Of a stretch of 58,472 nt of DNA, positions 1 to 58,472 are shown piece by piece. Below the pieces are notes generated by a model. It did not search any database. It was not told where the DNA came from and was given only the letters and a program-made list of their open reading frames with translations. The DNA lies in the NCBI GenBank assembly GCA_900319465.1, contig ONOL01000013.1, forward strand, positions 1-58,472, read 5' to 3'. The position numbers were made by a program, and so were the translations under genes. Source of the stretch: an uncultured Eubacteriales bacterium (GTDB taxonomy: Bacteria; Bacillota; Clostridia; Oscillospirales; Oscillospiraceae). Position 1 is the stretch's first letter. Each line of letters opens with the position of its first letter.

Positions 1-333
1 TTCCGTCGGTGCGGGATAGACCGTCACGCGCAGATCTTCGATCTCACTGACGACCACAACGCGGATGCGTTCATCAGTCTGCGGCTCAGCCGCGGGCTGC
101 CCGGAACCCCCGTCCGTTTCGGCGGCGGGTTCCTCGTCGGGCTCCGCTGAGACGTCCTCCGCTTCGTCCGTTTCGTCTGCGTCCGGTGCGGCGCTTGCTT
201 GGGAAGCCCCGGCCGCAGCCTCCGTCTGCGCTGCGGGCAGCTCGTCCGCATAGCCCGCCGCCGGCATCAAACCGGCAAGCAGGAGCAGCGCCAGCAGGAG
301 CGCCGTCAGCTTTTTGATCGTATTATTCTTCAT
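1..333 (-). CDS. N-terminus of a secreted surface protein (partial)
   Basis: Open frame of 111 codons running off the left edge, so only the N-terminus is present. It starts MKNNTIKKL followed by a leucine/alanine-rich core, a typical Sec signal peptide that would be cut near AGYA-DE (about residue 29). Residues 30-95 are low complexity and rich in Ala, Glu, Asp and Pro, a likely wall-spanning or spacer segment. The last visible stretch (VVVVSEIEDLRVTVY) looks like the first strands of a folded domain. No lipobox cysteine is seen. The start has a GGGAGG ribosome site 8 nt upstream and a good promoter 150 bp further up. The function cannot be told from this fragment. Confidence 0.75.
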   Translation of the reverse strand, partial: MKNNTIKKLTALLLALLLLAGLMPAAGYADELPAAQTEAAAGASQASAAPDADETDEAEDVSAEPDEEPAAETDGGSGQPAAEPQTDERIRVVVVSEIEDLRVTVYPAPTE

Positions 334-340
334 TCCGTTT

Positions 341-482
341 CCTCCCGTTCCGATCGTTCAAAGAGAGCGCGGATCCGCTTCGGGAATCCCCGGATCGCTC
401 ACAGCTCTCTCCCGTCGCCCGCCGCAGGGCCGCCAGGCTCATTATCCCTATCATTTTGATAGGGGCAACCATAATAATATAC
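341..482 (-). promoter_or_regulatory. Long 5' leader with a perfect hairpin
   Basis: The promoter at 489-516 predicts a transcript start near 482, leaving a leader of about 150 nt before the secreted-protein gene. It holds a perfect 8-bp hairpin (CCCTATCA, 3-nt loop, TGATAGGG; 446-464) and then a GC-rich stretch with repeated GCC/GGC blocks able to form further stems. I compared it mentally with c-di-GMP, c-di-AMP and cobalamin riboswitch cores and could not match any. It is a candidate structured leader with no assigned ligand. Confidence 0.4.
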
Positions 483-488
483 CCTTTT

Positions 489-516
489 ATTATAGCATTA
501 AAATTCTGGGAATCAA
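489..516 (-). promoter_or_regulatory. Sigma-A promoter of the secreted-protein gene
   Basis: On the minus strand, TTGATT (511-516) and TATAAT (489-494) are separated by 16 bp, in an AT-rich stretch that contrasts with the GC-rich surroundings. Confidence 0.7.
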
Positions 517-773
517 CGAAATTATATCAACAAATTGGTTACAAATTGCAAATATTGCGAAGTTTACGAACAATTTTGAGCGTCATTAGCGTGATTAATT
601 TCTTTTTTTCATTTTATATTATTTGTTAATATATAATTTGTGTGTTACGCTTCTGTCTCGCTTTCTCCCGCCGTTTCGTCATACTCGGTCTTTGCCGCCG
701 CTCAGCCGGAGCCGGCGGCGGGAAGGACAGGCTGCCGGCCCGGCCGCGGATAGAGAAAGCGCAGGGGACAAAA
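517..773. other. AT-rich then GC-rich intergenic stretch without a gene
   Basis: Positions 517-650 are strongly AT-rich, upstream of the minus-strand promoter. From 650 to 773 the sequence is GC-rich with short GCCGGC-type repeats. No open frame with a ribosome site or family resemblance was found on either strand. Confidence 0.5.
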
Positions 774-817
774 CGCGGAAACGGCCCCGGGAATCGCTTC
801 CCTGGGCCGTTTCCGCT
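774..817 (-). terminator. Terminator after the spore-coat gene pair
   Basis: Arms GCGGAAACGGCCC (from 775) and GGGCCGTTTCCGC (804-816) enclose a GC-rich loop. On the minus strand the stem is followed by GTTTTG. It lies about 30 bp beyond the stop of the downstream coat gene. Confidence 0.6.
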
Positions 818-847
818 CTGCTTCTGTATCCTGTCTTTTCCCGCCGC

Positions 848-1096
848 TCAGCCGACGGCGGCGTATTTCTGCTTGACCTGCTGGATGCTCTGCTGCTGTG
901 CCTGCTGCGCGGGATACCACCCGTGTTCGGACATCTTCTGATAAATGCCGCTCTGCATGCACAGGGCGCTGTCGAGCGCGGAATGGAAGGCCTGGTGCAC
1001 AGCGGGGGTCGCCGACTCGATCGAGCCGTGCAGATACAGATCGCATACGCCCTTGGTGGTCAAGAGCAGATTTTCCATGATCTCCTTGTCGTTCAT
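848..1096 (-). CDS. Spore coat protein, CotF-like
   Basis: 82 residues, about the length of the short CotF-like coat proteins of Clostridia. It begins MNDKEIMENLLLTTK and ends QQVKQKYAAVG, and is mostly helical with a Gln-rich C-terminal helix. This pattern (DKxIMxNLLLTTKGVCDLYxHG) is recalled for Coat F domain proteins, which are packed in the coat layer of endospores. The gene follows the 57-residue coat gene by 12 bp and ends before a terminator, so the two form a bicistronic unit. The finding implies a sporulating host. No sigma-E or sigma-K promoter could be recognised with confidence. Confidence 0.8.
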   Translation of the reverse strand: MNDKEIMENLLLTTKGVCDLYLHGSIESATPAVHQAFHSALDSALCMQSGIYQKMSEHGWYPAQQAQQQSIQQVKQKYAAVG

Positions 1097-1108
1097 CGTC
1101 TTTCCTCC

Positions 1109-1282
1109 TTACACCAGCTTGTAGAACGCGTCGAACAGCTTCCGGTTGTCGTCGAGCAGCTGCTGCGCCTGCTGCTGCAGCGCGGGATCGCTCAGCTGAG
1201 AGGCGGCCGTGCGGCACTGGACCATCAGAAACTGGGTGTGCCCCAGCGCGTCCTCGATATAGAGCAGTTCTTTGGGACTCAT
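1109..1282 (-). CDS. Short spore coat protein (CotF-family partner)
   Basis: 57 residues starting MSPKELLYIEDALGH, a pattern recalled for small coat proteins paired with CotF-like genes. The start was chosen at 1282 because GAGGTG lies 6 nt upstream; an upstream in-frame start at 1318 has no such site. The protein is one or two amphipathic helices with a Gln-rich middle (QQQAQQLL) and an aromatic C-terminus. It is first in the two-gene unit with the 82-residue coat protein, so both should be made in the mother cell during sporulation (inferred from family). Confidence 0.75.
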   Translation of the reverse strand: MSPKELLYIEDALGHTQFLMVQCRTAASQLSDPALQQQAQQLLDDNRKLFDAFYKLV

Positions 1283-1449
1283 ATGCTTCACCTCATATCC
1301 GTGATACACGCGGCTCAAGTCGCCTTGTGTTCACGCTTAGTTTGCGCGGCGGGCGCGAAAAAAAACGGGCAAAAACTTTCCTGCCGCGGATTGGCAAAGC
1401 GGGAGAACTGTGGTAAAATTTCAAAAAAACAAGAGAACGGGTGATATTC

Positions 1450-1749
1450 ATGGGTATTGTGATCGCTGTGCTGGCCGGGCTCGCCTGGGGTGCGCTCGCG
1501 GCCGTACTGAACCGGCTGATCAACAAAAAAGCGTTGGAAAAGAGCAGCACCAACGCGCTGATGGCGGCCAATATCGGCCGGACGGCCGTGGATCTGGCGG
1601 CGCTCGGCGCGGTGTTCCTCGCGCGGGGGCTGCTGCCCTTCCCCTATGAGCCGATGCTCATCGCCGCGGCGATCTCCCTGTCGCTTCTGACGGTGGTTTT
1701 TGCCTACCGTCTCGCGGGAAGTGAAAAAAGCGCAAAAAAAGAGGAGTGA
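1450..1749 (+). CDS. Small three-helix membrane protein, unknown function
   Basis: 99 residues with hydrophobic segments near residues 2-20, 42-60 and 67-87 and a charged Lys/Glu tail (GSEKSAKKEE). The ATG at 1450 is preferred over the GTG at 1441 because GGGTGAT sits about 7 nt before it. Size and layout recall small AtpI-like proteins, but no ATP synthase genes are nearby and I do not assign it. The gene stands alone, read towards a shared terminator with the convergent DUF4342 gene. Confidence 0.6.
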   Translation: MGIVIAVLAGLAWGALAAVLNRLINKKALEKSSTNALMAANIGRTAVDLAALGAVFLARGLLPFPYEPMLIAAAISLSLLTVVFAYRLAGSEKSAKKEE

Positions 1750-1769
1750 ACGCCGGTTCACTCCTCTTT
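1738..1769. terminator. Bidirectional terminator between convergent genes
   Basis: Stem GAGGAGTGAAC / GTTCACTCCTC with a 4-nt loop, extended by AAA/TTT pairs. It overlaps the last codons of the plus-strand membrane protein. On the minus strand it is followed by a run of seven T, a strong terminator for the DUF4342 gene. Confidence 0.8.
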
Positions 1770-1779
1770 CGGTCCGGAC

Positions 1780-2124
1780 TTACTCGTCCTTCTTGAAGGT
1801 GTCGTTCAGGGCTTCCTTGACGTCGCCTACGATGTCGGAGGCCTTGTCATGGATCTTCTGGTTGTCTTCCTCGCTGAGGACGTTGACGATCTCGCCGCTG
1901 TCCTTGATGATCTCGACGGTGCAGCCGAAGCCGACCGTAGCCAGGGCGGCGCCCAGCATCGCCCACTTGGCGGCGGTGATACCCACCACGGCGCCGACGA
2001 CGCCGACGGTCACGGGGATATCGAGAATGACCTTCTCCTCCTTGCGGACGAGAACACGGGAGACGTTGCCCTTGGCGACGAGCTCCTTGATCTTTTCGAC
2101 CACATTGGAAACGCTGTTGCTCAT
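1780..2124 (-). CDS. DUF4342 domain protein
   Basis: 114 residues. The N-terminal half (VEKIKELVAKGNVSRV, then DIPVTVGVVGAVVG) matches the DUF4342 pattern: a short helix, a two-strand unit and a hydrophobic segment around residues 38-70. The C-terminal 40 residues are acidic and helical (EEDNQKIHDKASDIVGDVKEAL). The family is widespread in Clostridia and of unknown role; the hydrophobic segment suggests membrane association. AAGGAG lies upstream of the start, a sigma-A promoter is at 2159-2186, and the gene ends at a strong terminator, so it is monocistronic. Confidence 0.75.
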   Translation of the reverse strand: MSNSVSNVVEKIKELVAKGNVSRVLVRKEEKVILDIPVTVGVVGAVVGITAAKWAMLGAALATVGFGCTVEIIKDSGEIVNVLSEEDNQKIHDKASDIVGDVKEALNDTFKKDE

Positions 2125-2158
2125 ACTGTAAATCTCCTTTCCTGATTTGCTTATGCCT

Positions 2159-2186
2159 ATTATATTCCCTGTTGTTCACAAATCAA
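2159..2186 (-). promoter_or_regulatory. Promoter of the DUF4342 gene with inverted-repeat boxes
   Basis: TTGATT (2181-2186), 16-bp spacer, TATAAT (2159-2164). A TTGTTCACAA box (2172-2181) lies in the spacer and ATTGTAAACAAT (2193-2204) just upstream, two inverted repeats of the form TTGTNNACAA that could bind a dimeric regulator. Confidence 0.65.
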
Positions 2187-2217
2187 GTACGAATTGTAAA
2201 CAATGCGGCGTCCCCGG

Positions 2218-2246
2218 TTGAAAAAAAGGCTTCCATCCTGTAAAAT
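2218..2246 (+). promoter_or_regulatory. Promoter of endonuclease III
   Basis: TTGAAA (2218-2223), 17-bp spacer, TAAAAT (2241-2246), 35 bp before the nth start codon. Confidence 0.6.
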
Positions 2247-2280
2247 AAAAAAGAAAGAATGAGGAAGGAGATCATCCGAT

Positions 2281-2916
2281 ATGAGAACGCAGGAACAGGT
2301 CGGCGAGATCGTCCGCCTGCTGCTGGCGGAGTACCCGGAGGCAGGCTGCACGCTGGATTACGACAAGGCGTACGAGCTGCTGTTCTCCGTCCGGCTCGCC
2401 GCCCAGTGCACCGACGAGCGTGTAAACCTCATCACGCCCGCCCTTTTCGCGCGCTTCCCCACGCTGGAGGCCTTCGCGGAGGCGGACGTGGAGGAGGTCG
2501 AGCGCTATGTTCACGCCTGCGGCTTTTTCCGCGCCAAGGCGCGGGACATCGTGGCCTGCGCGCAGATGCTGCTGGAGAAGCACGGCGGCAGGGTGCCGGA
2601 CACGATGGAGGAGCTGACGGCGCTGCCCGGCGTCGGGCGCAAAACCGCAAACCTGATCCTCGGCGACGTGTACCGCGTGCCCGGCTCCACGGTGGTGGAC
2701 ACCCACTGCATCCGGCTCTCGAACCGGATGGGGCTGGTGGACGACGTAAAGGATCCGGTGAAGATCGAGATGGCGCTGCGCAGGCTTCTGCCGCCGGAGA
2801 AATCCTCCGACTTCTGCCACTGTCTCGTGCTGCACGGCCGCGCCGTGTGCGACGCGCGCAAGCCCGCCTGCGAGCGCTGCTGCGTGCGGCATCTGTGCCG
2901 GCATTTTTCAGGGTGA
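2281..2916 (+). CDS. nth: Endonuclease III (DNA glycosylase/AP lyase)
   Basis: 211 residues, the normal length. It removes oxidised pyrimidines from DNA and nicks the abasic site in base-excision repair. The helix-hairpin-helix is LPGVGRKTANLIL with catalytic Lys121; the catalytic Asp is Asp140 in VVDTH. The C-terminal 4Fe-4S loop is complete: Cys190, 197, 200 and 206 (C-x6-C-x2-C-x5-C). AAGGAG lies about 10 nt before the ATG and the gene has its own promoter. The M32 carboxypeptidase follows after a 100-bp gap and may be read through. Confidence 0.95.
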   Translation: MRTQEQVGEIVRLLLAEYPEAGCTLDYDKAYELLFSVRLAAQCTDERVNLITPALFARFPTLEAFAEADVEEVERYVHACGFFRAKARDIVACAQMLLEKHGGRVPDTMEELTALPGVGRKTANLILGDVYRVPGSTVVDTHCIRLSNRMGLVDDVKDPVKIEMALRRLLPPEKSSDFCHCLVLHGRAVCDARKPACERCCVRHLCRHFSG

Positions 2917-3017
2917 TTCCGCCCGGAGGGCCGCAGGCCCCTCCGTCACGGCGAGCGCGGAAGCGGCGCCGAACCGGCTCCCCCGGCAGGGGAGCCCATT
3001 CAGGAAGGAGATTGGAA

Positions 3018-4523
3018 ATGACCAACCAGCAGAAATGGAAAAAGCTCGCCGGGCTTCTGGAGGAGATCGAGGTCTACCACCGCTGTCTCGGCAAAATGCA
3101 GTTCGATATGGAGTGCTGCGCGCCCGAAGAGGGCATCGCCCCCGCCGGGGAGGACATCGCGATCCTCGGCAAGCAAGTGCACAGGCTGACCCACGCGAAA
3201 CCCTACGAGAAGCTGATCGTCGAGCTGCACGCGGACGCCGAGGGTCTGACGCCGGTACAGAAGAAGGCCGTCGAGCACCTCTACGACAGCTACGCGCGCA
3301 CGAAGAACATCTCCGCCGCGCTCTCCTTCGAGATCGATCTGGCCGCGAGCCGCGCCTACGGCGACTGGCTGAGTGCCAAGAAGGCGGACGACTTCTCCCT
3401 GTTCCGGGACTCCTTTGCCACGCTCATCGGCTATACCCGCAAGGAGATCGACCTGCGCGACGAGAAGAAGGCCACGTATTACGACACCTGTCTCGACGAC
3501 TATGAGAAGGGCGGCGGCATCGCGCAGCTCGACGCCTTCTTCGACGCGCTGAAGGCGCGCATCATCCCGCTCCTGCGGCGCATCGCGCAGGAGGGCAAGC
3601 CCATCCGGGAGGATTTCCTGAACCGCCCGGTGCCCGTCGCGCAGCAGGAGGCCATGTCCCGCTACCTGCTGGAGCTGGAGGGTCTGCGGAAGAGCGCGCT
3701 CGTGCTCATGACCACCGAGCACCCCTTCACCGACCACTACGGGCCGCACGACGTGCGCGTCACCACCCACTACTACGAGGAGAACTTCATCTCCAACATC
3801 TTCTCCACGCTCCACGAGGGCGGCCACGCGCTGTTCATGCAGAACGAGCCGAAGGAGCTTTACGACGAGCACTGCGCGGACAACATGAGCTGCGCCATGC
3901 ACGAGTGCATCTCCCGCTTCTACGAGAACATCGTCGGCCGCAGCGAGGCCTTCATCCACTTCGTCGCGCCGAAGCTCCGCGAGCTCTCCGGCGGCGTTTT
4001 TGACGACGTGAGCGAGCGGGAGCTGTACGAGGCGGTGAACCTCGCCCGCCCCGGCCTCATCCGCATGGAGGCCGACGAGCTGAGCTACTGCCTGCACATC
4101 CTCGTGCGCTACGAGCTGGAGAAGGCCTTCATCAACGGCGAGATCACCGTGGACGAGATTCCTGCGCTGTGGAAGGCCAAGTACGGCGAGTATCTGGGCG
4201 TGGAGGTGCCCGACGACGCGCGCGGCTGCCTGCAGGACGTGCACTGGACGATGAGCTACGGCTACTTCCCCTCCTACGCCCTCGGCAACGCCTACGGCGC
4301 GCAGATCCTGCGCACGATGGAGAAGGACTTCGACGTATACGCCGCGATCGCCGCGGGCGAGCTGACGAAGCTCCGCGACTGGCTCACCGAACACGTGTTC
4401 GCCATCGCCTCGCTGAAAACGCCGGACGAATGGATCCGCGCGATCACCGGCGAGGGCCTGAACGTAAACTACTATCTGGATTATCTGGAGGAGAAGTTCA
4501 CAAAGCTGTATGGGCTGCAATAA
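3018..4523 (+). CDS. Metallocarboxypeptidase, M32 family (Taq carboxypeptidase type)
   Basis: 501 residues, the usual length for M32 zinc carboxypeptidases, which remove C-terminal residues with broad specificity in the cytoplasm. The zinc site HEGGH is at residues 266-270, and the mostly helical fold is recognisable (FISNIFSTLHEGGHALF, then CAMHECISRFYEN). The start at 3018 is supported by AGGAAGGAG; longer in-frame extensions reach into nth and are rejected. A likely role is peptide turnover in an amino-acid-using anaerobe (inference). The gene ends before a long inverted repeat shared with the convergent thioesterase gene. Confidence 0.92.
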   Translation: MTNQQKWKKLAGLLEEIEVYHRCLGKMQFDMECCAPEEGIAPAGEDIAILGKQVHRLTHAKPYEKLIVELHADAEGLTPVQKKAVEHLYDSYARTKNISAALSFEIDLAASRAYGDWLSAKKADDFSLFRDSFATLIGYTRKEIDLRDEKKATYYDTCLDDYEKGGGIAQLDAFFDALKARIIPLLRRIAQEGKPIREDFLNRPVPVAQQEAMSRYLLELEGLRKSALVLMTTEHPFTDHYGPHDVRVTTHYYEENFISNIFSTLHEGGHALFMQNEPKELYDEHCADNMSCAMHECISRFYENIVGRSEAFIHFVAPKLRELSGGVFDDVSERELYEAVNLARPGLIRMEADELSYCLHILVRYELEKAFINGEITVDEIPALWKAKYGEYLGVEVPDDARGCLQDVHWTMSYGYFPSYALGNAYGAQILRTMEKDFDVYAAIAAGELTKLRDWLTEHVFAIASLKTPDEWIRAITGEGLNVNYYLDYLEEKFTKLYGLQ

Positions 4524-4613
4524 GGTTTTGAGGCGTGAGTTCTGCGTTTTGAGGAGACGAGAAAGCATTTTCCGCCGCATCTCCTCATAACGCAACGCGC
4601 AAAACGCAAAACC

Positions 4614-4661
4614 AAGAACTCCCCGGACGGAGAAGCTCGCTTCTCCGTCCGGGGAGTTCTT
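4614..4661. terminator. 22-bp perfect stem between convergent genes
   Basis: Perfect inverted repeat (AAGAACTCCCCGG...CCGGGGAGTTCTT) with a 4-nt CTCG loop. It ends inside the stop region of the thioesterase gene. On the minus strand it is followed by GGTTTTGCGTTTTG, so it probably terminates the ligase-ACP-thioesterase operon and may also serve the M32 gene. Confidence 0.65.
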
Positions 4662-5370
4662 AGGCATATTCCATCCGCATCCGAAACACCGGCTTTTCCC
4701 CCTCGCCCTGGAGGAAGAATACGCCGTCCTCCCCGGCCCAGGAGACCGTAAAGGTCTCGCCGAAGCGGGCCTCGCTCACGTATTCGGTCTGGATCTTCTT
4801 CAGCGCCCGTCCCGCCGCCGCGGCGGGGATGCAGTCCTCCGCAAGGTCAAAGTAGCGGGTGTTGTTCATGTGGCCGTTGATGTCCACATAGCTGTAAGGC
4901 ACCGTGAAGGGCCGGCTTTCCGTGCAGTCCATACGCTTCGGGGCGGAGGGCAGGGCGATCTCCTCGCCGGTGACGGTGCCCCCGATCTCCACGCCGAAGC
5001 GCTCGGGAAAGACCATCTTGCGCGTCTGCTGGTCCACGAGGCCCCAGAGGGCGCTGGCCGAGAGCAGGTGCTCCCCCGCCGCGGTCTCCAGCCGGTAAAA
5101 GCGGGGAAAGAGCAGGTGCATCGTGTGCCCGGGCCAGCTCTTGAGCACGATCTGTTCGTCATAGACCGGCATGCGCGCGATCTCGGCCGTCTGCAGCAGG
5201 AGCACCCAGAGTACGCCCTTGTCGAGCGTCTTGTCCCGCCCCATGCCGAGCTCCTCGGTGTGGCGGATGGAGGCCTCCTGCAGCAGCTTAAAGAGCTCCG
5301 AGGTGCGCAGGCGGCGGAACATATCCACGTCCTTGCTGCGCAGCAGCAGCTCCTCGCGGTAGACGCTCAT
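4660..5370 (-). CDS. Acyl-ACP thioesterase family protein
   Basis: 236 residues with the double hot-dog plan of acyl-ACP thioesterases (FatA/FatB-like, Pfam acyl-ACP TE), which free fatty acids from ACP. The N-terminal hot-dog contains ELFKLLQEASIRH; the second starts at PYSYVDINGHMNNTRY, matching the Asp-x-Asn-x-His-x-Asn motif of the plant enzymes. The ATG overlaps the stop of the ACP gene (ATGA), so translation is coupled. As last gene of a ligase-ACP-thioesterase operon it would release the product from the dedicated ACP. Chain length cannot be read from sequence. Confidence 0.85.
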   Translation of the reverse strand: MSVYREELLLRSKDVDMFRRLRTSELFKLLQEASIRHTEELGMGRDKTLDKGVLWVLLLQTAEIARMPVYDEQIVLKSWPGHTMHLLFPRFYRLETAAGEHLLSASALWGLVDQQTRKMVFPERFGVEIGGTVTGEEIALPSAPKRMDCTESRPFTVPYSYVDINGHMNNTRYFDLAEDCIPAAAAGRALKKIQTEYVSEARFGETFTVSWAGEDGVFFLQGEGEKPVFRMRMEYA

Positions 5371-5618
5371 CGCTTCTCGACCCGCTTGTACAGGGCGTCC
5401 ACCACGTCGCCGAGCGTCGAGAGCTTGCTCCACTGTCGTTCGGGGATGCGCACGTCGAACAGAGCCTCCAGCTTGCAGATGACGAGCACGAAGCCCATGG
5501 AGTCGATGGCGGTCTCGGTATTGATGACGCTTTCCTCCCGCAGGGCCTCCACGTCCATGTCGGGGAAGCAGTCATGGATCACTTTTTTGGTTTTTTCGAG
5601 AACTTCCTGTCTGGTCAT
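5367..5618 (-). CDS. Stand-alone acyl carrier protein
   Basis: 83 residues, four-helix ACP size. The phosphopantetheine attachment site is Ser40 in AIDSMGFV, a variant of the DSL motif (Asp-Ser-Met). It differs from the housekeeping AcpP in sequence and context: it sits between an AMP-forming ligase (5 bp upstream) and a thioesterase (overlapping), with no fab genes near. This is the arrangement of a dedicated carrier on which an externally supplied acyl group is loaded. A holo-ACP synthase must act from elsewhere in the genome. Confidence 0.9.
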   Translation of the reverse strand: MTRQEVLEKTKKVIHDCFPDMDVEALREESVINTETAIDSMGFVLVICKLEALFDVRIPERQWSKLSTLGDVVDALYKRVEKR

Positions 5619-5623
5619 TTCCT

Positions 5624-6958
5624 TTATCCCACTTTCTGCTGGAGCTCCCAGCGTTTTATTTTTCCCGTCGCCGTGCGCGGCAGGGGCTCGCCGCTGATCA
5701 GGATGCCCCCGAGCTGCTGTCCTCTCGGAAGCTCGCGCATGACGTCCTTCAGCTTCTCGCGCAGCGCCGCCTCCTCCGCCTGCCCGACGAACACGAGCAG
5801 CGGCCGGTCGTTTTTCAGCGTGACCGCAAGCTCCGTATGCCCCAGCGCCGACATCAGCCGCGCCTCATACTCCGGCAGGAAGATCTTCGTCCCGTCCGGC
5901 AGCACGAGCACGTCCTTCTTGCGCCCCGTGATATGGAGCTTCCCCTCCTCATCGAAGCGCCCGAGGTCGCCGGTGCGCAGCACGCCGTCCTTCAGCACCG
6001 CCCGCGTCGCGTCCGGCAGCTTGTAGTAGCCCTGCATCATGCAGGTCGGCGCCTCAATCAGGATCTCCCCGTCCTCCGCGAGGGTGATCGTATCGTCCGG
6101 GCAGACCTCCATCGCGTAGGGGTCGCCCTCCACGCTGATGGCGACGCCGGAGCTGGTCTCGGTCAGCCCGTAGCCGAAGCTGACGCGGATGCCCCGGGCG
6201 GCGGCCGCCTGCAGCAGCCGCGGCGGGCAGTCCCCCGCGCCGACGAGGACAAGCCCCAGCTCGGGATTGACGCAGCCCTGCCTGAGCAGGAAGCCCAGCA
6301 GCATCGGCACCACGGAAACCGCCGTGGGCCGGTAGAAATCACAGTCGTCCCCGTAATGCCGCGCGCCGCGGCCGAGGGCGACGCAGGCCCCGCAGCTCAG
6401 CCCCCACAGCAGCCCGCACACAAAGCCGAACACATGGCCCAGCGGCAGCAGGCACAGCAGCGTATCCTCCGGGGCGAGGGGGAGCTTTTCCGAGCCGTTG
6501 TACGCGCTCTGGCAGAGGGAGTGATCCGTCAGCACCACGGCCTTGGCCCGCTCCGTGGTGCCGGAGGTGAAGAACAGGAGTTTCCCCGCGCCGTCCTTAA
6601 CGCCGCCCATCAGGGAGATCGACAGCTCCTCGCAGAGCTCCCCGTCCCCCCACAGGAGGTCGACGTCCGTGTAGCGGATCAGGGTCTTGAGAAGCCCCTC
6701 GGGCGCCATCGCGTCCAGCATGACGATCTGCAGTCCCGCGAGGTTTGCCGCGAAGATCTCCGTCACGCAGGCAAGGCTCCCGTCGGAGAGGATGCCGACG
6801 CAGGTCCTGCCGCTCGCCTTCAGCTCCCGCGCGCGGCGGCTGACGTCCTCCCAGAGCCCGGAGAAGCTGCGCGTCTCGCGCCCGAAGCGCAGGGCGGGCG
6901 CGTCGGGCCGCTGCCGCGCCCAGTAAGAGAGCATTTGGCGAAAAGAATCAAATCGCAT
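5624..6958 (-). CDS. AMP-forming acyl ligase (acyl-ACP/acyl-CoA synthetase family)
   Basis: 444 residues, somewhat shorter than typical 500-550-residue adenylating enzymes. It activates a carboxylate as acyl-AMP and passes it to a thiol. Core motifs are present: A3 LLFFTSGTTERAKAV, A5 FGYGLTETS, A7 LRTGDLG, A8 ITGRKKDVLV and the C-terminal lysine motif RTATGKIKR. Start taken at 6958, where GGGGG lies about 7 nt upstream. Being followed by an ACP gene after 5 bp, the likely acceptor is that ACP. The substrate may be a free fatty acid, given the fatty-acid isomerase homologue on the opposite strand (inference). Confidence 0.88.
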   Translation of the reverse strand: MRFDSFRQMLSYWARQRPDAPALRFGRETRSFSGLWEDVSRRARELKASGRTCVGILSDGSLACVTEIFAANLAGLQIVMLDAMAPEGLLKTLIRYTDVDLLWGDGELCEELSISLMGGVKDGAGKLLFFTSGTTERAKAVVLTDHSLCQSAYNGSEKLPLAPEDTLLCLLPLGHVFGFVCGLLWGLSCGACVALGRGARHYGDDCDFYRPTAVSVVPMLLGFLLRQGCVNPELGLVLVGAGDCPPRLLQAAAARGIRVSFGYGLTETSSGVAISVEGDPYAMEVCPDDTITLAEDGEILIEAPTCMMQGYYKLPDATRAVLKDGVLRTGDLGRFDEEGKLHITGRKKDVLVLPDGTKIFLPEYEARLMSALGHTELAVTLKNDRPLLVFVGQAEEAALREKLKDVMRELPRGQQLGGILISGEPLPRTATGKIKRWELQQKVG

Positions 6959-6982
6959 AAGGTACCCCCTTCCCACTTGATC

Positions 6983-7101
6983 TGTTGTAAACAATATAAC
7001 ACACACGCCCGCCATTGAAAAGGGAGAACGGACGGATTTGAAAATATTTTGACATACGGGGAAAAATATATAGTGAAAAGCGGCGAGCTTTGTTGTAAAA
7101 T
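6983..7101. promoter_or_regulatory. Divergent promoter region of the fatty-acyl module
   Basis: Minus strand: TTTTCA (7016-7021), 17-bp spacer, TATATT (6993-6998) drives the ligase operon. An inverted repeat TTGTAAACAA (6985-6994) overlaps that -10, a repressor-like position. Plus strand: TTGACA at 7049-7054 is a good -35, but the -10 (TATAGT or TAGTGA) is poorly spaced. TGTTGTAAA occurs at 6983 and again at 7091, so one regulator could see both sides. Confidence 0.5.
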
Positions 7102-7151
7102 TGATTCAGCATAACGTGCACTCGAACAATCTATTTCTTGGAGGAATCACT

Positions 7152-8537
7152 ATGGACAAAAACATCCGTATCTGCATCATCGGCGGCGGCCCTGCGGGTC
7201 TCTCCGCCGGCATGTACCTCGAGCAGAAGGGCTACACCAACTACACGATCCTTGAGCGTCTGGACCGTGTCGGCGGCAAGTGCTGGTCCCCGTACTACAA
7301 CGGCAGACGCTACGAGATGGGCGCCATCATGGGCGTGCCCTCCTACTATGCCGTGGAAGACGTGGAGAAATTCTGCGGCATCACGCACGACGGCCCCAAG
7401 CTCAACCGCAACTACAAGAACGCCAGGGGCGAAGTCATCGAGCCCTTCGAGCCCAAGAAGAACATTCTCAAGATCCCCCGCCTGCTGAAGATGAAAAAGC
7501 AGATCAAGAAGCTCGGGGAGCTCCTGGAGACCAAGTACAAGGGCTACGACCTCAACGGCCACCGCGGCGTCGCCGAAGGCCGTTACGACGGCTTTGCCGT
7601 AACGCCCGGCCGCGAGAGAGTCCAGGGCGTCAACGAGAACCTGAAGGACCTCGCCCTGCCCTTCAAGGAGTTCTGCGCCAAGAACGGCGTGGAGCTGGTG
7701 CAGGACGTGTGGATCGGGCCCTACACCTCCTTCGGCTACGGCTACTTTGACGAGATCCCCGCCGGCTACGTCCTGAAGTATCTGGACTTCCAGACCACGA
7801 TGAACTTCGTCAAGGTCAACCTCTGGACCTGGAAGGAAGGCACGCAGTACATCTGGGAGCAGCTCAACGCCCATCTGAAGAACCCCGCCCGCCTCAACTC
7901 CGCCATCGAGAAGGTCGAGCGCAAGGACGGCAAGGTCTTCGTCACGGTCAACGGCGAGGTCGAAGAGTATGACAAGATCATCGTCACCGCGCCCCTGCAC
8001 ATCCCCGGCAAGCGCGCCGACGGCCAGAAGGGCATGGACGAGTACTTCGACGTGCGCGACGACGAGAAGGAGCTCTTCTCCAAGATCGACTACGAGCGCT
8101 ACGACGTGCAGGCCTTCCTGACCAAGCCCGAGGATCACCCGGAGATCTCCTACTATGTGTTTGACAACATGGTCAAGGAAAAGCTGGGCCATCTGATGGT
8201 CTACTACCGCCGCTGGAGGGATGAGATCGACCAGGTCATCACCACCTACGCGCTGCGCAAGCACAAGGACATGGAGGAGATCCCCTACGAGAAGTGCCGC
8301 CAGATGGTGCAGGACGACCTCAAGATCATGAAGAATCCCGCCAAGGAAGTCATCAACGAGTGGAGCGTGTACTACTTCCCCCATGTCTTCTCCGAGGACT
8401 ATGCCGCCGGCTGGTACGACAAGGTCGAAGCCATGCAGGACAAGTACGACACCTTCTATGCCGGCGAGGTCATGAGCTTCGGCGACATGGACGAGACCGC
8501 CGAGTACTCCCGCGAGCTGGTGGAGCGTTTCTTCTAA
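7152..8537 (+). CDS. FAD-dependent fatty acid double-bond isomerase homologue (PAI-like)
   Basis: 461 residues. The Rossmann FAD motif is IIGGGPAGLSAGMYLE, followed by ILERLDRVGGKC. From memory, many blocks match the Propionibacterium (Cutibacterium) acnes polyunsaturated fatty acid isomerase, which converts linoleate to trans-10,cis-12 conjugated linoleate: GRRYEMGAIMGVPSY, FGYGYFDEIPAGYVLKYLDF, LWTWKEGTQYIWEQLNA, LGHLMVYYRRW and FYAGEVMSFG. P. acnes PAI is 424 residues; this one carries extra segments around residues 95-165. TTGGAGG lies before the ATG. It is divergent from the ligase-ACP-thioesterase operon and upstream of two redox genes. Acting on free or protein-bound unsaturated acyl chains is inference. 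Confidence 0.85.
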   Translation: MDKNIRICIIGGGPAGLSAGMYLEQKGYTNYTILERLDRVGGKCWSPYYNGRRYEMGAIMGVPSYYAVEDVEKFCGITHDGPKLNRNYKNARGEVIEPFEPKKNILKIPRLLKMKKQIKKLGELLETKYKGYDLNGHRGVAEGRYDGFAVTPGRERVQGVNENLKDLALPFKEFCAKNGVELVQDVWIGPYTSFGYGYFDEIPAGYVLKYLDFQTTMNFVKVNLWTWKEGTQYIWEQLNAHLKNPARLNSAIEKVERKDGKVFVTVNGEVEEYDKIIVTAPLHIPGKRADGQKGMDEYFDVRDDEKELFSKIDYERYDVQAFLTKPEDHPEISYYVFDNMVKEKLGHLMVYYRRWRDEIDQVITTYALRKHKDMEEIPYEKCRQMVQDDLKIMKNPAKEVINEWSVYYFPHVFSEDYAAGWYDKVEAMQDKYDTFYAGEVMSFGDMDETAEYSRELVERFF

Positions 8538-8542
8538 ATTCA

Positions 8543-8674
8543 AAACGAAAGGCACGCCTTTCGTTTAGAGGGGCTTCAGCCCGATGCGCGCACTCGCTTG
8601 CGTGAGACGCTCGCACACGTTCGGGCTGGGAAGTGTTTTTTGCGAGGGACACGCCCCCGCAAAAAACACTTCCC
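8543..8674 (+). repeat. Two perfect hairpins in the isomerase-oxidoreductase gap
   Basis: An 11-bp stem AAACGAAAGGC/GCCTTTCGTTT (8543-8566) and a 17-bp stem GGGAAGTGTTTTTTGCG/CGCAAAAAACACTTCCC (8628-8674). Neither is followed by a T run on the plus strand. Together with the terminator at 8755 they fill the 260-bp gap; no gene is seen there. Confidence 0.6.
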
Positions 8675-8754
8675 ATGATTTTTCGCCCGCGGGTGAAAAA
8701 CTCTGCGAGGCTTCCCGATTGCTTGGCCTCTTTGAACCGCACGATTCTTTGAAT

Positions 8755-8784
8755 AGGGGGCAAGCCTTTGCCCCCTGTTTTTTG
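8755..8784 (+). terminator. Intrinsic terminator just before the FAD oxidoreductase gene
   Basis: AGGGGGCAA, 4-nt loop, TTGCCCCCT, then GTTTTTTG. It ends only 14 bp before the next start codon and its flank contains that gene's AAAGGAAG ribosome site, so it may attenuate transcription of the two redox genes relative to the isomerase gene. Confidence 0.7.
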
Positions 8785-8797
8785 AAAGGAAGATTTG

Positions 8798-10345
8798 ATG
8801 AAATTCTACAAAGACCATTACGACGTCGTCATCGTCGGCGGCGCGCTGGCCGGCATGTCCGCCTGTCTGCAGCTGCAGGCCTGGGGCGTCAAGGACATTC
8901 TGATCCTTGAAAAGCACAACATGCCCGGCGGCCTCGCCACCGACTTTGTGCGCAACGGCTTCGAGATCGAGGCGACGCTGCATGAGATGATGTCCATCGG
9001 CCAGCCCGGCAAGCGCCTCAAGGTCGGCAGGTTCTTCGACGATATGGGCGTCGACATCGACTGGCTGCCCGTGCCCGAATGTTATCGTGTGGCCCTGCCC
9101 AACTCCGGCATCGACAAGGTGCTGCACCCCGACTATGACGACAGCTATACGACCGTCGCCAGGGAGATCGACGAGGTCTGCCCCGGCACCTACGACAAGG
9201 TGCACGAGCTGATGCTCCTCTGCCGCCGCGTCTACGACAGCATGAACATCCTCTCCGTCACCCCGATGTCGAAGGTTCAGATGCTCCTCAAGCACCCCGA
9301 CTTCGTCAAGACCGTCGGTTATTCCGCGACCGAGGTCATCAACACCTTCCAGTTGCCCAAGAAGGCCGTGGAGATGCTGACGCCCTACTGGATCTACGTC
9401 GGCAACCGCATGGACGACCTGCCCTTTACGATCTACGCCTTCCTGATGGCCGACTACTTCACCGGCTCCTACGTCTGCCGCGGCTTCAGCCACGAGATGA
9501 GCATGAAGCTGCAGGCGAAGTGCGAGGAGAACGGCGCGCAGTACGAGTTCAACCAGGAGGTCGAGAAGATCCTCGTCCGGGACGGCAAGGTCTACGGCGT
9601 GCGCACCGCGCGCGGCGACGAGATCCACTGCGACTACGTGATCTCCGGCCCCTATCCCAACAAGGTCTACACCCAGATGATCGAGCCGCTGAGCGAGGTG
9701 CCCGTCGGCGCGATCCGGATGATCAACAACCGCAAGCTCTCCGTGGTGCCCGTGTCCGTCATCATGCTCATCGAGGGCACGCCCGAGGAAAACGGCATCA
9801 CCGACTACTCCACCTTCTCCGGCACCACGATGGACACCAACGAGATCTGGAGAAACTACGCCAACATCACCGAGCCCTACAATTACATCACCACCATCTG
9901 CCTCAACTACGCCAACCCCACCCTGCCCGAGGGCTATACCCAGCTTTCCATCACGGCGCTGGTGCCCTCCAAGCCCTTTGAGGACGTCAGGGAAGAGGAG
10001 TATCACGATCTCAAGCGCCGCCTTGCCAACGAGATGATCGAGGAGTGCCTCAAGATCACGAAGGTCGACTTCCGCAGCCGCATCACCGAGATCGAGGTCA
10101 CGACGCCCATGACCGTCTCCCACTATGTGGGCGCGTGGAAGGGCAACATCTACGGCTACCTGCACTCCATGGAGGACCACGCGGTGGCGAGACTGCAGAT
10201 GAAGGAGAAGGACCACTTCATCGAGGGGCTGGAATTCGCCGGCGCGCACGGCATGAGCGGTGACGGCATGGGCCCGCAGATCACCAACGGCCGCGCGGCC
10301 GCCAAGGGCGTGAAGGAAGATATGGAAAAGAAAGGGAGGCTGTGA
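8798..10345 (+). CDS. CrtI/RetSat-like FAD-dependent oxidoreductase
   Basis: 515 residues, the size of phytoene desaturase/retinol saturase-type flavoproteins. N-terminal dinucleotide site VVIVGGALAGMSACLQL (third position Ala instead of Gly), then LILEKHNMPGGLATDF; C-terminal FAD motif HGMSGDGMGPQITNGRAAAKG. Relatives saturate or desaturate C=C bonds in isoprenoids and other lipids. It lies between the PAI-like isomerase and, 2 bp downstream, an NAD(P)H/2Fe-2S reductase, so it may reduce the isomerised double bond with electrons from that partner (inference). It could instead be a desaturase. AAAGGAAG precedes the ATG. Confidence 0.8.
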   Translation: MKFYKDHYDVVIVGGALAGMSACLQLQAWGVKDILILEKHNMPGGLATDFVRNGFEIEATLHEMMSIGQPGKRLKVGRFFDDMGVDIDWLPVPECYRVALPNSGIDKVLHPDYDDSYTTVAREIDEVCPGTYDKVHELMLLCRRVYDSMNILSVTPMSKVQMLLKHPDFVKTVGYSATEVINTFQLPKKAVEMLTPYWIYVGNRMDDLPFTIYAFLMADYFTGSYVCRGFSHEMSMKLQAKCEENGAQYEFNQEVEKILVRDGKVYGVRTARGDEIHCDYVISGPYPNKVYTQMIEPLSEVPVGAIRMINNRKLSVVPVSVIMLIEGTPEENGITDYSTFSGTTMDTNEIWRNYANITEPYNYITTICLNYANPTLPEGYTQLSITALVPSKPFEDVREEEYHDLKRRLANEMIEECLKITKVDFRSRITEIEVTTPMTVSHYVGAWKGNIYGYLHSMEDHAVARLQMKEKDHFIEGLEFAGAHGMSGDGMGPQITNGRAAAKGVKEDMEKKGRL

Positions 10346-10347
10346 AC

Positions 10348-11538
10348 ATGAGCATCAAAGTCAGAGGATTCCTGCAGGACGTCGGCGGAGCCTCCCGCGT
10401 CACCAAGCTGAGAGAGGAGAATTTTGCCAAGGGTTCTCCGATCCCCGATCCGCATGACCCGATCCGGGAGCTGGCGGACAAGCTGCACCCCAAACACATG
10501 GTCTTCAAGGTCGCGGACATACGCGAGGCTTCCCCCTCCTCCCGCATCTTCCGTTTCGAATCGGCCGACGGGCACATCCCCGTGTTCCAGTCCGGCCAGT
10601 ACGTGAACTTCCGGCTGAAGATCGGCGAGAGCCTGCTCTCCCGCCCCTATACGATCTCCTCCGCCCCCTATGAGGCCAGAGGCGAGCATCCCTTCTTCGA
10701 GATCACCGTGCGCCGCAACGTCCCCTACCTCGTGCCCGACTACCTCTTCGAGAACGTCAAGGTCGGCGACACGCTCGAGGGCGCGCTGCCCTTCGGCTTC
10801 TTCTACTACGAGCCGATGCGCGACAGCCGCGAGCTCGTCGCGCTGGCCGGCGGCTCCGGCATCACCCCCTTCCACTCCATGGCCAAGGAAATCGCTTACG
10901 GCAAGCTCAAGGGCGTGAAGCTCACGATCCTCTACGGCTCGGTTAAGGCCAACGACATCGTGCTGAAAAACGAGCTCGACGCGATCGAAAAGGCCTGCCC
11001 CGACGTGAAGGTCGTGCACGTGCTGTCCGACGAGCCCGACTGGGACGGCGAGAAGGGCTTCCTCACCCGCGAGATCATCGAGAAGTATTCCACGCCCGGC
11101 TGCACCTATCTGTTCTGTGGCCCGCTGCCGATGTTCCGCTTTGTCAAGAAGGCGCTGGACGAGATGGGCGTGCCCGTGCGGCGTTTCCGCCACGATGTGG
11201 TGAACAACCCCGCCGACGTCTCCACCCTGCCCGGCTACCCCAAGGGCACCGAGAAAAAGACCTTCAGGATCACGGTCCTGCGCGGCATCCGCGAGGACGT
11301 GATCGAGGCGAAGGCCTCCGAGCCCGTGGCCGTGGCGCTCGAGCGCAGCGGCATCGCCATCGACACCCACTGCCGCAACGGCGAGTGCGGCTTCTGCCGC
11401 AGCCACCTGCTCGAGGGCGAGATCTTCGTCTCGCCCATCGGCGACGGCAGACGGCGCATGGACAAGGAGATGGGCTGGTTCCACGCCTGCTCCTCCTGGC
11501 CGCTGAGCGATCTGAAGATCAAGATCCCCATCATGTAA
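10348..11538 (+). CDS. Flavin/NAD(P)H reductase with C-terminal 2Fe-2S ferredoxin domain
   Basis: 396 residues. The order is a 50-residue N-terminal extension, an FAD domain (LSRPYTISSAP), an NAD(P) domain (LAGGSGITPFHSMA; CGPLPMF), then a plant-type ferredoxin domain with CRNGECGFC and a fourth Cys in FHACSSWP. It moves electrons from NAD(P)H through flavin and iron-sulfur to a partner. The partner is probably the CrtI-like protein encoded 2 bp upstream; GGGAGG within that gene's end serves this start, chosen at 10348. The N-terminal extension is not typical of phenol or benzoate dioxygenase reductases. The unit ends at a strong terminator. Confidence 0.88.
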   Translation: MSIKVRGFLQDVGGASRVTKLREENFAKGSPIPDPHDPIRELADKLHPKHMVFKVADIREASPSSRIFRFESADGHIPVFQSGQYVNFRLKIGESLLSRPYTISSAPYEARGEHPFFEITVRRNVPYLVPDYLFENVKVGDTLEGALPFGFFYYEPMRDSRELVALAGGSGITPFHSMAKEIAYGKLKGVKLTILYGSVKANDIVLKNELDAIEKACPDVKVVHVLSDEPDWDGEKGFLTREIIEKYSTPGCTYLFCGPLPMFRFVKKALDEMGVPVRRFRHDVVNNPADVSTLPGYPKGTEKKTFRITVLRGIREDVIEAKASEPVAVALERSGIAIDTHCRNGECGFCRSHLLEGEIFVSPIGDGRRRMDKEMGWFHACSSWPLSDLKIKIPIM

Positions 11539-11556
11539 ACCGTTCATGTAAACCGT

Positions 11557-11603
11557 AACCCCCGCCCTGTTCCGTCTGACAGGGCGGGGGTTGATCGTTT
11601 TTC
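11557..11603 (+). terminator. Terminator of the isomerase/redox unit
   Basis: AACCCCCGCCCTG, 10-nt loop, CAGGGCGGGGGTT, then GATCGTTTTT. Confidence 0.85.
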
Positions 11604-11705
11604 GTTAAAACTCTATCTCATATTCAAAAATGCGTCGTGCTTCATTCTGCGCTTCGCTTGTCACTGTCGTATTCCCCAAAATCTTCATGCCTGACAAAGC
11701 TGCGT

Positions 11706-11735
11706 CTATTTTTCACTATTTTTCACTATTTTTCA
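11706..11735 (+). repeat. Three tandem 10-bp units
   Basis: CTATTTTTCA repeated exactly three times in the gene-free stretch 11604-11982. It is a short low-complexity array with no unique spacers. Confidence 0.8.
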
Positions 11736-11806
11736 CTCGAAGCGTTTTTACTTGCAATCATTTCGGTTTTTTAGTATCATAGAGGACGTAATACTAATTT
11801 CTGATA

Positions 11807-11942
11807 GAAAGCTTTAGAAAGATTTCCGAGACAGAATTGCGCCAGACGAGGCGGCGGCCGCAGAGTATAATGGAGATATATGGGCAAGGCCGTCAACGAA
11901 GGTTGGCACAGTTCCGGCCGGAAAGAATCAAAGATTTCTATT
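11807..11942 (+). repeat. Dispersed 135-bp element, copy 1
   Basis: About three quarters identical to 40381-40514 in the same orientation. The most conserved core runs from GCGGCGGCCGCAG to GGAGATATATGG and on to CAAGGCCG. GGCGGCC pairs with GGCCGTC 24 nt later using one G-U pair, where copy 2 has a Watson-Crick pair. It lies directly upstream of the guanylate-kinase-like gene; the rest of 11604-11982 shows only the tandem repeat. Confidence 0.7.
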
Positions 11943-11982
11943 AGATATGAGTATACTCTACAAAGAAGGAAGCAAGCGATTT

Positions 11983-12522
11983 ATGAGCAGGAAACTGTAC
12001 GTCGTCTCCGGCCCCTCCGGCGCAGGGATCTCCGACATCGCGGCGGCGGTCTTCGCAAAGCGCGACGACGTGAGCGCCGTGACCCCCGTTACCGCGCGGA
12101 AGATGCGCGCCGGCGAAGTCAACGGCGTGGGCTTTTACTTTTACGATCTGGACGGCTGGAAGTCGCTGAAGGAAGCGGGCGGGCTGCTCGAGTGCACGGA
12201 ATTTGCCGGCAATGACTACGGCACCTCGCGCGCGCTCGTGGAGGAGAAGCTCGCCGCCGGGCAGCATGTGCTGCTCACGCTCGAAGTTGAGCGCGCCGCG
12301 CAGGTCAAGCGGAACATGCCCGAGGCCGTCTGCGTCTACGTCGAGCCCTCCCCGGACGTGCTGCGCTCACGCTATGAGGCCATCGCGCGCAGCCCCTTCG
12401 AAACCGCCGTGCGCCTGCAGACCGCGGAGCGGCAGCGCGCGCTCTCCGGCTTCTGCGACGCGCGCATCCGCAGCGACGATCTGGACGTGGCCGCACAGGC
12501 GCTCGATCGGCTGATCCGGTGA
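11983..12522 (+). CDS. Guanylate-kinase-like protein lacking the P-loop lysine
   Basis: 179 residues, close to guanylate kinase (about 200). The fold signature is clear: an N-terminal P-loop context, SAVTPVTARKMRAGEVNGVGFYFYD resembling the GMP-binding segment in part, FAGNDYGTS for the GNxYGT motif, and AARRSPFETA-like lid residues replaced by SPFETAVRLQ. The P-loop reads GPSGAGISD; the lysine that contacts ATP phosphates is isoleucine (codon ATC). Catalysis as a GMP kinase is therefore doubtful, and a true gmk is expected elsewhere. Start at 11983 chosen for homology to the family N-terminus, with AAGGAAG upstream. Possibly a nucleotide-sensing or degenerate paralogue. Confidence 0.75.
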   Translation: MSRKLYVVSGPSGAGISDIAAAVFAKRDDVSAVTPVTARKMRAGEVNGVGFYFYDLDGWKSLKEAGGLLECTEFAGNDYGTSRALVEEKLAAGQHVLLTLEVERAAQVKRNMPEAVCVYVEPSPDVLRSRYEAIARSPFETAVRLQTAERQRALSGFCDARIRSDDLDVAAQALDRLIR

Positions 12523-12531
12523 ACGCCCCCC

Positions 12532-12578
12532 AAAAAAGTCCCCGTCATCCTGCGTGCAGGATGACGGGGACTTTTTTA
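12532..12578 (+). terminator. Strong terminator
   Basis: AAAAAAGTCCCCGTCATCCTGC, 2-nt loop and the exact complement ending in TTTTTT; symmetrical, so it can act in both directions. Confidence 0.9.
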
Positions 12579-12672
12579 TACGCTTCTTCCAAAAAACGAT
12601 TCCATCGTTTTATTCTCTGTGAGCGCAAAGGCGCACAGAGAAAGGCGCATTGCGCCCTTGAAGAAACCGTGC

Positions 12673-12718
12673 AATACCAATCTTGAGCAAAGCAGATGCT
12701 TTGCTCAAGATTGGTATT
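12673..12718. repeat. 46-bp perfect palindrome at the 3' end of the SDR gene
   Basis: Arms of 22 bp (AATACCAATCTTGAGCAAAG plus CA and its complement) around a 2-bp centre. It includes the first base pairs of the SDR stop codon. No T run follows on the minus strand. A second weaker inverted repeat (CTCTGTG...CACAGAG) lies at about 12614-12640. Confidence 0.85.
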
Positions 12719-13364
12719 ACCAGATGAAATTCGATTTGAGCATCTCGCCGTTGTCGATCAGCAAATCCTCGCCGGTCATGGAGCGGTTCACCGCCGTGAG
12801 GAAATAGGCCAGCTCCGCGATCTCCTCCGCCTCGGCCCATTTGCCGAGCAGGGTCTCGTCCAGCACGGCGCGGTAGAGCTTCTCGTCCTCGAGAATGTGG
12901 CGGTTGGCCGGGGTGATGACGCCGCCGGGGGAAATGCTGTTGCAGGTCACGCCGCGCGCGGCGAGCGAGAGGGCGAGGTTTTTCATGTAGCCGACGACGC
13001 CGGCCTTGCTCGCCACATAGCGGGGAAACTCCGCGCCGTTGCGGGCGGAGGCCGAGGCGATGAACAGCACCGAGCGCAGAGACGCGCCGGGGAGGAACTG
13101 CTCGGTGAAACGGATCGTTCCGACGAGATTCACGTCGATGGCCTCGTCCTCGTCGAGGGTGCCGGCATTGTTGATGAGGATCTCGGCCTCCGGCAGCTCC
13201 GGCAGCTTCTCCTCCCGGATGTCGCAGACGATATGGCGGTAGGCGGGATGCCCGATCGTGCTCTCGCGCAGATCGAAGCCGAAGACCCGATGCCCCTCCC
13301 GCAGGAATTTTTCGGCGATGGCCCGGCCGATGCCCCTGGCCGTGCCGCTGACGACGACGTTCAT
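12717..13364 (-). CDS. Short-chain dehydrogenase/reductase
   Basis: 215 residues, slightly shorter than the usual 240-250. Cofactor site VVVSGTARGIGRAIAE, NNAG motif (ILINNAGTLDED), catalytic Ser in FIASASARNG and YVASK, C-terminal GEDLLIDNGE. Without an acidic residue after strand 2 that I can assign safely, NAD versus NADP preference is open; FDLRES suggests NAD(H). It follows the VUT transporter gene by 1 bp (TGAAATG), so the two are co-translated. Substrate unknown. Confidence 0.85.
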   Translation of the reverse strand: MNVVVSGTARGIGRAIAEKFLREGHRVFGFDLRESTIGHPAYRHIVCDIREEKLPELPEAEILINNAGTLDEDEAIDVNLVGTIRFTEQFLPGASLRSVLFIASASARNGAEFPRYVASKAGVVGYMKNLALSLAARGVTCNSISPGGVITPANRHILEDEKLYRAVLDETLLGKWAEAEEIAELAYFLTAVNRSMTGEDLLIDNGEMLKSNFIW

Positions 13365-13365
13365 T

Positions 13366-14073
13366 TCAGCCTCCCGCGCTCTCGCGCCCGTCCATGATGT
13401 TTTTCGCGATCCGATAGCCCAGCGGGGAAAAGACCACCTCGAACAGCAGCTCCATGCATGCGCCCGTGAGCGCGCAGGTGAAGCACTGCAGCAGCGTCCA
13501 GCCGAAGAAGAGCTTGCTCACAAGCAGCGCGAAGATCAGGTTGTCCGCGAACTGGGCGAGGAAGGTGGAGACGTAGGACTGCAGCGCGAAGGAGCCGAAG
13601 CCCTCCCGCCCCTTCACGAGCTTTCCGATGCCGTAGTGCAGAAAATTGTTCAGCACGGCGGAGCTGAGGAAGGCGACGGAGCTGCCGAGGATGACGTACC
13701 AGGTGCCGCCGAAGGTGTTGTCCAGCGCGGCATTGACGACGGCCTCGCTCCCGTCGACAAAGCTCTCGCCCCAGACGCCGGGGATGCGGCTTGCAAGAAA
13801 AAAAATCACCGCCATCAGCAGATTCAGTCCCAGTGCTGCGACGGAGAGGCTCGTGGCGGCGCGCGGGCCGTAGCAGTGCGTCAGCACGTCCATCGACAGG
13901 AAGGTCAGCCAGGAAAACAAAATCCCGCAGTCCAGCGCAAGCCAGTCCAGCCCGGTGTTGATGCTCTTGTTGGCCAGCAGATTCATCCCCACGACGGAGA
14001 GGATCAGCAGCGCGGCGATCAGCGGCGGCACGGTTTGCAAAAGACGGCGGAATTCCAGATATGTTTTTTTCAT
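13366..14073 (-). CDS. VUT/YhhQ family membrane transporter (queuosine-precursor type)
   Basis: 235 residues with about six transmembrane helices and the VUT_1 hallmarks (LLANKSI, FLSMDVLTHCYG, SQFADN-like FLAQFADNLIFALL). Family members import queuosine precursors such as preQ1 or preQ0 for tRNA modification. Start at 14073 chosen for AGGAGTC 8 nt upstream; an extension to 14172 has none. An A-rich tail AAAAAAAACAAGG precedes the start as in preQ1-I riboswitches, but the pseudoknot pairing is absent. Co-transcribed with the SDR gene. Substrate is by family inference. Confidence 0.8.
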   Translation of the reverse strand: MKKTYLEFRRLLQTVPPLIAALLILSVVGMNLLANKSINTGLDWLALDCGILFSWLTFLSMDVLTHCYGPRAATSLSVAALGLNLLMAVIFFLASRIPGVWGESFVDGSEAVVNAALDNTFGGTWYVILGSSVAFLSSAVLNNFLHYGIGKLVKGREGFGSFALQSYVSTFLAQFADNLIFALLVSKLFFGWTLLQCFTCALTGACMELLFEVVFSPLGYRIAKNIMDGRESAGG

Positions 14074-14318
14074 GGGAATACGACTCCTTGTTTTTTTTCG
14101 GCAACCGCACGCGCCGGCAGGTACGGGAAACGGATCGTGCGGGATCGCCATCAGGTGGTTGGCAAGAGACACCTGTTTTCAGTTTTTATCCCCCGGGGGG
14201 ACTCGGGAAGCCCGGCGCAGGCGCCGGGAGAGAGCAGGATCGCTGCTTGCTGCAGGACCATGCCGCCGGCCGGGGTTCCCGGCCGGCGGAAAGGCATTGG
14301 CTCTCAGGGGATCGGAAA

Positions 14319-14873
14319 TCAGACCTTCTCCGTCCCGTCGGGGTTGAAGAGGGGCAGATGGCCCAGAACGATGATGTCGTCCCGCTTGATGGCGTCGCCC
14401 TCGGCAAGGACCGCCATCTTGCCCGCCACGATACCGCCGGCCTGACGGACCAGCTCCTCGGTCGCGCGCAGGGACTCGCCGGTGGAGATCACGTCGTCCA
14501 GGATCAGGATGCGCTTGCCCTTGATCTTCTCCGCGTCGGCGGTGTCGATGACCAGCTTCTGCACGCCCATGGTGGTGATGGACTTCACGTTGACTTCGAA
14601 CACGCCGGACATATAGGCCTTGGGGCCCTTGCGGGCGAGAAAGTACTCGTCGGCGCCGCTCTGGCGGGCCATCTCGTACAGCAGGGGGATGGACTTGGCC
14701 TCGGGAGCCAGCAGGTAATCGTACTCGGGCGCGCGCTTGAGCAGCTCAGCCGCGCAGTGCACAGTCAGTTCCACATCGCCGAACATGACGAAAGCGCCGA
14801 TGTACAGGTCGTCGCTCACCTTGCACAGGGGAAGCTGACGTTTTAAGCCGGCAATGTCCATTTCGTAAGTCAT
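14319..14873 (-). CDS. Phosphoribosyltransferase, adenine/xanthine PRTase-like
   Basis: 184 residues. The PRPP-binding motif ILILDDVISTGES is intact, and YLLAPEAKSIPL and KAYMSGVF fit the type I PRTase fold. Annotated relatives are called adenine phosphoribosyltransferase; the hood region is not diagnostic, so the purine is uncertain. GGAGGAATGAACCA precedes the ATG and a sigma-A promoter lies 43 bp upstream. The short (about 36 nt) leader excludes a purine riboswitch. Purine salvage is the expected role. Confidence 0.8.
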   Translation of the reverse strand: MTYEMDIAGLKRQLPLCKVSDDLYIGAFVMFGDVELTVHCAAELLKRAPEYDYLLAPEAKSIPLLYEMARQSGADEYFLARKGPKAYMSGVFEVNVKSITTMGVQKLVIDTADAEKIKGKRILILDDVISTGESLRATEELVRQAGGIVAGKMAVLAEGDAIKRDDIIVLGHLPLFNPDGTEKV

Positions 14874-14915
14874 TGGTTCATTCCTCCAGAACAGTCACAA
14901 ATTTAGGACTGTTCT

Positions 14916-14943
14916 ATTTTACAGCAATTCCCGCGAAAATCAA
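14916..14943 (-). promoter_or_regulatory. Promoter of the PRTase gene
   Basis: TTGATT (14938-14943), 16-bp spacer, TAAAAT (14916-14921). Confidence 0.65.
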
Positions 14944-15010
14944 GGGGTCACACAAAAAATAGTCGCCCTGCCCCGCGCCGGCCTTCCTCCCCCCGCACGG
15001 GCCGGAAACG

Positions 15011-15039
15011 ACAAAGAACCGCAGGGGGATACCCTGCGG
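15011..15039 (-). terminator. Probable terminator after the HtrA gene
   Basis: CCGCAGGG, 5-nt loop, CCCTGCGG, then TTCTTTGT on the minus strand, 130 bp beyond the HtrA stop. The stretch between shows no gene. Confidence 0.5.
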
Positions 15040-15171
15040 CCCTTCGTTTGGGAGAAAAGAGAGGATGTATAGGAGTAGAAAAGTATCAGGTTCAGCCTTG
15101 CGAGCGTTCTTTCGCAAGGGGGTCTCCGCGCTGACCGCCGCGGGAAGCTGCGTGTTCCGTCAAGCAGGGGT

Positions 15172-16674
15172 TCACGCGGATTCGGGCTTGGCTTCGTCAA
15201 AGGTGAGGGTGACGGTCATGCTCTCGCCGGCACGGTAAAGCTCGATCACCGCCTCGTCGCCCGCAGAGTACTGCTTGACGGCGGCCTTCAGCTCGGTGTA
15301 GCTCGTGATCTCAGTATCCCCGAGCTTCGTGATGACGTCGCCCTTCTGGATGCCGGCCTTCTCCGCGCAGCTTCCGCTCGACACATTGGAGACGTAAGCG
15401 CCCAGAGGCATATTGTAGTACTGCGCGTACATGGCGCTGTAACGCTCGTCCAGCCAGACGCCCATGTAGGCCTTGCCGGTCACATAGCCCTTGGTGATCA
15501 GGTCGTTTGCGATGCCAGCCACGTCGTTCGCGGGGATCGCGAAGCCGAGGCCCTCCACGCCGGAGTCTTTATACTTGGCGGTGACCACGCCGACCACCTG
15601 GCCGAGGCTGTTATACACCGGGCCGCCGGAGTTGCCGGGGTTGACCGCCGCATCGATCTGGAACATGTTGATGGATTCGTTTTCCTGTGTCGTGATCACG
15701 CGGTCGAGCGCGCTCACGTGCCCGGTGGACATGGAGAATTCAAGCTCGCCGAGCGGATTGCCCACGGCGTAGACCGTGTCGCCCACGTGCAGGCTCTCGC
15801 TGCTGCCGAAGACGGCCGGGGTCAGGCCCGTCGCGTCGATCTTCAGCACGGCGATGTCGTTCGACTGCTCCGTGCCGACGATCGCGGCGGTATACTTCGT
15901 ACCGTCGTAGGTGATCACCGTGATCGGGGACTTCTGCTGTACGGCATATTCAATGACATGGTAGTTGGTGACGATGTAGCCGTCCGCCGAAATGATGAAG
16001 CCGGAGCCGCTCACGGCGGAGGAGCTCTTCATGCCGAAGTAGTTGGTAAAGGTCACGTCGGTGTTGATGCCGACCACCTGCCTGCAGGCCAGCTCATAGA
16101 CCTGCGCGGCCGACAGGGAGCCGGACTCGCCGGCGCTGGCCACGGGGCTCGCAGCCACCACGTTCTGGACGCTGGATACGGCGGCGACCGCCGTTTCGTT
16201 CTGGCTGAGGCGGGTCTCCATCGCGTCGATGCGGCCTTTCAGGCTGTTCGCCGTCAGGCTCGCCCCCGCGAGGCCGCCCAGCAGCGCGCACGCCAGCGCA
16301 AGGCACGCGGCCTTGAGAAAGACGTGGGATCTCCCGGACTTCTTCTCCCTGGCCTCCTTCGCGGGGCGCTCGGGAGGGCAGTAATAACGGGGCGGCACGG
16401 TGCTCTCGCCCTCGGGTTCATAGCGGGCGTCGGCATAGACCTGCTCGGGATATTCCTCCCGCAGTTTCTGCGCTTCGTCGCTCTGCGCGCTTCCGGCCTC
16501 CGCCTCGGGGGCGGCGGCTTCCGGCTCGCTCTGCGCTTCCGGCTGCGCTTCGGACTGCGTATCGTTGATCGCTTCAGGCTCGGTCTCGCTAACGGGTTCG
16601 GAAACGGTTTCGCTGATGGGCTCGCCGCTGTTTTCCTCGCGGACCTCGCCGGCCTCTTCTTCAGGCTCGAACAT
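15172..16674 (-). CDS. Membrane-anchored HtrA/DegP-type serine protease with PDZ domain
   Basis: 500 residues. Order: an acidic Glu/Pro-rich cytoplasmic segment (about residues 1-110), one transmembrane helix (FLKAACLALACALLGGLAGA), an extracytoplasmic linker, a trypsin-like domain and one PDZ domain. The triad is His in TNYHVIEYA, Asp in SNDIAVLKID and Ser in GNSGGPVYN; the PDZ follows AYMGVWLDE and contains AEKAGIQKGDVITKLG. It degrades or chaperones damaged exported proteins. Start at 16674 chosen for GAGGTAA 7 nt upstream. It is a single gene; the acidic cytoplasmic extension is longer than in Bacillus HtrA. Confidence 0.92.
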   Translation of the reverse strand: MFEPEEEAGEVREENSGEPISETVSEPVSETEPEAINDTQSEAQPEAQSEPEAAAPEAEAGSAQSDEAQKLREEYPEQVYADARYEPEGESTVPPRYYCPPERPAKEAREKKSGRSHVFLKAACLALACALLGGLAGASLTANSLKGRIDAMETRLSQNETAVAAVSSVQNVVAASPVASAGESGSLSAAQVYELACRQVVGINTDVTFTNYFGMKSSSAVSGSGFIISADGYIVTNYHVIEYAVQQKSPITVITYDGTKYTAAIVGTEQSNDIAVLKIDATGLTPAVFGSSESLHVGDTVYAVGNPLGELEFSMSTGHVSALDRVITTQENESINMFQIDAAVNPGNSGGPVYNSLGQVVGVVTAKYKDSGVEGLGFAIPANDVAGIANDLITKGYVTGKAYMGVWLDERYSAMYAQYYNMPLGAYVSNVSSGSCAEKAGIQKGDVITKLGDTEITSYTELKAAVKQYSAGDEAVIELYRAGESMTVTLTFDEAKPESA

Positions 16675-16776
16675 TTGACTTACCTCTTTTTTTGGAGTGA
16701 TTGTAATATATCCCGAATTTATGACCGTGTCATGAACAAAGTCCCAAGAATTTTTTAACATTCCGCGTGGTTTTTA

Positions 16777-17604
16777 TTAACGCGCAGCGCCGAGCAGGAT
16801 CCCGACATTCTCCGTGCTGTACTCGATCTGCTCGGAAAAGCGGCGCAGATGCCCGCCGTCAAAGCCGGCCAGCGCGTCCTGGGCAGCGATGAAGGCCGTG
16901 CTCTCCCGCGCGTAGCGCAGCAGGGCTTCCGGGCCGGCGTCCTCCGCCCGGTCAAGCTGCCGGTAGAGCAGGTACTGGAGGATTCGGTCGTAGCGCGGGC
17001 CTTTGGGCAGCGTCAGAGCGGGCAGCGCTTCCCGCAGCGCCGCAAGCTCCCCCGGCCAGCGGTCGTCGATGGCCTCCGTTTCCGCCATGCGGGCAAGGTA
17101 GGCGGCGCCCGGCCGCTCCCCGTCGAAGCAGAGCCGCGAGGGTTCTGCGGGGAATCCGAGCCGCGCGAGCAGCCCGGCCATGGAAAACGCTTCCCCGCTC
17201 CCGTCGTCATAAAAGCGCAGCGGCGCCTCCGTTTCCAGCAGCAGGGCGCAGGCCGCCTCGCAGCTCAGGCCGAGACCGCAGAGCACAGCGTCCCCCACGT
17301 CCTCGTAAAAGCGGGGGTGCAGGGCGCAGATCTCGCAGAGGGCGTCCTCGCCCAGCGCGGCGATCAGCTCGCAGAGCCCGTCGCGGCGCAGAAAAGGGCA
17401 GCGCCCGTCCGCCGTCAGGTGAAAATGCGCGCCCTCGCCGTCCCGGACGACGCTGCGGCGCAGCTTCTCGCCCAGCGCCCCCGGCAGCGTCTCATAATAC
17501 GCGGCGCTCTCCTCATCCACGTCGATCTCCCAGCCGCGGCAGCAGGAGTGCCCGCAGGCGCCGGCGCGGCAGGCAAAGCGCCCATAAAAGTCCGGCCGGA
17601 TCAT
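16777..17604 (-). CDS. FliB-family flagellin lysine-N-methylase-like protein
   Basis: 275 residues with the cysteine pattern of the FliB family: GACGHSCCRGW near the N-terminus and CPFLRRDGLCELI...LGEDALCEICALHPRFYED in the middle. FliB methylates lysines of flagellin in Salmonella; the clustered Cys may bind a metal (family knowledge is limited). The ATG overlaps the stop of the TrmH-family gene (ATGA). No flagellar gene lies in this window, and many FliB-like proteins occur in non-motile gut Clostridia, so the target is unknown. Confidence 0.75.
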   Translation of the reverse strand: MIRPDFYGRFACRAGACGHSCCRGWEIDVDEESAAYYETLPGALGEKLRRSVVRDGEGAHFHLTADGRCPFLRRDGLCELIAALGEDALCEICALHPRFYEDVGDAVLCGLGLSCEAACALLLETEAPLRFYDDGSGEAFSMAGLLARLGFPAEPSRLCFDGERPGAAYLARMAETEAIDDRWPGELAALREALPALTLPKGPRYDRILQYLLYRQLDRAEDAGPEALLRYARESTAFIAAQDALAGFDGGHLRRFSEQIEYSTENVGILLGAAR

Positions 17605-18437
17605 TCCGCGTACCTCCGGCTCAACTGCCAGAAGGCCACGGCGCTGGCCGCCGCGACGTTGAGCGAATCGACCCCGTGGGACATGGGGATGCGCACGGTG
17701 TAGTCGCAGTCGGCGATCGTGCCGTCGGCAAGGCCCTCCCCCTCGGTGCCGAGGACGATCGCCAGCTTCTCCTCGGCCATGAGCGCGGGATCGTCGAGGG
17801 AGACCGCGTCCTCGCGCAGCGCCATCGCGGCGGTCCGGAAGCCCAGCGCACGAAGCCTCTCCAGCCCGGGCTGCGGCCAATCCGTCAGCTCCTCGCCGAT
17901 GTGCGTCCAGGGGATCTGGAACACGGTTCCCATGCTGACGCGCACCGCGCGGCGGTACAGCGGGTCGCTGCAGGAGGGCGTGAGCAGCACCGCGTCCATC
18001 CCCAGCGCAGCGGCGGAGCGGAAGATCGCGCCGACGTTCGTGGGGTTCATGATATCCTCCAGCACGGCGATGCGCCTTGCGCCCTCCAGCACCGTCTCGA
18101 GCGACGGGAGCGGCCGGCGGCGCATGGCGCAGAGCACGCCGCGGGTCAGCGGAAAGCCGGTCAGCTCCGTGAGCACCGAAAGCGGCGCGGTGTAGAGCGG
18201 AACGTCCCCACAGCGCGCCACGACCTCCCGCGCCTGCCCCTCGATGTGCTTGCGCTCCATCAGAAGCGAAACGGGCTCGTAGCCCCCGTCCAGCGCGCGC
18301 AGGATCACGTTGGGGCTTTCGGCAATGAAAAGCCCCTTTGTAAGATCGGCGCGGCTTTTGAGCTGCCCCTCCGTGAGCCGTGCGTAGACGTCCAGCTCCG
18401 GCGCGGCAAGCTCCGTGATTTCCCTGATATTCGGCAT
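17601..18437 (-). CDS. TrmH/SpoU-family RNA 2'-O-methyltransferase
   Basis: 278 residues: an N-terminal substrate-binding domain (about 1-110) and a SPOUT knot domain with EDIMNPTNVGAIFRSAAALG (motif 1), IVLGTEGEGL (motif 2) and IPMSHGVDSLNVAAASAV (motif 3). It methylates a ribose in rRNA or tRNA using SAM; the site cannot be told. Start at 18437 chosen for CGGGGAGAA; the promoter at 18465-18493 fits. It is translationally coupled to the FliB-like gene downstream. Confidence 0.88.
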   Translation of the reverse strand: MPNIREITELAAPELDVYARLTEGQLKSRADLTKGLFIAESPNVILRALDGGYEPVSLLMERKHIEGQAREVVARCGDVPLYTAPLSVLTELTGFPLTRGVLCAMRRRPLPSLETVLEGARRIAVLEDIMNPTNVGAIFRSAAALGMDAVLLTPSCSDPLYRRAVRVSMGTVFQIPWTHIGEELTDWPQPGLERLRALGFRTAAMALREDAVSLDDPALMAEEKLAIVLGTEGEGLADGTIADCDYTVRIPMSHGVDSLNVAAASAVAFWQLSRRYAE

Positions 18438-18464
18438 AGCGTTCTCCCCGATTGAAGATAGCCC

Positions 18465-18493
18465 ATTATATCCCCCCTCGTCTTTTCTTGCAA
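18465..18493 (-). promoter_or_regulatory. Promoter of the TrmH-FliB operon
   Basis: TTGCAA (18488-18493), 17-bp spacer, TATAAT (18465-18470). Confidence 0.75.
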
Positions 18494-18511
18494 GATGCGC
18501 ATGAAAGTCCG

Positions 18512-18539
18512 TTCTATGGGACACCATGTTATGTATACT
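18512..18539 (+). promoter_or_regulatory. Possible promoter of the 34-residue peptide gene
   Basis: TTCTAT (18512-18517), 16-bp spacer, TATACT (18534-18539); divergent from the TrmH promoter. The -35 is weak. Confidence 0.45.
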
Positions 18540-18574
18540 TAAGCCATCAAAAGAAAACAAGGGAGGATAAGGAT

Positions 18575-18679
18575 ATGAACGAACAAAATATCACGACCAG
18601 CAGCGGCATGCAGAACGTAGCCGAGCTTCTCTATCTCGCGGCGCTGCTCCTCGGCGGCCTGCTCACGGCGGTGCTGTAA
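18575..18679 (+). CDS. 34-residue single-helix membrane peptide
   Basis: A short frame with a very good ribosome site (GGGAGGATAAGGAT before ATG). It encodes a polar N-terminus (MNEQNITTSSGMQN) and a hydrophobic helix of about 17 residues rich in Leu/Ala ending TAVL. It has its own candidate promoter and is followed by a hairpin. No family recognised. It could be a small regulatory membrane peptide or a type I toxin-like peptide, but no antisense RNA was identified. Confidence 0.5.
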   Translation: MNEQNITTSSGMQNVAELLYLAALLLGGLLTAVL

Positions 18680-18727
18680 ACAGGAAGCGCAGGCAAAGAA
18701 GTCCGGATCGGACATCTTTGACAAGCT

Positions 18728-18765
18728 GAAGCGCCGCACCGGCTTTTTCGCCGGTGCGGCGCTTC
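18728..18765. terminator. GC-rich hairpin between convergent genes
   Basis: GAAGCGCCGCACCGG, 8-nt loop, CCGGTGCGGCGCTTC. No T run on either side, but its place between the peptide gene and larC suggests bidirectional termination. Confidence 0.5.
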
Positions 18766-18783
18766 GTTCGGGTTCCGAACGTT

Positions 18784-19962
18784 TCACCCAGGCTCTCCGC
18801 ATTCCAGTGCAGCCGCGGCTTCGCGCAGACTGACGCCCCGTTCCCTCGCGATGCGCGCGAGATCCTCATACTCGGGCTTCTCGCGCCTCACGCCGAAGCC
18901 CTCGGCGGTTTTGACGCACACGGGCCCGTAGGGCGTTTCCTCCGTGCGGAAGCGCCGCGCGAGCGTATACCGCGCACAGGAAGCTTCCCGCACGCCGAGC
19001 GTCGTCGTGTGCCGGAACAGCAGGCGCAGCATCGCGTCGCGCTGCCCGGGGCGGCACATGCAGGTTAACATAACTCCAGGTCTCGACTTCTTCATGCCGA
19101 TCGGGAGCGTATACGCGTCGAGTGCGCCGGCCTCCAGCAGCCGCTCCATGGCAAAGCCGATCTCCTCGCCGCTCATGTCGTCAAGGTTGCAGCGCAGCTC
19201 CAGAACGCGCTCGCCTCCGTCCTCCGTCTCGCCCCAGAGGGCACGCAGGCCGTTGGCGGCGGGATAGTCCTTCTTCCCGGTGCCGAAGCCGCTTTTCTCC
19301 ACCCGCAGCATCGGCATGGGGCCGAAGCGCGTCACGAAATGCCGCAGCAGCGCCGCGCCCGTGGGGGTGCAGAGCTCACCGCGGATCTCCCCGCCGCAGA
19401 TCGGGATCCCTCGCAGCAGCCGCTCGGTCGCCGGGGCGGGCACGGGCAGCAGGCCGTGGGCGCACTTCACCGTACCGCTCCCCACGTGCACCGGGGAAGC
19501 GAGGATCTGCCCGGGCCTGAGCTCGTATAGCAGCATACACACCGCGAGCACGTCCGCCAGCGCGTCCCAGGAGCCGAGCTCATGCAGGTGGATATTCTCC
19601 ACGGGGCGGCCGTGCGCGGCGCTCTCCGCCTCCGCGACGGCGTCAAAGACTGCGCGCACGTCCGCTTTCACCGCGTCGGGCACGGCGAGCGCATGGATCC
19701 TTGCGCGGATCTCCGCAAGGTCGGTATGGCGGTGAAGACGCCGCTGCTCCCCGCCCTCCTCGTCGCCTTCGACGAGGACCGTGACGTGCGTGCCGCGAAG
19801 GCCGCATTTCTCGTCCTGCGCGGCGGAGACCGTGATCTCCCCGGGCAGCAGCGCGTTCAGACGCCGCAGGAAATCCGCACCGTCCGGGTGCAGCTCCAGC
19901 AGCGCCGCCGTCAGCATATCGCCCGCGGCGCCCATGCCGCAGTCCAGGTAAAGGGTCTTCAT
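18784..19962 (-). CDS. larC: Nickel-pincer cofactor nickel-insertion protein LarC
   Basis: 392 residues in one uninterrupted frame; in Lactobacillus plantarum larC is split and joined by frameshifting, not here. It begins YLDCGMGAAGDMLTAAL, contains HLHELGSWDALADV with conserved His, and ends in the second domain (CNLDDMSGEEIGFAMERL, GMKKSRPGVMLTCMC). LarC inserts nickel into the dithiolated pincer precursor in a CTP-dependent way. The ATG overlaps the larE stop by 4 bp. Last gene of a moaC-MOSC-larB-larE-larC operon. Confidence 0.93.
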   Translation of the reverse strand: MKTLYLDCGMGAAGDMLTAALLELHPDGADFLRRLNALLPGEITVSAAQDEKCGLRGTHVTVLVEGDEEGGEQRRLHRHTDLAEIRARIHALAVPDAVKADVRAVFDAVAEAESAAHGRPVENIHLHELGSWDALADVLAVCMLLYELRPGQILASPVHVGSGTVKCAHGLLPVPAPATERLLRGIPICGGEIRGELCTPTGAALLRHFVTRFGPMPMLRVEKSGFGTGKKDYPAANGLRALWGETEDGGERVLELRCNLDDMSGEEIGFAMERLLEAGALDAYTLPIGMKKSRPGVMLTCMCRPGQRDAMLRLLFRHTTTLGVREASCARYTLARRFRTEETPYGPVCVKTAEGFGVRREKPEYEDLARIARERGVSLREAAAALECGEPG

Positions 19963-20714
19963 AAGGCAGTTTTTCTCCCCTTCGGGTCAAGGATAATGTC
20001 GGAAAAATCCGCGGACAGCCGTTCGCGGATCGCGGGCAGCTCTTCCCTTGCCCGCGCAAGCTGCGCCTCCGGGAACTGGAGCAGGGCGCTCCCCCCCGCC
20101 GTACGGACGCGAAAGTCCGTGTAGCCCCGGGAAAACAGCCAGTCCTCGCTGCGCTCAATCGCGGCGAGGCGCTCGTTCGTGATCGGCTCGCCGGTCTTTA
20201 CGCGGGTCGCGAGGCAGGCGTAGGCGGGCTTGTCCCAGGTGAACAGCCCCGCCTCCTTCGACAGGCGGCGGATCTCCGGCTTCGTCAGCCCGCACAGCCG
20301 CAGCGGCGAAAGCACGCCCAGCTCCCCCAGCGCCCGCATACCCGGCCGGTCATCGGCCACGTCCGAGGCGTTGCTGCCGTCGAGCAGCAGCGGGAAACCG
20401 TCCTCTGCGGCGCGGGCGATAATGGTTGACATAATATTTTTCTTGCAATCGTAGCAGCGGTCGGGGCCGTTTTGCCGCACCGCCTCTGCGCAGAGCGCGT
20501 CGAACGGCAGCACCGTGACGGCCGCGCCGAGGCTCGCGCACAGGCGCATCGCGTCCCGGTACTCGAAGTCCGGCTGGAACTGGCTTTTGACGTAGTAAGG
20601 CCGGAGCTCGGCGCCGCACCGCAGCCCCGCGTACAGCAGGTAGGCCGAGTCCGCACCGCCGGAAAAGGCCAGCGCGCAGCGGGGGTGTCCGCTGAAAAAA
20701 TCCTGCAGCGTCAT
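19959..20714 (-). CDS. larE: Sulfur transferase for pincer cofactor, LarE
   Basis: 251 residues of the PP-loop ATP pyrophosphatase type: SGGADS at residues 18-23. LarE adenylates and thiolates the pyridinium dicarboxylate made by LarB. Cys167 in YACLATR aligns with the sacrificial cysteine region of the L. plantarum enzyme. Cys87 and Cys90 (RCYDCKK) form an extra pair, so an iron-sulfur-assisted, catalytic rather than sacrificial mechanism is possible (inference). The start is 1 bp from the larB stop. Confidence 0.92.
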   Translation of the reverse strand: MTLQDFFSGHPRCALAFSGGADSAYLLYAGLRCGAELRPYYVKSQFQPDFEYRDAMRLCASLGAAVTVLPFDALCAEAVRQNGPDRCYDCKKNIMSTIIARAAEDGFPLLLDGSNASDVADDRPGMRALGELGVLSPLRLCGLTKPEIRRLSKEAGLFTWDKPAYACLATRVKTGEPITNERLAAIERSEDWLFSRGYTDFRVRTAGGSALLQFPEAQLARAREELPAIRERLSADFSDIILDPKGRKTAL

Positions 20715-20715
20715 A

Positions 20716-21468
20716 TCATTCCAGATGGTTGATCATGGAGGCCATGTAGCCCGCGCCGAAGCCGTTGTCGATGTTCACGACGGAAACGCCGCTGGCGCAG
20801 GAGTTGAGCATGCTCAAGAGCGCGGCGATCCCGCCGAGGCTCGCCCCGTAGCCCACGCTGGTGGGCACGGCAATGACCGGGCAGTCGGCCAGGCCGCCGA
20901 CGACCGAGGGCAGCGCCCCCTCCATGCCCGCGACCGCGACGATGACCCGGGCGCTCATGATCTCCTCCATGTGGCTGAGGAGCCTGTGGATGCCGGACAC
21001 GCCCACGTCGTAAAGCCGCACGACGCGGTTGCCGAGCGCCTCGGCCGTGACGGCAGCCTCCTCAGCCACGGGGATATCGCTCGTACCGCCGGTGGCGACC
21101 ACGACGGTCCCCTTGCCCGTAGGCGCGGGCAGCGCGCCGATCACGCCGGTTTTCGAGCGCGCGTCGTAGCGGAGCGGCAGCTCCCGCTCAACGAGCGCGG
21201 CGGCCTCCGGCGACATGCGGGTGACCAGTACGGTCTGCTGACCGCCCTCGCGCATGGCCCTGGCGATGCCGAGGATATGCTCCGGGCTCTTGCCCGCGCC
21301 GTAGACGACCTCCGGCACGCCCTGCCGCAGCCCGCGGTGCATATCGACCTTGGCGTACTCGCCGAGCTCCCGGATCGGCTGCATCTTCAGGCGCAGCACC
21401 GCCTCCTCCACGGAGACGCCGCCGTCCTTCACGCCCTGCAGCAGGGCGGTGATCTCTTCCTTGTTCAT
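20716..21468 (-). CDS. larB: Pyridinium-dicarboxylate synthase LarB
   Basis: 250 residues. LarB carboxylates nicotinic acid adenine dinucleotide and hydrolyses it, the first step of nickel-pincer cofactor synthesis. The C-terminal PurE-like domain is clear (VVATGGTSDIPVAEEAA, VAGMEGALPSVVGGL, VPTSVGYG) after an N-terminal helical part with AKVDMHRGLRQGVPEVVYGAGK. Its ATG overlaps the MOSC gene stop (ATGA). Start at 21468 chosen for that overlap. Confidence 0.93.
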   Translation of the reverse strand: MNKEEITALLQGVKDGGVSVEEAVLRLKMQPIRELGEYAKVDMHRGLRQGVPEVVYGAGKSPEHILGIARAMREGGQQTVLVTRMSPEAAALVERELPLRYDARSKTGVIGALPAPTGKGTVVVATGGTSDIPVAEEAAVTAEALGNRVVRLYDVGVSGIHRLLSHMEEIMSARVIVAVAGMEGALPSVVGGLADCPVIAVPTSVGYGASLGGIAALLSMLNSCASGVSVVNIDNGFGAGYMASMINHLE

Positions 21469-21902
21469 GCCAGCACCTCGACCGTATCCCCGGCTCTGGC
21501 GCTGCCCGTCTCCAGGACGCGGGCGAAGACGCCCTCCCGGGGCATGACGCAGTCGCCCGCCTGGCGGCGGATCGCGCAGTCGGCGTGGCACTCCTTGCCG
21601 ATCTGCGTCACCTCGCAGAGCGCGGAGCCGACGCGCAGCTTCGTGCCCACCGGAAGCGTGTGCACCTCGATGCCGTCCACCAGCACGTTCTCCGCGAAGG
21701 CGCCGGGCAGCAGCGGGACCGCGACCTTCTCCTGCAGCCTGCGCACGCTCGCGGCGCTCAGCAGGCTCAGCATCCTGTGCCAGTCGCCCGCGTGCGCGTC
21801 GCCGGGGATGCCGACGTGCGGCACGAGCGCGATCTCGTCCACCGGGCGCTTCTGTTCTCCTTTTTTCCCGCTGATGCAGACAGCGAGGATCGTTCCCGTC
21901 AT
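21465..21902 (-). CDS. MOSC domain protein
   Basis: 145 residues, a stand-alone MOSC domain as found beside molybdenum-cofactor genes in Clostridia. The fold is visible in PGDAHAGDWHRMLSLLS, FAENVLVDGIE and CHADCAIRRQAGDCVMPREGVFARV, with the conserved Cys of the family in KECHADC. MOSC proteins transfer sulfur or bind molybdopterin-type cofactors. It overlaps moaC and larB by 4 bp on each side, so it is translated in a chain between Mo-cofactor and Ni-pincer genes. Confidence 0.88.
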   Translation of the reverse strand: MTGTILAVCISGKKGEQKRPVDEIALVPHVGIPGDAHAGDWHRMLSLLSAASVRRLQEKVAVPLLPGAFAENVLVDGIEVHTLPVGTKLRVGSALCEVTQIGKECHADCAIRRQAGDCVMPREGVFARVLETGSARAGDTVEVLA

Positions 21903-22381
21903 GGCTCCTGCCTCCGATACTCTCCGTGGACGCCGCCGGTCTTTTCCACCAGGCGGACGTCCGTGATCGTCATGTCCTTCTGCACGGCCTTACACATATC
22001 ATAGACCGTCAGCGCCGCCACGCTCACGGCGGTCAGCGCCTCCATCTCCACACCGGTGCGCCCGCTGCAGCGGACCTCGGCCAGAATATCCACCGCGAGG
22101 CGCTCCTCATCGAGCGTCAGCGTCAGATCGACGCCGTCGATCAGGATCGGGTGGCACATGGGGATCAGGTCCGGCGTGCGCTTGGCGCCCATAACGCCCG
22201 CGATCTGCGCCACGGTCAGCACATCCCCCTTCTTCATGCCGCCGGAGCGGATGAGGGCGAAGGTGTGTTCGTTCACGAGCACGCTCCCCTTTGCCGCGGC
22301 CGTGCGCCGGGTCGCGGGCTTTTCGCCCACGTCCACCATCTTCGCCCGGCCCTGTTCGTTGAAATGGCTGAAATCGTCCAT
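21899..22381 (-). CDS. moaC: Cyclic pyranopterin monophosphate synthase MoaC
   Basis: 160 residues, normal length. MoaC makes cyclic pyranopterin monophosphate in molybdenum-cofactor synthesis. Motifs: KMVDVGEKPATRRTA, GVMGAKRTPDLIPMCHPI, SGRTGVEMEALTAVSVAALTVYDMCKAV and the C-terminal KTGG. GAGGTGAAAGC precedes the ATG and a strong promoter is at 22410-22438. moaA and other mo genes are not in the window. It is the first gene of the operon leading into larB-larE-larC. Confidence 0.95.
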   Translation of the reverse strand: MDDFSHFNEQGRAKMVDVGEKPATRRTAAAKGSVLVNEHTFALIRSGGMKKGDVLTVAQIAGVMGAKRTPDLIPMCHPILIDGVDLTLTLDEERLAVDILAEVRCSGRTGVEMEALTAVSVAALTVYDMCKAVQKDMTITDVRLVEKTGGVHGEYRRQEP

Positions 22382-22409
22382 GCTTTCACCTCGCTGCGCT
22401 TGTTTTTCC

Positions 22410-22438
22410 ATTATAATACCGGGATACATTTTTTTCAA
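22410..22438 (-). promoter_or_regulatory. Promoter of the moaC-lar operon
   Basis: TTGAAA (22433-22438), 17-bp spacer, TATAAT (22410-22415). Confidence 0.8.
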
Positions 22439-22444
22439 TCTATC

Positions 22445-22472
22445 TTTACTTTCCGGGTTTTTCCGCTATAAT
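22445..22472 (+). promoter_or_regulatory. Promoter of the ACT-DUF711 operon
   Basis: TTTACT (22445-22450), 16-bp spacer, TATAAT (22467-22472), almost back to back with the divergent moaC promoter. Confidence 0.7.
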
Positions 22473-22497
22473 TGAGAAAACACACAAAAGGAGCGTA

Positions 22498-22773
22498 ATG
22501 CCGATGAAAGCCATCGTCAGCGTTTTTGCCCACGACGCCAAGGGCATCACCGCCTATGTGACGGGACTGCTCGCCGAGCAGGACATCAACATCCTCGACA
22601 TCAGCCAGACCCTGATGCAGGAATACTTCGCCATGATCATGCTGGTGGATCTGGCGGAATGCCCCCTCCCCTTTGACGAGCTGGCCCGCTGGCTCCGGGA
22701 AAAGGGCGAGGAGCGCACCCTCGCCGTCCACATCCAGCGGCAGGATATCTTTGAGGCGATGCACCGCGTATGA
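22498..22773 (+). CDS. ACT domain protein (UPF0237 type)
   Basis: 91 residues, a single ACT domain ([32 protein letters not shown]). Such stand-alone ACT proteins are paired with DUF711/UPF0210 proteins in many Firmicutes; the ligand is probably an amino acid but is not known. AAGGAG is 4 nt before the ATG at 22498 and 10 nt before the one at 22504, so the second is an equally good start. It overlaps the next gene by 4 bp. Confidence 0.85.
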
Positions 22774-24125
22774 GCTATTCGTTTGACAGCAGGGAGATCC
22801 TGCAGACGATCGAGATGATCGACCAGCAGCATCTCGACGTGCGCACCGTGACCATGGGCGTGAGCCTGCTCGACTGCGCCGATCCGAGCATGGCGCGCTG
22901 CTGCGAAAAGGTATACGACAAGATCTGCCGCAAGGCCTCGCGCCTGGTGGAGACCGGCTGCGCCATCGAACGGGAGTTCGGCATCCCCATCGTCAACAAG
23001 CGCGTCTCCGTCAGCCCCGTCTCCCTCGTGGCCGCCGCCTGCGAGGCGGAGGATTACGTCCCGCTCGCCCTCACGCTCGACCGGGCGGCCAAGGCGGTGG
23101 GCGTGAACTTCATCGGCGGCTTCTCCGCCCTTTGCCACAAGGGCTTTACGGAGAGCGACCGGAAGCTCATTGCCTCCCTCCCCCGCGCGCTGACGGAAAC
23201 CGAGCTCGTCTGCGGCAGCGTGAACGTCGGCTCGACAAAGGCGGGCATCAACATGGACGCGGTCGCGCTGATGGGGCGCGTCATCCGCGAGACGGCCGAC
23301 ATTGACCCCATGGGCTGCGCCAAGCTCGTCGTTTTCTGCAACGCCGTGGAGGACAACCCCTTCATGGCGGGCGCCTTCCACGGCGTGGGCGAGCCGGAGT
23401 GCGTCATCAACGTCGGCGTCTCCGGCCCCGGCGTGGTCGCCCACGCGCTGAAGGCCTGCAAGGGCGAGCCCTTCGACGTCGTGGCCGAGACGATCAAGCG
23501 CACCGCCTTCAAGATCACGCGCATGGGCCAGCTCGTCGCGCGGGAGGCCTCGAAGCGCCTCGACGTCCCCTTCGGCGTGGTCGACCTCTCCCTCGCCCCC
23601 ACGCCCGCGGTGGGCGACAGCGTGGCCGAGATCCTGGAGATCATGGGGCTGGAGACCTGCGGCATCCATGGCACCACCGCGGCGCTCGCGCTCTTGAACG
23701 ACGCGGTGAAAAAAGGCGGCGTGATGGCCTCCTCCCATGTGGGCGGGCTTTCCGGCGCGTTCATCCCGGTGTCCGAGGACGCGGGCATGATCGCCGCGGC
23801 GGAAAAGGGCGTACTGAGCCTGGACAAGCTCGAGGCCATGACCTGCGTCTGCTCCGTGGGGCTGGACATGATCGCCGTCCCGGGCGACACGAGCGCTTCC
23901 ACCCTCTCCGCCGTCATTGCGGACGAGGCGGCCATCGGCATGGTCAACAACAAGACCACCGCCGTGCGCCTGATCCCCGCCGCCGGCAGGCAGGTGGGCG
24001 AGCGCATCGACTTCGGCGGGCTGCTGGGCTCGGCGCCCGTGATGCCGCTGCACGGCGGCTCGAGCGAGGAGTTCGTCGCGCGCGGCGGGCGCATCCCCGC
24101 CCCGCTGCACGCGCTGAAAAACTGA
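22770..24125 (+). CDS. DUF711/UPF0210 (PFL family) protein
   Basis: 451 residues, full length for this family of unknown biochemical function. Recognised by [45 protein letters not shown] and [17 protein letters not shown]. Structures of relatives have a pyruvate-formate-lyase-like barrel (family knowledge). The ATG overlaps the ACT gene stop, so the two proteins probably act together. The operon ends at a strong terminator. Confidence 0.9.
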
Positions 24126-24137
24126 CGGATAGAAGCG

Positions 24138-24184
24138 CACGGGCTTGCCGCGACCTTTCGCGGCAAGCCCGTGTTTTCTGTTTT
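24138..24184 (+). terminator. Terminator of the ACT-DUF711 operon
   Basis: CACGGGCTTGCCGCGA, 4-nt loop, exact complement, then TTTTCTGTTTT. Confidence 0.9.
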
Positions 24185-24296
24185 ACGCCGCCGGGGCGGC
24201 CTCCCGATTGAATCGGCAATTCAACAGTTGCCGATGGAACCCCGCCATGTTTTGCGGTTGCCCCGTCAGGGGCGGGCAAAACGGCAGGCTATCATC

Positions 24297-25442
24297 TTAT
24301 TGCGCCGGCTGTACAGGCTCAATGCTTCCAAATATTTCGTTGCCGGCGTAATAATTCACCAGCAGATCCACGCAGGCGCCGTAGCTCTTGAGCCCCAGCT
24401 CCTGGTCGTAGCTGTGCAGAAAGCCCTCGTATACCGTGTTGGACACGGTCTGTACCGGGGTCCGGAACCGCGCCCAGTAATCGCGGCTCGCGGCGAAATC
24501 CCGCAGCACCGGCTCCGACAGCATCCCGTAGACCTCCTCCCACGCTTCCCGGTCCGCGCCGAAGAGGGCGTTGCCCAGATGCGTGTAGGCAAGCATACAG
24601 GCCGAGTAACAGTAGTCGGGATCGCCGTATTCAAGGCTTGCCAGCACGGCGCAGAAGTTCGCCTCCTGCTCCTTGGCCACGCCCCGCTGGTGCGCCAGCT
24701 CGTGCGCCGTCGTGGCGGCAAAGAGCGCCGCGGGGAAATCCGTGTTCACGTTGGCCTCCGCCGTGAAGGGGAAGAAAAAACCCGTAAAATCCGTGTAGCT
24801 CAGAAGCCGGGAGAAAAATACGCCCTTCGCCCGTACCGCCGGCCCCTCCAGACAGGGATAGCGCCGCGCGGCCGCGGCATAGACCTCCGAAGACTTTGCG
24901 AGGATCTGCGTCCGGTCGCTCGCGCAGCAGCCGTTTTCATCCCGCGGCACCTTGTCGGCATACTCGTTGCAGAGCCCGGCAAAATAGGCTGTCACGCTCC
25001 GCAGCTCCTCCACCGAGACGGGATCGCTCCTCAGCCCGCTGCGGGCGGCGAAGTCGTCCCCGTAGTAGAACACCCCCCAGAGCAGGCAGAAGCCCGCATA
25101 TACCGCGAGCGCCGCGCTCGCGAGGGTGATTAACATTATGTAAACTTGCCTCGTTTTGTGATCCTGTCTGAACAGTCGTATAGCAGAAGTGATTATGTAA
25201 ACTGTCAGGCCGATCGCCGCCAGCCCGATCAGCAGCTCCGCCGCCGAGAAGGGCAGCAGCGCCGTGACACGGCACAAGGCCCGGTGCAAGGGGCGCACGC
25301 AGGAATCCGAGAGCCAGCGGTTGAGGGCGTGGTTCCGCCTTGTCAGCAGGTGCGCGGCGATCACGGCGGCGCTTGCCAGCAGCAGGATATGCCGTCCCGG
25401 CGCAAGGCGCGGGAGGGGTTTTTTCGTCTTTGTTCCGTTCAT
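24297..25442 (-). CDS. DUF3810 membrane protein with HExxH-type motif
   Basis: 381 residues. Three N-terminal transmembrane helices (about 22-40, 65-92 and 103-128) are followed by a soluble extracytoplasmic domain with TTAHELAHQRG, a zinc-peptidase-like motif kept in DUF3810. The domain also has EANFCAVLAS after it, giving a possible third metal ligand. Function unknown; a membrane metallopeptidase is plausible. The start codon lies 7 nt after a consensus -10, so no ribosome site can be transcribed (see the promoter entry). No other Met codon is near. Confidence 0.75.
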   Translation of the reverse strand: MNGTKTKKPLPRLAPGRHILLLASAAVIAAHLLTRRNHALNRWLSDSCVRPLHRALCRVTALLPFSAAELLIGLAAIGLTVYIITSAIRLFRQDHKTRQVYIMLITLASAALAVYAGFCLLWGVFYYGDDFAARSGLRSDPVSVEELRSVTAYFAGLCNEYADKVPRDENGCCASDRTQILAKSSEVYAAAARRYPCLEGPAVRAKGVFFSRLLSYTDFTGFFFPFTAEANVNTDFPAALFAATTAHELAHQRGVAKEQEANFCAVLASLEYGDPDYCYSACMLAYTHLGNALFGADREAWEEVYGMLSEPVLRDFAASRDYWARFRTPVQTVSNTVYEGFLHSYDQELGLKSYGACVDLLVNYYAGNEIFGSIEPVQPAQ

Positions 25443-25448
25443 GGGACC

Positions 25449-25477
25449 ATTGTACACGACGGTTCCCGTCTGTGCAA
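25449..25477 (-). promoter_or_regulatory. Promoter abutting the DUF3810 start codon
   Basis: TTGCAC (25472-25477), 17-bp spacer, TACAAT (25449-25454), then 6 nt and the ATG. The predicted transcript starts at or within the start codon. The spacer holds an inverted repeat GACGG-GAA-CCGTC. Confidence 0.6.
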
Positions 25478-25544
25478 GCCGGGAAAATATTTACCAGAAA
25501 CCGTTTGATCGGGCGTGCACAGCACTCCCGATCAAGCTTTACGG

Positions 25545-26237
25545 TTATTCAAAAATAATCTGCGCGCTGTCGCCGTAGAAGAGGGAGAGATAGTCCTCCA
25601 GCGTGGCGTTCATCGCGTGGATCTGCTCGGCGGCGGCCTTGCCGACGTAGCGGTAATGGCAGGAGTCGGCGTCCCGCCCGGTGGTCTCCTCGCTGCCGGC
25701 GGGGTAGCGCAAGATGAAGCCGTAGCGCCAGGCGTTGTCGCGCAGCCAAGTGAACAGCGCCTCATCCTCCCGGAAGTCCACCGCCAGGCCCAGCTCATGC
25801 TCGCTGGTGCCGGGACGGCCGACGCGCATCGAGGCCAGCGCCATCGCCTCGTTCTCGCTCAGCTCGCCGCCGGACAGCAGCCCGCGCACCGTCTCGTCGA
25901 AGAGCGCCTGCTGCTCCTCCCCACTGCGGTAGCCCGCGGTGAGGACCGGCGAGAAGCCCTCCTGCCGGCTCGCGTCAAGCATTTCCTGCAGGGGCCGGCG
26001 CGCGCTTTTGTCGATCCGGACGCCCTCGACCTCCGTCAGCTTCGGCAGATAGCCGCTGTTGTCGATGCCGTTCCAGGGGTTGACGAGCGCGGTGAGGCGG
26101 CTGTCCTGCCCCCGCTGCAGCCAGCCCTTGAGCCGGAAGCCCAGCAGGATCAGCAGCGCCGCCGCCAGCAGCGCAAGGGCGATGAGGATCCAGGGTTTTA
26201 ACTTTTTCCGCTTCGCCGCAAGCTGCTCGTTCTGCAT
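25545..26237 (-). CDS. VanY-type D-Ala-D-Ala carboxypeptidase (1)
   Basis: 230 residues: a basic N-terminus, one transmembrane helix (about 15-35) and an extracytoplasmic VanY (M15B) domain. Zinc/active-site motifs are GTSEHELGLAVDF and CHYRYVG, with ALVNPWNGI and AGYRSGEEQQALFD typical of the family. It trims the terminal D-Ala of peptidoglycan stem peptides. Start at 26237 chosen for GGGAGGGCGAT upstream. It lies next to a paralogue with the same plan, 120 bp apart, same strand. Confidence 0.9.
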   Translation of the reverse strand: MQNEQLAAKRKKLKPWILIALALLAAALLILLGFRLKGWLQRGQDSRLTALVNPWNGIDNSGYLPKLTEVEGVRIDKSARRPLQEMLDASRQEGFSPVLTAGYRSGEEQQALFDETVRGLLSGGELSENEAMALASMRVGRPGTSEHELGLAVDFREDEALFTWLRDNAWRYGFILRYPAGSEETTGRDADSCHYRYVGKAAAEQIHAMNATLEDYLSLFYGDSAQIIFE

Positions 26238-26359
26238 CCGATCGCCCTCCCTTCGTCTTTTCGCAGTCACATCTTATCACAGTTGTGACGAAAAGAACAG
26301 GCGGCTTGTTCCATTTTAAGAAAGATTAAGTTTTCCCGCGCCCGGAAATCGCTGCCGCT

Positions 26360-27202
26360 TCAGCGTCCGCGGCGCATGGCCAGATACTCCTCCAGCGTCA
26401 CGCCGAGCTCCGTGATCTCCCGCGCATAGCGCTCGCCGACGTAGCGATAGTGCCAGGGCTCGTAGATGATGCCCGTGGTCTCCGTCGTCCCGTTGGGGTA
26501 GCGCAGGATGAAGCCGTAGCGCCAGCAGTTTTCCATGAGCCAGCGCTGGGTGGAGGTCCCCTCCTGCCCCTCGTTGAGGTAGGGATAGATCTCGTCGATG
26601 ATATCCACCGCGAGGCCGAGCTGGTGCTCGCTGGTGCCGGGCACGGCCACCGAGGCGGCCGCGATGGCCGGCGCCTCCTCGCGGCTGCTGCCCTCGAGGA
26701 TCACCCGCAGCACCTTGTTGTCGAACAGGTCCTTCTGGTTTTTCTGCGTCCGGTAGGCCGAGCAGATCCAGGGATGGTTCCCCGCCTCGCGGCAGTCGGC
26801 GATCATCTGCTCGAGCAGGCCGGCGCAGCGCACGTCCATCCGGTAGTCCTCGCCGAACTCGCGTCCCACCCGCTCCAGCTCCGGCTCATATCCCTCCGGC
26901 AGCGGGTTCCAGGGGTTGACCAGCACCAGCAGCTCCGGCTGCTCCTGCGCGCGCGCCGCCGCCCGCTTTTCCGGCTGGCCGAGAAGCGCCGTCTGCGCCG
27001 CCCGGACGGTCTCCCGCTCCAGGCTGTGCCGCGCCTCCAGCGTCCGCACGGCGGTGTCGGTCATGGCGCGGGCAAGCAGCTCGCAGGCCTGGAAGCGCTG
27101 ACGCTGGTCCCGGGCCGCGAGCGTGAGCTGGATCACCACGCCCAGCATCAGGCTCAGCGCCACCAGCGCGCCGAGAAAGAGTTTTGCTTTTGTCTTGACC
27201 AT
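26360..27202 (-). CDS. VanY-type D-Ala-D-Ala carboxypeptidase (2)
   Basis: 280 residues: a transmembrane helix at about 8-30, a helical charged spacer of some 60 residues (LARAMTDTAVRTLEARHSLE) and a VanY domain with LLVLVNPWNPLPEGY, SAYRTQKNQKDLFD, GTSEHQLGLAVDI and EPWHYRYVG. The spacer is absent from its neighbour, suggesting a different reach in the wall. No vanR/vanS or other resistance genes are near, so ordinary peptidoglycan trimming is more likely than glycopeptide resistance. Confidence 0.9.
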   Translation of the reverse strand: MVKTKAKLFLGALVALSLMLGVVIQLTLAARDQRQRFQACELLARAMTDTAVRTLEARHSLERETVRAAQTALLGQPEKRAAARAQEQPELLVLVNPWNPLPEGYEPELERVGREFGEDYRMDVRCAGLLEQMIADCREAGNHPWICSAYRTQKNQKDLFDNKVLRVILEGSSREEAPAIAAASVAVPGTSEHQLGLAVDIIDEIYPYLNEGQEGTSTQRWLMENCWRYGFILRYPNGTTETTGIIYEPWHYRYVGERYAREITELGVTLEEYLAMRRGR

Positions 27203-27280
27203 AGGTAACGTCCCTCAGAAGTGGAAGATTTCCCGGGATGCTCCGATCGGGCCGTCCGCGCGATGCCGCAGAGGCTTTGC

Positions 27281-27838
27281 TCAGAGGATCCCCAGATGCT
27301 CAAGCAGGATCTTCAGGCCGATCAGGATCAGGATCACGCCGCCGAGCCGCTCGGCCTTCGCCTTATAGCGCGCGCCGAACACATGGCCGATCCAGATCCC
27401 CAGCGCGGAGAGCGTAAACGTGGTCACGCCGATCAGGCCGGCGGCGGGCAGGATCTTCACCTCGAGGAAGGCGAAGGTCACGCCGACGGCCAGCGCGTCG
27501 ATGCTGGTCGCGACGGCCAGCAGCACCATGGTGCGGAAGCCGAAATCGTCGCTCAGCTCCTCGTCCGCCTGGAAGGATTCCTTGATCATGTTGCCGCCGA
27601 TCAGCGCCAGCAGCACGAAGGCGATCCAGTGGTCGACGCTCTGGATCATCGCCTCGAAGCGGTAGCCGAGCAGCCAGCCGATCACCGGCATCAAAAACTG
27701 AAAGCCGCCGAAGTAGAGCCCCGCGAGCAGCGTGTGCTTCACTTCCAGCCTGCGGACGCTCAGTCCCTTGCAGATGGAAACGGCGAAGGCGTCCATGCTC
27801 AGGCCCACGGCGATCAGAAACAGCTCCAGAAAATGCAA
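27281..27838 (-). CDS. mntP: Manganese efflux pump MntP
   Basis: 185 residues and six transmembrane helices arranged as two repeats, each with an intramembrane Asp: [10 protein letters not shown] and [10 protein letters not shown]. It exports Mn2+. A TTG start at 27838 is chosen because GAGGTGATTGAC lies directly before it and the protein then begins like family members ([14 protein letters not shown]). The promoter at 27862-27890 leaves a leader of under 20 nt, too short for a yybP-ykoY manganese riboswitch. Confidence 0.9.
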
Positions 27839-27861
27839 GTCAATCACCTCTGTATTGTTCA

Positions 27862-27890
27862 AATGTAGTACAGCTCCGGTAAAAAGTCAA
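27862..27890 (-). promoter_or_regulatory. Promoter of mntP
   Basis: TTGACT (27885-27890), 17-bp spacer, TACATT (27862-27867). Confidence 0.7.
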
Positions 27891-27895
27891 TGGAA

Positions 27896-27972
27896 AGTGA
27901 CAGCAAAACTGTCACCCCCGCCGCGCTCCCGAAAGAACGGGCCCCACGGCGCAGGATGACAGTTGCTGTCAG
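27896..27972. repeat. Nested inverted repeat between plsY and mntP
   Basis: TGACAGCAAAACTGTCA near 27899 and TGACAGTTGCTGTCA near 27958 are each self-complementary and also pair with each other. On the minus strand the distal one gives GTGACAG-loop-CTGTCAC-TTT, a possible terminator for the der-plsY operon. Confidence 0.5.
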
Positions 27973-28619
27973 AATTTTTCGTCGAACTTGTAGCTGATGT
28001 CCTCTTCAAAGCTGAGGCGCTCCTCCCGGCCGCGGCTCAGGCGCAGCAGGGCGGGAACGTGGTAGAGCAGCACCAGAAGCGTGCAGAAGATGACGAGGAG
28101 CATCTGCAGCCGGTCCTCCACGACGAGCAGCGCCGTAATGAACGCGACCGCGGCGCCTGCGGCGGCGCCCAGGGAGAGGTAGCGGGTGAACCAGATCACC
28201 GCGAGCATCACGAGCGCGGCGGAGACGCCGACAGAGACGTCCACGCTCACAGCGGCGACGAGCAGCGCCACGCAGCCGTGGTGCGAGCCCTTGAAGCCGT
28301 TGAACACCGGCCAGAGCCGGCCCAGCATCATGCAGAAGGCGCCGAAGGCCGCGCCCACCGCCGCATGCCCCTTGAGGGAGAGCAGCAGCGAGCCGAAGAG
28401 GATCGGGAGCAGGTCCTTGAGCACCTCGGTCAGCAGCAGCCTGACCGCGCCCCACCAGCCATAGAGGCGGCGGAAGTTCGAGAGGAAGACACTGTCCGTG
28501 CCGAGCCGGCGCAGATTGCGTTTGAACACGAAGCGGGACGCGACGCGCAGCGTGCTGACGCTGCCCGTGAAGTAGCCCAGGAAGGCGATCAGCAGCAGCA
28601 GTATCCAATAGACGATCAT
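27969..28619 (-). CDS. plsY: PlsY-like glycerol-3-phosphate acyltransferase, divergent
   Basis: 216 residues with five to six membrane helices, matching PlsY in size and hydrophobic plan. PlsY transfers acyl from acyl-phosphate to glycerol-3-phosphate. The catalytic loops are unusual: canonical GSGNxGATN is GTDSVFLSNFRR, and GFKGGKGVAT is GFKGSHHGCVA. The C-terminal tail of about 30 residues is cytoplasmic and charged. The ATG overlaps the der stop, the der-plsY order common in Firmicutes, but gpsA does not follow. I recall similar divergent sequences in Clostridia, so this may be a clade rather than decay; activity is uncertain. Confidence 0.75.
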   Translation of the reverse strand: MIVYWILLLLIAFLGYFTGSVSTLRVASRFVFKRNLRRLGTDSVFLSNFRRLYGWWGAVRLLLTEVLKDLLPILFGSLLLSLKGHAAVGAAFGAFCMMLGRLWPVFNGFKGSHHGCVALLVAAVSVDVSVGVSAALVMLAVIWFTRYLSLGAAAGAAVAFITALLVVEDRLQMLLVIFCTLLVLLYHVPALLRLSRGREERLSFEEDISYKFDEKF

Positions 28620-29941
28620 TCCTTGTCCCCCTTCTGGCGGATCACGATGCGCACGGGCGTGCCTTCAAGGCCGAAGACCGCGCGGATCTGGTTTTCGAGG
28701 TAGCGCTGGTAGGAGAAATGGAACAGCTCCCGGCTGTTGCAGAAGATGACAAAGTTGGGCGGCTTGACGCCGGTCTGGGTCATGTAGTAGATCTTGAGGC
28801 GGCGGCCCTTGTCGGTGGGCGGCTGCACGCGCGCCTGCGCGTCGGCGAGGACGTTGTTGAGCATGCCGGTCGAGATACGCATGTTCGACTGGTCGTTGAC
28901 GAAGTGGATGAGCTCGAAAATGCGGTCGGTGCGCTGGCCGGTCAGGGCGGAGATGAAGAGGATCGGGGCATAGCTCATGAAGCTCAGGTCCCGCATGACG
29001 TCCTTGCGCATCTTCTCCATCGTGCCCGTCTCTTTTTCCACGAGATCCCACTTGTTGACGACGACGATGCTGGCCTTGCCCGCCTCGTGCGCAAGCCCCG
29101 CGATCTTCGTGTCCTGGTCGGTGACGCCGTCGCGCGCGTCGATCAGGATGAGGCACACGTCCGCCCGCTCGATGGCGAGCTGCGCGCGCATGACCGAGAA
29201 CTTCTCCACCCGCTCGTCCACCTTGGACTTGCGGCGGATGCCGGCGGTGTCGATGAAGAGGAATTTGCCGTACTCGTTTTCAAAGGTGGTGTCCACGGCG
29301 TCGCGCGTCGTGCCCGCCACGTCGGAGACGATGACGCGCTTCTGGCCGAGGATGCGGTTCAAAAGCGAGGACTTGCCCACGTTCGGCTTGCCGATGATGG
29401 CGACCTTGACGCGGTCGTCCTCCCCCTCCTCCTCGTCGGCCTCGGGGAAATACTTGAGGCACTCGTCCAGCAGATCGCCGGTGCCGTGCCCGTGCACGGC
29501 GGAGACGGGGATCGGGTCGCCGAGGCCGAGCGAGTAAAATTCATACACGCCCACGTCGGTCGCGCCGGTGGAGTCGGCCTTGTTGACGGCCAGTACCACG
29601 GGCTTCTTCGAGCGCAGCAGCATGTTCGCCACGTCCTTGTCCGCCGCGGTCACGCCGGTGCGCAGGTCGGTCACCAGCACGATGACCGTCGCCGCGTCGA
29701 TCGCGATCTGCGCCTGCTCGCGCATAAAGAGCAGGATCTCGCTGTCGGTCGACGGCTCGATGCCGCCGGTGTCGACCATATCAAATTTCCGCCCGCACCA
29801 CTCGCATTCGGCGTAGAGCCGGTCGCGGGTGACGCCCGGGGTGTCCTCCACGATGGACAGGCGCTGCCCCACCAGGCGGTTAAACAGCATGGATTTGCCC
29901 ACATTGGGCCGCCCCACGATGGCGACCAGGGGTCTTGACAT
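28616..29941 (-). CDS. der: Ribosome assembly GTPase Der (EngA)
   Basis: 441 residues, two GTPase domains and a C-terminal KH-like domain. G1 motifs GRPNVGKS and GKPNVGKS, G3 DTGGI and DTAGIR, G4 NKAD and NKWD. Der is essential for 50S subunit maturation. AGGAGG-like sequence precedes the start. It sits in an operon with DUF512 radical SAM and Nudix genes upstream and plsY overlapping downstream. Confidence 0.97.
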   Translation of the reverse strand: MSRPLVAIVGRPNVGKSMLFNRLVGQRLSIVEDTPGVTRDRLYAECEWCGRKFDMVDTGGIEPSTDSEILLFMREQAQIAIDAATVIVLVTDLRTGVTAADKDVANMLLRSKKPVVLAVNKADSTGATDVGVYEFYSLGLGDPIPVSAVHGHGTGDLLDECLKYFPEADEEEGEDDRVKVAIIGKPNVGKSSLLNRILGQKRVIVSDVAGTTRDAVDTTFENEYGKFLFIDTAGIRRKSKVDERVEKFSVMRAQLAIERADVCLILIDARDGVTDQDTKIAGLAHEAGKASIVVVNKWDLVEKETGTMEKMRKDVMRDLSFMSYAPILFISALTGQRTDRIFELIHFVNDQSNMRISTGMLNNVLADAQARVQPPTDKGRRLKIYYMTQTGVKPPNFVIFCNSRELFHFSYQRYLENQIRAVFGLEGTPVRIVIRQKGDKE

Positions 29942-29956
29942 AAGGCAAACCTCCTT

Positions 29957-30439
29957 TTACGGTCTTTCGTCTGTGACGATATGGCGGATCCCCGGGGCGG
30001 GGTTCGCCAGTTCGGTGCGGAAAAAGTCCGGGTACAGGCGCTTCGGCGTATCGAGGGGCACCCAAGCAAGATACTCTGTGCGGCCCTCTTCCGTCAAGCT
30101 GCCGGAGACCGGCTCAAAATCTTCCGGCGTTTTCATAAAAAAATAGAACGCAATCTCATACATGAGCTTCCCTTTTTTGGAGGGGGAATCGCAGAGGAAG
30201 AAGTCCTCGTGGATAAAGCCGAGCCGGTCGATCTCCAACTCGCGGCCGGTCTCCTCCAGCACTTCCCGACGGACAGCCTGCCCGGCGCTCTCACCGAACT
30301 GGATCCTTCCGCCGACGGAATAGTAATAATCGAAATCCTGACTGCCCACCATGAGCAGCTTTCCGTTTTTTTGAATGATCGCGCCCACCCGGACGTTCAC
30401 ATAGCCGTCCGCAACGGGCAGCGTAATATCCTGTGCCAT
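29957..30439 (-). CDS. Nudix hydrolase
   Basis: 160 residues. Nudix box GRIQFGESAGQAVRREVLEETG is complete in its key residues (Gly-x5-Glu-x7-Arg-Glu-x2-Glu-Glu-x-Gly). It hydrolyses a nucleoside-diphosphate-linked compound; the preceding YYYSVGGR and the C-terminal LYPDFFRTEL do not tell which. It lies 5 bp after the DUF512 gene and 15 bp before der, so all are probably co-transcribed. Confidence 0.88.
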   Translation of the reverse strand: MAQDITLPVADGYVNVRVGAIIQKNGKLLMVGSQDFDYYYSVGGRIQFGESAGQAVRREVLEETGRELEIDRLGFIHEDFFLCDSPSKKGKLMYEIAFYFFMKTPEDFEPVSGSLTEEGRTEYLAWVPLDTPKRLYPDFFRTELANPAPGIRHIVTDERP

Positions 30440-30444
30440 ATCGT

Positions 30445-31809
30445 TCAATTCTGATTGTACTGATAATATTCCGTTTCTTCCCCTCGCTCGGGAAGCCTGA
30501 TTTCCGGCAGCTCTTCGCCGGAGATCGCGCCCCAGAGGGCGAAGCCGTCGGACTCGGTCGGATAGATCGGCACGCCGAGCGCGGCGCTGGCCTGCTCCAG
30601 CGTCACGTCGTCGAGGAAATCCATCTCCTGCCGCCGCAGCATGTTCTGCGAGAGAAACAGGCGCCGTCCCAGCTCTTTCCCCGTAAGCTGCCGGATCAGA
30701 TCCTGCCCGGTGAGCAGGCCGGAGACGTTGATGCTGTGGCCGAAGAAATCGTTCACGATCGGGTACACGCGCCCGTCCAGCATCGGCCAGCGCTCCTTCG
30801 CCATGGCGAGGAGCCGCGTAAAGAAGGGGCCGACCGAGGTGCCGCAGGCGATGGAGAAGGGAACGCCGTCCGGCGCGTCCGAGAGCTTCAGCGCGGAGGA
30901 AAACTCCGTCTCGAGAAGCCGCAGCATCCCCACGCCGTTTTCGAGCTGGGTGTACTCCTCGTAAAATTCCTCGCCCGGGATCGGCCTGCCCGCCTTGAGA
31001 TACAGCTCGTCCCCGCACCAGAAGAGGCGGCTGCCGAACCGTTCCACGCACTTGTCGCCGAAGGCGGTAATCTGGTCGATGGTCCGGGCTGCGTGCTCCG
31101 CCGTGAAGGGCGTGAGCCGCTCCAGCCCCTCCCGGTACTTCGTGAGGCCGACCGGGACGATAGACACACTGTGCACGCCCGGGTACATGGCGGCCAGATC
31201 CTCCATGCTGCGCTGCAGCTCCTCCCCGTCGTTCCAGCCCGGGCAGCAGACGATCTGGCAGTTCATGACGATGCCGTGTTCGGCGAAGCGGCGCATGATC
31301 TCAATGCTCTCCCCCGCGCGGGGGTTTTTCAGCATCCGGCAGCGCAGCTCCGGGTTCGTCGTGTGCACCGAGACGTTCACGGGACTCACGTGCAGGTCGA
31401 TGATGCGCTCGATCTCGCGCTTGGAGAGGTTCGTAAGGGTGATGTAGTTGCCCAGCAGGAAGCTCAGCCGCGCGTCGTCGTCCTTGAAATACATGGTCGG
31501 GCGCATCCCGGCGGGCAACTGGTCGATGAAGCAGAAGACGCAGTTGTTCGCGCAGGAGCGCGGCGAGTCCATCAGATAGCTCTCAAAGTCGAGCCCGAGG
31601 TCGCCGCCCTCGGCCTTGCGCACGTCCACGCGGTATTCCGTCCCGTCCGGGCGGCGCAGCAGCACGTCCAGATGCCGGTCGTAGGCGTAGAACTTGTAAT
31701 CCAGCACGTCCACGACCCGCTTGCCGTTGATGGATATCAAATTGTCGCCGATCCGGGCGTGGTGCCGCAGGGGGCTGCCCGGGTCGATGGCTTTGATGAT
31801 GTTGTCCAT
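30445..31809 (-). CDS. Radical SAM protein with PDZ and DUF512 domains
   Basis: 454 residues. An N-terminal PDZ-like domain (DPGSPLRHHARIGDNLISINGK) leads into a radical SAM domain whose cluster motif is CANNCVFCF (C-x3-C-x2-C), then DUF512 (VPVGLTKYREGLERLTPFT) up to the C-terminus. Two further Cys (IVCCPG) may serve a second cluster. This three-part family is widespread in Firmicutes beside der, as here; its reaction is unknown. Start at 31809 is the family-typical MDNIIKAIDPGSP. Confidence 0.9.
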   Translation of the reverse strand: MDNIIKAIDPGSPLRHHARIGDNLISINGKRVVDVLDYKFYAYDRHLDVLLRRPDGTEYRVDVRKAEGGDLGLDFESYLMDSPRSCANNCVFCFIDQLPAGMRPTMYFKDDDARLSFLLGNYITLTNLSKREIERIIDLHVSPVNVSVHTTNPELRCRMLKNPRAGESIEIMRRFAEHGIVMNCQIVCCPGWNDGEELQRSMEDLAAMYPGVHSVSIVPVGLTKYREGLERLTPFTAEHAARTIDQITAFGDKCVERFGSRLFWCGDELYLKAGRPIPGEEFYEEYTQLENGVGMLRLLETEFSSALKLSDAPDGVPFSIACGTSVGPFFTRLLAMAKERWPMLDGRVYPIVNDFFGHSINVSGLLTGQDLIRQLTGKELGRRLFLSQNMLRRQEMDFLDDVTLEQASAALGVPIYPTESDGFALWGAISGEELPEIRLPERGEETEYYQYNQN

Positions 31810-32010
31810 ACAGTCAATCTTCCTTATCGCCCGCAACTCCGCCGAAGGCGGTTCCCATCGTTTCTGACGCAGCTCTGCCGCGGTAAAAACGCCCTGAAGT
31901 GAGCCTTGCGAGCTCCCGCGTCGGCCAAGCGGGGCGTACCCCCGCAATCCGAGCGCGATAAATGCGGTTCTCTCGCTCGGGAAACGTCGTTTCACGAGCG
32001 AGCATAGCAA

Positions 32011-32041
32011 AAGGAGGAGCGGGCTGACCCTTCTCCTCCTT
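32011..32041 (-). terminator. Terminator of yceD-rpmF
   Basis: AAGGAGGAG, 13-nt loop, CTCCTCCTT, then TTGC on the minus strand. The stretch 31810-32010 holds no recognisable gene. Confidence 0.7.
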
Positions 32042-32051
32042 AAGCTATCTC

Positions 32052-32240
32052 TTACTTGCTCTCCTCGACGTTGATGACCGCGCGGCCCTTGTACTGACCG
32101 CAGTGGCGGCAAACGCGGTGGGGCATGCAGTACTCGCCGCAGTTGGGGCAAACAACGATGCCGGGGGCGGTGAGCTTCCAGGTGGAAGAACGTCTCTTAT
32201 CGCGTCTCTGCCGAGATACTTTTCCTTTCGGGACTGCCAT
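32052..32240 (-). CDS. rpmF: Ribosomal protein bL32
   Basis: 62 residues, normal length. N-terminus [18 protein letters not shown] is diagnostic. Two CxxC pairs ([18 protein letters not shown]) make it the zinc-binding C+ form. It follows yceD by 39 bp; the usual downstream plsX/fabH genes are missing, the pair being followed by a terminator. Confidence 0.97.
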
Positions 32241-32279
32241 GTTGACACCTCCTGATCACTGGCTGTTCTGAGCAGCACA

Positions 32280-32771
32280 TTATTTATCCAAAAGCTGCTC
32301 AAGCACAGCAAATCTTGGATCGCGTAGTTTCCTGCACCCGCAGGGGCCAAGGTTCAGATTCGCGCCGCAGGTATCGCAGAGGCCCTTGCAGTCCTCCCTG
32401 CAGAGGAACTTCGTCTCCATATCGAGGATCAGGCTCGTCTCCAGGATCTCGTCCAGGTCGATCTCGTTGCCGTCCAGGACGTAGAGCTCCGGGAACTCCT
32501 CGCTCTCCTCCTCCACGATGGTGGCCTCAAGGGGAAGCTCCTTCACGCTCTCGAACTCGCTGCCGCAGCGGTCACAGATACAGACCATATCCGCCGTCAG
32601 CACGCCCTCCAGGTGGAGAACACCGGCCTCGTTGTAGACGCGGCCCTGCGCATGGGGCCTGCCCTTGTACGCCTTCACCGACGCAAAATCCAGCCGCCCG
32701 GTTTCCAGCTCCGTTTCAAACGGAACAGAGCCGCCCGGAACCTCGATGATCTCTCGTAAATCAAGACGCAT
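32280..32771 (-). CDS. yceD: YceD/DUF177 family protein
   Basis: 163 residues. It shows the YceD features: CICDRCGSEFE and LCREDCKGLCDTCGANLNLGPCGC, a cysteine-rich zinc-type segment before the C-terminal helix. YceD is linked to 23S rRNA and 50S assembly in bacteria and plastids and is nearly always encoded before rpmF, as here. The promoter upstream is almost perfect, as expected for high expression. Confidence 0.9.
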   Translation of the reverse strand: MRLDLREIIEVPGGSVPFETELETGRLDFASVKAYKGRPHAQGRVYNEAGVLHLEGVLTADMVCICDRCGSEFESVKELPLEATIVEEESEEFPELYVLDGNEIDLDEILETSLILDMETKFLCREDCKGLCDTCGANLNLGPCGCRKLRDPRFAVLEQLLDK

Positions 32772-32802
32772 GGCAATACCTCTCGTGCAATCGCGCTTTG
32801 AT

Positions 32803-32831
32803 ATTATAGTTGAAGCATTCCCACTTGTCAA
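32803..32831 (-). promoter_or_regulatory. Consensus promoter of yceD-rpmF
   Basis: Exact TTGACA (32826-32831), 17-bp spacer, exact TATAAT (32803-32808). Confidence 0.92.
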
Positions 32832-32883
32832 GGCTTATTTTCCGGTATATAATACGAAAAAATGATTTCTTCGCGAGGCTTTT

Positions 32884-33843
32884 ATGAAAGAGTTGACGAT
32901 CCGCGCAAACGACGCGGGCCAGCGGCTTGACCGCTTCATCGGCAAGGCTGTTCCCCTGCTGCCGGAGAGCCTGCTGCAGAAATACATCCGTCTCAAGCGC
33001 ATCAAGTGTAACGGCAAAGGCGCCAAACGGGATGTGCGCCTGCAGGCCGGCGATACCGTACAATTATACATCAACGACGAGTTCTTTGAAAAGCCCCGGG
33101 AGGAAAATTCCTGGCTCAAGGTAGGCACGCCGCGCCTTACCGTCGTCTACGAGGACGAGAACCTCCTGCTCGCGGACAAGAAGCCCGGCGTCCTCTGCCA
33201 CAGCGCCGGGGTCTGGGACTACAACACCCTGATCGCAAACATCCAGGCCTATCTCGCGCAGAAGGGCGAGTGGCGGCCGAAGGAGGAGAACGCCTTCACC
33301 CCCGCCCTCTGCAACCGCATCGACCGCAACACCGGCGGCATCGTCATCGCCGCGAAGAACGCCGAGACCCTGCGCATCCTCAACGAGAAGATCCGCGACC
33401 GGGAGATCGAGAAATACTACCTCTGCGCCGTGCGCGGCAGGCCGAAGCCGAGCGAGGGAAAGCTCGAAAACGTGCTGTTCAAGGACGCGAAGAAAAACCA
33501 GGTCTTTGTCAAGGACCGGCCCGAGCCCGGCGCGAAGACCGCCGTGACGTATTACAAGGTCCTCAAATCCAAGGGCCCGCTCTCGCTCGTCGAGTGCCGC
33601 CTCGGCACCGGGCGCACCCACCAGATCCGCGTGCAGATGGCCAACAAAGGCTGGCCGCTCGTGGGCGACGGCAAGTACGGCAGCGAGCGCTTCAACAAGG
33701 ACTACGACGAGAAGGGCCAGGCGCTCTATTCCTACAAGCTGCGCTTCGACTTTCCCACCGACGCCGGGATCTTAAACTACCTGCGCGGCCGGGAGTTTGA
33801 GGTGGAAAAGGTCGATTTTGCGGAAAAATACTTTGGGGAGTGA
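32884..33843 (+). CDS. RluC/RluD-family rRNA pseudouridine synthase
   Basis: 319 residues: an N-terminal S4 RNA-binding domain (about 1-75, QRLDRFIGKAVPLLPESLLQKYIRLKRI) and a catalytic domain with LCNRIDRNTGG carrying the catalytic Asp, then CRLGTGRTHQIRVQMA. It isomerises specific uridines in 23S rRNA. It has a longer insertion around residues 120-140 than RluD. The HD-domain gene starts 5 bp after its stop and the ABC-F gene overlaps that, so a three-gene operon is likely. Confidence 0.92.
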   Translation: MKELTIRANDAGQRLDRFIGKAVPLLPESLLQKYIRLKRIKCNGKGAKRDVRLQAGDTVQLYINDEFFEKPREENSWLKVGTPRLTVVYEDENLLLADKKPGVLCHSAGVWDYNTLIANIQAYLAQKGEWRPKEENAFTPALCNRIDRNTGGIVIAAKNAETLRILNEKIRDREIEKYYLCAVRGRPKPSEGKLENVLFKDAKKNQVFVKDRPEPGAKTAVTYYKVLKSKGPLSLVECRLGTGRTHQIRVQMANKGWPLVGDGKYGSERFNKDYDEKGQALYSYKLRFDFPTDAGILNYLRGREFEVEKVDFAEKYFGE

Positions 33844-33848
33844 GGCAC

Positions 33849-34421
33849 ATGGAAGCACGCAAATTGCTCGACGCGCTGCACGTCGCGGAGAAGCTCAAGG
33901 ACGCGACGCGGCACTGCTACACCTCCGGCGGACGGCACGAGAGCGTGGCCGAGCACAGCTGGCGGCTCGCGCTGATGGCCTGGTGGCTGCGCGACGCGTT
34001 CCCGGAGGCCGACATGGACCGGGTCGTGTGCATGTGCCTTGTCCACGATCTGGGCGAGGCCTTCACCGGCGATATCCCGGCCTTCGACAAGACCGACGCC
34101 GACCGCAGGACCGAGGATGCACTGCTGGACGGCTGGGTATCCTCCCTGCCCGCCCCCTTCGCCGGGGAGATGGCGGCGCTGAACCGCGAGATGAACGAGC
34201 GGCAGACGCTCGAGGCGCGCATTTTCAAGGCGCTCGACGGGCTGGAGGCGCTCGTGCAGCACAACGAGTCCGCGCTTTCCACCTGGTCGGAAAACGAATA
34301 TGACCTGAACCTGCACTACTGCGACGACCGGGTCGGCTTCTCCCCCGCGCTCAGCGCCCTGCGGGAGGCGATCCGGGAGGACACGATCCGAAAAATCAAC
34401 GAGGAGGCAACATCATGCTGA
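33849..34421 (+). CDS. HD-domain hydrolase (YfbR/5'-deoxynucleotidase-like)
   Basis: 190 residues. HD motif residues are in HESVAEHSWR and CLVHDLGEAFTGD, matching the YfbR/HDDC2 group that dephosphorylates deoxyribonucleoside monophosphates. The start at 33849 has GGGGAGTGAGGC before it; an earlier GTG is possible. It overlaps the ABC-F gene by 7 bp. Confidence 0.85.
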   Translation: MEARKLLDALHVAEKLKDATRHCYTSGGRHESVAEHSWRLALMAWWLRDAFPEADMDRVVCMCLVHDLGEAFTGDIPAFDKTDADRRTEDALLDGWVSSLPAPFAGEMAALNREMNERQTLEARIFKALDGLEALVQHNESALSTWSENEYDLNLHYCDDRVGFSPALSALREAIREDTIRKINEEATSC

Positions 34422-36013
34422 GCGTCAACGACTTATCCATGCAGTTCGGCTCGTCCGTGCTGTTTTCCCGCGTCGACCTGCAATTCACCGCCGGCAACTG
34501 CTACGGCATCATCGGCGCCAACGGCGCGGGCAAATCCACCTTCATCAAGATCCTCTCCGGCGAGCTGGAGCCGACCTCCGGCGCGGTCGTTCTCGAGCCG
34601 AAGCGCCGCATGTCGGTTTTGAAGCAGAACCAGAGCCTCTATGACGACTATTCCGTGCTCGACACGGTCATCATGGGCCATCAGCGGCTCTACGCCTGCG
34701 GCAGGGAGCGCGAGGCCATCTACGAGAAGGAGGACTTCTCGGACGACGACGGGCTGCGCGCGGCGGAGCTGGAGGAGGAATTCTCCGAGCTCGGCGGCTG
34801 GGAAGCCGAGAGCGACGCGGGGCGCATCCTGCAGGGCCTCGGCGTGGATGCGAGCCTGCACCAGAGCCTGATGCGGGAGATCGACCCGCGCCTCAAGGTC
34901 AAGGTACTGCTCGCGCAGGCGCTCTTCGGCCACCCCGACGTGCTGCTCCTCGACGAGCCGACGAACAACCTCGACCTTGCGAGCGTCGTGTGGCTCGAGG
35001 ACTTCCTGCTCGACTACGAGGGCACGGTGCTCGTCGTCAGCCACGACCGCTACTTCCTCAACAACATCTGCACCCACATCGTGGACATCGACTACGGCAA
35101 GATCAAGATGTACGTCGGCAACTACGACTTCTGGTACGAATCCAGCCAGCTCATCCAGAAGCTGATCCGCGACCAGAACAAGAAGGCCGAGCAGAAGATC
35201 GCGGAGCTGCAGACCTTCATCGCCCGCTTCTCCGCGAACAAGTCGAAATCCCGGCAGGCGACAAGCCGCCGCAAGCTCCTCGACAAGATCACCGTGGAGG
35301 AGCTGCCCGCCTCCAACCGGCGCTATCCCTGGGTCGGCTTCAAGGCCGATCGCGAGCCGGGCAAGGACCGCCTCTTCGTCACCGAGGTCTCCAAGACCGT
35401 CGACGGCGTGAAGCTTTTAAACAAGGTGAGCTTCATCGTCGGGAAAGAGGACAAGATCGCCATCCTCGGCAAAAACGAGCTGGCCGTGACGATGCTCTGC
35501 AAGATCCTCATGGGCGAGGAGGAGCCGGACGAGGGCACCGTCAAGTGGGGCGCGTCCATCACGCCGAGCTACTTCCCCAAGGACCACAACCGCTACTTCG
35601 ACGGCTTCGAAGGCGATCTGATCGAGTGGATGCGGCAGTTTTCCGAGGACAAGCGCGAGAGCTACCTGCGCACCTTCCTCGGGCGCATGCTTTTCTCCGG
35701 CGACGACGTGTACAAGAGCGCGAAGGTGCTCTCCGGCGGCGAGAGGGTCCGGTGCATGCTCAGCCGCATGATGCTCTCCGGGGCCAACTTCCTTGTGCTC
35801 GACCAGCCCACGAACCATCTGGATCTGGAGTCGATCGCGGCGCTGAACAACGGCCTCGAGGCCTTTAAGTACAACATCCTCTTCTCCTGCCACGACCACC
35901 AGCTTACCCAGACCGTCGCCAACCGCATCATCGAGATCACCGACGACGGCGTCATCGACCGCCTGTGCAGCTACGACGAGTACATGCACATCGCAGAGGC
36001 GAACAAACAGTAA
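34415..36013 (+). CDS. ABC-F family ATPase with altered second nucleotide site
   Basis: 532 residues, two ABC domains and a linker with a coiled coil (about residues 245-300), no membrane part; the YkpA/YbiT type of ABC-F translation factor. First Walker A is GANGAGKST and Walker B LLLDEPTNNLDL. In the second domain, Walker A reads GKNELAVTML, with Val where the lysine should be. The second signature LSGGERVR is intact, but Walker B is VLDQPTNHLDL, with Gln for the catalytic Glu. The second domain therefore looks unable to hydrolyse ATP. Relatives act on the ribosome E site; target unknown. Confidence 0.9.
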   Translation: MLSVNDLSMQFGSSVLFSRVDLQFTAGNCYGIIGANGAGKSTFIKILSGELEPTSGAVVLEPKRRMSVLKQNQSLYDDYSVLDTVIMGHQRLYACGREREAIYEKEDFSDDDGLRAAELEEEFSELGGWEAESDAGRILQGLGVDASLHQSLMREIDPRLKVKVLLAQALFGHPDVLLLDEPTNNLDLASVVWLEDFLLDYEGTVLVVSHDRYFLNNICTHIVDIDYGKIKMYVGNYDFWYESSQLIQKLIRDQNKKAEQKIAELQTFIARFSANKSKSRQATSRRKLLDKITVEELPASNRRYPWVGFKADREPGKDRLFVTEVSKTVDGVKLLNKVSFIVGKEDKIAILGKNELAVTMLCKILMGEEEPDEGTVKWGASITPSYFPKDHNRYFDGFEGDLIEWMRQFSEDKRESYLRTFLGRMLFSGDDVYKSAKVLSGGERVRCMLSRMMLSGANFLVLDQPTNHLDLESIAALNNGLEAFKYNILFSCHDHQLTQTVANRIIEITDDGVIDRLCSYDEYMHIAEANKQ

Positions 36014-36035
36014 AAAGAGAAAGAAGGCGCAAGCA

Positions 36036-36533
36036 TTGAAAGGAAGACAATTAAGAGAAGCCTGCCAGGCAAGAATGAATGAGGAATTGAAACAGGATCC
36101 CTCCCTGATGCAGGCCAAGAGGATTGCCGGCATCCTGCTGATCGTCTGGGTCGTGTTCCGGCTCTCTGCGCAGATCATGGAGTTTGTCTGCGCCCGCGCC
36201 GGCTTCGTCGAATTCGCCCCTGCCAACATTGCCGGTATTGCAGCCTTAGCCATTTTCGCGCTGTTGATCTACAACGGCTCCGGCACCATCGCCTTTTTAC
36301 CTCTCTTCGGCGGCGTGTTCATGCTGGTGACCTGCTTCAGCGAGGATTATTTTTCCCTGCTGAAACTGGACCTGTATCCGGAGGTTCGGCTGTACCTGAT
36401 GGCCTATATCCTCGCTTCCGCCGCCCAGGTAGTCATCATGATCCTGATCCTCGTGCTCTGCCACCGCTATTTCCAAACCTTCAACCGCATTTCCAAGGAG
36501 CTCAGCGCCAAGCCGGACGAACCCAGGCTCTGA
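36036..36533 (+). CDS. Four-helix membrane protein, unknown
   Basis: 165 residues from a TTG start with GAAGG upstream. A basic amphipathic N-terminus (KGRQLREACQARMNEE) is followed by four hydrophobic helices near 28-48, 62-80, 84-100 and 122-146 and a short charged tail. No family recognised. It follows the ABC-F gene by 22 bp and may be co-transcribed. Its GC content is slightly lower than that of its neighbours. Confidence 0.65.
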   Translation: MKGRQLREACQARMNEELKQDPSLMQAKRIAGILLIVWVVFRLSAQIMEFVCARAGFVEFAPANIAGIAALAIFALLIYNGSGTIAFLPLFGGVFMLVTCFSEDYFSLLKLDLYPEVRLYLMAYILASAAQVVIMILILVLCHRYFQTFNRISKELSAKPDEPRL

Positions 36534-36555
36534 AACTGAAAGCTTAAATTATTTG

Positions 36556-36611
36556 TTGTATTTTCTCTCATGATGCGTTATACTCCCTGTATCTGCTATG
36601 ATACAGGGAGT
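36556..36611 (+). promoter_or_regulatory. GtrA-gene promoter overlapped by a 30-bp palindromic operator
   Basis: TTGTAT (36556-36561), 17-bp spacer, TATACT (36579-36584). A perfect palindrome, ACTCCCTGTATC - 6 bp - GATACAGGGAGT (36582-36611), overlaps the -10, spans the expected start near 36591 and includes the GGGAG ribosome site. A repressor bound there would block initiation. Confidence 0.7.
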
Positions 36612-36617
36612 ACTGTT

Positions 36618-37031
36618 ATGGAACCGAACGGAAAGAAAGAGCTCTGGCGGGCGGTGAAGTTCACGCTGTTCTCCATCTCCGCGGGGCTCATTGAGATCGT
36701 GTCCTTCACGCTGCTGACGGAGCTGTCCGGCTGGAGCTACTGGCCCTGCTACCTGATCGCGCTGGTGCTGAGCGTGCTGTGGAACTTCACGCTCAACCGC
36801 AAGTTCACCTTCAAATCCGCGGCGAACGTGCCGGTGGCGATGCTGAAGGTGGCGGCCTACTACGCCGTCTTCACCCCGCTGACCACCGTCGGCGGCAACT
36901 GGCTGGCTGAGGGGCTGGGCTGGAACGACTATCTCGTGACGGGGATCAACATGGTGCTGAACTTCGTCACCGAATTCCTCTTCCAGCGCTTCGTGGTCTA
37001 CGGCAAGAGCGTGGACACCGCGGAGAAGTAG
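36618..37031 (+). CDS. GtrA-family membrane protein
   Basis: 137 residues with four transmembrane helices and the GtrA signature (FTLFSISAGLIEIVSF, LVLSVLWNFTLNRKFTF, TEFLFQRFVVYG). GtrA proteins are thought to flip or help transfer polyprenyl-linked sugars for cell-surface glycosylation. No glycosyltransferase is adjacent. It is a single gene with its own promoter, a palindromic operator over the ribosome site, and a terminator. Confidence 0.88.
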   Translation: MEPNGKKELWRAVKFTLFSISAGLIEIVSFTLLTELSGWSYWPCYLIALVLSVLWNFTLNRKFTFKSAANVPVAMLKVAAYYAVFTPLTTVGGNWLAEGLGWNDYLVTGINMVLNFVTEFLFQRFVVYGKSVDTAEK

Positions 37032-37055
37032 TTTTCAGTGTTCAGAGGAAAGGCG

Positions 37056-37089
37056 AAAAACGGATGTGCCGTGAGCACATCCGTTTTTG
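37056..37089. terminator. Bidirectional terminator, GtrA/rodA
   Basis: AAAAACGGATGTGC, 5-nt loop, GCACATCCGTTTTT. Confidence 0.9.
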
Positions 37090-37091
37090 TA

Positions 37092-38273
37092 TTATCCCAC
37101 AAGCGAGAAGAGCTTTGGCTTGAGCTTGAATTTGACGCCCGAGACCAGGCCCATGGCCGCAAACATCGTCATCATTGAGGAGCCGCCGTAGCTGAAGAAG
37201 GGCAGCGTGATGCCGATCACGGGCGTAATGCCGATGCACATGCCGATGTTGATGAGCGCCTGGAAGGTCACGGCCGAAGCCACGCCGAAGCAGATGAGCA
37301 TATCGAAGGTGCGGCTGGAGTGTATCCCCACTTTCACGCAGCGCAGGATGATGACGGTCAGCAGGAGGACCACGAGGATGCAGCCCACCATGCCGAGCTC
37401 CTCGCCGATGGCGGCGAAGATGAAGTCGGTGTGCTTGCCGGTGAAGTTGGTGGAGCGGTGCCCCGGCTCAACGCCGGTGAGGCGCCCGGAGGCCAGCGTC
37501 AGCTTGCTCTGGGCGGTCTGCCAGTTCTTGCCGTAGCCGTCCGGGTCGATGCTCGGCACGTAGGGGGCAAGCAGGCGTTCCTTCTGGTAGGTTTTGAGGA
37601 AGTGGTTCCACAGCAGGGGCACGGCGGCCGAGAGCGCCGCAAAGCCGATGGCGAACCAGTACAGCCGCACGCCCAGCATGAAGAGCATGGACAGGAAGAT
37701 ACAGAAGATGATGGAGGCGGAGCCGAGGTCGGAGGAGACCACGACGATCAGACCGAAAATGATGACAAAGTGCCCGGCCATTTGCACGACGGACAGGAAG
37801 GAGTTGAGATCCCGGTACTCCTTCAGCCAGGTCATCTGCTTGGCGCAGATGATGATGTAGATGACCTTGATGACCTCCGAGGGCTGGATGCCGATGCCGG
37901 CGAAGCGGATCCAGCTCTTGTTGCCGGTGTTGTCCTCCACGCTCTTGTTGCCGGTGTTGTCCTCCACACCGAAGATGACCAGCGCCACGAGCAGCAGCAC
38001 GTTGATGGCGCTCAGGATCTTCCACTGGTCGCCCAGCAGGTCCGCGTCGAGCACGGTGAGCACGACGAAGGCGGCGATCCCGAGGAACATGGAGAAGACC
38101 TGCACGATCACGAGCTTGGTGGGGTTCATGTCCGCGCCGGAGGCCGCCATGCCGGTGGCCGCCTTGTAGACCATGACCGTACCGTAGAGCGCGCTCACGA
38201 TACACACGCACAGCAGGAAGATGTCCGCCCGGTCGAAAAACATTTTTATATAAGGTTTGATTTTTTTCAGAAT
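37092..38273 (-). CDS. rodA: SEDS peptidoglycan polymerase, RodA/FtsW family
   Basis: About 393 residues, ten predicted membrane helices. RodA polymerises lipid II during elongation. Hallmarks: [17 protein letters not shown], the extracellular loop with [16 protein letters not shown], and [14 protein letters not shown] near the end. A 9-residue unit VEDNTGNKS is duplicated in tandem before SWIRFAG. The ideal site GGGAGG is 7 nt before an ATT codon at 38273; in-frame alternatives are GTG at 38318 (no ribosome site, near the probable transcript start) and ATG at 38243. RodA rather than FtsW is inferred from the C-terminal motif and the absence of dcw genes. Confidence 0.88.
37915..37967. repeat. 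Tandem 27-bp duplication inside rodA
   Basis: Two near-exact copies (37915-37941 and 37942-37967, one mismatch at the end) keep the frame and give VEDNTGNKS twice. Confidence 0.9.
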
Positions 38274-38338
38274 GGAAAACCCTCCCTTCAAAAGCGAGGC
38301 TTTTTTCGTACGGAGCACATTTTAACACAAACAAAGAC

Positions 38339-38368
38339 TTTACGCAACGGCACATTCGGTGGTATAAT
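38339..38368 (+). promoter_or_regulatory. Promoter of tsaE-tsaB
   Basis: TTTACG (38339-38344), 18-bp spacer, TATAAT (38363-38368) with an extended TGG before it. Confidence 0.65.
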
Positions 38369-38440
38369 GACCAAAGATGTAAACAATTTCTAAAATCCAC
38401 CGCCCGGCGGCGCTCTTCCGCCGCGGCACCAGGAGCATTC

Positions 38441-38866
38441 ATGGCAGAATTTTTCAGCAGCAGCGAACGCGAGACCGAGGCGCTCGGCGCGCGTCTGGCC
38501 GCGGTCCTCCCCGGCGGCAGCGTGGTCGCCATGTACGGGGATCTCGGCGCGGGCAAGACCGCCTTCGTGCGGGGCATGGCCCGCGGCATGGGGCTTGATT
38601 GCCGGGTCTCCAGCCCGACCTTCACGATCGTCAACGAGTATCTCGGCAAGCGGGAGCTCATCCATTTCGATATGTACCGCATCGGCGGCGCGGACGAGCT
38701 GTTCGACATCGGCTGGGAGGATTATCTGAACCGCGGCGCGGTCTGTGCCGTGGAATGGAGCGAGAACGTGGAGGACGCCTTTTTCGGCGACGAGATCGTC
38801 GTGCGCATGGAAAAGCTCGGCGACACGGAGCGCAAAATCACCATCGAGGGGGCGGAGCTATGCTGA
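38441..38866 (+). CDS. tsaE: tRNA t6A synthesis ATPase TsaE
   Basis: 141 residues. P-loop [13 protein letters not shown] and [11 protein letters not shown] are diagnostic. TsaE works with TsaB and TsaD to make N6-threonylcarbamoyladenosine at position 37 of ANN-decoding tRNAs. It overlaps tsaB by 7 bp; tsaD is not in the window. Confidence 0.95.
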
Positions 38867-39561
38867 TCCTTGCCTTTGAATCCTCGGCGAAGGCCGCGTC
38901 CGTCGCCCTCGTACGGGACGGGAGCCTCGTCTCCCAGTACAGCCAGTGCAGCGCCCTCACGCACAGCCGTACCCTGCTGCCCATGGCGGAGGATATGCTG
39001 AAAAACGCCGAGCTCACGATCGGCGACGTGGATCTGTTCGCCGTGGCCCACGGTCCCGGCTCCTTTACCGGCGTGCGCATCGGCGTGTCCACGGTCAAGG
39101 GCCTCGCCTGGGCGGGCGGCAAGCCCTGCGTCGGCGTCTCCACACTCGAGGCCATGGCTTGGCACGGGCTCGCGGCTGGCCCCTACGTCTGTCCGGTGAT
39201 GGACGCGCGGCGGCAGCAGGTCTACAACGCCCTTTTTGAAATCCGGGACGGAAAACCCGTCCGGCTGACGGAGGACCGCCCCATCGCGCTTTCGGAGCTT
39301 GCCCCGCAGCTCGCGGCCCTGCCCTCCCCCGTGTTTCTCGTGGGCGACGGCGCGGGCCTCACCGCAAAATACCTGGCGGACGCCGGCATCCCCTTCCGCC
39401 TCGCGCCGGAAAACCTGCTGTGGCAGAGCGCCTGGGGCGTGGCGATGGCCGCGCAGGACAAGACCCCCGGCACGGCGGACGCGCTGCTGCCCGTGTACCT
39501 GCGTCTCTCGCAGGCCGAGCGCGAGCGGCAGGAGCGAATGAACAAGGAACCAAAAGAATAA
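38860..39561 (+). CDS. tsaB: tRNA t6A synthesis protein TsaB
   Basis: 233 residues of the ASKHA fold: [53 protein letters not shown]. TsaB is the non-catalytic partner of TsaD. A rimI gene often follows but is absent here; upp follows after 21 bp. Confidence 0.95.
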   Translation: MLILAFESSAKAASVALVRDGSLVSQYSQCSALTHSRTLLPMAEDMLKNAELTIGDVDLFAVAHGPGSFTGVRIGVSTVKGLAWAGGKPCVGVSTLEAMAWHGLAAGPYVCPVMDARRQQVYNALFEIRDGKPVRLTEDRPIALSELAPQLAALPSPVFLVGDGAGLTAKYLADAGIPFRLAPENLLWQSAWGVAMAAQDKTPGTADALLPVYLRLSQAERERQERMNKEPKE

Positions 39562-39582
39562 TGATAGAAGGAGCACACAATC

Positions 39583-40212
39583 ATGAGTAAAGTCTGCGTT
39601 TTCGACCACCCTCTGATCCAGCACAAGCTGTCCATCCTGCGCGATGAGCGCACCAGCGTCAAGGAGTTCCGCGAGTTGATCTCCGAGATCGCCATGCTGA
39701 TGTGTTTTGAAGCCACTCGCGACCTGCCCCTGGAGGAGATCGACGTCAAGACGCCCGTAGCCGTCGCCAAATGCCGCCGCATTGCCGGCAAGAAGCTGGC
39801 CGTCGTGCCCATCCTCCGCGCCGGTCTCGGCATGGTCGACGGCATGGTGAGCATGATGCCCAACGTCAAGGTCGGCCACGTCGGCCTGTTCCGTGACCCG
39901 GAGACGCTCGAGCCCGTCAAGTACTACTTCAAGATGCCCCCCGATATCCAGGAGCGCGACGTGATCGTGGTCGATCCGATGCTGGCGACCGGCGGCTCCG
40001 CCTCCGCGGCCATCAGCTTCCTCAAGGAGACCGGCGTGAAGCATATCAAGCTCATGAGCATCATCGGCGCGCCCGAGGGCGTGGCCAAGATGCAGGAGGA
40101 CCATCCGGACGTGGATATTTTCGTCGCCGCGCTGGACGACCACCTCAACGAGCACGGCTACATCGTCCCCGGTCTCGGCGACGCCGGCGACCGCATCTTC
40201 GGCACCAAGTAA
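39583..40212 (+). CDS. upp: Uracil phosphoribosyltransferase
   Basis: 209 residues, normal length. PRPP motif [16 protein letters not shown], uracil-binding C-terminus [17 protein letters not shown]. It converts uracil and PRPP to UMP in salvage. GAAGGAG lies before the ATG. Possibly read with tsaE-tsaB; two hairpins follow. Confidence 0.97.
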
Positions 40213-40270
40213 ACCGTTTTGCGTTTTGAGAAGGACAGGTTGCTCGTTTTTTCTCAAAGCAAAAACCAAC

Positions 40271-40300
40271 GATCCAGTCCCCAATCAAGGGGACTGGATC
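40271..40300 (+). terminator. First hairpin after upp
   Basis: GATCCAGTCCCC, 6-nt loop, GGGGACTGGATC; no T run, so weak alone. Confidence 0.5.
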
Positions 40301-40308
40301 ATTGTCAT

Positions 40309-40357
40309 AAAACCCCCGGATCGGAAACAGGGTGTTTCCGATCCGGGGGTTTTCTCT
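40309..40357. terminator. Strong bidirectional terminator after upp
   Basis: AAAACCCCCGGATCGGAAAC plus A pairs with its complement around a 3-nt loop, then TCTCT. Confidence 0.9.
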
Positions 40358-40380
40358 GCCGTCCTACTATTCTTCAAGAA

Positions 40381-40514
40381 GAAAGCTTGATCAGTTTCCG
40401 GGGTGGATTTGCGTCAGGCGAAGCGGCGGCCGCAGGGCATAATGGAGATATATGGTCAAGGCCGCCAACGATGCATGGCACAAACCCAGCCGGAAAGGCT
40501 CAAGTTTTTCTATT
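40381..40514 (+). repeat. Dispersed 135-bp element, copy 2
   Basis: Partner of 11807-11942, same orientation. The stem GGCGGCC/GGCCGCC is fully Watson-Crick here. It ends 11 bp from the stop of the cyuA-like gene, which is on the other strand, and has a terminator before it. The gap 40213-40525 contains only this element and the hairpins. Confidence 0.7.
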
Positions 40515-40525
40515 GAAGAATCGTA

Positions 40526-41797
40526 TCAGTTCCCCATCATCAGGCGGATGACCTCTTTGTCGGTGCCGCGCATGCCGTCGCGCGCGATTGTGCTCACGGC
40601 GCGGATCGTGTTCTCCACGCCCTCGACCACGATGCCGTCGCCGCCGTAGAACTGGCTGTCGTGCATATACATGCGCATGCCGAGCATCCCCGCCTCCACC
40701 GCGGAGGCGATCTTCGCCGCGCAGCTCGCCTTGGCGCCGTCGCAGATCATGCCGGAGTTGATGGCGAGGGCGTTGACGATCGTGTGGGCGATCTCCTGAA
40801 AGCGGCCGCCGTAGAGATAACAGACCCCGGCGCCCGCTCCCGCGCCTGCGGAGGTGGCCCCGCAGTAGGCCGAGAGACTGCCGATGCCGGTCTTCAGGTG
40901 GATCGTCACCAGATTGGACACGGCCAGCGCCCGGAAGATCGTGCTCTCCGACACGCCGAGCTCCCGCCCATAGATGATGACCGGGACCGAGGCCGTGAGG
41001 CCCTGGTTGCCGCTGCCGGAGTTGATGACCACCGGCATCTCGCAGCCGTCCATCCGCGCGTCCGACCCGGCGGCGGCCATGGCCTTCGCCCGGTTGTGCA
41101 CGGAATTGCCGTAGGAGCGCAGCAGGATCTTGCCGATCTCCGCGCCGTAGCCGCCCTTCAGCCCCGCCTCCGCGATGGCCATGTTGCAGTCGATCTGCCG
41201 CTGCAGGATCGGCTGCAGGCGCTTCACGTCCACGGAGTCGGCAAAGCACACGATGTCCTCCACATTGAGGCTCGCGCGGTTCTCCGGCACGGAATCCGCC
41301 TCCGCCGACCAGGGCTCCTCCCGCAGCGTTTCGCTGTTTTTCCGGACGCAGACGACGTTCGTGTGGTGGGAGACGATGTGGACGTAGGCGCTCTCCCCAC
41401 CGGCGAAGAGCTCCACCGCGAGGTCGAAGGGCAGCTCGGACTCGGCCTCCCGGATCGTGATGTCGGCGCTCCCGAGCCATGCGTCCATCGCCGCCAGATC
41501 CTCTTCCCGCGCCTCGGCGATGACCTCCAGCTCCCGCTCGGCCCTGCCGAAGCAGAGCCCCGCGGCCAGCGCGCTGCGCATCCCCTTGCGCCCGCCCGTG
41601 TTCGGGACGACCACGCTTTTTACATTTTTGACGATGTTCCCGCTCACGGTGAGCACCGAACGCTCCGGCATGGCGCCCAGCGTATCGCGGGCCAGGGCGG
41701 CGGCGTAGGCGATGGCGATCGGCTCGGTGCAGCCCATCGCCGGGACCAGCTCCTCCCGCAGAATATCCAGGTACGTCTCCAACAGTTTTTCTTCCAT
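40526..41797 (-). CDS. L-cysteine desulfidase / UPF0597 family (CyuA-like)
   Basis: 423 residues. CyuA-type enzymes break L-cysteine into pyruvate, ammonia and sulfide using a 4Fe-4S cluster. Candidate ligands are Cys in PAMGCTEPIA, SAYCGATSAG and MICDGAKASC. Other family marks are VPNTGGRKGM, INSGSGNQGLTASVPV and GGRFQEIAHTIVN. The start is 27 bp after the DUF1015 gene. The serine dehydratase-like fold makes serine a possible alternative substrate. Confidence 0.85.
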   Translation of the reverse strand: MEEKLLETYLDILREELVPAMGCTEPIAIAYAAALARDTLGAMPERSVLTVSGNIVKNVKSVVVPNTGGRKGMRSALAAGLCFGRAERELEVIAEAREEDLAAMDAWLGSADITIREAESELPFDLAVELFAGGESAYVHIVSHHTNVVCVRKNSETLREEPWSAEADSVPENRASLNVEDIVCFADSVDVKRLQPILQRQIDCNMAIAEAGLKGGYGAEIGKILLRSYGNSVHNRAKAMAAAGSDARMDGCEMPVVINSGSGNQGLTASVPVIIYGRELGVSESTIFRALAVSNLVTIHLKTGIGSLSAYCGATSAGAGAGAGVCYLYGGRFQEIAHTIVNALAINSGMICDGAKASCAAKIASAVEAGMLGMRMYMHDSQFYGGDGIVVEGVENTIRAVSTIARDGMRGTDKEVIRLMMGN

Positions 41798-41824
41798 CTC
41801 TGTCGCCCTCCCGGCAGCTCCCGT

Positions 41825-43015
41825 TTATTTGTCGATCCTTCTTGCCTCCAGATAGTAGCGCTTTTCGCGGGCATGGCCCATGGAGAAGGTCTTGCGCGGC
41901 AGCACGCCGAAGGCGGCGATGCCGGGGAAGAGCTCCTCCTTCTTCATGGCGGGCAGCAGGAAGCCGACCGCGTCCCCGCCGGAAGCGAGCGCGCGCAGCG
42001 CGTCCTCCCCGTGGATGTAGTCGATCCGGCCCGCGTTTTCGCGGAGGTATCCGTCCAGGAAGCGCTGCAGCGACGCGACCGGCATCCCGGCGACGTGCAA
42101 CAGGCGCTCCCCGCCGCCGCTTATCACGGCCACGGGCGCGCCCTCCGGGGCGTCCAGCTCCCGGGCGGCCGCAGCGGCCAGCGCCGCGGCGTCGCAGCCG
42201 GTGACCACGCGGTGGATCGCCTCCCACTTCTGGGCGGGGCTGTGCAGGTTCTCCAGCTCCACCAGCGCCCAGCGGCAGGGGTGCTCCTGTCCGGGATGCT
42301 CCGCCTTGTACTGCTCCCAGACGGCCTTGGCGGTGGCGAGGGAGTGGTTCCCGTCCCCCACCGCGAACACAAGCGCGCGGTCTTTGGCGTACGCGTCCAG
42401 CCGCTCGCGGAGCTTGCGGGCGATCACGCCCTCGAGAAGCCAGCCCGCGATGTGCCCGCCGCCCTGCATCAGCTCGAAATCATAGAGCTTGGGGAGGGCG
42501 GCCTTCTGTCTGCCGAGCAGGCCGATCAGCAGGTCCTCCCTGTCATCGCACAGCAGCAGCGTGTGCGGCAGTTCCAGCGCCGCGCCCTGCCGGATGTGCA
42601 TGCGGGGCGGGATGCGCTCGCGCACGGTCTCCTCGGTCGCGCGCACGGGCGTTCCGGCGTCGGGGGCATAGTCGTAGGCCTCCAGATCCAGCATGCCCAC
42701 CACGCCCTGGCGCACGCTGCCGTCGGCCATCGTGCGCTCCACGTAGACGAAGGCGTTCCTGTACTCCCGGAGCACGCCCCTTTGCAGATAATCCCGCATG
42801 GTCTCGTGGATGGCGGCAGCGGCCGCCCCGTCATCCGCGCCGAGCGAGGCCTCCGGCAGGATCAGCCGCAGGGCCGAGGGCGCATCGCCGACGATGCGCG
42901 CCGTCTCCGCCCAGTATTCCGGCTCGGAGGAAAACTGGTCGCAGGCGATCACCGCCCACTTTTCCGCTTCCTCCTCCCGCGGCAGCAGGATATCCGCAGA
43001 TCGAAAAATGTTCAT
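41825..43015 (-). CDS. DUF1015 family protein
   Basis: 396 residues, family length. Recognised by RSADILLPREEEAEKWAVIACDQFSSEPEYW at the N-terminus (kept short here) and VFAVGDGNHSLATAKAVWE in the middle. The function is unknown; the DGNHR/S motif suggests a catalytic site. The ATG overlaps the sortase gene stop (4 bp) and the cyuA-like gene follows, an arrangement linking an amino-acid enzyme to this orphan family. Confidence 0.9.
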   Translation of the reverse strand: MNIFRSADILLPREEEAEKWAVIACDQFSSEPEYWAETARIVGDAPSALRLILPEASLGADDGAAAAAIHETMRDYLQRGVLREYRNAFVYVERTMADGSVRQGVVGMLDLEAYDYAPDAGTPVRATEETVRERIPPRMHIRQGAALELPHTLLLCDDREDLLIGLLGRQKAALPKLYDFELMQGGGHIAGWLLEGVIARKLRERLDAYAKDRALVFAVGDGNHSLATAKAVWEQYKAEHPGQEHPCRWALVELENLHSPAQKWEAIHRVVTGCDAAALAAAAARELDAPEGAPVAVISGGGERLLHVAGMPVASLQRFLDGYLRENAGRIDYIHGEDALRALASGGDAVGFLLPAMKKEELFPGIAAFGVLPRKTFSMGHAREKRYYLEARRIDK

Positions 43016-43818
43016 GGCGTTTCCGCTCTCCCTTCGTCAATGACCTCAACCAGCAGCGCCAGCACCAGCCGCCGGTTCTCCGGCAGCTCGGCCACGCAGG
43101 TGCTGAGAGTCAGGATATGGTCCTCCAGCGCGATCTCCGTATCCCCGGGCACAACGGTGCCGGGCTCGGTGCTGTTGACGATCCGCTGCAGGAAGTCGAT
43201 GCGCTCCTGCATCACGCTCTCGTCGTACGCCGCGTCGATGAGCACGTCGGGGAAGACCGTGGTGGCAAAGATCTTATAGTGGTATTCGGCCTCCGGGGTG
43301 TAGATCACGATCTCCCGGTGATCCATGAAAAAGGCCGGGTCGGCATAGTCCCGCAGGGCGCCGAACATACTGCCGTCCGCCATATTGTGGGCGTAGAGGA
43401 TCGTATTGAAGCGCGAGAAGTCCTTCGGCACGCCGCTGAAGGAAAACACGCAGCCGGGCAGGCCCTCGCTCTCGTCCAGATTCCGGTTCAGGTAGTATTC
43501 ATCGTCCCCGGCGCGCTGCAGCACGGGGTAGCTGACCGAGGTGCCCGGGATCTCGATCCAGGCGTAGATGTCGTCGTTCACCGTCTTCAGCGCCGCAAAC
43601 TCGATGGGTGAGACGTAGGGGATCGGCGTGGGCGTCGGCTCGGGCGTCGGTTCCGGGGTGGGCGCGGGCGTCGGCTCCGCCGTGGGGGCGGCGCTTACCG
43701 CGGCTTCGCGCGCCATGCTGCGCGCGTCCAGCATCCGCCCGACGAGGATCAGCGCCAGCGCCATCAGCGCAAACAGCAGCGCCCCGACGAGGGGAAGCGT
43801 TCTTCTTCTCTTTCTCAT
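43012..43818 (-). CDS. srtB: Class B sortase
   Basis: 268 residues. An N-terminal membrane anchor (about 9-28), a Pro/Thr/Glu-rich spacer of repeated EPTP units (46-67), then the sortase barrel. Catalytic His144 (YAHNM), Cys241 (TLSTC) and Arg249/250 (ENRR) are present. The spacing and long inserted helix fit class B. It joins surface proteins to the wall; no sorting-signal substrate is seen in the window. It starts an operon with DUF1015 and the cyuA-like gene. Confidence 0.92.
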   Translation of the reverse strand: MRKRRRTLPLVGALLFALMALALILVGRMLDARSMAREAAVSAAPTAEPTPAPTPEPTPEPTPTPIPYVSPIEFAALKTVNDDIYAWIEIPGTSVSYPVLQRAGDDEYYLNRNLDESEGLPGCVFSFSGVPKDFSRFNTILYAHNMADGSMFGALRDYADPAFFMDHREIVIYTPEAEYHYKIFATTVFPDVLIDAAYDESVMQERIDFLQRIVNSTEPGTVVPGDTEIALEDHILTLSTCVAELPENRRLVLALLVEVIDEGRAETP

Positions 43819-43958
43819 TTTCCGCCGACCGTCCGTTCCGCCGAAGCCGCGCCGGGCAGGCCGGAAACCGCAGCTATATTTGCGTTGGTATTCATTCCCG
43901 TTTCCTCAGGGTGAAGCGCGGGCGGCGGCGCCGCCGTCCCCGGTTCACCGTTCCTTCT

Positions 43959-45545
43959 TCATTCGATTTTCACGCTCATGCGGCGGCCGCCGAGTTCATA
44001 GCTGAGCGTCAGCCCCCGCTCGTTGTCCACGCGGACGTTCTTCGCCTCGCGGTTGCGCAGGAGCTGCTCGTACTGGGCCTTCGCCACCGCGCCGTACTTC
44101 GCCATGTTGTCCGAGTGCAGCAGCACGCCGCCGAGCACGCTGTTGACCGTGGCGAGGAGATACTTCTGCCCGTCCGTGAGCTTGAGGTTCTCGTCCCGCA
44201 GGAAGAACACGTCCGGATCGTTGAGCCAGGCGCGGCCGTTGAGCTGGCGGCGGTACACCGTGTTGCCGATCGACTGGCGCGTGGAGATGCGCTCGCGGTG
44301 GGCAAGGCGCATATGGGGCTTGTCGTCCCAGTCCAGCGTCACGTCGCAGCCGATGCGGCAGTAGTCCACCAGCCCGAAGGCGGGCATGACGGGCGCGCCG
44401 CAGCCGAGGATCAGCTTGTCCCCGCACAGGCGGCGCAGCAGTTCCATCGCGCGGATCATGCGCGCCGCGCGTGTCTCGCTTTCGCTGCCGAAGGGGGCGG
44501 CGGCGTAGAGGAAGTCCAGCTTCACCAGGTCGTAGCCCCACTCGTTCAGGACCCGGTCAAAGACCTTCTCCAGATAGGCCACGACCTCGGGATTGTCGAT
44601 ATCCAGCCCGAAGAAGCCGCCCCAGTTGCAGCCCGCGCTCCAGGGCTCGCCCTTTTCGTCCTTCAAAAACCAGTCCCGATGCTCGCGGTAGACGGCGGAA
44701 TCCTTCCTCGCCGCGAAGGGCGCGAGCCACAGCCCCGCCCGGAAGCCGGCGGCGTGGATGGCGTCGGCCGCGGCCTTCATCCCCTGCGGGAACTTGGCGG
44801 CGTCGGCCTCCAGCCAGTCGCCCACCCCGGGCTCCCAGCCGTCGTCGATCTGGAAGAGGTCGCCGGGGCGAAGCCTGCCGATGCAGCCCTCCAGATCCTC
44901 CCGGATGCTCCCGGCGCTGATGTTCTCGTAGCGGTTATACCAGCTCGTGTAGCCCGCGATCTTCTCCTGCGTGCGGGCGCGCACGCCGAGCGCGGCAAAC
45001 CAGTCGTCAAAGACCCTGTCCTCCCCGCCGCGGGCGAGAAACAGGTCGAAGGCATGGAAGGCGCCGCCGCACCGGAGTCCCGCGCAGTCCCGCTCCACGC
45101 GCAGCTCGCGGCTGGCGCTGTTGTACCGGAACAGGGTATAGCCGGGGTGCTCGTCGAGCGAGGCGACGAGGCGGTAATCCTCTCCCTCCCGGAAGTAGCA
45201 GTAGCTCATACCGTGGGTGACGCCCTGCTGCTCGGGGTAGCTGACGAAGTTATAGTCGCCGTAGCGGTCGAGGCCGTAGTGCCTCACCACCGCTTTGGGC
45301 AGGTGCCCGATGCCGTGGGTATGCGCGTCGCGGTCATACTCCGGCGAGTAGGTCCAGCTCTGGAATCCGTTCATGAAGACGCGGCCGGAGGCGCTCAGCG
45401 GCATGCTCATCGAGCCCTCCACCCGGACGATCGTATCCTCCGGCAGCTCCGGCACGATATGCAGCGCGCCGTTCGGGACGTCGCAGCTTCCGAAGACGGG
45501 CGGGTGGTCTTTCAGCGTGATCTTGTAGTTGAATCGGTTCGCCAT
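43959..45545 (-). CDS. GH36-type alpha-galactosidase
   Basis: 528 residues, shorter than the 700-plus of classical GH36, so a compact form. Barrel motifs: GYTSWYNRYENIS, FQIDDGWEPGVGDW, nucleophile Asp in LVKLDFLYAAAP and acid/base Asp near YCRIGCDVTLDWDD. No signal peptide. It starts 11 bp after the GH2 gene, so the two act together inside the cell on imported galactosides (inference). Confidence 0.85.
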   Translation of the reverse strand: MANRFNYKITLKDHPPVFGSCDVPNGALHIVPELPEDTIVRVEGSMSMPLSASGRVFMNGFQSWTYSPEYDRDAHTHGIGHLPKAVVRHYGLDRYGDYNFVSYPEQQGVTHGMSYCYFREGEDYRLVASLDEHPGYTLFRYNSASRELRVERDCAGLRCGGAFHAFDLFLARGGEDRVFDDWFAALGVRARTQEKIAGYTSWYNRYENISAGSIREDLEGCIGRLRPGDLFQIDDGWEPGVGDWLEADAAKFPQGMKAAADAIHAAGFRAGLWLAPFAARKDSAVYREHRDWFLKDEKGEPWSAGCNWGGFFGLDIDNPEVVAYLEKVFDRVLNEWGYDLVKLDFLYAAAPFGSESETRAARMIRAMELLRRLCGDKLILGCGAPVMPAFGLVDYCRIGCDVTLDWDDKPHMRLAHRERISTRQSIGNTVYRRQLNGRAWLNDPDVFFLRDENLKLTDGQKYLLATVNSVLGGVLLHSDNMAKYGAVAKAQYEQLLRNREAKNVRVDNERGLTLSYELGGRRMSVKIE

Positions 45546-45555
45546 GTCTCTCTCC

Positions 45556-47886
45556 TCACTTTACCGAAAAGTCCAGCACGACCGGCGCGCAGCCCTCGCA
45601 TGACACCGTAAGGCTCGCCTTGCCGCGCTTGCCGTTGGTTTTGACGTAGCAGCCGCACATACCGCCCTCGGCGGTGGCCGTGTCCGGCCCCACCAGGCTC
45701 AGCGCGCCGCGCAGCCTGAACTTCACGGGGAGCTGCGCGTAGGGGGCGCCGTTGCCGTTTTCGTCGAGCACGCGCACGCGGACGGCCGCCATGTCATAGC
45801 TCTCGCCCTCATGCAGCGTTTTCTGGCTCGCGCGCACCTCCAGATGCAGCGCGCTGCCCGGACAGCGGGTCTGGGACACGACCGCCACGCCGTCCTTCAC
45901 GCCCTCGAAGCGCCAGCGGGTGGCCTCGCCGCCCCAGTTGCCCACATATTTGCCGAAGAGGGCGACGCCGTCTTCCAGCTTCATGCCGAAGCGCGCCATG
46001 CAGTAGAGCATCTTGGCCTTGTCCGCGGCGGGCATGTTGCTCATACCGTACTTCCCTGCGGAGATCAGCGCCTCCTTGAGCGGCTGCGCCTTGGCCCTCG
46101 GGAAGCCCTCCTGCGTCTCGAGCAGGCAGCCGATCGTGTCGTCAATGAGCACCGGGCCGTGCCTGAGCCCGTCCCAGCCCTTCGGCGTGAAGGAGGCCAC
46201 AAAGTTGTCGTTTTTATACAGATCCACCCGGTCGGCGTTGGTGAACACGTAGATCTCGCCCACGTTGCCGCCGGGGTAGTCGCCGATGTCCATGGGGTTT
46301 CCGACCTCGAGCACCGCGCGCTCCTCCCCTTGGCTGGCGTAGAAGGCGGCGGCGAGCTTCGGGTTGCGGAAGGCGTCCGTCACGCCGTGGTAGCAGACCT
46401 TGTCGCCGGAGCCGAAGTCCTTGTGGGTGGGGTAGTCGAACATACACCAGCCGAAGCAGCCGGCGTGCTCGCCGTCGGCCATGGCAGCGTTGAGGACGCG
46501 GGCATGGCGCAGGGCGTGCTCCTGCCGCTTCGCCCAGGGGTCAAAGCTCTTGGTGGGGAACATGTGGCCGCTGTGCTCGGAGATGAGCAGGGCCTTCTTC
46601 CTGTCCGGCGTGACCTTGTCCTTGGGCCGGCAGCCGGGGTTGTCCCCGGTGTGGGAGAAGTCGTTGAAGGCGTACACGTCCTCCAGCAGGCTGCTCTTTT
46701 CAAGGTAACGCACGCCGGAGGTGGGCCGGCTGCAGTCGAGTGCGCGGCAGAGGGCGTTGGTGCGCGCATAGAAGTCGTCGTAGTCCTGGCTCTCGTTGAT
46801 GCGCACGCCCCAGAGGACGATGCTCGGGTGGCTGCGGTACTGCATCACCATCTCGCGCACATTTTCCACCGCCTGGTCCTGCCACTGCCGATCGCCCACA
46901 TGCTGCCAGCCGGGGATCTCGGTAAAGACCATCAGGCCGAGCTCGTCGCAGGCGTCGATGAAATGCTGGCTCTGGGGGTAGTGGGAGGTGCGCACGGCGT
47001 TGCACCGGAGCTCCTCCTTGAGGATGCGCGCGTCCTCCCACTGCAGGTGCGCCGGGGCGGCGTAGCCGATGTAGGGGTAGCACTGGTGGCGGTTGAGGCC
47101 GCGCAGGAAGCTCTTTTTCCCGTTGAGATAAAAGCCGTCGGCCCGGAATTCCACGGTGCGGAAGCCGAAGCGCTTTTCCACGGTGTCCAGAATGCGCATC
47201 TCCCCGTCGAGCAGCTCCGCCCGCAGGGTATAGAGCTTCGGGCTCTCCGGGCTCCAGGCCTTCGCATAGGGCACGCGGACCGTGAAGCTGTCGCGCCCGA
47301 GTTCGGAGGCCACGCGCTTTTCGCCGTCAAAGACGGACAGGCGCACAAGCTCCGCCTCTCCCGCCAGCGTGAGGCGCGCCTCCAGCCGGTCGAGGCTCGG
47401 GGTGAAGACGAAGAGATCCTCGATATAGTCCCGCTCGCGCACGTCCAGCCAGACCTCGCGGTAGAGCCCGCCGTAGGTCAGGTAGTCGATCACAAAGCCG
47501 AAGGGCGGCACCGCGCCGTTCTCCGTGCTGTCGAGCCGGACGCAGACCGTGTTCTCCCCGCCGGCCTCCACCAGATCGGTGATCTCGGTGCGGAAGGCGG
47601 TGTAGCCGTTTCTGTGCTCGGCACATTTGACGCCGTTGACAAAAACCTCGCAGATGTGCGCCGCGCCGTCGAACTGCAGGAACAGCCGCTTGCCGCGCAG
47701 CTTCTTGGGGATCTCAAGCGCGCGGCGGTAACCGTACACGCCCTCGTAATTCCCGGGACCGGCGTAGTGGAGCGGCGTCTCCTTCACGCTGTGGGGCAGC
47801 CGGACGGCCACGGTCTCCCCGCCGCCGTGCAGCAGCTCCTCCGACCAGCTCTCGGCGAACTCCCATCCGCTGCAAAGATTGATCAT
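45556..47886 (-). CDS. GH2-family glycoside hydrolase (beta-galactosidase/glucuronidase type)
   Basis: 776 residues: a jelly-roll sugar-binding domain (1-160), an immunoglobulin-like domain (160-260), a TIM barrel (260-560) and C-terminal beta domains. Acid/base Glu is in WGVRINESQDY and the nucleophile Glu in LLISEHSGHMF. RGLNRHQCYPYIG is the conserved loop after the second domain. No signal peptide, so cytoplasmic. Sugar specificity is open. GGAGGAAACGCGAC precedes the ATG and a promoter is at 48008-48037. No transporter or regulator accompanies it. Confidence 0.9.
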   Translation of the reverse strand: MINLCSGWEFAESWSEELLHGGGETVAVRLPHSVKETPLHYAGPGNYEGVYGYRRALEIPKKLRGKRLFLQFDGAAHICEVFVNGVKCAEHRNGYTAFRTEITDLVEAGGENTVCVRLDSTENGAVPPFGFVIDYLTYGGLYREVWLDVRERDYIEDLFVFTPSLDRLEARLTLAGEAELVRLSVFDGEKRVASELGRDSFTVRVPYAKAWSPESPKLYTLRAELLDGEMRILDTVEKRFGFRTVEFRADGFYLNGKKSFLRGLNRHQCYPYIGYAAPAHLQWEDARILKEELRCNAVRTSHYPQSQHFIDACDELGLMVFTEIPGWQHVGDRQWQDQAVENVREMVMQYRSHPSIVLWGVRINESQDYDDFYARTNALCRALDCSRPTSGVRYLEKSSLLEDVYAFNDFSHTGDNPGCRPKDKVTPDRKKALLISEHSGHMFPTKSFDPWAKRQEHALRHARVLNAAMADGEHAGCFGWCMFDYPTHKDFGSGDKVCYHGVTDAFRNPKLAAAFYASQGEERAVLEVGNPMDIGDYPGGNVGEIYVFTNADRVDLYKNDNFVASFTPKGWDGLRHGPVLIDDTIGCLLETQEGFPRAKAQPLKEALISAGKYGMSNMPAADKAKMLYCMARFGMKLEDGVALFGKYVGNWGGEATRWRFEGVKDGVAVVSQTRCPGSALHLEVRASQKTLHEGESYDMAAVRVRVLDENGNGAPYAQLPVKFRLRGALSLVGPDTATAEGGMCGCYVKTNGKRGKASLTVSCEGCAPVVLDFSVK

Positions 47887-48007
47887 GTCGCGTTTCCTCC
47901 GTCCATGTATTTTCAGTAATCGGCATTCGGTTTTTTCCGCGGGGAAGCCTTCCGCTTCCCGTCCCCGGGCCGGGACAGCGGGCAGACGCCCACACTTTAT
48001 CAGTATG

Positions 48008-48037
48008 ATTGTACCATATTTCGCCCTCCGTACACAA
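48008..48037 (-). promoter_or_regulatory. Promoter of the GH2-GH36 operon
   Basis: TTGTGT (48032-48037), 18-bp spacer, TACAAT (48008-48013). Confidence 0.6.
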
Positions 48038-48094
48038 GCCGGATTTGTCACTTCGCGCCCCATATTTTTATCGCAGAAAATGAGGCGCTCGCGG

Positions 48095-48124
48095 TTGACA
48101 CCGCACGGTGCTTTCGTGTATAAT
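48095..48124 (+). promoter_or_regulatory. Strong promoter of the EF-G-like gene
   Basis: Exact TTGACA (48095-48100), 18-bp spacer, exact TATAAT (48119-48124). Together with the GH2 promoter it occupies the 310-bp divergent gap. Confidence 0.85.
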
Positions 48125-48198
48125 TGTTTGGACATGCCATATGCTTTACCCATAAGCTGATTCATCATCTAATATACTTGACAGAGAGGAAGCAACAC

Positions 48199-50211
48199 AT
48201 GGAAACCAAAAACATTCGCAACATCGCCCTCCTCGGCCACGGCAACAGCGGCAAGACCAGTCTGGCTGAGAGCATGCTCTTCGTCACCGGCGCCGTCGAC
48301 CGCCAGGGTAAGGTCACCGACGGCAACACCGTCTGCGACTACGACGCCGAAGAGATCAAGAGACAGATCACCATTTCCTCCTCCGTCGCTCCCGTGAGCT
48401 ACGCCGGAAACAAGATCAACGTTCTCGACTGCCCCGGCTACTTTGACTTCGTGGGCGACGTGCTGTGCGCCCTGCGCGCGGTCGAGGCCGGCTTCATCCT
48501 GCTGACCGCGAAGGACGGCCTGTCCGTCGGCGCCGAGCGGAGCTGGAAGTACCTCAAGGCTGCGAACCTGCCCACCGCCTTCGTCGTCTCCAAGGCCGAC
48601 GAGGAGCACGGCGACTACTTCGCCGTCGTCGAGGCGCTGCGCGCCAAGTACGGCAGCATCGTCGCGCCCGTGACCATCCCCAGCTCTGACGGCAAGGGCG
48701 TCATCGACCTTGTGCACAACGTCTGCTACACCTCCAACGGGGCCAAGACCGTCAAGGGCGCCGTCCCCGCGGCCGACGCCGGCCACGTGGAAGATCTGCG
48801 CATGGAGCTGATGGAGACCGCCGCCGGCGCCACCGAGGAGCTCATGGAGAAGTTCTTCGACACCATGGAGCTTGAAGAGGCCGATATGGTCGCCGGTATC
48901 AAGGCCGGTATGAAGGACCGCAGCGTCGTCCCCGTGTTTGCGAGCGCCGCCATGGCGAACGTCGGCACCGAGGCCCTGCTGCAGGGCATCGTGGACTACG
49001 TTCCCAACCCCGCCGAGATGGACGGCGTGGACCCGAACGGCCCCGTCCTCGGCTTCGTGTTCAAGACCGTGTCCGACCAGTTCGGCAAGTACAGCTTCGT
49101 CAAGGTGCTCAAGGGCGCCGTCACCTCCGACCTGTCCCTCAGAAACGTGCGCGCCTCCAGCACCGATAAGCTGGGCCGCCTCTACACCGCCTCCGGCAAG
49201 AAGATGACCGAGGTCAAGGACGCCTGCTGCGGCGACATCGTCGCCATCGGCAAGATGGACTGGAAGACCGGCGACACCGTCTGCGATCCCAGAAACGAGG
49301 TCGAGCTGCCCGCCATCGAGATCCCCGAGCCCTGCTACTCCGTGGCCATCGCCCCCAAGACCAAGGGGCAGGACGACAAGGTCGCCACCGGCCTCGCCCG
49401 CCTCAACGAGGAGGACATCTCCTTCTCCCTGGTCAACAACGCCGAGACCCACCAGATGGTCATCTCCGGCGCCGGCGACATCCAGGTCGACGTGCTCTGC
49501 GCCAAGCTCAAGAGCCGCTTCGGCGTCGATACCGAGCTCAAGCCCGCCCGCGTCGCCTACCGCGAGAAGATCAAGGGCCGCGTCGAGGCCCACGGCCGCC
49601 ACAAGAAGCAGTCCGGCGGTTCCGGCCAGTTCGGCGACGTCTGGGTCCGCTTCGAGCCTCAGGACGAGAGCGATGAGATGATCTTCGCCGAGGAAGTCTT
49701 TGGCGGCTCCGTTCCCAAAAACTTCTTCCCCTCCGTCGAGAAGGGCCTGCGCAACGCCGTGCAGAAGGGCGTGCTCGCCGGTTACCCGCTGGTCGGCCTG
49801 AAGGCCACCCTGTACGACGGCTCCTACCACCCCGTCGACTCCAACGACATGGCCTTCCAGACCGCCGCGCGCCTGGCCTACCAGGACGGCATCCCCAAGG
49901 CCAAGCCCACCATCCTCGAGCCCATCGGCCTGCTGCAGGTCACCATCCCCGACGCGAATCTGGGCGATATCATGAGCGATATCTCCTCCAAGCGCCGCGG
50001 CACCGTGCTCGGCATGAACGCCGAGGACGGCATGCAGACCGTCGAGGCCGAGGTCCCCATGGCCGAGATGGGTTCCTACACCATCGACCTGCGCTCCATG
50101 ACCCAGGGCCGCGGTTCCTTCACCCTGAAGTTTGTCCGTTACGAGGAAGCCCCCGGCAACGTGCAGCAGAAGGTCATCGAGGAAGCCAAGGCGCTGGCCG
50201 AGCAGGAATAA
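48199..50211 (+). CDS. EF-G-2-like translational GTPase
   Basis: 670 residues with all five EF-G domains (QFGDVWVRFEP and the C-terminal SYTIDLRSMTQGRGSF are clear), but the GTPase motifs differ from canonical FusA: G1 GHGNSGKTS, switch II DCPGYFDF with Tyr for the catalytic His, G4 SKAD for NKxD. This is the EF-G-2 paralogue type; its role is poorly known and a housekeeping fusA is expected elsewhere. Codons are strongly biased to C-ending forms and the promoter is consensus, suggesting high expression. The start at 48199 has GAGAGGAAG upstream. Confidence 0.88.
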   Translation: METKNIRNIALLGHGNSGKTSLAESMLFVTGAVDRQGKVTDGNTVCDYDAEEIKRQITISSSVAPVSYAGNKINVLDCPGYFDFVGDVLCALRAVEAGFILLTAKDGLSVGAERSWKYLKAANLPTAFVVSKADEEHGDYFAVVEALRAKYGSIVAPVTIPSSDGKGVIDLVHNVCYTSNGAKTVKGAVPAADAGHVEDLRMELMETAAGATEELMEKFFDTMELEEADMVAGIKAGMKDRSVVPVFASAAMANVGTEALLQGIVDYVPNPAEMDGVDPNGPVLGFVFKTVSDQFGKYSFVKVLKGAVTSDLSLRNVRASSTDKLGRLYTASGKKMTEVKDACCGDIVAIGKMDWKTGDTVCDPRNEVELPAIEIPEPCYSVAIAPKTKGQDDKVATGLARLNEEDISFSLVNNAETHQMVISGAGDIQVDVLCAKLKSRFGVDTELKPARVAYREKIKGRVEAHGRHKKQSGGSGQFGDVWVRFEPQDESDEMIFAEEVFGGSVPKNFFPSVEKGLRNAVQKGVLAGYPLVGLKATLYDGSYHPVDSNDMAFQTAARLAYQDGIPKAKPTILEPIGLLQVTIPDANLGDIMSDISSKRRGTVLGMNAEDGMQTVEAEVPMAEMGSYTIDLRSMTQGRGSFTLKFVRYEEAPGNVQQKVIEEAKALAEQE

Positions 50212-50218
50212 GACGATT

Positions 50219-50254
50219 TCCGGGGATGTGTATCAACACATCCCCGGAGTTTTG
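50219..50254 (+). terminator. Terminator of the EF-G-like gene
   Basis: TCCGGGGATGTG, 6-nt loop, CACATCCCCGGA, then GTTTTG. Confidence 0.8.
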
Positions 50255-50415
50255 AGCCGTGAGTTTTGAGGCGTACGGGATACCTGAGAAACAGGAAGCA
50301 ACATCCTTATCTTTCTCGTCCTTTCTCCCTCCTTCACACGACTCCCTGTTGGCCTGTTCCTCATCGTTCTCCTCAAAGCTCCGCTCCCAAAACTCAAATC
50401 TGAATCGGTGATACG

Positions 50416-51264
50416 ATGAACACGAAGCTATCCAACATCAAGAATATCGCCTGGGCGATCGCGATCATCCTCTCGCTCGCCGCGGTGCTGGTCGGCCTGG
50501 GCTTCACGGCCTTCACCCGCCACCGGGGCGAGATGCAGCGGCCGACCGTCCTGGTGGGAAACGCCGCCGCCGAACGCGACACGGCGGCCGCCGCCGCCAA
50601 AAAGGCCGAGGAGGAGGCGCAGCAGCAGGACCCCGGCACGGTCTATCTGCTGGGCGAGAGCGGCGACGCCGGGCAGGCCTATGTCGACTCGCTCACCTTC
50701 CTGGTGGACAGCGCGCTGATCGGCCTGCGGGACTACGGTCTGCTCTCGGACGGCACCGCCACCGCGCAGGTCTGGGGCACCGCCTCGGGCAGCGTCCCCG
50801 CCACGGCGCTTGCGAGCTTCACCATCCGCTACCCCGGCGACGGCTCGGAGATCTCCCCGGCGGACGCCGCGATGATCGCCAAGCCCTCCCGCCTCGTGAT
50901 CTCCCTCGGGACCGACAGCCTGAAGCAGACCAACGAAGCCGACTTCATCGCCGGCTATGAGGCGCTGATCCGGGGGATCCAGCAGGCGAGCCCCGACACG
51001 AAGATCATCGTCTGCACCATCACCTCCGTGACGGGCAGCTATTCCGGCAACGACGGGCTGGACAACGCCGCCGTGAAGGACGCCAACCGCTGGCTCGCGC
51101 AGATCTGCGCCGACACCGACGTGTATCTGGCGGACGCGGCCTCCTGCGTCAGCGAACGGGACGGCACGCTTGAGACACAGTACGCTTCCGCAAACGGCAA
51201 GACCCCCAACTCCGCGGGGCTGACGCAGATCCTCCAGTACCTGCGCACCCACGCGATCGCCTGA
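50416..51264 (+). CDS. Membrane-anchored SGNH-hydrolase-like protein
   Basis: 282 residues: one N-terminal transmembrane helix (about 11-33), an Ala/Glu/Lys helical spacer (50-70), then a domain resembling SGNH/GDSL esterases. Block I would be FLVDSALIGL, block III VISLGTDSL and the centre DTKIIVCTITSV. The final His of the catalytic pair is not found where expected (PNSAGL), so activity is doubtful. GTVYLLGESGD could be an alternative block I. Start chosen at 50416, weak ribosome site (GGTGATACG). Confidence 0.6.
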   Translation: MNTKLSNIKNIAWAIAIILSLAAVLVGLGFTAFTRHRGEMQRPTVLVGNAAAERDTAAAAAKKAEEEAQQQDPGTVYLLGESGDAGQAYVDSLTFLVDSALIGLRDYGLLSDGTATAQVWGTASGSVPATALASFTIRYPGDGSEISPADAAMIAKPSRLVISLGTDSLKQTNEADFIAGYEALIRGIQQASPDTKIIVCTITSVTGSYSGNDGLDNAAVKDANRWLAQICADTDVYLADAASCVSERDGTLETQYASANGKTPNSAGLTQILQYLRTHAIA

Positions 51265-51319
51265 GGACCCGGCCCGCGCCGGGAAGCTCCCTTCTTTCCG
51301 GAAGCGCAGGCGTCAACAG

Positions 51320-51373
51320 AAGCACCTGCGAATTCGTATTCAGGATACGAATTCGCAGGTGCTTTCTTTTTTT
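51320..51373 (+). terminator. Strong terminator
   Basis: 20-bp perfect stem starting AAGCACCTGCG, 5-nt loop, complement, then TCTTTTTTT. Confidence 0.93.
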
Positions 51374-51402
51374 CGGTATGTTGTGCTTGCCGGGGCAGGG
51401 AA

Positions 51403-52707
51403 CTATCTCACGATCTGCTTGATGAGCTTCGGGCGCGCAACGGGCTCGTCCGAGAACTCATAGCAGCCGAGCAGCATCTGCGCGGCCTCTCGCGCCTTCT
51501 CCCCGCACGACGCATGGATCACGGCGAGGCTCTCCCCCGCCTCCACCGAGTCGCCGACCTTCTTGCGCAGCACCACGCCGACGGAGAGGTCGATCGCGCT
51601 CTCCTTGGTGGCGCGGCCGCCGCCCAGATGCATGGAGATGAGGCCCACCCGCTCGGCGTGGATGCGTCTGACCCAGCCGCGTTTTTCCGCCGGGACCTCC
51701 AACGTCACCGCCGCCTGCGGCAGCAGGTCCGTATCTTCAATCGCCGCCGGGTCGCCGCCCTGCGCCTTTACCATCGCGGCCAGCTTCCCGAGCGCGCTGC
51801 CGTCCTCGACGGTCCTGAGCAGCTCCTGTCTGGCCTCCTCCACGCTCCGCACGACGCCGGCCTCCGCCATCATGCAGGCGCCGAGCGTCAGGCAGAGTTC
51901 AAGCAGGTCTCCCTTTTCCTCGCCGCGCAGCACCGCGATGGCCTCCTTGACCTCCACGGCGTTGCCGACGGCATAGCCGAGCGGCTGGTCCATATCGGTG
52001 ATGACCGCCGCGCACTTGCGCCCGGCGAGCCGCCCGATCCGGGTCAGCCCGCGGGCAAGGGTCTCGGCCTGCTCCTCGGTCTTCATGAACGCCCCGTCGC
52101 CGCACTTGACGTCCAGCACGATCACGTCCGCCCCGCTCGCAAGCTTTTTGGACATGATGGACGAGACGATCAGCGGGATCGACGGCACGGTGCCCGTCAC
52201 GTCCCGCAGGGCGTAGATCTTCTTATCCGCCGGGACGAGGTCGGCAGTCTGGCCCATGATGGCGATGCCGATGTCGTTGACGCTGCGGAAAAAGCTCTCT
52301 TCGCTGATGGCGGTGGTAAAGCCGGGAAAGCTCTCGAGCTTGTCGATGGTGCCGCCGGTGTGACCCAGTCCGCGGCCGGACATTTTGGCGATCTTCAGCC
52401 CCGCCGCCGCCACCATCGGGCAGAGGATCAGGCTGGTCTTGTCGCCCACGCCGCCGGTCGAGTGCTTGTCCGCCTTGATGCCCCGGATGGGGCTGAGGTC
52501 CAGCGTCTCGCCCGAGTGCATCATGGACATGGTCATGTCCAGCGTCTCCCGGTTGTCCATGCCGCGCAGCAGGATCGCCATGCACATGGCCGACATCTGG
52601 TAGTCGGGGATCTCTCCGCGGGTATAGCCCTGCACCATGAAGTCGATCTCCTCGGTACTCAGCGCGCCGCCGTCTCGTTTTTTCGCCAGCAAATCGGTCA
52701 TCTGCAT
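51403..52707 (-). CDS. pdp: Pyrimidine-nucleoside phosphorylase
   Basis: 434 residues, family length. Signature SGRGLGHTGGTIDKLES, phosphate site DKHSTGGVGD and the C-terminal GVGVVLRKKVGDSVEAGE-like hammerhead domain. It splits uridine, thymidine and deoxyuridine with phosphate for salvage. Among close Met codons 52707 gives the family-typical MQMTDLL start; 52701 has slightly better spacing from GGTGATC. Solitary gene; no deoC or nupC nearby. Confidence 0.94.
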   Translation of the reverse strand: MQMTDLLAKKRDGGALSTEEIDFMVQGYTRGEIPDYQMSAMCMAILLRGMDNRETLDMTMSMMHSGETLDLSPIRGIKADKHSTGGVGDKTSLILCPMVAAAGLKIAKMSGRGLGHTGGTIDKLESFPGFTTAISEESFFRSVNDIGIAIMGQTADLVPADKKIYALRDVTGTVPSIPLIVSSIMSKKLASGADVIVLDVKCGDGAFMKTEEQAETLARGLTRIGRLAGRKCAAVITDMDQPLGYAVGNAVEVKEAIAVLRGEEKGDLLELCLTLGACMMAEAGVVRSVEEARQELLRTVEDGSALGKLAAMVKAQGGDPAAIEDTDLLPQAAVTLEVPAEKRGWVRRIHAERVGLISMHLGGGRATKESAIDLSVGVVLRKKVGDSVEAGESLAVIHASCGEKAREAAQMLLGCYEFSDEPVARPKLIKQIVR

Positions 52708-52827
52708 CCTGATCACCATTCCTTGCAATAAGCATACGGCAAAGGATTCCGGGAATCGTTCGCCGCCGGGCTTGTCGTTCGGCAGGGAAAGCCGTCGCGG
52801 GATCGGCCGTCTCCCTGTCTTATTCTC

Positions 52828-52856
52828 ATTATAATGCAATTACCAGCGAAAAACAA
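52828..52856 (-). promoter_or_regulatory. Promoter of pyrimidine-nucleoside phosphorylase
   Basis: TTGTTT (52851-52856), 17-bp spacer, TATAAT (52828-52833). The -35 lies within the last codons of the upstream hypothetical gene. Confidence 0.75.
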
Positions 52857-53277
52857 TGTACTTTTTGTCTGCAATCACCGCAGTTTTCACTTTTTTCGAC
52901 CCGCTTCGCAGCTCGGCGGGGATGGCGACCAGCCCGCGCGCCCTGTCATACAGCACGCCGTTTTTCCCCTCCGCCCAGCGCGCGCCATCCCGCGGCGCCG
53001 GCGAGGGCGTTTCCTTCCCCCGCCTCTCCCCCGGCGCCGTCGCCGCGTAACGGATCGCGCCGGGCAGCTCGCGGCGGCTCAGGCGGCGGATCAGGCGGCA
53101 GCCGCTCTCGCCCGGCTCCATCACGCCGAGCTTTTTCCAGCCGCCGGACGTGCAGAGGAACAGCCGCGTCATCTTCCTCCGACCGTCAAGCCGCGCCTCA
53201 AACACCGTATACAGGCCCTCCTGCCGGGCGTAAAGCCGCCCGATCTCCCCGCCGTTTTCCAGAATCGGATAGTCCAT
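52840..53277 (-). CDS. Hypothetical protein, 145 residues
   Basis: No family recognised. It begins MDYPILENGGEIGRLYARQEGLYTVFEA and is basic (many Arg/Lys), without membrane helices or signal peptide; the strands YTVFEARLDG, RLFLCTSGG and LVAIPAEL suggest a small beta-rich domain. The ribosome site is weak. It lies between mazF (upstream) and the phosphorylase; I think it is real because its length is maintained on a strand with normal codon use and no alternative gene fits. Confidence 0.55.
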   Translation of the reverse strand: MDYPILENGGEIGRLYARQEGLYTVFEARLDGRRKMTRLFLCTSGGWKKLGVMEPGESGCRLIRRLSRRELPGAIRYAATAPGERRGKETPSPAPRDGARWAEGKNGVLYDRARGLVAIPAELRSGSKKVKTAVIADKKYIVFRW

Positions 53278-53365
53278 AAAAACACCCCGCTGCGTCAGAA
53301 GAAGCGCGCAGCACTCCGCTTCCGCCTTTGCGCGAAAGCTGTGCTCTGTTCCTCCTTCTTCCTTT

Positions 53366-53428
53366 GCGCCTCAAAGGTCATGCCTTTGAGGCGCAAAAAC
53401 ACCCCGTTCAGTGTATGAACGGGGTGTT
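53366..53428 (-). terminator. Terminator after mazF plus a second hairpin
   Basis: AACACCCCGTTCA, 5-nt loop, TGAACGGGGTGTT (53398-53428), followed on the minus strand by TTTTTGCG. Directly beyond is GCGCCTCAAAGG - 5 nt - CCTTTGAGGCGC (53366-53394). Confidence 0.8.
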
Positions 53429-53433
53429 CGCCA

Positions 53434-53784
53434 TTATTCCGTGAAGGGCAGGCCCATACTGACCGCGAGCGCGTTGTCCACCGCGGTCATGGTTTTCTCA
53501 TCGAGCCGCCCCATGCATTGGCGCAGCCGGGATTTGTCCAGCGTGCGGATCTGCTCGAGCAGGATGATGCTGTCCCGGTTCAGGCCGGTCGTCTGGCTGG
53601 ACAGGCGGATATGGGTCGGCAGCCTCGCCTTGCCGGTCTGGCTGGTGATCGCCGCGGCGATTACGGTGGGGCTGTGGCGGTTGCCGGTGTCGTTCTGGAC
53701 GATCAGGACCGGGCGCATTCCGCCCTGTTCGCTGCCGACCACCGGGCTCAGGTCGGCAAAATAGATGTCTCCTCGTTTGACCAT
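53434..53784 (-). CDS. mazF: MazF/PemK-family endoribonuclease toxin
   Basis: 116 residues, the NdoA/MazF length and fold: [31 protein letters not shown], then [18 protein letters not shown] with catalytic Arg and Thr, and [17 protein letters not shown]. It cleaves mRNA at short sequences. Normally a MazE antitoxin gene precedes it; the 190 bp upstream contain none that I can see, only the end of the broken SDR gene. It may be controlled from elsewhere. A terminator follows directly. Confidence 0.9.
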
Positions 53785-53992
53785 CTTTCTCACACTCCGG
53801 GGAAAAGAATCGCCCAAACCAGTATATGTAGGTCTATGGGTGTAATGCTATTGTCCCACGGGAGCGCGCGTATTATTCGGAAGGAGGAAGGAATCACAAA
53901 AAATGAACCATGCGGAGCAGCTTTGCGGCGATTACGATCGGTTCTCCTCCGGTGAGCCCCTCAATTGTTCCTTCTTCATGATTCACGGTTCG

Positions 53993-54701
53993 CTAGTTCA
54001 AAAATCCCCCGTCCACGGTGATGACCTGCCCGGTGATGTAGGGGTTTTCCGCGACGGCGAGGACCATCCGGGCGATCTCCTCGGGCCGGCCGAGCCGACC
54101 GAGCGGGATCTCCCGGGCAAGCTGCTCGAGCGTCTCTTTTCCGAGCACCTGCACCATGTCCGTGTCGATGACGCCGGGCGCGACGCAGTTGACGCGGATG
54201 CCGGAGAGGGAGAGCTCGGCCGAGAGCGAGCGCGTCAGGCCGATGATCGCGTGCTTGGTGGAGGAATAGGCGGCCTCGCAGCTGGCGCCGTGGCTGCCCC
54301 AGATGGAGGAGATGTTTACGATGCAGCCCGCGTGCGCGTGGAGCATCGGGCCGAGCACGGCCTGGCTGCAGTGGAAGCAGCCGCCGACGTTTACGGCGTA
54401 GAGCCGCTGCCAGGTTCTGCTGCTGTTTGGCGATGCCCGCATTGTTGACGAGCAGCGTGACCGGCCCGAGCTCCCGCTCGATGCGCCTCACCATCGCCCA
54501 CACCGCCTCGCGGTCGGCCACGTCGGCCTGCTGGGTGATGACCTCGCCGCCCTCGGCGCGGAGGCTTTCCGCGAGCGCCCCGGCCTTGTCGGCGCGCTCG
54601 CGGTAGTTGATGCAGACGGCATAGCCCGCGCGGCTCAGCGCCGTCGCGATCGCGGCGCCGATGCCGCGGGAGGACCCTGTGACCAAAGCGACTTTTTTCA
54701 T
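53993..54701 (-). pseudogene. Frameshifted SDR, EF-P 5-aminopentanone reductase type
   Basis: The N-terminal frame (MKKVALVTGSSRGIGAAIA ... LLVNNAGIAKQ) runs from 54701 to about 54428. The rest (TWQRLYAVNVGGCFHCSQAVLGPM ... AYSSTKHAIIGL ... TGQVITVDGGFLN) is in another frame, ending at the stop at 53993. Between NNAGIA and the conserved Trp about 12 residues are normal in relatives; only 16 nt remain, so some 20 nt are missing. All other motifs (GSSRGIG, YSSTK) are intact, so the lesion is recent or an assembly error at the CAGCAGCAG run. Family members reduce the modification on elongation factor P. It overlaps plsC by 4 bp. Confidence 0.8.
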
Positions 54702-55498
54702 TGCTTCAGCCCCTCCTCGATGCGCCTGCGCGCGTAGTCGGACAGCTCGACCGTGCTCATGGCCTTGACCTGCGCTGCCGGGATCACCTCAAGGATGTCG
54801 AGATATACGTCGGTCGGGCGCAGGAACAGGCGCTTTTTGATCTTTTCTGTGCCCCGCACGCAGGCAACGGCAAGCGGGACGTTTGCCCGCTGGGCGGTCT
54901 TGAAGGAGCCGGCATGGAAGGGCAGCAGCTCGCTTGTCTTGCTGCGGGTACCCTCGGGATAGATGCCGACGGAGCAGAGGTCGCGCTTCAAGTAATCGGC
55001 AGCGGTGAGGATGGTTTTGAGCGCCGCGCGGTCGTTTTCGCGGTCAATGGGCAGATAGCCCGCGCTGTAAGCGATATCGCCGACCATGGGGATCTCCAGA
55101 TTGGAGGGCTTGGAGATAAAAGAGATGTTCCATTTACAGAGGAAGGCGATGACCATCAGCGGATCGAACATGGACTTATGGTTGCAGACGAAGAGGAAGC
55201 GGCTGTCCTCAGGCAGCTTGTCCTCACCGCTGATATGGGGCTTCAAGCCGCCGTAGAGGCAGAGGAAGCGCCCCACGCCCCGGCAGGCCTCCCGCGCCCT
55301 GGGATTCTGCTTCTCCAGGGGTTTCGTGCGGTCAACGGGCAACACCAGCAGCCACCACACGGTAAGATACACCAGATGCATCAGCGCGAACACGAGCACA
55401 AAAACGAGCACGCCGAGCAGCCAGTGCCAATGCGCCAGCGCAACGACAGCCCAGGCCGCGGCGAGTGCGATGAGCAGGAACAGGATCGCGTAAATCAT
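54698..55498 (-). CDS. plsC: 1-acyl-glycerol-3-phosphate acyltransferase (PlsC family)
   Basis: 266 residues. Two N-terminal membrane helices (about 2-50) then the acyltransferase domain with CNHKSMFDP (a His-x4-Asp motif), a glycerol-phosphate binding segment and YPEGTRSKT. It adds the second acyl chain to make phosphatidic acid. GAGG lies before the ATG between two 9-bp inverted arms (55499-55507 and 55529-55537). Overlaps the SDR gene downstream. Confidence 0.92.
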   Translation of the reverse strand: MIYAILFLLIALAAAWAVVALAHWHWLLGVLVFVLVFALMHLVYLTVWWLLVLPVDRTKPLEKQNPRAREACRGVGRFLCLYGGLKPHISGEDKLPEDSRFLFVCNHKSMFDPLMVIAFLCKWNISFISKPSNLEIPMVGDIAYSAGYLPIDRENDRAALKTILTAADYLKRDLCSVGIYPEGTRSKTSELLPFHAGSFKTAQRANVPLAVACVRGTEKIKKRLFLRPTDVYLDILEVIPAAQVKAMSTVELSDYARRRIEEGLKQ

Positions 55499-55537
55499 AA
55501 GCGGGTACCTCTTTTTTATTCACAGAACTACCCGCTT

Positions 55538-55566
55538 ATTGTATACCAGCGCCGGAGAAAAAGCAA
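55538..55566 (-). promoter_or_regulatory. Promoter of plsC with extended -10
   Basis: TTGCTT (55561-55566), 17-bp spacer, TACAAT (55538-55543) preceded by TGGTA. Inverted arms AAGCGGGTA (55529-55537 on the minus strand) and TACCCGCTT (55499-55507) flank the start and ribosome site. Confidence 0.6.
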
Positions 55567-55609
55567 GCCGCGCCGGCGCAGGGTTCTTCTCCGGCAAGGG
55601 GGCCTCCCC

Positions 55610-55852
55610 TCAGTCCGCCAGCTGCCTGAGCGCCTGATCCGCGCCGGTGGCGGCGAGTCCGGAGGCGATGCCGACGGCTGCGGCGTCGATGAGGTTCGAG
55701 GCCGGGAAATCGGGCATTGCGAACATGGCGGCAAGGCCCAGCAGGCCGCCCAGCGCCCCGCACAGCAGCGGGATCCACCTGTTGTCGAGCTTTGAGAGCT
55801 TGACGCCCAGCCCGCCCAGGTAGCAGATCAGCGTGATTCCGGTAATTTCCAT
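55610..55852 (-). CDS. Phage holin (Hol44-like)
   Basis: 80 residues with two or three membrane helices: GITLICYLGGLGVKLSK, WIPLLCGALGGLLGLAAMFA and a C-terminal AAAVGIASGLAATGADQALRQL. This pattern of a Trp-Ile-Pro turn and GIASGLAATG is recalled for holin superfamily V (phage_holin_5_2). It would permeabilise the membrane for the endolysin encoded upstream. GGAGAATATCA precedes the ATG. Confidence 0.75.
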   Translation of the reverse strand: MEITGITLICYLGGLGVKLSKLDNRWIPLLCGALGGLLGLAAMFAMPDFPASNLIDAAAVGIASGLAATGADQALRQLAD

Positions 55853-55956
55853 TGATATTCTCCTTCCGTAATGCCCCCAAAGGAAGCGGCGCAAAGCGCC
55901 GACGGGGGCACAGCTTTGTTACAGGCCCGCAGCCCGGATGCCGGCAGCAGGCATTC

Positions 55957-56214
55957 TCATTTGTGCGCCTTCTGATTAAGGTGCTTTTCGATCCGGCCGA
56001 TGGCCTCCGTCACCGGGCCGTTGCAGCCCTGCTCCTTCAGGCCCTTCAGACAGGCCAGCACCCCGTAGGTCAGCACGCCCTGCTCCTCCTTGAGGTCGCC
56101 GATGTCCTCGTCCTGTTTCTCCTGCTTGCGGTACCAGTTGTAGGCGCGGTTGTAGGAGCCGAGCAGGGCGAGCGCCGCGGCGAGCACGGCGGAGGCCGTG
56201 ATGAGGTTCTGCAT
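55957..56214 (-). CDS. Small phage membrane protein
   Basis: 85 residues: an N-terminal transmembrane helix (LITASAVLAAALALLGSY), a Trp/Tyr-rich juxtamembrane part and a charged helix (KQEKQDEDIGDLKEEQGVLTYGVLACLKGL). Small phage proteins of this plan lie between endolysin and holin genes and may be spanin- or holin-like. The start is uncertain: 56214 is chosen because AGGAG abuts the ATG at 56226. Confidence 0.65.
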   Translation of the reverse strand: MQNLITASAVLAAALALLGSYNRAYNWYRKQEKQDEDIGDLKEEQGVLTYGVLACLKGLKEQGCNGPVTEAIGRIEKHLNQKAHK

Positions 56215-56232
56215 GGTGATATACATCTCCTC

Positions 56233-57030
56233 TCACGCCCCCAGCAGTCCGCTCCAGCTCTCCGGGCCAAGCACGCCGTCGACGGCGAGCCTCCGCGCCC
56301 GCTGGAACCGATAGAGCGCGCCGTAGGTCGCCGGGCCGAAGTCCCCGTCCGCGCCCCACGGCCCGCAGCGGAAGCCGCGCCCGATCAGCAGAAGCTGCGC
56401 GGCGCGCACACTCTCGCCGGTGTCGCCGCGCCGCAGCGTCGGCAGCGTGAGCTCGCAGTGCCCGGGCTCCGTCTCCGGGCGCTGTTCCTCCGTCCTTTCC
56501 TCCGCGGCCGGGCGCTCCGGCTCCTCGGCAAGGCTCAGATAATCCGGCTGCCCGTAGCCGCGGATAAAGCGGGCGTCGATGTTGATATCCCGCAGCCCGA
56601 CCGCGTCGGACTTGTTGCCCTCGATGACCTTGACGAGGTTGCCCTTCACGCTCAACACAAGCCCCACATGGTCGCTGGAGCCGCGGCAATCGCCTGCGCC
56701 GGAATCCTCCCAGTCGTAGAAGATCAGGTCCCCGGGGCGCGGCACGGCGAAGTCCTGCTCCTCGAAGCGGCCCGCCTCCTGGTAGCGGGCGATCATCGGA
56801 TCGCAGGCGCACTCGGGAAAGAGGATCTTCCCCAGCCCCGCCTTCTCTCCGACGGCCGAAACGAAGGCGGCGCACCAGGGGTCCTGATACGTCATCCGGT
56901 AGCCTCTCGGCAGCGGGCTGATGCGGTTATATACGTCGATGATCTCGCGGTGGCTGCCGTCGTCCTCCCGGCGTCCGAGCCAGGCGCGCGCCGTCCGGCA
57001 GACCGTTTCCCGCAGTTCGTTTTCCGTCAT
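56233..57030 (-). CDS. Phage endolysin: NlpC/P60-CHAP-like peptidase plus PG-binding domain
   Basis: 265 residues. The catalytic domain (1-165) has Cys in DPWCAAFVSAVGEKAG and His in SSDHVGLVLSVKGN, as in NlpC/P60 and CHAP amidases. After a Glu/Pro linker (175-195), a peptidoglycan-binding type 1 domain follows (LRRGDTGESVRAAQLLLIGRGF, DGDFGPATYGALYRFQ). It cuts cross-linking peptides to release phage. GAGAGAAGC precedes the ATG. Confidence 0.88.
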   Translation of the reverse strand: MTENELRETVCRTARAWLGRREDDGSHREIIDVYNRISPLPRGYRMTYQDPWCAAFVSAVGEKAGLGKILFPECACDPMIARYQEAGRFEEQDFAVPRPGDLIFYDWEDSGAGDCRGSSDHVGLVLSVKGNLVKVIEGNKSDAVGLRDINIDARFIRGYGQPDYLSLAEEPERPAAEERTEEQRPETEPGHCELTLPTLRRGDTGESVRAAQLLLIGRGFRCGPWGADGDFGPATYGALYRFQRARRLAVDGVLGPESWSGLLGA

Positions 57031-57040
57031 GCTTCTCTCC

Positions 57041-57829
57041 TCAGCGCTGCGACAGGCCGCCCTTGTAGCCGGAGGAGCTGCCGCCGGACGAGCGTCCGCT
57101 CCTGCCGGTCACGGTGCTGCCGCCCGTACTCTTGTGGCTTGTGGAGACGGTGCCGTCCGTTCCGCTGCTGACCGGGCTGCGATAGACGGCTGCGGTCTGG
57201 CCGCCTCTCGTGCGCTCAAACTCGCGTCGCAGCGCGTCGGCGGACGCGCGGCTCAGTCCCGCCGCGCCCAGCTCCGCGTCGCTGGGGCTGTAACCGGAAG
57301 CGGAGATCAGCTTGACCAGATTCTGGTAGCTGTCCTGCTGCTGCTTATAGCTCTGCTGCGCGGCCTTGCTCTGCTGTTCCGCGCGGTAGCGCTCGTCGGC
57401 GATCGCGTCCCGCTGACGCTGGTAAGCCGCCGCCTGTCGGGCGGCCTCCTGTTCCCGTTCGCCCTCAAGCCGCGCATTGGCCAGCTCGTACTGCCCGCGC
57501 AGGGCCTCGCCCTCGTCGGCGTAGCGCTGGTACGCCATCCCGTACAGCTCGGGCAGCGCTTCGCCGAGCTGGCGAAGATACTCGTCAAACTGCTGCTGCC
57601 CCACCGCCTGGGCATAGCTGGAGCCGTAGCCGCCGGTCAGCGCGGCGGCGCTTCCCATCGTATCGCGCATGGCCAGCCGCCCGTTCTGGACGTAGCGGTC
57701 GGCGTAGCTGCGGTACAGCGGGTCGTCCGCCGCGCGGTAGGAAAAGGGCTGCCGCCCCATGATCGCCTGATACAGCGCCTCTACCTCGGCGTCGAGGCCG
57801 TTCTCCTCTCTGCTGAAAATGCTTGCCAT
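57041..57829 (-). CDS. Phage structural protein, helical and Gln/Ser-rich
   Basis: 262 residues. The middle is a long Gln/Ala/Arg/Glu helix, probably coiled coil (about 95-165); the C-terminus is a Ser/Gly-rich tail (SGRSSGGSSSGYKGGLSQR). AAGGAGGAACT gives a clear start at 57829. I do not recognise a family; its place between tail fibre and endolysin suggests a virion or tail-associated protein. Confidence 0.65.
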   Translation of the reverse strand: MASIFSREENGLDAEVEALYQAIMGRQPFSYRAADDPLYRSYADRYVQNGRLAMRDTMGSAAALTGGYGSSYAQAVGQQQFDEYLRQLGEALPELYGMAYQRYADEGEALRGQYELANARLEGEREQEAARQAAAYQRQRDAIADERYRAEQQSKAAQQSYKQQQDSYQNLVKLISASGYSPSDAELGAAGLSRASADALRREFERTRGGQTAAVYRSPVSSGTDGTVSTSHKSTGGSTVTGRSGRSSGGSSSGYKGGLSQR

Positions 57830-57948
57830 AGTTCCTCCTTGCGGGGACAACGCCCCCGCTGTATTCTCTTCGTTCTTTTGATCGTTCCGCTCCGTATTCT
57901 TTCCTTGCCGACGTCTCCTGCCCTTTCCGTATTCACGAGGCCCTTGGT

Positions 57949-58290
57949 TCACTTCCATCGTCCGACAGCGATATAGCTGAGCGGAACGGAGAGATTCGTG
58001 CCGGACGTCTGTCTCATGATAGCGACCTGATTCCATTTGGTTGCGGTACAAACGGCATTAACAATGATGCCGGAGACCTTCGCCTTACATGTCACGGAAA
58101 GGGCCGGCTCAGAGAGGAAGGGGGCCGGAAACGTCACGTCGGGATTGGCATCGCTTACATACATCGCGCCCCAGGACTGGTAGGATGAAGAAATGGTTAC
58201 GCTTCCCCAGCAGATCAGCGTTCCGTCCGGAAATTTGCAGTAACCGTTGGCGCTGTCATTGGAAAGCTTCTCAATGACTCCGCTTGCCAT
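57949..58290 (-). CDS. Phage tail-fibre-like protein
   Basis: 113 residues beginning MASGVIEKLSNDSANGYCKFPDGTLICWG; the YCKxPDGTLICWGxVTI pattern followed by FPAPFLSEPALSVTC is common at the C-termini of phage tail fibres and receptor-binding proteins. Its ATG overlaps the upstream stop (TAATG). Beta-rich, no membrane part. Confidence 0.75.
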   Translation of the reverse strand: MASGVIEKLSNDSANGYCKFPDGTLICWGSVTISSSYQSWGAMYVSDANPDVTFPAPFLSEPALSVTCKAKVSGIIVNAVCTATKWNQVAIMRQTSGTNLSVPLSYIAVGRWK

Positions 58291-58472
58291 TACTCAGCCT
58301 CCGTTTCCCGGATTCGGTTGTCGATGATCTCAGATGCGATGCAGATGCCGTCTTCCCGGACGATCTGCACCAACTCATACTGAACGCCGTCCTTGTCGAT
58401 GTCGGCGGCAATGATGGAATGCCAACGCTTTTTGGCCTGCGTTTCCTGGTCGAAAGCTTCAATGCTGTTGCT
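58290..58472 (-). CDS. C-terminus of a phage tail protein (partial)
   Basis: The last 60 residues of a frame entering from the right edge (SNSIEAFDQETQAKKRWHSI ... DNRIRETEAE, then TAA overlapping the next ATG). A charged mixed alpha/beta end; identity cannot be told, but position suggests a tail or host-recognition protein. Confidence 0.6.
   Translation of the reverse strand, partial: SNSIEAFDQETQAKKRWHSIIAADIDKDGVQYELVQIVREDGICIASEIIDNRIRETEAE

Follow-up and report, generated by a model that had tools for sequence, protein, structure and literature searches.

A conserved six-gene locus of ruminant gut bacteria as a candidate module for trans-10 biohydrogenation of polyunsaturated fatty acids

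The window analyzed here, a stretch of 58,472 nucleotides from an uncultured bacterium of the Oscillospiraceae, carries six intact genes between positions 4660 and 11538. They form two operons standing back to back, and coordinates, strands and open frames agree with those given in an earlier sequence-only reading. The features are as follows.

4660..5370, minus strand: acyl-ACP thioesterase, last of the three genes in the minus operon (start picked by hand)
5367..5618, minus strand: divergent, probably dedicated acyl carrier protein (NCBIfam ACP models, D39-S40)
5624..6958, minus strand: AMP-binding ligase of the ANL superfamily, likely a fatty-acid:ACP ligase (PF00501)
6959..7151, no strand: divergent promoter region between the operons (promoter-like sites, gap kept in loci)
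7152..8537, plus strand: PAI-type polyunsaturated fatty acid isomerase (FAD) (match to 2b9w)
8538..8797, plus strand: spacer rich in hairpins, separating the isomerase gene from the flavoprotein gene (folding energy against shuffles)
8798..10345, plus strand: CrtI-like flavoprotein, putative subunit of a C=C reductase (TIGR02734 below cut-off, fold match 4rep)
10342..11538, plus strand: NAD(P)H:flavin/[2Fe-2S] reductase, putative electron source for the flavoprotein (PF00970, PF00175, PF00111)

In the minus operon the thioesterase and carrier genes overlap by 4 bp and the carrier and ligase genes are 5 bp apart, while the flavoprotein and reductase genes of the plus operon overlap by 4 bp. The ligase and isomerase starts are separated by 193 bp, and positions 6900-7200 contain four promoter-like sites against a mean of 0.4 in shuffled sequences. 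For comparison, the best 80 of 442 named PAI loci were used, chosen by PAI score; the ligase-isomerase gap had a median of 188 bp in 75 of these best 80. A shared operator was sought in the k-mers of 72 intergenic regions, but the words found were mostly promoter- and ribosome-site-like and none was recognized, so that no operator is claimed. The spacer at 8538-8797 has a minimum free energy of -122.8 kcal/mol (z -7.66 against 200 shuffles); the corresponding gap in relatives ranges from 18 to 720 bp, with a median of 66 bp (78 loci among the best 80 of 442).

Residues 2-138 and 164-461 of the isomerase match the solved structure 2b9w (E 2.8e-138), a homology over nearly the full length. This structure is labeled 'putative aminooxidase' in the database, and we take it to be the PAI of Cutibacterium acnes. 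PAI is described as converting linoleate to trans-10,cis-12-CLA (PMC2885616), and homology strongly suggests the same chemistry for the window enzyme. Its residues R86, F194 and F219, mapped by hand on the alignment with 2b9w, are the equivalents of PAI Arg88, Phe168 and Phe193, which presumably form the carboxylate and substrate gate. They are kept in 80 of the 80 named relatives (best 80 of 442); the gate Arg is absent from a more distant relative, L053. The substrate of C. acnes PAI is the free acid, and this conservation favors a free acid, rather than an acyl-ACP, as the probable substrate of the window isomerase. The sequence-only reading had proposed activation, isomerization and reduction in this order. 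Isomerization followed by reduction fits the enzyme families, but since a free acid is favored, activation before isomerization is probably the wrong order. It also follows from a free-acid substrate that the carrier, ligase and thioesterase would have no obvious role at the isomerization step.

The flavoprotein scores 90.8 bits with the curated crtI_fam model TIGR02734 (cut-off 238.1) and is thus related to this family while falling short of membership. Its AlphaFold model (pLDDT 81.5, weak stretches mainly at 440-451 and 462-471) resembles carotenoid desaturases in fold, with 4rep as best PDB match (TM 0.77/0.80, rmsd 4.2). The product of the following gene exceeds the cut-offs of PF00970, PF00175 and PF00111, as an FNR-type reductase with a plant-type ferredoxin domain, and misses the curated BenC cut-off (126.5 versus 430). 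Of 11 distant flavoprotein copies, in nine regions selected by hand and not at random (eight from genus matches, one from the order-wide search), 10 are immediately followed by a reductase homologue. The identities of the two proteins to the window copies are correlated (rho 0.87, n=67). Retinol saturase indicates that CrtI-like proteins are able to saturate C=C bonds, and homology supports, with moderate confidence, a two-component C=C reductase made of flavoprotein and reductase. As the pair also stands beside different genes elsewhere in the genus, it may give access to a whole family of anaerobic C=C reductases.

The ligase reaches 124 bits with PF00501 and its T131-SGTT135, G262-YGLTE267, D331 and K433 are invariant in 28/28 aligned sequences, as in ANL acyl ligases; TSGTT, GYGLTE and K433 are presumably the ANL catalytic motifs. 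It lies below the cut-offs for o-succinylbenzoate--CoA ligases (PRK03640.1, 134.8 versus 556 bits; menE, 130.7 versus 330.15 bits). Because a carrier gene adjoins the ligase gene, the enzyme likely charges ACP rather than CoA. The carrier itself scores 44.3 bits with the best NCBIfam ACP model, under the curated cut-off of 66, and has no Pfam match at E<=0.001. Its D39-S40 pair, which we take to be the Asp-Ser phosphopantetheine attachment motif, is invariant in 16/16 aligned rows. Two further PF00550 carriers are encoded on other contigs of the genome. The thioesterase belongs to PF01643 (64.4 bits, cut-off 23.7) and PF20791 (38.6 bits, cut-off 21), its profile matches the solved acyl-ACP thioesterases 2own, 2ess and 4gak, and D164, N166 and H168 are invariant in 15/15 aligned relatives. 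Rows of these three alignments were picked from the best 80 of 442 loci, and the significance given to the motif residues is our assumption. At G000:C17, a second copy adjoins a PF01643 gene. The families assigned in the sequence-only reading hold for the thioesterase (PF01643/PF20791), ligase (PF00501), isomerase (2b9w), flavoprotein (fold of 4rep) and reductase (PF00175/PF00970/PF00111).

The trio of carrier, ligase and thioesterase is characteristic of biosynthetic clusters, and the nearest solved structure of the flavoprotein is a carotene desaturase. The module could then be biosynthetic, the flavoprotein desaturating an ACP-bound chain and PAI conjugating it to yield a polyene lipid. A dedicated NAD(P)H reductase, however, would point to electron supply and not removal. 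Moreover, no further recurring gene was recognized by eye in the first 60 ORF clusters around the best 80 of 442 loci, save an oxidoreductase and HypA/HypB-like genes. A biosynthetic role is therefore judged very unlikely. The oxidoreductase, a FAD/4Fe-4S protein of about 940 aa, is found near 30/80 loci (26 plus 4 cut copies; best 80 of 442). It was rejected as a module member, as many genomes of the genus, both those that have PAI and those that do not, contain frames of similar length, judged by length and weak matches to the PAI N-terminus only.

Across 295 genomes of the order, the isomerase, the ligase and the CrtI-like flavoprotein are confined to one identical set of four (4 of 149 genera), at E-value limits set by hand to exclude paralogues (PAI 1e-20, ligase 1e-70, CrtI-like 1e-120); in one of the four, the flavoprotein pair is unlinked, on another contig. 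An order relative, G273 (3 contigs, 99% complete), carries the full set of six and is conceivably a cultured strain. Among 37 genomes of the genus, 22 have both PAI and ligase, one PAI only, none ligase only and 14 neither (Fisher P 2.5e-9, kinship uncorrected). The ligase was never found without PAI, either in these 37 genomes (E<=1e-40) or in the 295 of the order (E<=1e-70), so that the idea of the ligase set as a generic gut module found no support. All six genes stand in one order and orientation at 59/80 loci (best 80 of 442), and 18 of the 21 loci with fewer genes are cut by contig ends, as judged from coordinates. In the same best 80 of 442, the ligase is present in 79 genomes and at the PAI locus in 75. 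Four of the other five have it elsewhere with carrier and thioesterase adjoining; in the fifth (L121) the contig begins 168 bp before PAI.

The co-occurrence of the two operons in other genomes, which the sequence-only reading had proposed to look for, is thus borne out in the 37 genus genomes, the 295 order genomes and the best 80 of 442 loci. Given the co-occurrence, the 59/80 arrangement and the presence of the ligase in 79/80 genomes, the six genes form one unit. The other possibility raised by that reading, that the operons act on different substrates and have only a promoter region in common, is thereby weakened and unlikely. The loose coupling of identities across the operons would agree with two unrelated operons sharing a promoter region by chance, but the identical occurrence in 4/295 genomes and the single arrangement at 59/80 loci (best 80 of 442) leave such a coincidence hardly any credibility. 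The arrangement stays while the partner proteins diverge to 38-49% identity, with PAI at 85-91% in the same loci (best 80 of 442). Horizontal spread of PAI was considered and rejected, since in a list chosen by PAI score this contrast is not evidence of transfer. In a sample of the phylum, PAI was detected at E<=1e-50 in 1/398 genomes, the window's own, and a plasmid search gave a single match (27.7%).

The genus has CrtI-like genes of 27-36% identity at many further positions, which implies several substrates for the family. PAI alone might therefore make the useful change, ending in the less harmful CLA, with the flavoprotein pair reducing or desaturating some other compound. Two genus genomes, G020 and G022 (72% and 79% complete), fit this explanation, having a close CrtI-like gene with PAI undetected. 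On the other hand, PAI is followed by a codirectional CrtI-like gene in 79/80 loci (best 80 of 442), and across the 295 order genomes CrtI-like matches at E<=1e-120 occur only where PAI is present. An independent role of the pair is thus regarded as quite improbable.

Cattle, sheep, goats and deer all harbor uncultured bacteria with the module, and record titles place it in ruminant gut bacteria. Among the best 80 of 442 loci, counted by hand, a ruminant host is named in 35 titles, a further 34 bear RUG names, which we take to indicate a ruminant gut origin, and 11 are undetermined; 3/80 are titled Coriobacteriaceae or Coriobacteriales. To judge from the titles, most records are draft MAGs. 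Milk fat depression has been linked to ruminal trans-10 acids, whose producers in vivo are presented as unsettled (PMC9853040), so that the module makes an old question testable. The same source judges C. acnes unlikely to be the sole or predominant producer, treats the role of Megasphaera as disputed, and associates Olsenella positively with the trans-10 shift, citing earlier Coriobacteriaceae work likewise (PMC9853040). The ruminant hosts and the link to trans-10 biohydrogenation go beyond the sequence-only reading.

We propose, with a probability of about 0.55, that this unit of observed gene content, conservation and co-occurrence lets ruminant gut bacteria hydrogenate dietary C18 polyunsaturated acids by the trans-10 route, its chemistry being read from homology. 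PAI would take free linoleate and form trans-10,cis-12-CLA by shifting its cis-9 double bond. The FNR/[2Fe-2S] partner would pass electrons from NAD(P)H to the CrtI-like flavoprotein, which would reduce one double bond of the conjugated diene to trans-10 (or cis-12) 18:1. The ligase may load substrate or product onto the dedicated carrier, which would mask the toxic carboxyl group and keep the hydrophobic chain soluble without CoA, and the thioesterase would release the finished acid. All these activities and products are putative, and the ACP-bound intermediate and the step served by the carrier are the most conjectural. In Butyrivibrio fibrisolvens, PUFA toxicity is reported to require a free carboxyl group, and most acyl-CoA pools to fall by more than 96% under linoleate (PMC2836310), which provides a rationale for a non-CoA carrier. 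Several points count against the proposal: the draft-MAG titles of most records, the missed crtI_fam cut-off, the two genomes with a close CrtI-like gene and undetected PAI, the want of an obvious place for carrier, ligase and thioesterase in isomerization, and the waste of ATP by a ligase and a thioesterase alone. CrtI-family proteins are, in addition, often desaturases or isomerases.

The carrier could also lie outside the pathway. Free acids would then be the only substrates of isomerase and reductase. The ligase, its carrier and the thioesterase would answer these dietary acids in a way of their own, for example by sorting or recycling membrane acyl chains, and the two sets would stay linked because the arrival of fat requires both. 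This agrees with the presumed PAI gate residues, with the ligase set lying apart from PAI in L097, L111 and L089, and with identities tightly coupled within operons (rho 0.85-0.91 for thioesterase, carrier and ligase; 0.87 for flavoprotein and reductase) versus 0.55-0.63 across them. However, a ligase and a thioesterase acting on one carrier would cancel out unless a step lay between them, and the ligase is never seen without PAI in the genus and order genomes. Such a division of labor is rather unlikely in our view. If reduction does take place on the carrier protein, the cell would be detoxifying a harmful fatty acid in an unusual manner. Possible though doubtful is the wider claim of a first genetically defined trans-10 biohydrogenation system, with carrier-bound hydrogenation by a two-component CrtI-like reductase. 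Its carriers would be uncultured Oscillospiraceae, Lachnospiraceae, Mogibacterium and Coriobacteriales of ruminants, as a main source of milk-fat-depressing trans-10 acids. If it shifts and removes double bonds of linoleic acid as proposed, the module would be a candidate source of trans-10 fats lowering milk fat; it also offers marker genes for metagenomes and metatranscriptomes, names of likely carriers and six enzymes to assay.

With C. acnes PAI the window isomerase shares homology and the presumed gate residues; at this locus it is accompanied by five partner genes. A CLA reductase of Butyrivibrio fibrisolvens was reportedly studied by Hughes in 1982 and Fukuda in 2007. This cis-9,trans-11-octadecadienoate reductase presumably catalyzes the same type of reaction, in that it reduces a conjugated C18 diene of the rumen in an NAD-linked manner (PMC4478896), but acts in the trans-11 pathway, and is likened here by reaction and not by sequence. 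Zhang et al. 2023 had earlier described PAI homologues from rumen bacteria; they searched rumen MAGs by BLASTp for this isomerase family and list seven with PAI: Lachnospiraceae (2), Oscillospiraceae (1) and unclassified (4) (PMC10019597). As far as the available part of that paper goes, neighboring genes, reductase and carrier module are described only here. Its cow groups differed significantly at the gene level in another isomerase class, BBI, which counts against our proposal, and three MAGs with isomerase genes, of a class left unspecified here, correlated with milk trans-10,cis-12-18:2 (PMC10019597). The CLA-HY/DH/DC/ER system of Lactiplantibacillus plantarum is likewise a multi-enzyme conversion of linoleate in gut bacteria, but uses other enzymes, proceeds via hydroxy acids and, in the available text, names no carrier protein (PMC13365329). 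In the open-access literature, judged from less than whole texts, no description of the six-gene module was recognized. Finally, the flavoprotein has its fold and FAD domain in common with CrtI-type phytoene desaturases, carotenoid isomerases and retinol saturase, but scores under the crtI_fam cut-off and is paired with a dedicated reductase gene.

The region at 4660-11538 encodes six proteins in two divergent operons, the start codons of which lie 193 bp apart:

4660-5370, minus strand, acyl-ACP thioesterase (family search)
5367-5618, minus strand, carrier protein (family match below the curated cut-off)
5624-6958, minus strand, ligase (family search)
7152-8537, plus strand, PAI homologue (match to solved structure 2b9w)
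8798-10345, plus strand, CrtI-like flavoprotein (family match below the curated cut-off)
10342-11538, plus strand, FNR/[2Fe-2S] reductase (family search)

The two back-to-back operons described by the sequence-only reading were thus located in full, and each of the six family assignments was backed by family searches, the carrier protein (44.3 bits, ACP family cut-off 66) and the flavoprotein (90.8 bits, cut-off 238.1) scoring below the curated values. Structure 2b9w, labeled 'putative aminooxidase' in the database, is presumably that of the Cutibacterium acnes PAI. Because the source genome (a 2.0-Mb draft in 60 contigs, completeness 88.5%) holds two other PF00550 carriers and one other PF01643 thioesterase, the carrier and thioesterase of the module look, by family content, like additional, dedicated copies. 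In this genome, the spacer between the PAI and flavoprotein genes (8538-8797) is strongly structured (z -7.66) and contains an inverted repeat at 8628-8674; the pattern of one repeat arm, with at most three mismatches, had no second match within the window. This spacer could lower transcription of the flavoprotein/reductase pair.

A strong PAI match was present in 23 of the 37 genomes of the genus (the window's own counted); the ligase occurred in 22 genomes, every one of them with PAI. The sole genome with PAI and without ligase, G016, has its PAI in two pieces and holds a flavoprotein gene stretch of 46 residues, and no ligase set was found in the 17.5 kb read. A close-type flavoprotein (at least 80%) occurred in 20 of the 37, 18 of them with PAI; in G020 and G022 it was present and PAI was not detected. 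The five PAI genomes lacking it are G016 and four in which a contig end cuts PAI. The co-occurrence in other genomes that the sequence-only reading had proposed to check was recovered within the order: at hand-set limits, the searches for PAI, for the ligase and for the flavoprotein each hit the same four of 295 genomes (the window's, G107, G273 and G322). All six genes are arranged as in the window in G107 and G273, and G322 bears one PAI beside the ligase set and the flavoprotein/reductase pair on a separate contig. If the genes were independent, the chance of identical sets of three in 294 genomes (the window's left out) would be about 1 in 4 million, which is too strong a figure, given that G273 and G322 share a family and G107 belongs to the window's family. 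In the phylum draw, PAI was found in one of 398 genomes, the window's own. We consider it very probable (about 0.93) that the six genes form a single functional unit. G322 also carries a second PAI (contig C30, region L053), 65-66% identical, with a non-Arg residue at the Arg88 equivalent; it adjoins a 673-aa frame resembling, by eye, an AMP-binding enzyme, and no module genes were found near it in the 17.5 kb read.

A scan of the PAI alignment against 84,980 named genomes, one per species, gave 442 relatives. Among the best 80 of these 442, to which all counts in this paragraph refer, six of six genes were present at 59 loci. The reductase was missing at eight, carrier and thioesterase at six, the thioesterase alone at one, and flavoprotein and reductase at one, while five held PAI, flavoprotein and reductase only. 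The order and strand of the genes found were identical at all 80. By coordinates, contig ends truncate 18 of the 21 incomplete loci, the others being L089, L097 and L111. The ligase was absent at these three and at L113 and L121; a search of the five genomes found it elsewhere in four, adjoined each time by carrier and thioesterase (in L097 some 10 kb upstream, on what seems from its equal length to be the same contig), so that 79/80 genomes have the ligase. Titles include Oscillospiraceae/Ruminococcaceae, Lachnospiraceae and Mogibacterium (L125). A ruminant host is named in 35 (cattle, sheep, goat, yak, water buffalo, red deer, roe deer), 34 further relatives bear RUG names, which we take to mean rumen uncultured genomes, and 11 fall in neither group; ruminant hosts are shown for close relatives only, since the list favours the window's PAI type.

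Compared with their window counterparts over the best stretch (coverage of 80% or more), the proteins of the same best 80 of 442 loci showed identities of 85-91% for PAI (n=80), 49-96% for the flavoprotein (n=72), 49-95% for the reductase (n=67), 39-86% for the ligase (n=68), 39-94% for the carrier (n=68) and 38-87% for the thioesterase (n=67). Despite this wide spread, motif positions were invariant in the aligned rows. Identities covary inside each operon and more weakly between the two, as if subtypes of the module's two halves had been swapped. The flavoprotein and reductase form a pair outside the module too: in nine hand-picked regions, a reductase homologue lies directly downstream of 10 of 11 distant flavoprotein copies (27-33%). 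Locus L146 (G030:C32) carries, on a single strand, two CrtI-like flavoproteins, one FNR/[2Fe-2S] reductase and an 875-aa frame resembling, by eye, the ~940-aa oxidoreductase described below; this cluster is related to the reductase half of the module.

The window's PAI matches 2b9w across nearly its full length, and the residues hand-mapped on that alignment, presumably the carboxylate gate of the C. acnes PAI, are kept in 80/80 (best 80 of 442), which makes the free acid its likely substrate. The C. acnes enzyme converts linoleate to trans-10,cis-12-CLA (PMC2885616), and we hold with good confidence that the window enzyme does the same. The conjugated product would be the natural substrate of the flavoprotein, the gene of which, whole or cut, follows at 79/80 loci (best 80 of 442). 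The presence of an NAD(P)H/[2Fe-2S] partner speaks for a reduction, and flavoprotein and reductase probably act as a two-component C=C reductase of the PAI product, which would yield trans-10 18:1 or cis-12 18:1. The role of ligase, carrier and thioesterase is the least certain part of this scheme. According to passages of PMC2836310, PUFA toxicity to Butyrivibrio fibrisolvens requires a free carboxyl group, and most acyl-CoA pools fall by more than 96% under linoleate. Attached to a dedicated carrier, the acid would have its carboxyl group masked at no cost in CoA, and the thioesterase would release it once reduced; such a carrier-bound intermediate is conceivable, with the odds slightly against it.

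In the open-access literature searched, no description of the six-gene module was found. PAI homologues in rumen MAGs were described in 2023 (PMC10019597); the passages seen of that paper leave their neighboring genes unnamed. In the same passages, the significant gene-level difference concerned an isomerase class other than PAI, and three isomerase-bearing MAGs, of a class that may differ from PAI, correlate with trans-10,cis-12-18:2 in milk. For the fatty acid reductase of Butyrivibrio, a paper of 2015 noted that KEGG, COG, Pfam and further databases lacked it, even though a sequence had been reported (PMC4478896). According to PMC9853040, the bacteria causing the trans-10 shift are unsettled: Olsenella is associated with it, work cited there links Coriobacteriaceae, and the strongest marker was a single OTU from the [Eubacterium] coprostanoligenes group. 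Here, three module loci (L062, L079, L133; best 80 of 442) bear Coriobacteriaceae/Coriobacteriales titles. That the module is the main contributor to the shift in vivo seems less likely than not.

Genes for an SDR-type dehydrogenase and a VUT-like membrane protein (named by eye) lie at 12717-14172 of the window and near the module at L086 (15240-16669) and the Coriobacteriaceae-titled L062 (14463-15823), with 63-78% identity; none was found at E<=1e-10 in the other 78 loci of the best 80 of 442. A ~940-aa GltD-like FAD/4Fe-4S oxidoreductase, whose first Pfam match begins at about residue 320, is encoded near 30/80 loci (best 80 of 442; e.g. L052, 2196-5144 and 6-1781), often just 3' of the reductase gene or else at the thioesterase end of the module, and may be a further electron carrier of the module. 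Of the best 80 of 442 loci, 14 (e.g. L076, 4546-4887) have a HypA-like gene close to the module and 12 (e.g. L095, 3470-4141) a HypB/CobW-like gene; a Hyp-type gene is also present at L052 (1821-2171), and in several loci such genes adjoin the ~940-aa oxidoreductase.
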